Of a DNA stretch of 6,714 bases, positions 1 through 6,714 are shown piece by piece. Location: positions 1-6,714 of the forward strand of contig DFJP01000075.1 of NCBI GenBank assembly GCA_002373085.1, in the 5' to 3' direction. Each line of letters opens with the position of its first letter. Position 1 is the stretch's first letter. The position numbers were made by a program, and so were the translations under genes. The stretch is from Caryophanales bacterium UBA3668 (lineage in GTDB: Bacteria; Bacillota_I; Bacilli_A; RFN20; CAG-826). Below the pieces are notes generated by a model. It was not told where the DNA came from. It made no database searches and saw only the letters and a program-made list of their open reading frames with translations.

Positions 1-26
1 GACAAAGAAAAGTCGTTAAAACTCGG
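1..26 (+). repeat. Conserved 5' box, copy 1 of tandem unit
   Basis: First of three near-identical direct repeats (the others lie at 247-272 and 511-536). It begins GACAAAGAAAAGTCG and continues through TTAAAACTCGG; it differs from the other two at one base (A instead of C in the GACAAAGACAAG part). GAC and GTC can form a tiny stem around an A-rich loop. It lies about 48 bases upstream of a hydrophobic peptide start and probably belongs to the 5' untranslated part of that message. The box starts at the window edge, so the repeat array may continue upstream. Confidence 0.85.
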
Positions 27-73
27 AACGGATAATCTCACAAATCTGGACACAGGAAGTGAGGTGATGCCCA

Positions 74-151
74 TTGAAAGATTTGAAACACATTGTTACC
101 ATCATCTTTCTCTGTCTTCTCCTTTGTTTATTGATTAGTTTCTTTAAATAA
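74..151 (+). CDS. Small hydrophobic peptide 1 (25 aa), candidate type I toxin
   Basis: A 25-residue peptide starting MKDLKHIV, with a hydrophobic stretch from about residue 7 to 24 (IVTIIFLCLLLCLLISFF) and a terminal lysine: a single membrane segment. The start is TTG at 74. The frame is closed by TGA at 65-67, so no earlier start is possible, and GAGGTGAT at 61-68 is an excellent ribosome binding site about six bases upstream. The core C-L-L-L-C-L is shared with peptides 2 and 3, with the first Cys always the twelfth residue from the end. Each peptide is followed by an antisense-promoter module. The size, hydrophobicity and opposing RNA match type I toxins such as Fst or BsrG, but the residues do not let me name a family. 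Toxicity is inferred. Confidence 0.7.
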   Translation: MKDLKHIVTIIFLCLLLCLLISFFK

Positions 152-206
152 AAAAGAAGTCTCTCGACTAACCAACCATTAAGTGTCTGTGAGGCTCCGT
201 TCTTAT
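150..206 (-). ncRNA. Predicted antisense RNA 1 (about 57 nt), candidate antitoxin
   Basis: The promoter at 213-241 on the minus strand would start transcription near 206. The RNA reads back through the 3' untranslated part of peptide 1 and ends at a U-run (A150-A155 on the plus strand) just inside the stop codon. Near its 3' end, AGUC-GAGA-GACU can form a small hairpin before UCUUUUUU. Alternatively its 5' GGAGCCUC pairs with GAGACUUC near the 3' end, with one mismatch. The size and position resemble antitoxin RNA II of Fst/par loci. The existence of the RNA is inferred from promoter and terminator signals. Confidence 0.55.
156..198. terminator. Two-way stem after peptide 1
   Basis: GAAGTCTC (156-163) can pair with GAGGCTCC (191-198) with one mismatch on either strand. 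On the minus strand the stem is followed by a T-run, giving a plausible terminator for the antisense RNA. On the plus strand the following GTTCTT is a poor U-tract, so termination of the peptide message is less certain. The equivalent stem is kept in copies 2 and 3 with different bases. Confidence 0.5.
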
Positions 207-212
207 GGTTAT

Positions 213-241
213 ATTATATAAAAATAATTCACACAAAACAA
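213..241 (-). promoter_or_regulatory. Antisense promoter 1
   Basis: Read on the minus strand: -35 TTGTTT (plus 236-241), a 17-base spacer, and a perfect -10 TATAAT (plus 213-218). The start would fall near 206. The TATAAT is repeated at the same place in copies 2 and 3. The region must also hold the sense promoter of copy 2, for which I see no convincing -35. Confidence 0.65.
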
Positions 242-246
242 CAATC

Positions 247-272
247 GACAAAGACAAGTCGTTAAAACTCGG
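247..272 (+). repeat. Conserved 5' box, copy 2 of tandem unit
   Basis: Identical to copy 3 over the 26 bases. The identity runs on through ATGGAGGCCTC to 284 with one difference (A versus G at 273). GAGGCCTC is palindromic. CCTCTT (281-286) can pair with AGGAGG (306-311), the ribosome binding site of peptide 2, which suggests that translation is held off by the message's own leader. Confidence 0.88.
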
Positions 273-320
273 AATGGAGGCCTCTTGGACTATTCATAAA
301 TAGAAAGGAGGTATCCCACA

Positions 321-410
321 TTGAAAGATGATTTGAAAGAACTAATAAGGATCTTAAAAATCGCCTTGATATGTCTTCTAATATGTCTAATTGGCTTGCT
401 GATGAGATAA
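321..410 (+). CDS. Small hydrophobic peptide 2 (29 aa), candidate type I toxin
   Basis: A 29-residue peptide starting MKDDLKELIRILK, then a hydrophobic run from about residue 14 to 28 (IALICLLICLIGLLM) ending in Arg. The charged amphipathic head followed by one membrane segment fits a small membrane-active peptide. The start is TTG at 321 behind a near-perfect AAAGGAGGT (304-312), eight bases away: the strongest ribosome binding site of the three copies. It shares the MKD start with peptide 1 and the C-L-L-x-C-L core at the same distance from the stop codon. As in copy 1, a reverse promoter lies just downstream. A toxin role is inferred from the layout, not from recognised homology. Confidence 0.72.
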   Translation: MKDDLKELIRILKIALICLLICLIGLLMR

Positions 411-472
411 AAAAAGAAGCTCTCACGATCTAACAACCATTTAAGTAAATCTGAGGGGGCTCCGTTCTTATG
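409..472 (-). ncRNA. Predicted antisense RNA 2 (about 64 nt), candidate antitoxin
   Basis: It would start near 472 from the minus-strand promoter at 478-506 and end in the T-run opposite A409-A415. It covers the 3' untranslated part of peptide 2. GGAGC at its 5' side can pair with GCUUC near the 3' end, extended across an internal loop by CUCA/UGAG, and this closes directly before U7. That makes a better terminator than in copy 1. Antitoxin role inferred. Confidence 0.55.
416..463. terminator. Two-way stem after peptide 2
   Basis: GAAGC (416-420) faces GCTCC (459-463), and CTCA (422-425) faces TGAG (452-455). The A-run before it becomes a T-run for the minus strand. It corresponds to the stems at 156-198 and 649-694. 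Confidence 0.5.
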
Positions 473-477
473 GTTAC

Positions 478-506
478 ATTATATAAAAACCATTTGCTCA
501 ATACAA
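478..506 (-). promoter_or_regulatory. Antisense promoter 2
   Basis: Minus strand: -35 TTGTAT (plus 501-506), 17-base spacer, -10 TATAAT (plus 478-483). Spacing is the same as in antisense promoter 1, although the spacer bases have diverged. Confidence 0.62.
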
Positions 507-510
507 TATC

Positions 511-536
511 GACAAAGACAAGTCGTTAAAACTCGG
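511..536 (+). repeat. Conserved 5' box, copy 3 of tandem unit
   Basis: 26 bases identical to copy 2, with the identity extending to GGAGGCCTC (548) apart from one base. TACAAT at 502-507 just upstream could be a -10 for the sense message starting at the box, but it overlaps the -35 of antisense promoter 2 and no clear -35 goes with it. Confidence 0.88.
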
Positions 537-579
537 GATGGAGGCCTCGCAAATCGGTAAAGGAAATCAAAAAGAAGTC

Positions 580-645
580 ATGATACTTCTGATGACTATC
601 TTGATTTGTCTCATGTTAGCTTTATTAGCTCTGCTGATAAAATAA
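580..645 (+). CDS. Small hydrophobic peptide 3 (21 aa), possibly decayed start
   Basis: From ATG at 580 the frame gives a 21-residue, almost wholly hydrophobic peptide (MILLMTILICLMLALLALLI plus Lys). The Cys is the twelfth residue from the end, as in peptides 1 and 2. The start is doubtful. AAAGGAA (559-565) lies 14 bases upstream, too far to be ideal, and the TTG used by the other copies is absent from the matching place. An in-frame ATG at 538 would give 35 residues, but it sits inside the conserved leader box, has no ribosome binding site, and the same ATG in copy 2 runs into a stop after nine codons. This copy may be translated poorly or be degenerating. Confidence 0.45.
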   Translation: MILLMTILICLMLALLALLIK

Positions 646-703
646 AAAGAGCCCTTACCTACTAGTTAGTACCACCTAAGTGTCGGTGAGGCTCCACCTT
701 TGT
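644..703 (-). ncRNA. Predicted antisense RNA 3 (about 60 nt), candidate antitoxin
   Basis: It would start near 703 and end at the U-run opposite A644-A648. It folds well: GAGCC at the 5' side pairs with GGCUC immediately before the U-run, enclosing a CACC/GGUG hairpin. The loop bases match those of copy 1 (TAAGTGTC on the plus strand). It is the cleanest antisense fold of the three. Antitoxin role inferred. Confidence 0.55.
649..694. terminator. Two-way stem after peptide 3
   Basis: GAGCC (649-653) pairs perfectly with GGCTC (690-694). Inside it CACC (673-676) pairs with GGTG (685-688). A-run on the left, weak T-run on the right. The bases differ from copies 1 and 2 while pairing is kept, which argues that the structure is selected. 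Confidence 0.5.
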
Positions 704-709
704 GGCTAT

Positions 710-718
710 ATTATAGCA
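710..718 (-). promoter_or_regulatory. Antisense promoter 3 (extended -10)
   Basis: Minus strand reads TGC-TATAAT (plus 710-718), an extended -10. The -35 region is poor (TATTCT), so the TG element probably compensates. It lies only about 25 bases from the start of the HTH-hydrolase gene and overlaps the region where that gene's own promoter must be. Confidence 0.55.
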
Positions 719-741
719 TAAATATTTAGGGGAGAATACTT

Positions 742-1596
742 ATGTCTAAAGAAACAATAGGACCAAAAATCAAACAATTTAGAAAGAAAAGGAAACTAAC
801 ACAGGATGAGTTAGCGGAGTCTTTGGGATATTCTGGAAAATCAGTTATTTCTCATATTGAGAAAGGTGACGCTGATATGACTTATGAAAAGATTTTGCTT
901 CTTCTTAGAACATATATGTTAGACGCTAACGAACTATTTGAAGTTAAGAAGATTGATAAGCAATTAAGTGATTTGGAAACCAAAAGAAAAAAAGATAAAA
1001 AAGTAGCAGTGTATATTCATGGTTTATATGGATCTCATAAAGAAGCTGATGATTATTCATATTTAAAAAACGAATATGATGTTGTCGGGCTTGATTATCA
1101 AGACAACAATCCCTGGGAATTAAAAGACATAATCAGAAATGAATTTAATAAAATAACTAAAGGCTATAAAGAAGTTATTATTATTGCTAATTCTATAGGA
1201 GCATTTTACGCATATGAGCACTTAAGTGAGTATGACATCAAGCGCGCTTTCTTTGTTTCTCCTGTTACAAATATGCACCAATTAATATTAAATATAATGA
1301 GTTTGAATAATATTTCTTTAGAAAAACTAAAAGATGAAAAAGTAATCAAAATAGACGATAAAACAACCATCTCCTATGAATATCTTAAATACTTAGAGAA
1401 ACATAAAGACAATTGGGAAACTCCTACAGACATTCTATATGGAGAAAAAGATAATATTGTTTCTATAAACGATATCTCTAGTTTTTTAGTGAGTCATAGC
1501 AATGCTAGATTAACGGTTAAACAAGGCACCGAGCATTATTTCCACACAAACGAAGAAAAAGAATTTATCAAGAAATGGATTTTAAAAGCGTTATAA
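742..1596 (+). CDS. XRE-family HTH / alpha-beta hydrolase fusion protein
   Basis: 284 residues, probably cytoplasmic. Residues 5-65 are a Cro/C1-type helix-turn-helix (KIKQFRKKRKLTQDELAESL, then a recognition helix SVISHIEKG). After a lysine-rich linker (about 66-86), residues 87-284 form an alpha/beta hydrolase: YIHGLYGS at 91-98 as the oxyanion region, the nucleophile elbow ANSIG with Ser151 (Ala in place of the usual first Gly), likely acid Asp237 in YGEKDNIV, and His265 in GTEHYFH (His268 is an alternative). It therefore looks catalytically intact, but the substrate is unknown. It may be a ligand- or ester-sensing regulator; the target DNA is not known. AGGGGAG (728-734) is a good ribosome binding site. 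It follows the peptide array directly and is more AT-rich than the downstream genes (two sampled 60-base lines contain 15 and 16 G+C, against 21 and 23 in the genes after it), suggesting acquisition. Domain calls are firm; biological role is not. Confidence 0.9.
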   Translation: MSKETIGPKIKQFRKKRKLTQDELAESLGYSGKSVISHIEKGDADMTYEKILLLLRTYMLDANELFEVKKIDKQLSDLETKRKKDKKVAVYIHGLYGSHKEADDYSYLKNEYDVVGLDYQDNNPWELKDIIRNEFNKITKGYKEVIIIANSIGAFYAYEHLSEYDIKRAFFVSPVTNMHQLILNIMSLNNISLEKLKDEKVIKIDDKTTISYEYLKYLEKHKDNWETPTDILYGEKDNIVSINDISSFLVSHSNARLTVKQGTEHYFHTNEEKEFIKKWILKAL

Positions 1597-1623
1597 ATTA
1601 TCTTTTATAATTAATCGTTTTTT
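1596..1623 (+). terminator. Weak AT-rich terminator after HTH-hydrolase
   Basis: AATTAT (1596-1601), loop CTTTT, ATAATT (1607-1612), then AATCG and six T. The stem is only A-T pairs, so termination would be inefficient. Confidence 0.35.
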
Positions 1624-1633
1624 CTTGATGTAA

Positions 1634-1642
1634 TGTTATAAT
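1634..1642 (+). promoter_or_regulatory. Extended -10 promoter of the three-gene operon
   Basis: TGT-TATAAT: a perfect -10 with an upstream TG element, 34 bases before the metallophosphoesterase start. There is no good -35 at 17 bases. It is the only clear sense promoter found for the genes at 1676-5356. Confidence 0.6.
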
Positions 1643-1675
1643 AAATATGCTTTTTTAATTATAAAGAGGTAAGTT

Positions 1676-3385
1676 ATGAAAAACATAGTTTTCAAGGTGA
1701 TTAGGATTGTTGGCACAGTTCTAGCGTTTTTTAATGCTTTGATGTTCTTTGCTTTAAGACCATGTTGGAGTGGAATTAGTTCCACACTTGGTTATAAAGG
1801 TGGCGCGAATATAGGACTCTACAATCTCCCACTTATTTTATGTATCGTCTTCTTTGTCGTTTTACTTGCAGATCTAATTCTCAAGAAAATCTTTGCGAGC
1901 AAGAACTGGCTTCATATTGTCTTCTTATCAGTTCACTTTATATTTGCCGCAGCAATAATAATTATTATTGCTTTAGGCGCGATTGATTACATGAGATTTG
2001 TGTGGCCTAAATTCTTTATTAGTGTTGCAGTCCTTGCAGTATTAATGATGTTTTGGTTCTTGCTCTTTATCTATCCAAAACTCCCTATCAAAGATAATAA
2101 ATTTGTTAAATATGGTTTATTAGGATTAGCAAGCACTCTCGCAGTTGCTTTCTTAATCCATTTCTCTATCAATAAGATTACTTATAAACCAGTGGTCTAT
2201 GCGGTTGAAGATAAATATCAAATCGTGTTTTCCACTAACGCGGAAGCTACTGGTTGGGTAGAAATTGGTAGTGAGAAATATTATGACACTTATGCAGGTA
2301 GCACTAAGAAATATTCTAAGATTCATAAAATCGAAGTTCCTATGACTGCCTTAGATGCTGCTAAAAAATATACAGTCCACACTCAAAGATCAATCTACTG
2401 TGGCCCTTTTGGAGGATTTATGGGTAGAGATATTTATCAAGAAGTGGACTTTAAACCAGTCGACACCAGTGATGGACTTAAATATCTCTCATTTAGTGAT
2501 ATTCATATGAATGATTGGCAGTCTAGTAAAACTGCAAGTTATGTTGAAAACTATGATTTCTTAGTCTTAGCAGGAGATATTATCTCTGATGTTGAAACAT
2601 TTGATGACGCTAACTTTAATAATAAAGTTGCGTATGATATTACTCACGGACAAATGCCTGTTGTCTACGCTAGAGGCAATCATGATGTTAAAGGAAGATA
2701 TGGAGAAGAACTCCATAAGTTTGTTGGTGCTAAAGGAGAAGATTTCTTCTATAACTTCTACTTTAATGATGTTTATGGCATTGTTCTTGATTTAGGCGAA
2801 GACCATGATGATGGGTGGTGGGAATATTATGACACCGCTCATTACGCCGAATATCACGCTAAACAAATTGAATTCTTACAACAAGAAGTTGCTAAACACG
2901 AATATGATTCTTATACCTATCATTTAGGCGTTTGCCATATCCCTGTAACATTTGTTAATTCTCGCCATAATCACGAGCAAGTAAAAGCTGATATGACTGC
3001 GTTATTAAATCAAATGGATATTGATATGTTCCTTTGTGGACATCAACATCAAATTATGATTTTTGAACCAGGATTAATTGCTCCTAATACCACTCTTACA
3101 TATAATCCAAACTATAAGAGTGGAACTTATAAAGGATATCTCACTGATTTTAACTTCCCATCATTTATGGTAAGTAAACCAGGTTTCACATTTAGTGATA
3201 GCACAGTACTTCATTCTGCAAAGAGTCAAATTGGTTTTGTGGTGGAAGCTGACTTAGTTTCAAAAACTGAAAAATGTTATTACTTAAATAGTAATGGCCA
3301 AAGAGTGGAGACCATGAATATGTTCTATGACAAGAATTATGGAACAGAAATCAACATTGATATGAACACTAAGATATTTAGTTAA
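1676..3385 (+). CDS. Membrane-anchored metallophosphoesterase
   Basis: 569 residues. Five predicted membrane segments (about 5-27, 49-72, 79-103, 113-133, 146-166) come first. Positive residues at the N-terminus, 70-76 and 135-145 place those parts inside, so the C-terminal part should lie outside the cell. Residues about 172-262 form a beta-rich stretch resembling the N-terminal domain of purple acid phosphatases (weak call). The catalytic calcineurin-like domain runs from about 267: SDIH (Asp275, His277), GD (Asp301), GNHD (Asn335, His336), His421 in VCHIP, and GHQH (His456, His458). All metal-binding positions of the family are present, so a two-metal phosphoesterase is expected. The substrate is unknown; a surface phosphoester, lipid headgroup or cell-wall phosphate is plausible. 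AAAGAGGT (1663-1670) precedes the ATG. First gene of a likely operon, 21 bases before the next. Confidence 0.9.
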   Translation: MKNIVFKVIRIVGTVLAFFNALMFFALRPCWSGISSTLGYKGGANIGLYNLPLILCIVFFVVLLADLILKKIFASKNWLHIVFLSVHFIFAAAIIIIIALGAIDYMRFVWPKFFISVAVLAVLMMFWFLLFIYPKLPIKDNKFVKYGLLGLASTLAVAFLIHFSINKITYKPVVYAVEDKYQIVFSTNAEATGWVEIGSEKYYDTYAGSTKKYSKIHKIEVPMTALDAAKKYTVHTQRSIYCGPFGGFMGRDIYQEVDFKPVDTSDGLKYLSFSDIHMNDWQSSKTASYVENYDFLVLAGDIISDVETFDDANFNNKVAYDITHGQMPVVYARGNHDVKGRYGEELHKFVGAKGEDFFYNFYFNDVYGIVLDLGEDHDDGWWEYYDTAHYAEYHAKQIEFLQQEVAKHEYDSYTYHLGVCHIPVTFVNSRHNHEQVKADMTALLNQMDIDMFLCGHQHQIMIFEPGLIAPNTTLTYNPNYKSGTYKGYLTDFNFPSFMVSKPGFTFSDSTVLHSAKSQIGFVVEADLVSKTEKCYYLNSNGQRVETMNMFYDKNYGTEINIDMNTKIFS

Positions 3386-3406
3386 TTAATTGGGAGGAAA
3401 ATAAAT

Positions 3407-4618
3407 ATGCTTTGGACACTTAAGAAATGTTATTACCGTATTAATCAAAAAGTTCTTAAACTTGGATTATGTTTTATGAACTGGAAAGAACCTGAACTAT
3501 TAGAAGGGGAAGGTGCAGTTTTAAAACTTCCAAAATTCATAAAAGATAAAGGAATTAATAAAGTCCTTATCGTTACAGACAAAGGCTTGATGAATCTTCA
3601 CATCCTTGATCCTTTGTTTGAAGAATTAAAAGCACAAGGAATGGAATATGTTGTCTATGATGGAGTTCAACCAAACCCAACTATTCCAAACATCGAAGAA
3701 TGTAAAGATGTCTATATTAAAAATAACTGTCAAGGAATAATCGCTTTTGGTGGTGGCTCACCAATGGATTGCGCGAAAGCGGCTGGGGCTAGAGTTGTTA
3801 AACCAAAACAATCAGTTCGTAAAATGAGAGGATATCTTAAAGTTGGAAAGAAACTTCCACCTTTCTTTGCCGTACCTACTACAGCAGGAACAGGCTCGGA
3901 AACTACTTTAGCAGCGGTTGTTAGTGATCCAGAGACACATGAAAAGAATGTTATTGCTGATATGCCACTTCGTCCTAAATACGCAGTCCTTGATCCAGCC
4001 TTAACTATTGGATTGCCACCTCACATTACTTCTACCACTGGTATGGATGCTTATACCCATGCAATTGAGTCTTATATTGGTAAGAGCAATGTTAAGTCAA
4101 CAATTAGATATGCAGAAGAAGCTGCTAAAATCATACACGAGAACCTCGAAAAAGCTTACTTTGATGGAAAAGACATGGAAGCAAGAAAAAACATGCTAAA
4201 GGGCTCTTATTTAGCAGGAGCAGCCTTTACAAGAGCATTTGTCGGTTATGTTCACGCAATTGCGCATAATTTAGGTGGTTTATATAACACTCCTCATGGA
4301 CTTGCTAACGCTGTTATTCTTCCATATGTTTTAGAGTGGTATGGTAAGGCTGCTTATCCTAAACTTGCTAAACTCGCTGATATCGTTGGCATTACTAAAG
4401 AAGGCATGACAGTGGAAGAAAAAGGAAAAGCATTCATTGAAGATATTAGAAGAATGAATAAAGTGATGAATATCCCTGAGAAGTTTGACTTCATTAAAGA
4501 AGAAGATATTCCTACTTTGGTTTCTAGAGCGCTTAAAGAAGGTAACCCAGGATATCCAGTTCCTAAAATTATTGACGCGAAAGAAATGGAAAAAATTATC
4601 CGTTCCATTAGAGCGTAG
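3407..4618 (+). CDS. Iron-containing alcohol dehydrogenase (group III)
   Basis: 403 residues, cytoplasmic, NAD(P)-linked interconversion of an aldehyde and an alcohol. Cofactor motif GGGSPMDCAK at 115-124, PTTAGTGSE at 157-165. Metal ligands by comparison with E. coli FucO are Asp214 and His218 in MDAYTHAIE, His283 and His297 in HAIAHNLGGLYNTPHG; His283 and His297 are 14 apart as in FucO. The protein is about 20 residues longer than FucO at the N-terminus. The extension includes a basic start and a WKEPELLEGEGA segment that I associate with a gut-Firmicute subgroup. GGGAGG (3392-3397), nine bases upstream, supports this start over the internal Met24. It lies between a surface phosphoesterase and a lysoplasmalogenase, so a fatty aldehyde is an attractive substrate (inference); short-chain alcohols remain possible. 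Confidence 0.93.
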   Translation: MLWTLKKCYYRINQKVLKLGLCFMNWKEPELLEGEGAVLKLPKFIKDKGINKVLIVTDKGLMNLHILDPLFEELKAQGMEYVVYDGVQPNPTIPNIEECKDVYIKNNCQGIIAFGGGSPMDCAKAAGARVVKPKQSVRKMRGYLKVGKKLPPFFAVPTTAGTGSETTLAAVVSDPETHEKNVIADMPLRPKYAVLDPALTIGLPPHITSTTGMDAYTHAIESYIGKSNVKSTIRYAEEAAKIIHENLEKAYFDGKDMEARKNMLKGSYLAGAAFTRAFVGYVHAIAHNLGGLYNTPHGLANAVILPYVLEWYGKAAYPKLAKLADIVGITKEGMTVEEKGKAFIEDIRRMNKVMNIPEKFDFIKEEDIPTLVSRALKEGNPGYPVPKIIDAKEMEKIIRSIRA

Positions 4619-4642
4619 TCGTTATAATAAAAATATAGATTT

Positions 4643-5356
4643 ATGTTTTATTGGCTAATCCCACTTATTCTAGGAATTGTTTTACTCTCCGTATTTCTTA
4701 TTTTTAGAGTGAAAGAAAAAAGAGTAACCGCAGTTATTATTAAAGGATTTGTTTCTTTGATGTTTATGGCTACCGCAATTGTTGCATGGCAAACATCAAA
4801 TAATCCTCAAAGCACTTTTGGTATTTATGTTCTAATTGCGATGTTTTTTGGATTATTAGGAGATGTATTCTTAGATCTTAAATATATCGTTCTACAAAAA
4901 GAGATGTTTTACACAATCCTAGGGTTCTGCGCTTTTGGAATTGGACATATTTTCTTTACGATTGGTTTATTTACCCATTTCTTTAGTTTCACTAGTAGTG
5001 CTTTATATATTGTGATTCCTGTTATTATCACTTTAGTTTTATTAGCAATCACTTTATTAATGGAAGTATTTACCAAAATTAGATATCAAAAGATGAAGCC
5101 ATTTGTTATCGCTTATGGATTATGTCTATTCTTTACAGTTTCAATATATGGTAGTGCGATGATTCAAAATGGATGCAACACTCAATTCATCCTTTTAGCG
5201 GTAGGATTTATTTCCTTCATGTTATCGGATTTGATTTTAAACAACACTTATTTTGCTCCTGGATTTACTTCCGCAGGATTTATTATTTCTAATCATATTT
5301 TGTATTATGCGGCTCAATTCCTAATTGCGGTGTCGCTATTCTATTTACCGCTATAG
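4643..5356 (+). CDS. Lysoplasmalogenase, YhhN/TMEM86 family
   Basis: 237 residues, almost entirely membrane segments (about eight). Family marks: GDVFLD at 73-78, His102 in GIGHIFF, SDLIL at 195-199, and SNHILYYAAQFLI near the end (216-228). Members of this family cleave the vinyl-ether bond of lysoplasmalogens, giving a fatty aldehyde and a glycerophospho-headgroup; many bacterial members are untested, so the reaction here is by family. It lies 24 bases after the alcohol dehydrogenase with no terminator between, so it is probably co-transcribed. Oddly there is no Shine-Dalgarno before the ATG (TAATAAAAATATAGATTT). A TATAAT at 4623-4628 could give a very short leader, but its -35 is poor. The gene ends just before a strong terminator. 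Confidence 0.85.
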   Translation: MFYWLIPLILGIVLLSVFLIFRVKEKRVTAVIIKGFVSLMFMATAIVAWQTSNNPQSTFGIYVLIAMFFGLLGDVFLDLKYIVLQKEMFYTILGFCAFGIGHIFFTIGLFTHFFSFTSSALYIVIPVIITLVLLAITLLMEVFTKIRYQKMKPFVIAYGLCLFFTVSIYGSAMIQNGCNTQFILLAVGFISFMLSDLILNNTYFAPGFTSAGFIISNHILYYAAQFLIAVSLFYLPL

Positions 5357-5363
5357 AAAGTAA

Positions 5364-5410
5364 CAAAAAAGCTATCTGGTCGCATAACTAGATAGCTTAT
5401 TTTTTATTTT
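5364..5410. terminator. Strong bidirectional intrinsic terminator
   Basis: AAGCTATCT (5369-5377) pairs perfectly with AGATAGCTT (5390-5398) around a 12-base loop. An A-run lies on the left (AACAAAAAA) and T6-A-T4 on the right, so it serves both the operon ending at 5356 and the convergent lipoprotein gene ending at 5413. Confidence 0.92.
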
Positions 5411-5412
5411 GC

Positions 5413-6336
5413 TTATTTTGTGGTTCCTTCTGGTTGCATTAAGAATTGTTCAAACTTATCTGCAAAGAGATGACCTAATTTGATTTCGGATTCTGAATCC
5501 CAGTGGGCTCCATCAACATTTCCGATTGGCTCTAAGTGAGTATGTAAGCCTTCTTTAAGAGAATCAATATAGAAGTTATATTCACTTTCAGCCGCGAATT
5601 CTTCTTTGGCTTTATTTACTTGAGCGAAGTAGACCCATTCATGGTAGCTGCTAATACCAGCGTCAATAAATGGAATAATATGTTCGCCTTCGTATTCTTT
5701 GAAGTCTTCTCTGACATTACCAACAAAAGTTCTTAAGTTAGCTTTGTATTGTTTGTAATAACCTTGATAAGAATCGCCTTCACCTTGCATCCAGCAGAAC
5801 GCTTTGATTGTTGGATCAAATCCCATCTTCTTAAGAGCGTCGATTTGTTCTCTAACATAAGCGACAAATTTTGGATACATTGGAGAATTCTCTTTATCTA
5901 GCCAATCGTCCTTGAGATTGCTACCTCCACACGCGAACTTGATGAGGAATAATTTGTCAGCGTATTTTTCGTGGCATTGTTCAGCAATACCGATTTCTGG
6001 TCCAAAGGAATGTTTTCCATTTCCTTGGCCTAATTTGACAGGAACAAATCCAGTAGAAGTGTTTTGTGGATAATAAGTAACTCCACCTGCAGGCCAATCC
6101 TTTGTCCAGCAGTCGTGGGCCATCTTAATTGTTGGATATCCAGCACTATATTCGTTAAATTTATCCATTCCCATAGAACCAGGAATTTGATTTGACCAAG
6201 TGCAGCCAACTCCATTAGATTGTCCGGAGATAATGACGACATCAACTTTTTGTTGTGGCGCTGGATTATTGTGACCACAACCGGCAAGTGAAATAATCAT
6301 AGGTGAAAGTAAAAGTAGTGTTAATTTATTTTTCAT
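5413..6336 (-). CDS. SGNH/SASA-domain esterase lipoprotein
   Basis: 307 residues with a lipoprotein signal: MKNKLTLLLLSPMIISLAGC, cleaved before Cys20, so it is exported and lipid-anchored. The rest matches the sialate O-acetylesterase (SASA, DUF303, CE6-like) type of SGNH hydrolase. ISGQSN carries the nucleophile Ser40; Gly137/Gly138 lie in FACGGSN; WMQGEGD at 182-188 is the characteristic third block; DGAH gives Asp275 and His278 as the rest of the triad. All catalytic residues are present and the length is normal. It probably removes acetyl groups from sialic acid, xylan or another acetylated glycan; the substrate cannot be told from sequence. The ribosome binding site is weak (AAAG, about nine bases upstream). 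It is transcribed towards the preceding operon and ends at the shared terminator. The three GTAAAC repeats upstream may control it. Confidence 0.9.
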   Translation of the reverse strand: MKNKLTLLLLSPMIISLAGCGHNNPAPQQKVDVVIISGQSNGVGCTWSNQIPGSMGMDKFNEYSAGYPTIKMAHDCWTKDWPAGGVTYYPQNTSTGFVPVKLGQGNGKHSFGPEIGIAEQCHEKYADKLFLIKFACGGSNLKDDWLDKENSPMYPKFVAYVREQIDALKKMGFDPTIKAFCWMQGEGDSYQGYYKQYKANLRTFVGNVREDFKEYEGEHIIPFIDAGISSYHEWVYFAQVNKAKEEFAAESEYNFYIDSLKEGLHTHLEPIGNVDGAHWDSESEIKLGHLFADKFEQFLMQPEGTTK

Positions 6337-6360
6337 AGCATCTTTATTTTATCCCTTGTT

Positions 6361-6388
6361 TTAGTAAACAAACCATAGAATATGTAAA
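6361..6388 (-). promoter_or_regulatory. Candidate promoter of the esterase lipoprotein
   Basis: Minus strand: TTTACA (plus 6383-6388), 16-base spacer, TACTAA (plus 6361-6366). The -10 is imperfect, so this is only the best of several weak candidates. The elements overlap the GTAAAC repeats. Confidence 0.35.
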
Positions 6389-6402
6389 CTTCAGTAAACA
6401 AA
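6363..6402. repeat. Phased GTAAAC repeats (candidate operator)
   Basis: AGTAAACAAA occurs at 6363-6372 and again at 6393-6402. A third GTAAAC lies between them at 6384-6389. GTAAAC starts at 6364, 6384 and 6394, spaced 20 and 10 bases, that is on one face of the helix. Position upstream of the lipoprotein gene suggests a regulator site. No known operator is recognised. Confidence 0.4.
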
Positions 6403-6410
6403 AATATAAT

Positions 6411-6480
6411 AACTACAGAGTAGTTGCGAAAAATAAACATCTGATAATTGCTTTTTTCATAACTTTTACTCTAAAAAGTT
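6411..6480 (-). other. Two small hairpins and a 15-codon frame upstream of the lipoprotein
   Basis: AACTAC-AGA-GTAGTT (6411-6425) and AACTTTT-ACTCTA-AAAAGTT (6461-6480) are perfect short inverted repeats. Between and partly within them, a minus-strand frame (6460 to 6413) encodes MKKAIIRCLFFATTL and stops inside the first hairpin. It looks like a signal-peptide fragment or a leader peptide. The ribosome binding site is weak, so coding is unproven. Confidence 0.2.
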
Positions 6481-6503
6481 TAGTCACAATCACGATAATA
6501 TTG

Positions 6504-6532
6504 TTGTATATCCCATTATTTTGAAGTAAAAT
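6504..6532 (+). promoter_or_regulatory. Promoter of the candidate structured RNA
   Basis: TTGTAT (6504-6509), 17-base spacer, TAAAAT (6527-6532). The predicted start is A6539, four bases before the first strand of the long stem. Confidence 0.5.
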
Positions 6533-6538
6533 TTAATC

Positions 6539-6692
6539 AGAGAATGATGATCGGCTATCTAATGGCGGCTGGTCAATTCATATTTACCTTTAGTCATATA
6601 CATCATCATTTTGCGAAAACTCGCTATTGTGCGATTTGTGCTTAACAAATAGCAAAATGGGTAAAAGGACCATATCGTTGGCCTTTTTATTT
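6539..6692 (+). ncRNA. Candidate structured non-coding RNA, family unknown
   Basis: About 154 nt between the promoter at 6504-6532 and an intrinsic terminator. AATGATGAT (6543-6551) pairs perfectly with ATCATCATT (6602-6610), closing a 50-base domain. Next come GCGA-AAAC-TCGC (6613-6624) and ATTTGT-GCTTA-ACAAAT (6634-6650); GCTATT (6623-6628) and AATAGC (6648-6653) offer a competing pairing. The terminator stem ends it. It does not match any riboswitch, T-box, tmRNA or 6S pattern I know. It could be a small RNA or the regulatory leader of a gene beyond the window. A 33-codon frame (6544-6645) inside it has no ribosome binding site and is probably chance. Confidence 0.4.
6663..6692 (+). terminator. 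Intrinsic terminator near window end
   Basis: AAAAGG-A-CCA (6663-6672) pairs with TGGCCTTTT (6679-6687) with one bulged A and loop TATCGT, followed by further T and ATTT. No plus-strand protein gene precedes it, which is why a non-coding RNA is proposed. Confidence 0.7.
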
Positions 6693-6714
6693 GTCTGAGC
6701 CATCGTGCGAACGA

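Follow-up and report, generated by a model that had tools for sequence, protein, structure and literature searches.

A candidate chromosomal family of type I toxin-antitoxin-like modules with a putative antisense-controlled Shine-Dalgarno switch

The first 720 positions of the 6,714-nucleotide stretch of DNA analysed here (the window) contain three head-to-tail copies of a unit of about 230 nt, which we read as members of a chromosomal family of modules resembling type I toxin-antitoxin systems, in which an antisense RNA would control a switch at the Shine-Dalgarno (SD) sequence of a small hydrophobic peptide gene, a reading to which we assign a probability of about 0.7. Three observations carry it: a conserved coding frame, RNA helices that covary across 87 aligned units, and a promoter motif for an RNA on the opposite strand.

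The array in the window and its relatives

Each unit consists of a 26-base box, a hydrophobic frame, a stem and a TATAAT on the reverse strand, and the box is matched 3 times in the window against 0.00 expected from 200 dinucleotide shuffles. The original prediction had described such an array, and all of its elements were found again at 1-720, including the box start-to-start distances of 246 and 264, the reverse TATAAT and the Cys located 12 residues before the end of all three frames. The conserved stem that it had also noted is real as pairing, but resolves into several alternative helices, one of which joins each unit's 5' end to its 3' end.

Unit 1 begins at the first base of the window. 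Its box (1..26, plus strand), defined by pattern match, alignment and covariation, is where the peptide mRNA is predicted to begin, and it contains a 5' hairpin (1-3 with 12-14) followed by the conserved TTAAAACTCGG. Further along the same strand are the 5' arm of the long-range helix (AACGGAT, 27..33, from covariation), an anti-SD (TCTCAC, 36..41, from alignment and covariation) whose partner is GTGAGG at 59-64, the SD region GTGAGGTG (59..66, with GAGGTG at 61-66), an open reading frame (ORF) of 25 aa with a TTG start (MKDLKHIVTIIFLCLLLCLLISFFK, 74..151) and the 3' arm of the long-range helix (CTCCGTT, 195..201). On the minus strand, the TATAAT at 213..218 would be the -10 element of a predicted antisense RNA of about 57 nt (150..206), the U-tract of which is the complement of the A-run past the ORF stop. 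Unit 2 repeats this layout, with the box at 247..272 (pattern match), the 5' arm AATGGAG at 273..279, the anti-SD CCTC at 281..284, the SD GGAGGT at 307..312, a TTG-started ORF of 29 aa at 321..410 (MKDDLKELIRILKIALICLLICLIGLLMR) and the 3' arm CTCCGTT at 460..466, all on the plus strand, and with the predicted antisense RNA at 411..471 and its TATAAT at 478..483 on the minus strand.

Unit 3 retains the box (511..536, plus strand, pattern match), both end-to-end arms (GATGGAG, 537..543, and CTCCACC, 692..698, plus strand) and, on the minus strand, an intact extended -10, TGCTATAAT, with its TATAAT at 710..715, from which a predicted antisense RNA would cover 645..703. Its hydrophobic frame (580..645, plus strand) would encode 21 aa if started with the ATG of position 580, or 35 aa with that of position 538. 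In a search of the window array for an SD, one was found in units 1 and 2 and none in unit 3, for which the SD columns of the alignment are empty and the usual start is missing as well. Since the SD is absent, unit 3 is probably untranslated, and the loss of both SD and usual start suggests that it is a toxin-dead unit in which the antisense gene has been kept. The type I-like architecture of the original prediction is backed by the sequence, while its count of three complete toxin-antitoxin pairs is not. Comparable damage is seen in a unit with an ACG start codon (L004:5152), in one with an early stop (L071:1974) and in a shortened one (L063), and at L008:783 the frame and the antisense -10 are both lost.

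Downstream of the array lies a gene for a 284-aa protein in which an XRE-type helix-turn-helix (HTH) domain is fused to an alpha/beta hydrolase (742..1596, plus strand, profile match). The window further encodes a metallophosphoesterase, an iron alcohol dehydrogenase and a YhhN protein, together with a SASA-type esterase on the other strand.

A search for the box in related genomes, proposed along with the original prediction, traced the module to dozens of uncultured bacteria. The pattern AAGTCGTTAAAACTCGGNANGG occurs in 12 contigs of the genome collection, all from uncultured Bacilli and titled Bacilli, Bacillales or Erysipelotrichaceae, and a looser box pattern in 50 of the 279 genomes of the order to which one of these contigs belongs, the reversed pattern giving 0 matches in every genome. 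A covariance model of the 5'UTR built from 51 sequences (R1) has more than 100 matches in that order, distributed over 57/279 genomes at E<=1e-3 and 53/279 at E<=1e-5. It matches 12 of 395 genomes sampled from the class (E<=1e-3) and 11 of 295 from the phylum, and in both samples the hits better than 1e-6 all fall within the same order; the phylum sample includes two weak matches, in G629 and G655. Two other weak R1 matches, L112 (E 3.3e-4) and L113 (7.3e-4), look protein-coding and were set aside as chance. The plasmid collection gave no match. The phage collection gave two weak matches, one over 8% and the other over 4% of the query, which were likewise taken as chance, as were single matches to a 17-mer core in each of 3 viral contigs; a 29-nt pattern gave 0 such contigs.

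The loci of the relatives, which include metagenome-assembled genomes, provided 100 units whose box deviates at no more than 5 positions, after removal of duplicates identical over the first 120 nt; L014:7933 and L015:7936 among them are cut-off copies of units that are also present whole; units found by R1 alone, such as eight in G115, were left out of the alignments. The original prediction had named conservation of box and stems without the hydrophobic frames as evidence against it, and this is mostly not what the relatives show: a hydrophobic frame is present in 92 of the 100 units, and 3 of the 8 misses are cut by a sequence end. When the units were sorted by regular expressions, 4 were cut by an end and 96 could be classed, some of the labels being formal only (L010:1800 may start with CTG, L080:2018 has an SD variant, and the module of L063 was found by a separate model, R2). 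A frame of 25 aa or more is found in 88 of the 96, accompanied by both SD and antisense module in 78, by the module without a recognised SD in 7, and by the SD without a recognisable module in 3 (L047, L064 and L066); the remaining 8 have no full frame, and 4 of these carry the antisense module. L047 and L066 both lie near contig ends. The longest array, L011, has six units. For the alignment, A1, 13 of the 100 units were excluded before pairs were counted, 8 being frameless and 5 lacking the 3' end or a full module, which left 87.

The peptide frame and the antisense gene

The hydrophobic frame of 25-29 aa is under purifying selection. Over 86 distinct frames, from which window unit 3, L004:5152, L010:1800 and L071:1974 had been dropped, pN/pS is 0.35 in the true frame and 0.76 and 1.62 in the other two, and pN is below pS in 99.7% of the 365 frame pairs that differ by 5-35%. 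The peptide consensus approximates MKxxxKExxxLLKIALICLLLSLLALLxK, and 75/86 frames carry a Cys at the main Cys column.

The original prediction could fit the peptides to no family that it could name and suggested a profile search, and the outcome agrees with it: the three window peptides had no match reaching the cut-off in Pfam, nor did six family-spanning peptides, including those of window units 1 and 2, in Pfam or NCBIfam. The highest score, 13.3 bits, was obtained with a phenol-soluble modulin model, the cut-off of which is 33. Both databases contain Fst models, and the peptides tried matched none of them; within the same Pfam and NCBIfam profiles there was also no match pointing to TxpA/BsrG homology. 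Of the 4227 Rfam families none matched at the array, the one match at E<=1 lying outside it, at 3020-3090, and below the gathering score. The open-licence part of PubMed Central, to which the literature search was confined, yielded no description of such a family. On that basis the family appears to be undescribed, and relatives may exist under some name in other literature or in protein databases.

On the opposite strand, 84 of the 90 frames with a TATA-like end are followed by an exact reverse TATAAT, compared with 4.9% in shuffles, and the other 6 deviate by one mismatch; as two of the 92 frames have no TATA-like end (L064 and L076), the rate is 84/92 at worst. The -10 is of the extended type (TGn before TATAAT) in 68/90, and a -35 region resembling TTGACA with at most 2 mismatches is found in 53/90. 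Together with a terminator-like hairpin with an A/U run, these motifs support a predicted antisense RNA gene that overlies the peptide mRNA at its 3' end, a position which fits the overlap with the toxin mRNA 3' end known from TxpA/BsrG. The sense promoter is less uniform: a TATAAT with at most 1 mismatch stands 3-9 nt from the box in 23 of 67 first or solitary units (14 of them at 6 nt) and at 3, 8 or 9 nt in 10 of 32 inner tandem units (eight at 9 nt, none at 6), against a shuffled rate of about 13.5%, and inner units may rely on read-through.

The antisense module also occurs by itself. R2, a model of the 3' module whose automatic structure is poor and which therefore works mainly as a sequence model, gave 103 matches across the 69 loci searched, some of them representing one place held in two loci. 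Twelve modules stand alone, with box and frame absent, and 9 of them have an exact TATAAT. Several lie in tandem behind a full unit (in L082, L083, L084, L086, L088 and L089), in at least 5 of the 12 the conserved arm is incomplete, and since several are related to one another they do not represent 12 independent events.

The original prediction had further suggested that each antitoxin might be specific to its own unit. In multi-unit loci, predicted cognate duplexes average -112.5 kcal/mol (n=46) and non-cognate ones -48.5 kcal/mol (n=102). Since cognate duplexes are thus predicted to be stronger on average, each antitoxin should prefer its own unit, but not exclusively: the strongest non-cognate duplex reaches -103.2 kcal/mol. 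The average similarity between target regions is 72%.

Covarying helices and the proposed switch

The 5' hairpin, GxC..GxC, is paired in 87 of 87 rows of A1 (100%); pair 2-13 is AU in 51, UA in 28 and GC in 8 units, and pair 3-12 is CG in 86 and GC in 1. The array L011 alone holds GAC..GTC, GTC..GAC and GAG..CTC versions, and different versions also coexist within L061 and within L074. Because versions differ inside single arrays, the change of this hairpin is not one inherited event. Since related units are not independent samples, the shuffle counts given here are not to be read as probabilities. For distinct 5' hairpin types, 79 of 2000 shuffles were as high, a weak result with only four versions to count, while for distinct end-to-end arm types the figure was 0/2000, with some arms mis-extracted.

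The helix between the 5' and 3' ends (columns 27-33 with 271-277 of A1) is paired in 95.8% of cells and shows two-sided changes at all seven pairs; the arms of L011:789, for example, are AGCCAAA and TTTGGCT. Over the whole structure, 171 cells are double-changed where shuffles give 55.4 (0/500 as high), and pairing is lowered from 85% to 32-51% when the partner is slid by 1-3 columns. The hairpin in which CCTCNN pairs with NNGAGG at the SD is paired in 93.4% of cells and has 43 double-changed cells against 17.6 shuffled; no shuffle out of 500 was as high on three of five covariation measures, but the hairpin does not exceed shuffles in the number of covarying pairs (201/500) or in pair types (299/500). 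A local 3' hairpin has a modest signal of its own (pairing 13.8 against 12.6 shuffled, 0/300 as high). An extra CCA/TGG stem, a would-be 3' pseudoknot, is only 64% paired and we make no claim for it.

Fold models of 86 units, which exclude the SD-less window unit 3, suggest how these helices might relate to one another. The pairing of SD with CCTC is 0.95 in the 5'UTR alone and 0.89 in an RNA cut at the stop codon; in the full-length RNA, where the 5'-3' helix reaches 0.89 (and exceeds 0.5 in 83/86 units), it falls to 0.37. Blocking the 3'UTR, as the antisense RNA would, brings it back to 0.91, and 77/86 units have a more accessible SD in the full-length RNA than in the 3'-blocked one.

We therefore propose the following scheme as a model. 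Each unit would be transcribed on both strands. The mRNA, about 230 nt long, would encode a single-pass hydrophobic peptide of 25-29 aa, which we infer to be a membrane toxin. The convergent antisense RNA, about 60 nt long, would start past the 3' end of the mRNA, from a promoter with a consensus-like and usually extended -10, span the 3'UTR and end at the peptide stop codon. In the nascent mRNA, the CCTC right after the box would hold the SD shut by pairing. Once the 3' end is finished, its GAGG-CTCCGTT could pair with the 5' AACGGAG-CCTC and strip CCTC from the SD, making the mRNA translatable; the antisense RNA would take the same 3' segment and return CCTC to the SD, and cleavage of the duplex by RNase III would add to the repression. 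That the 5'-3' helix activates is our choice rather than a demonstration, because in the full-length fold the SD is partly paired with the ORF (0.30) and only 0.14 unpaired; nearly half of this SD-ORF pairing involves the CCTC of the Cys-Leu codons.

Known systems and alternative readings

The Ibs/Sib and Ldr arrays of E. coli are made up of tandem diverged genes for small hydrophobic peptides with their own antisense RNAs, an organisation that the array in the window would share. In architecture there are close parallels with Fst/par (par_pAD1 and fst-Sm/srSm), for which the cited texts describe an mRNA of about 230 nt encoding a short hydrophobic peptide, a convergent small antisense RNA at its 3' end, a 5' helix and an SD-sequestering 5' stem-loop (PMC7472228, PMC3543317). 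Such a stem-loop is also found here, by covariation and in the folds. Unlike Fst/par, the present peptides match no Pfam or NCBIfam model, the mRNA has mutually complementary ends and an invariant 5' box, and there are orphan antisense modules. Direct repeats like DRa/DRb, which in Fst/par are common to the RNA I 5'UTR and RNA II, are not clearly recognisable, 8-mers at the SD and the 3' arm being 0.50 identical and so slightly above the 0.47 of shuffles (16/1000 as high). In bsrG/SR4 and txpA/RatA of B. subtilis the antitoxin pairs with the 3' end of the mRNA, as predicted here, and SR4 lengthens the SD-sequestering helix of bsrG when it binds there (PMC6562991). The overlap in these pairs is 100-140 bp, compared with a predicted antisense RNA of about 60 nt here, the peptides are unrelated by profile, and SD control in the present family seems to run via the covarying 5'-3' helix. 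Work on timPR in enterobacteria describes mutually exclusive mRNA folds, translation without RNase processing and an sRNA that destroys the active fold, as in our model, whereas the activating element of timP is a pseudoknot in the 5'UTR (PMC11228461).

The direction of the switch could also be the reverse. In aapA3/IsoA3 of H. pylori a long-distance 5'-3' interaction is an inert store, SD-sequestering hairpins form in the 5'UTR and ORF, and 3' truncation activates (PMC6733600), so that known systems show both directions, aapA3 on one side and timP and bsrG on the other. Applied here as a variant within our preferred explanation, the 5'-3' helix would be the storage form and 3' trimming would activate, in keeping with an SD that stays mostly paired in the full-length fold. 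In our fold model, however, the 5'-3' form competes with SD sequestration and loss of the 3' end closes the SD, the opposite of aapA3, and we consider the reversed direction possible but doubtful.

Leaving the direction aside, one could speculate that the peptide is not a toxin at all but a small membrane peptide with a regulatory or structural role, the amount of which is controlled by a cis-antisense RNA together with a translational RNA switch. Toxicity is not readable from sequence alone, purifying selection is expected of any useful peptide, and the unit clusters adjoin unrelated genes in many chromosomal contexts; tandem multiplication with divergence, damaged frames with a kept antisense module and stand-alone modules nevertheless fit toxin-antitoxin dynamics better, which leaves a non-toxic role unlikely. 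It is far less probable that the peptides are hydrophobic signals for the neighbouring HTH regulator. The HTH-hydrolase gene does follow the window array and 10 other clusters, but with only 11 of 63 in all it is rejected as an obligatory partner; the other 52 have a different next long frame downstream, or none in reach, and these unlinked units mostly refute the idea. Least credible is a non-coding, MITE-like repeat with incidental frames: complementary ends and multicopy, intergenic occurrence would suit it, but the true frame is under purifying selection, SD and start are usually kept, and the unit ends covary over 7 pairs although the units have diverged, with the pN/pS values in themselves refuting it.

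The toxin-antitoxin-like reading can be extended to a joint view, which we advance tentatively and regard as somewhat more apt to fail than to hold in all its parts: this would be a new type I family whose antitoxin is an allosteric RNA switch, the mRNA 3' end capturing the anti-SD to open the SD and the antisense RNA competing for that 3' end, and which multiplies as tandem, mutually discriminating units, sheds toxin-less antitoxin genes and has an invariant 5' box in common with a second peptide family of another order. Homology search struggles with peptides this short, and the abundance of R1 matches in one order, with the 87 aligned units, lets covariation define an mRNA switch ahead of experiment. 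The diverged tandem units and the orphan antisense modules bring within reach of direct tests both how cognate specificity splits and whether antitoxins outlive their toxins.

The box in a second order

The exact box sequence GACAAAACAAAGTCTTTAAAACTCCAGACTA, which in the units marks the predicted mRNA 5' end, also stands upstream of an SD in 3 of 43 genomes of an order other than the one that holds most relatives (the main order). In these genomes (G500, G305 and G494; loci L109, L110 and L111, respectively), it is accompanied by a 27-aa peptide (MKFLYELFKTMADVLIICNVNISDPKC and kin) that differs from the main-order peptide, with a terminator-like hairpin 3' of the frame. Among 395 genomes of the class, the 24-nt box pattern was found only in these three and in three main-order genomes, while the control gave none.

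Copy number, variant units and neighbours

The covariance model of the unit 5'UTR, R1, matches eight times in a single genome, G115, the matches forming several pairs (contigs C11, C13, C18 and C24). At six loci (L082, L083, L084, L086, L088 and L089), predicted antisense modules lacking both box and frame repeat about 120 nt downstream of a full unit. Other sequence substitutes for the 3' module in L047 (beyond ~1660) and L066 (minus strand), ending in both in a common stretch, ATAGTTTCGAAACAAGTCCCGTT; both sites lie close to contig ends.

A gene whose product joins an XRE-type HTH to an alpha/beta hydrolase lies downstream of 11 of 63 unit clusters, including that of the window (742-1596), where the predicted antisense promoter of the last unit (-10 at 710-715, minus strand) directly precedes it.

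A possible second anti-SD within the frame

The CCTC of the frame's Cys-Leu codons occupies columns 155-158 of A1, the alignment of 87 units, and in fold models it can act as a second anti-SD, pairing with the SD. Because it can serve in this way in the models, the conservation of Cys-Leu may perhaps lie partly at the RNA level.
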